5,276 nucleotides of DNA from a bacterium (GTDB taxonomy: Bacteria > UBA9089 > CG2-30-40-21 > SBAY01). This document shows, piece after piece, positions 1-5,276 of this stretch. Within the stretch, counting starts at the first letter, position 1, and every line of letters begins with the position of its first letter. Position numbers and translations under genes: made by a program. Below the pieces are notes generated by a model. The model was not told where the DNA came from, did no database searches, and saw only the letters and a list, made by a program, of their open reading frames with translations. Location of the stretch: NCBI GenBank assembly GCA_040757115.1, contig JBFLYA010000259.1, positions 1 through 5,276 on the forward strand, written 5' to 3'.

Positions 1-4
1 GGAT

Positions 5-1420
5 ATGAAAGAGGATAAATTCAGAGACGAATGTGGCATTTTTGGCGTTTATGGTCATCCAAAGGCAGGCAGATTAACATATCTTGGTATATTTGCCTTA
101 CAACACCGTGGACAAGAAAGTGCCGGGATTGTTACTTCAAATGGGAAGGAATTAATTCCTCATCGTGGAATGGGGCTGGTGACAGAAGTATTTAACACCC
201 CATCTCTCCGAGAATTACCTGGCAAAATAGCGATGGGGCATGTTAGATATTCTACGACTGGCGGTAGTCGAGCTGAAAATGCCCAACCACTGACGATATA
301 TTCTTCAAAAGGCCAATTAGCCATCGGACATAATGGTAACCTGGTTAATACTACACAGATACGCTCTAAATTAGGAAGAAAAGGGGCTACTTTTCAAACG
401 ACATCAGACTCAGAAGTTATTATCCAGCTTATCACCCATTCTAAAATGCCACAATTACATGATGCCATAAGAGATGCCCTGTCAAATGTTAAAGGGGCAT
501 ACTCGCTGTTATTAATGACCTCAGATGAATTAATTGGAATTCGTGACCCCTATGGAGTTAGACCGTTATGTATTGGCAAACTGGGAAAGGCATATATCTT
601 TGCTTCAGAAACCTGTGCCTTAGATTTAATTGGAGCGGAATATCTTCGTGATGTCGAACCTGGGGAAATGGTTGTTATCAATCGCAAAGGATTGAAATCT
701 TTACAGGCTATTCCTTCCTCTCAATGTGACCTCTTTGCTGAAGAAAAACTCCTGCCTAAAAAAGAGGCACAATGTATCTTTGAATTTATCTATTTTGCTC
801 GACCTGATAGTAAGGTCTTTGGTGAAAATGTCTATCTGATAAGAAAAGAATTAGGCAGACAATTAGCGAAAGAATATCCCATAGAAGCAGATGTAGTTAT
901 TCCCATTCCGGATTCAGGGGTATCGGCGGCATTGGGTTTTGCTGAAGAATCTAAAATTCCGTATCAATTAGGATTGATGCGTAATCACTATGTCGGCCGC
1001 ACATTTATTGACCCAAAACAATCAATTCGAGAATTAGGTGTCCAGATAAAATTAAATCCAGTGCGTGAAGTGATAGGAGATAAAAGAGTGGTTGTGATTG
1101 ATGATTCCATTGTTCGCGGAACTACCTGTCAGAAAATAATGAATCTGCTTCACAAGGCAGGTGTAAAAGAAATACATCTCCGCATAAGCTCCCCACCTAT
1201 CAGATTCCCTTGTGTTTATGGAATTGACACCCCAACGACAAAGGAATTAATCGCCGCAAATTACTCCCTTGAAGAAATAAAAAGATTTATGAATGTAGAT
1301 ACCCTGGGGTATTTAAGTATTGAGGGACTTCTAAGACCTATTGAAGATTCTATTAAAACTTTTTGTCTGGCTTGTTTCAATGGAAAGTATCCGATTAAAG
1401 GAAAAGGTAAGCCTTTTTAA
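5..1420 (+). CDS. purF: Amidophosphoribosyltransferase (glutamine PRPP amidotransferase)
   Basis: This cytosolic enzyme makes 5-phosphoribosylamine from PRPP and glutamine, the first committed step of de novo purine synthesis. The 471-aa length is normal for the Bacillus-type family. The N-terminal Ntn glutaminase domain covers about residues 10-235. A 9-residue propeptide (MKEDKFRDE) precedes nucleophile Cys10 (CGIFG). Further glutaminase motifs are QHRGQESAG (33-41), GHVRYSTTG (78-86), GHNGN (108-112) and SDSE (134-137). The phosphoribosyltransferase domain carries the PRPP loop VVVIDDSIVRGTT (362-374). Cys257, Cys403, Cys454 and Cys457 (CLAC) match the four ligands of the structural 4Fe-4S cluster known in B. 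subtilis PurF, so this is the iron-sulfur type and not the cluster-free E. coli type. The propeptide supports the ATG at 5; only four bases of upstream sequence are visible, so RBS and promoter cannot be judged. The TPR gene follows 34 bp after the stop. No break or missing key residue is seen. Confidence 0.97.
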   Translation: MKEDKFRDECGIFGVYGHPKAGRLTYLGIFALQHRGQESAGIVTSNGKELIPHRGMGLVTEVFNTPSLRELPGKIAMGHVRYSTTGGSRAENAQPLTIYSSKGQLAIGHNGNLVNTTQIRSKLGRKGATFQTTSDSEVIIQLITHSKMPQLHDAIRDALSNVKGAYSLLLMTSDELIGIRDPYGVRPLCIGKLGKAYIFASETCALDLIGAEYLRDVEPGEMVVINRKGLKSLQAIPSSQCDLFAEEKLLPKKEAQCIFEFIYFARPDSKVFGENVYLIRKELGRQLAKEYPIEADVVIPIPDSGVSAALGFAEESKIPYQLGLMRNHYVGRTFIDPKQSIRELGVQIKLNPVREVIGDKRVVVIDDSIVRGTTCQKIMNLLHKAGVKEIHLRISSPPIRFPCVYGIDTPTTKELIAANYSLEEIKRFMNVDTLGYLSIEGLLRPIEDSIKTFCLACFNGKYPIKGKGKPF

Positions 1421-1454
1421 TGCTACCTGATTTCCATTACACATAACCTCAACG

Positions 1455-2462
1455 GTGTCTTACAGATTAAAAGAAATGATGAGGATTGAGATAAATGATA
1501 AGGGAATAAAATTAAATATGCTCTGGTTAAAATCTACGATTGGTTGGGATGATGTCCTTGGGCTTACGACTGAATATGACCAACGATCAGGACGGTTTAT
1601 AACCACCATTACCACATCCGAGGTTAATATTACGGATATTTATCGGCCTGTATTTGATTCAAACACAAAAGGATATTGTCAAATTTTACATCAAATCCTG
1701 AATAATTCGCCTAATGCCACGATAGATTTAACTACAGAAATCTTTGCCAATTTTCCTGACCCAGCCCTTAATGATGAAAAGGAGTATAGAGATAGATTAG
1801 GCTATAACCCGGCTGATGTTATCTCACGGTTGAATTTAGCCTATATTTATCTTCAGCAAGTTGAATTAAAAAAAGCCATAAAACAACTTAAGGAAGTCAT
1901 CAGGCAACTTTCGACTAATTTTGAGGCATATTTTGTGCTTGGTTGCATCTTTTTAATTAAAAAATCCGAAAAAAAGGCAATAATCTTTTTTGAGCAAGCA
2001 TTTCAGTATAACCCCAATCATCTGACGAACAAAAGATATTTATCACGGGCATATTTTTTGAATGGTAAAACAGCCAGAGCAATTACCTTACTTGAAAATA
2101 ATATTAAAATAGACCCTTACCATTTTGAATCTTATATAGACCTTTGCGAAAATCTTGTTGCGACGAATAAATATGACCAGGCTCTGGCTAAATTGAAAGA
2201 GGTTGCAGAAGCAATAAATAATTATCGTCAAAGGGCGAAAGAGGAATTCCCCCCTGCTGAATTAGTTAGGTTAAAAAGAATTGAGAAGACCATTGAAGAA
2301 AAATCAGGTTATGTGGAAAGGATTAAAACAGATACATCTTTCCGGAGAAAAATAAAGGCAAAGAATATGTCCATAAAAATATTAACTATCCTGGCGATTA
2401 TTGGGATGATAATTTCAATCCTGATGAAGATAATAGAGATATTCTTCCATTCACTTCCTTAA
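1455..2462 (+). CDS. Tail-anchored TPR-repeat protein with N-terminal beta-rich domain
   Basis: I recognise no specific family; the function is unknown. The product is up to 335 aa. Residues about 8-85 alternate short beta-like stretches (RIEINDKGIKL, STIGWDDVLGL, FITTITTSEVNI) and end in a helix; this resembles a small PH-like fold, but that is inference. Residues about 118-256 form four consecutive TPR-like 34-residue units (118-154, 155-188, 189-222, 223-256) with typical A-Y and A-I/L positions, suggesting a protein-interaction scaffold. A charged, helix-prone stretch follows (257-303, possibly coiled coil). One hydrophobic segment at about 307-328 ends seven residues before the C-terminus, so the protein is probably tail-anchored with its TPRs in the cytoplasm; there is no signal peptide. 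The open frame begins at GTG 1455, which has no Shine-Dalgarno; ATG 1476 or 1479, behind a weak AAAAGAA purine run, is the likelier start. It lies 34 bp after purF and may be cotranscribed with it. Confidence 0.8.
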   Translation: MSYRLKEMMRIEINDKGIKLNMLWLKSTIGWDDVLGLTTEYDQRSGRFITTITTSEVNITDIYRPVFDSNTKGYCQILHQILNNSPNATIDLTTEIFANFPDPALNDEKEYRDRLGYNPADVISRLNLAYIYLQQVELKKAIKQLKEVIRQLSTNFEAYFVLGCIFLIKKSEKKAIIFFEQAFQYNPNHLTNKRYLSRAYFLNGKTARAITLLENNIKIDPYHFESYIDLCENLVATNKYDQALAKLKEVAEAINNYRQRAKEEFPPAELVRLKRIEKTIEEKSGYVERIKTDTSFRRKIKAKNMSIKILTILAIIGMIISILMKIIEIFFHSLP

Positions 2463-2487
2463 TCTCAGCCTGATAGTTCCCACGAAT

Positions 2488-3378
2488 TCAATCTTGAAGA
2501 GGCACTATTCTTCTGTATGCCTCAAGATATTTTTCAGAGGTCTTTTTTATTATGCTATCTGGAAGTGTTGGGGCAGGGGGATTTTTATCCCAGTTGATTT
2601 TTTCTAAGTAATCTCGGACAAATTGTTTATCAAAACTTACCTGAGCTCTACCTGAACAATAATCATCCATTGTCCAAAAACGGGATGAATCAGATGTCAA
2701 AAGTTCATCTATCAAAATAATTTTATCTTCACAAATTCCAAACTCAAATTTCGTATCAGCCAGGATTAGTCCTTTTGCCTCTAACTCGTTACTGGCTAAT
2801 TCAAAAATCTTCAAACTTATCTCTTTTAAATATTTTGTCGTGTCAACTCCAACCATATCCTGGACATCCATCTCAGTTATATTAATATCATGTCCAAATG
2901 TTGCCTTTGTGGCTGGAGTAAAGATAGGTTCAGGTAATTTTGCGGATTCTGTAAGTCCTGTTGGCAGTTCAACTCCGCAGACAGATTGGGTTTGTTGATA
3001 TTCCTTCCAGCCTGAACCACTTAAATATCCCCGCACGACACACTCTACTGGTAATGGTTTCGCCTTTTTGACTAACATTGACCTTCCGGATAATAAATGC
3101 TTATAGGGAAAGAATTCTCCTGAAAATTTTTCTACATCGCCGGTAATTAAATGATTGTTGATAACATCCTTTGTCCGATTAAACCAATATAAAGAGAGGG
3201 CAGTCAACACTTTACCTTTATGTGGGATACCATTTGGCAGAATGACATCAAAGGCTGAAATTCTATCCGTGGCGATGATTAGAAGTTTACCATCAAATTC
3301 ATAAATATCCCTCACCTTACCCTTAGAATAAGATTTTAAGTCTTTTAAATCAGTTTCCAAAATTATCAGTTCTTCCAT
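2488..3378 (-). CDS. purC: Phosphoribosylaminoimidazole-succinocarboxamide synthase (SAICAR synthetase), long form
   Basis: This soluble enzyme joins CAIR and aspartate with ATP to give SAICAR in de novo purine synthesis. The 296-aa product has the family's motifs in order: GKVRDIYE (20-27, nucleotide-binding strand), TDRISAFD (37-44), VECVVRGYLSGSGWKEY (111-127), PIFTPATKA (151-159), ILADTKFEFG (205-214) and DELLTSDSSRFW (224-235). The length and the GYLSGSGW insert match the roughly 300-aa form typified by yeast Ade1, found in many bacteria, and not the roughly 240-aa E. coli/B. subtilis form. The ATG at 3378 has a good Shine-Dalgarno (GAGGTGA, 7 nt upstream). It converges on the TPR gene with a 25-bp gap. 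Upstream, the inverted-repeat cassette ends only 32 bp before the start codon, so its promoter is either inside the cassette or beyond it; I see no convincing -35/-10 pair. No lesions are seen. Confidence 0.97.
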   Translation of the reverse strand: MEELIILETDLKDLKSYSKGKVRDIYEFDGKLLIIATDRISAFDVILPNGIPHKGKVLTALSLYWFNRTKDVINNHLITGDVEKFSGEFFPYKHLLSGRSMLVKKAKPLPVECVVRGYLSGSGWKEYQQTQSVCGVELPTGLTESAKLPEPIFTPATKATFGHDINITEMDVQDMVGVDTTKYLKEISLKIFELASNELEAKGLILADTKFEFGICEDKIILIDELLTSDSSRFWTMDDYCSGRAQVSFDKQFVRDYLEKINWDKNPPAPTLPDSIIKKTSEKYLEAYRRIVPLQD

Positions 3379-3385
3379 TTCTCAT

Positions 3386-3392
3386 TCACCTC
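3386..3392 (-). promoter_or_regulatory. Shine-Dalgarno of purC
   Basis: On the minus strand this reads GAGGTGA, a strong match to the anti-Shine-Dalgarno sequence, 7 nt before the purC ATG. It fixes that start. An ATG immediately after it (GTGAATGAG) is out of frame with purC. Confidence 0.85.
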
Positions 3393-3410
3393 AATTCCCT
3401 TATTTTGGAT

Positions 3411-3450
3411 TTTGTAACCGTTCACCGCAAGATGCCACAGAGACGCAGAG
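3411..3450 (+). repeat. Left inverted-repeat arm of the GxxExxY cassette
   Basis: It contains TTTGTAACCGTTCA (3411-3424), then ACCGCA, a short spacer, and CAGAGACGCAGAG (3438-3450). Its outer edge is 32 bp from the purC start codon, so the arm forms the purC upstream region. The GxxExxY frame remnant ends 7 bp inside the arm. Confidence 0.8.
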
Positions 3451-3457
3451 AAGAAAA

Positions 3458-3672
3458 TTAAAATTTATGGACGATACGCTTTAGTCACAATCTAATCTAA
3501 CTCCTTTGTATCTTACAGGTAATTCAACCTGCCTTTTAAAATGTAACCCTAATATTGATAACTCATAACATAAACATTCTTCATAGGCAGATTCCAACAA
3601 ACCTGCTCCCAATGTTTTATGTATTTCAATGGCTGCACCAATAATCTTTTCTGTTATCTGATTTATTTCCAT
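3458..3672 (-). pseudogene. GxxExxY protein (PD-(D/E)XK-like) remnant with internal deletion
   Basis: The ATG at 3672 opens 63 codons ending at TAA 3481-3483. The product clearly matches the N-terminal half of GxxExxY proteins (Pfam PDDEXK_3 as I recall): [29 protein letters not shown], with the name-giving motif at Gly24, Glu27 and Tyr30, then [17 protein letters not shown]. Full members are about 120-130 aa; the second half, with the presumed nuclease Asp and ExK residues, is missing. One base out of frame, minus-strand codons 3484-3461 read LKRIVHKF followed by TAA at 3460-3458, which resembles the usual C-terminal tail (IKRIV-type) of the family. I infer an internal deletion of roughly 55-60 codons plus a frame change between LDC and IKRIV, leaving both ends. 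The 63-aa frame could still be translated, but no strong Shine-Dalgarno precedes the ATG (AGAGAAGAT lies close upstream). Catalytic activity is very unlikely. The function of even intact members is uncertain. Confidence 0.8.
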
Positions 3673-3685
3673 ATCTTCTCTGTTC

Positions 3686-3727
3686 CTCTGCGTCTCTGCG
3701 GTAAAGGACCACCTGAACGGTTACAAA
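3686..3727 (-). repeat. Right inverted-repeat arm of the GxxExxY cassette
   Basis: Read on the minus strand from the outer edge, it gives TTTGTAACCGTTCA (3727-3714), an 11-bp non-matching insert, then ACCGCAGAGACGCAGAG down to 3686. It mirrors the left arm and lies 30 bp downstream of the exchanger stop codon and 13 bp before the GxxExxY start. Confidence 0.8.
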
Positions 3728-3728
3728 T

Positions 3729-3742
3729 ATCAAAAATCAAAA
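3729..3742. repeat. Two copies of heptamer ATCAAAA beside the cassette
   Basis: ATCAAAA occurs twice in tandem (3729-3735, 3736-3742), or TTTTGAT read on the minus strand. It directly abuts the outer right arm of the cassette. The tract is short and low-complexity, so it may be chance. I list it because longer 7-bp-period repeats occur at the right end of the window. Confidence 0.4.
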
Positions 3743-3757
3743 GTCTAAACTACACAT

Positions 3758-4954
3758 TTACCCCTTCCGTTTAATTAATAATCCTTCCACAATCAACGAA
3801 AGCAAACCTTTTAATCGCGTCTTATCTTTAACTAAAATAAAAATGGTTAAGATTAAATAAAGGAAACTATAAATCAACCGTATTTCTTTTGAAGGGAGTA
3901 GTAATTGAGTAAAAAACAGGATGAATATAATCAACGCCTCTTTTACCGACAGATGGAGATTAACCAGAATTGAGACTGCAAAGGCAGACTGTGCCGCGGT
4001 AAGGAATATCTCTTCTCTTTGTCGGTCATCTATGCACATCAATTCTATCTTCCCACTGGAGATACAGAAAATAACCGGTATTAGTCCAACAAGGAGTGTC
4101 CATTGATTTACTTTGGAGGAGATTAAAGTTCCTAATCCCATGGTAGGTTGTGCTTTGAGGACAAACAAAGAAGCGGCAATAAGCTCAGGCGCCTCAGAGG
4201 CAAGTGGGGCTATCCATTGGACAAGGATAAACTCTTCTATCTTAAAGATTCTACCTGTAGTAATTAATCCCTCGGCAAAAGGTTTTGCGGAAATGAAAAT
4301 AAGAAATCCCGCATATAAAAATAAGGAGATAACTGTTATTCGTCTTGTCGTCTGAGGAAGATTACCAATATTTTCTGGCACACCAATGAGTTCTGGTTCG
4401 ATTATTTTTGCCCTGGCGGCTGAGGTGATATACAGGACAAACAGTAATACAAAAATTATCGCATCAAATATAGCTAAAGAGCCTTTAATAGGAATAATAA
4501 AAGAATACAAAGTCGCCATACACAGATATGATAACTCTATTTTATGTGATTCTTCCAATTCAATACCTGGAGCCTTTTTCGTTATCCAGTAAAGGATGAC
4601 AACAAGAGACCAACCACATCCTATTAAGAGTCGATTGGCGCCGGTCATATTTGCGGTGGCATACGGAATATAAGATGGATTTTTCCCTCCCATCCATGTA
4701 AAATACATATCCACGGCGTATTCAGGCAAGACGGCGATTAAGGCTAAAAAGGCTAAGGCTAAAACCTGGGAGACATCTTTTTGAGCGGATTCAGATGCCC
4801 AGCAGAGTAAAAATGCCGCACAGACAATTCCTATGCCGGAAAGACACACGGTCAAAATCGAATAGACTTCCCAATCCCAGCCTGAAATTCTTAAGATTAC
4901 CCAAATTATAGGCAGACAAATTGTGCCCCAGAGTATAAACCAATTTCTTTTCAT
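3758..4954 (-). CDS. CaCA-family sodium/calcium exchanger-like membrane protein
   Basis: This is a 398-aa polytopic inner-membrane protein with about 11 hydrophobic segments (roughly 6-23, 31-53, 64-85, 104-125, 141-156, 159-179, 206-223, 240-265, 274-299, 318-333, 337-377) in two halves. CaCA exchangers carry two related alpha repeats with acidic and Asn/Ser ion ligands. Here alpha-1 is about 64-120 (LIAVLPEYAVDMYF with Glu78, then ANMTGANRLLIG with Asn107). Alpha-2 is about 246-292 (IAPLASEAPELIAAS with Glu254/Glu257, then TLISSKVNQWTLLVG with Asn283). A hydrophilic loop at about 180-203 separates the halves. The family usually moves Ca2+ out of the cytoplasm against Na+ or H+; the ion here is not determined. 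The alpha repeats are divergent: SKVNQW replaces the common GSN pattern. The length is somewhat above the roughly 320-aa YrbG type. A good AGGAG lies 5 nt before ATG 4954. The gene is co-directional with purC but 379 bp from it. Confidence 0.82.
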   Translation of the reverse strand: MKRNWFILWGTICLPIIWVILRISGWDWEVYSILTVCLSGIGIVCAAFLLCWASESAQKDVSQVLALAFLALIAVLPEYAVDMYFTWMGGKNPSYIPYATANMTGANRLLIGCGWSLVVILYWITKKAPGIELEESHKIELSYLCMATLYSFIIPIKGSLAIFDAIIFVLLFVLYITSAARAKIIEPELIGVPENIGNLPQTTRRITVISLFLYAGFLIFISAKPFAEGLITTGRIFKIEEFILVQWIAPLASEAPELIAASLFVLKAQPTMGLGTLISSKVNQWTLLVGLIPVIFCISSGKIELMCIDDRQREEIFLTAAQSAFAVSILVNLHLSVKEALIIFILFFTQLLLPSKEIRLIYSFLYLILTIFILVKDKTRLKGLLSLIVEGLLIKRKG

Positions 4955-4955
4955 A

Positions 4956-4964
4956 CCTTCTCCT
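4956..4964 (-). promoter_or_regulatory. Shine-Dalgarno of the exchanger gene
   Basis: The minus strand reads AGGAGAAGG directly before the ATG at 4954 (core AGGAG 5 nt away), which fixes the start. It overlaps the start of CCTGAAAATAG (4962-4972), the motif that also borders the second repeat element, so the repeat edge reaches into the ribosome-binding region. Confidence 0.8.
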
Positions 4965-5046
4965 GAAAATAGTTAATTAGAGATTAGAGAATTAGTGAAT
5001 TAGAACCTGCACTTTTGCTAATCTCTAATCTCTATGCTCAATTTTC
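4965..5046. repeat. Heptamer-based inverted repeat element 1 (TTAGAGA hairpin)
   Basis: The left arm is TTAGAGA twice (4977-4990), then the looser copies ATTAGTGA and ATTAGAA. The right arm at 5018-5034 reads CTAATCTCTAATCTCTA. Thirteen bases (4978-4990) pair perfectly with 5022-5034; A4991 is bulged, then TTAG (4992-4995) pairs with CTAA (5018-5021), closing a 22-nt loop. Outer GAAAAT (4965-4970) also pairs with ATTTTC (5041-5046). The stem is AT-rich with no clear following T-run, so it is not a typical terminator. It sits in the 5' leader region of the exchanger gene. Confidence 0.75.
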
Positions 5047-5047
5047 C

Positions 5048-5159
5048 CCTGAAAATAGGAAGTAGAAAGTAGAGAGTAGAGAGTAGAAAGTAAAGAAAAC
5101 ATCACTCCTCACGCCTATCTCCTTACCTCCCATCTTCTATCTCCTACCTACTATTTTCA
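5048..5159. repeat. Heptamer-based inverted repeat element 2 (GTAGARA / YYTAYCT arms)
   Basis: The left arm has five 7-bp units from 5062 to 5096: GTAGAAA, GTAGAGA, GTAGAGA, GTAGAAA, GTAAAGA. The right arm (5114-5156) is a pyrimidine-rich series of the same period: CCTATCT, CCTTACCT (8 bp), CCCATCT, TCTATCT, CCTACCT, ACTATTT. Its complement resembles the left arm. The edges are TGAAAATAG (5050-5058) and its complement CTATTTTCA (5151-5159). Pairing would be imperfect because the units have drifted. Strand asymmetry is strong: purines on the left, pyrimidines on the right. Confidence 0.7.
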
Positions 5160-5223
5160 TCGTCCTCGTATAATATATATTGTTGGTCATTTTGAATGCC
5201 ACAATCCTAATTCCTTATTAAAG

Positions 5224-5246
5224 CCCCCAAGATTGGGGGGTGGGGG
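5224..5246. repeat. CCCCCAA/TTGGGGG hairpin followed by a second G-run
   Basis: CCCCCAA (5224-5230) and TTGGGGG (5233-5239) form a perfect 7-bp inverted repeat around GA; a real hairpin would open to a four-base loop. The G-run (5235-5240) is followed by T and five more G (5242-5246). On the minus strand the stem is followed by CTTTAATAAG, which is too weak a T-tract for a confident terminator. It may be part of a dispersed repeat or a terminator for a gene to the right of the window. Confidence 0.5.
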
Positions 5247-5276
5247 TTGAAAATAAAATTAAAAAATTAATTATTA

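Follow-up and report, generated by a model that had tools for sequence, protein, structure and literature searches.

The window, meaning the whole 5,276-nucleotide stretch of DNA analysed here, is contig C259 of a 4.3 Mb source genome assembled in 462 contigs. It contains purC, which encodes SAICAR synthetase (2488..3378, minus strand; PF01259, E 3.2e-72), and a gene for a Na+/Ca2+ exchanger family protein (3758..4954, minus strand; PF01699, E 2.7e-25). Two nested inverted repeats occupy the intergenic region between these genes. The outer repeat (3403-3424 / 3714-3735) is perfect over TTTGTAACCGTTCA, and the inner repeat (3435-3450 / 3686-3701) pairs at 15 of 16 positions. As a sequence-only reading of this DNA had noted, they enclose nothing but a GxxExxY remnant. 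This remnant, on the minus strand (3481..3672), comprises 63 N-terminal codons of a PD-(D/E)XK protein (TIGR04256/PF13366) and was identified by profile matches, to positions 1-58 of the 116 in TIGR04256 (E 1.4e-19) and to Pfam PF13366 (E 8e-19).

The element as a whole spans 311 bp (3414..3724, minus strand when oriented by its gene) and is bounded by GTAACCGTTCA and TGAACGGTTAC. The left outer terminal inverted repeat, GTAACCGTTCA, is an IS66-type end of 11 bp (3414..3424, plus strand); the right one (3714..3724, minus strand) is its reverse complement. These 11 bp are what is left of the longer outer repeat proposed earlier: they are shared, and extend further inward in related copies, whereas the adjoining TTT/AAA varies between copies and belongs to the flank. 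Inside these ends lie the inner arms. The left inner arm, downstream of the gene, is made of degenerate tandem units, CCGCA.. CCACAGAGACGCAGAG (3425..3453, plus strand), and was recognized by its inverted match to the right arm; intact copies have CCGCAGAGACACAGAGACGCAGAG at this position, and units of this type recur at GxxExxY genes of 17 phyla. The right inner arm, CCGCAGAGACGCAGAGGAACAGAGAAG (3674..3703, minus strand), is the upstream arm and lies directly 5′ of the start codon.

The window copy aligns end to end with a 472-bp copy elsewhere in the source genome (C120), except for an internal deletion of 163 bp. The junction of this deletion is at 3481..3482, corresponding to positions 82|83 of the query (window 3400-3740) in the full-length copies C26 and C120. 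Because these 163 bp are missing, the window protein is cut short ahead of the catalytic D, ExK and QxxxY, all absent from this copy; the remnant stops before D62. The window copy is an internally deleted, dead derivative of the 472-bp element, and this copy itself has no target duplication. In two genomes of the same family (G006 and G007), purC and the exchanger gene adjoin without the element, which supports the sequence-only reading. In the genus-mate G005, the purC contig ends just before the element position and hence is uninformative on insertion.

An IS66-type carrier in the source genome

The end sequence GTAACCGTTCA occurs 553 times in the source genome, as compared with 8 occurrences of a reversed control pattern, and many of these ends are arranged as inverted pairs. 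Among 127 candidate end pairs at sampled loci, 24 have exact direct repeats of 8 bp immediately outside the ends; target duplications of 4-7 or 9-11 bp were found at none of the same 127 pairs. The genome also contains a 1,563-bp IS66-family element with the same ends (L061:893-2455; PF03050, E 1.9e-39), the transposase gene of which is broken by two in-frame stops. IS66 ends begin with GTAAGCG, and 8-bp repeats are left on insertion (PMC11946415). A GTAACCG variant of the IS66-type end is known as well (GTAACCGTCCGGGCA; PMC12888890). Both ends of the window element begin with GTAA, as IS66-type terminal inverted repeats do. The GTAACCGTTCA ends, the 8-bp duplications and the IS66-family element with the same ends together identify the local carrier as an IS66-type nonautonomous element, and the window element, taken alone, is a further member of this known type. 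It had been suggested, from the letters of the window, that the unit lacks a classical transposase; the ends and duplications point instead to a classical IS66 transposase, acting in trans, as the likely mover here.

Full-length copies in the source genome measure 472 bp, one with an open GxxExxY frame (C26) and one with a single stop (C120). Many shorter copies retain only the start and end of the element, from which it follows that MITEs in this genome are deletion derivatives. The same kind of ends, again with 8-bp duplications, also carry S23 genes (L073, L075, L076, L084). There are 68 GxxExxY matches in the source genome, and intact copies of other GxxExxY subfamilies have different outer ends, or lack them, while their inner arms follow the same design.

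We considered whether the outer GTAACCGTTCA is the defining end of GxxExxY elements, and this can be ruled out: it is a local IS66-type end, found on S23 genes too, and in other phyla the inner arms occur alone. Hence, the earlier definition of the GxxExxY unit by its outer TTTGTAACCGTTCA arm does not hold. Another repeated end, TCGACCTGTGAAATAGG, surrounds one GxxExxY subfamily in the source genome (L038-L040, L063) and recurs elsewhere in that genome.

Inner arms and GxxExxY genes across phyla

GxxExxY proteins are widespread and multi-copy and have no known function. We analyzed 80 named GxxExxY loci from 17 phyla (two archaeal) and find that the arms follow a common design, with short tandem units upstream of the gene and their inverted complement downstream. 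Within 250 bp of the gene, tandem CRCNNAG units are present in the sense orientation upstream at 66 of the 80 loci, in the antisense orientation downstream at 64, and on both sides at 57; shuffles predict 0.2 of 80. The number of motif pairs per locus is 1.7 in the first 250 bp, versus about 0.1 or less further out. Strings resembling GCAGAGACGCAGAG, which the sequence-only reading placed near such genes in other bacteria, thus do recur: many phyla have them, inverted and a short distance from the gene. A typical GxxExxY-plus-arms unit is 415-530 bp long and starts with TTCACC or similar; the unit of which the window has a decayed copy measures roughly 430-470 bp. The individual arm units end in GAG/AAG and are placed just before the start codon. 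No common ends outside TTCACC/GGTGAA were seen at the named loci of other phyla.

In a larger set of 268 genes, which adds to the named loci others from the phylum of the window and from samples of Acidobacteria and Bacteroidetes, inverted arms exceed the 99th percentile of shuffled flanks at 77% of loci, as compared with 2.0% of 297 control ORFs from the same loci. Within one element, the arm-to-arm match averages 21.8, versus 10.8 when arms are exchanged between elements (commonest arm class; p 3e-57), indicating that both arms of an element change together. Fourfold-degenerate sites are saturated across phyla, at 27% identity, and the unit still reads C-R-C-N-R-A-G, which implies that the arms are constrained and not merely young. 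Chance or assembly artefact is ruled out by these cross-phylum statistics together with the genome counts and target duplications described above. We found no description of GxxExxY arms in the open-access literature. At two loci (G230:C1:1593381-1594196 and G292:C4:68683-69764), two GxxExxY genes lie in tandem, possibly as a result of recent local duplication.

Arm type follows the protein rather than the host. Between phyla, arm similarity rises with protein identity (Spearman 0.26-0.32; 0 of 500 permutations as high). On a protein tree of 174 elements, the unit's final base, either G or T, changes 4 times, far fewer than in shuffled data (mean 31.6, minimum 28), whereas host group changes 35 times on the same tree. 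Such few changes of arm class, set against many changes of host group, indicate that the gene travels between phyla in company with its arms. Each protein subfamily has an arm unit of its own, and the fact that the repeat follows the protein and not the host suggests that the GxxExxY-plus-arms units are an undescribed family of mobile elements. The GxxExxY gene with its inverted tandem-unit arms forms a unit of long standing that has spread by horizontal transfer and is present in at least 17 bacterial and archaeal phyla, which bears out the earlier proposal that these genes are carried in small inverted-repeat units. Arm class is tracked by the residue three positions after the GxxExxY tyrosine (Y-x-x-C/A), Cys being associated with units that end in G and Ala with units that end in T (115/134 against 3/33, p 6e-17, over 167 elements, by a statistic that ignores relatedness). 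This position is a candidate specificity residue. Part of the coupling between protein and arms could reflect co-inheritance of a linked gene and its arms, although the saturation of fourfold sites argues against mere ancestry.

The GxxExxY protein is under purifying selection, with a median dN/dS of 0.09 in 11 pairs, and its catalytic D, ExK and QxxxY are invariant. No solved structure matched GxxExxY by sequence. A structure model of the L160 protein (mean pLDDT 96) is best matched in Foldseek by lambda exonuclease (6m9k, E 1.2e-3) and by SSO0001, a Cas4 protein (4ic1); in VIA-align, it scores Z 9.8 against 4ic1 and about 7 against several further nucleases. On this model, the protein is predicted to be a PD-(D/E)XK nuclease akin to lambda exonuclease and Cas4. 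Although they are widely transferred between phyla, GxxExxY proteins of this subfamily were found, at the cut-offs used, in none of 50,697 phage records and in only 4 of 72,556 plasmids. A plasmid lead from Bacteroides finegoldii was discarded, as the gene lies between radA and housekeeping genes and looks chromosomal.

Gene-less arm pairs and the possible role of the protein

Arms also occur away from GxxExxY genes. In 27 of the 34 genomes with GxxExxY loci, a strict arm pattern is present in multiple copies. Among 149 genomes of one phylum, GxxExxY is present in 26 of the 30 with at least three arms, versus 28 of the 119 others (p 2.4e-10); the same set includes four arm-bearing genomes without any GxxExxY match. 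The arms sampled are for the most part inverted pairs of 60-130 bp without a gene that end in ATTCACC/GGTGAAT, and dispersed doublets of this size are seen in G019, G044, G057, G115, G157 and G194. At these arm-only copies, we saw no target duplications beyond expectation and no empty-site pair that would attest direct insertion. The arms at the gene share their repeat with the solo arms in G019 and G157 but not in G115, and in genomes with GxxExxY the presence of CRCNRAG arms at the gene does not predict the number of solo arms counted with one narrow fixed pattern (p 0.46), which speaks against a simple model. G115 (L270-L279) has 122 matches to a CGCAGAG-type arm pattern, and the only GxxExxY gene found there has CGCGAAA arms; the enzyme matching its solo arms is missing, lost or unassembled. 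In G044 (L251-L258) and G057 (L262-L268), the arm pairs are embedded in longer conserved repeats, so the dispersed unit in these genomes is larger than the arm pair.

How can these observations be reconciled? The explanation that we favor, tentatively and with not quite even confidence, has two layers. The outer layer would be the IS66-type ends of the source genome, presumably mobilized by an IS66 transposase acting in trans, which would generate the 8-bp target duplications. The inner layer would be the GxxExxY gene with its inverted arms, an old horizontally transferred unit with its own arm unit in each protein subfamily. The most likely reason for this match of arm unit to protein would be that the GxxExxY nuclease recognizes its own arms as DNA, either as paired arms or as hairpins, and it may bind, cut and mobilize them. 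Such recognition would promote the spread or retention of arm-bounded DNA, namely its own gene and the gene-less 60-130 bp pairs. In this respect, the role of the protein toward the arms would parallel that of RAYT transposase toward REPINs, and it is by analogy with that system (PMC3116915) that we extend arm recognition to protein-driven spread. Several results weigh against this explanation: neither empty sites nor target duplications were seen at arm-only copies, gene and arms may in part be coupled by co-inheritance, gene arms do not predict the solo-arm count, the gene of G115 does not match its solo arms, four arm-bearing genomes have no GxxExxY match, and S23 genes, although they do not encode nucleases, have similar arms.

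It is also conceivable, though in our judgment unlikely, that the arms and gene simply ride on ordinary DDE-type elements, IS66-type here and others elsewhere, with the protein playing no role in movement and the solo pairs being MITEs. Movement in the source genome is clearly IS66-type, S23 genes and MITEs without a gene have these ends too, and the MITEs there derive from the GxxExxY element by internal deletion; the larger repeats around the arm pairs of G057 and G044 fit this scenario as well. Yet a passenger would not be expected to keep its arm units matched to protein subfamily across 17 phyla, nor to be under a dN/dS of about 0.09. Moreover, DDE transposition normally leaves target duplications, which are lacking at arm-only copies, and the only ends seen to be shared in other phyla are TTCACC/GGTGAA.

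No more probable is a role at the RNA level, similar to that of rRNA intervening sequences, in which the arms pair in the transcript as a long stem around the gene, hiding the ribosome-binding site or serving as a substrate of RNase III, and this RNA is either the target of the protein or its regulator. The intervening sequence of Coxiella 23S rRNA is 428 nt long and consists of an S23 ORF between complementary ends (PMC4990558), much like the GxxExxY unit in size and layout. S23 genes (PF05635, a four-helix bundle) outside this setting are armed too: we find them between inverted tandem-unit arms in the source genome (L066-L085) and in Bacteroidetes (L421-L450), where 16 of 30 have inverted arms. 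Their arm units are mostly 7 bp (e.g. GCAGAGG, ATAGTTT, CAAAATT, GTGTCGG) and differ from element to element. S23 proteins are not nucleases yet are similarly armed, and therefore arms need not mean nuclease substrates; since the parallel is real in these data, any eventual model has to account for comparable arms around two unrelated proteins. The position of the GAG/AAG unit ends just before the start codon would also suit an RNA stem. Against these points, no inspected copy lies in rRNA, an Rfam search matched no known family, the fold predicted for the protein most resembles DNA exonucleases and Cas4, and the gene-less arm pairs are dispersed as DNA repeats. A defence or addiction module, in which a restriction-like or toxin-like nuclease has the arms as its regulatory or self-protection sites, would agree with the PD-(D/E)XK fold shared with restriction enzymes and with the patchy horizontal distribution, but is very improbable given that the near absence from phages and plasmids, the multi-copy, dispersed gene-less arms and the internally deleted derivatives are all unlike typical mobile defence genes.

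Returning to the two-layer explanation, a bolder and more doubtful version may be formulated, under which mobile DNA of an undescribed class would have GxxExxY proteins as its founding enzymes. A Cas4/lambda-exonuclease-like nuclease would recognize its own tandem-unit inverted arms and copy or retain the DNA bounded by them, with no DDE, HUH, serine or tyrosine transposase involved; the subfamilies would differ in arm specificity (G or T units, tracking Cys/Ala), and alongside them the S23 four-helix-bundle proteins would make up a parallel class, with arms of 7 bp. The pan-phylum GxxExxY-arm unit would potentially be a new class if it turns out to be driven by its protein. In any case, the cognate arms, the protein-linked arm type and the scattered gene-less pairs bring together many intergenic palindromes that had lacked an explanation and an orphan family of nucleases in a single system open to testing, with a link to the long-standing question of the movement of S23-encoding intervening sequences.

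Relation to known systems

The protein family itself is described by TIGR04256 (GxxExxY) and PF13366 (PDDEXK_3), which include the cargo of the element and its D, ExK and QxxxY motifs. These models cover the protein alone. Like IS66-family nonautonomous elements (MITEs or mobile insertion cassettes), the window element has GTAA ends, 8-bp duplications among its relatives, a related IS66 element and a passenger gene without a transposase. It differs from them in that the cargo is a GxxExxY unit with inner arms of its own, and outside this phylum the unit lacks IS66-type ends.

With the 23S rRNA intervening sequences that contain an S23 ORF (PMC4990558), the GxxExxY unit shares a length of about 430 nt and a single small gene between complementary termini. 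Unlike these, it does not lie in rRNA, the window element being located between purC and the exchanger gene and not in a 23S rRNA helix; its protein belongs to a different family, and its arm period is 8-10 bp rather than 7 bp.

Finally, the unit resembles REPINs and their RAYT genes (PMC3116915), in which a gene is likewise flanked by inverted short sequences and accompanied by many dispersed intergenic doublets that can form hairpins, with no target duplication seen. The GxxExxY arms, however, are tandem units of 8-10 bp, the unit is present in at least 17 phyla and is transferred horizontally, and the protein is of the PD-(D/E)XK type and not an HUH Y1 transposase. Should the protein prove to be the driver, the task performed by Y1 transposases in the REPIN system would here fall to a PD-(D/E)XK nuclease.
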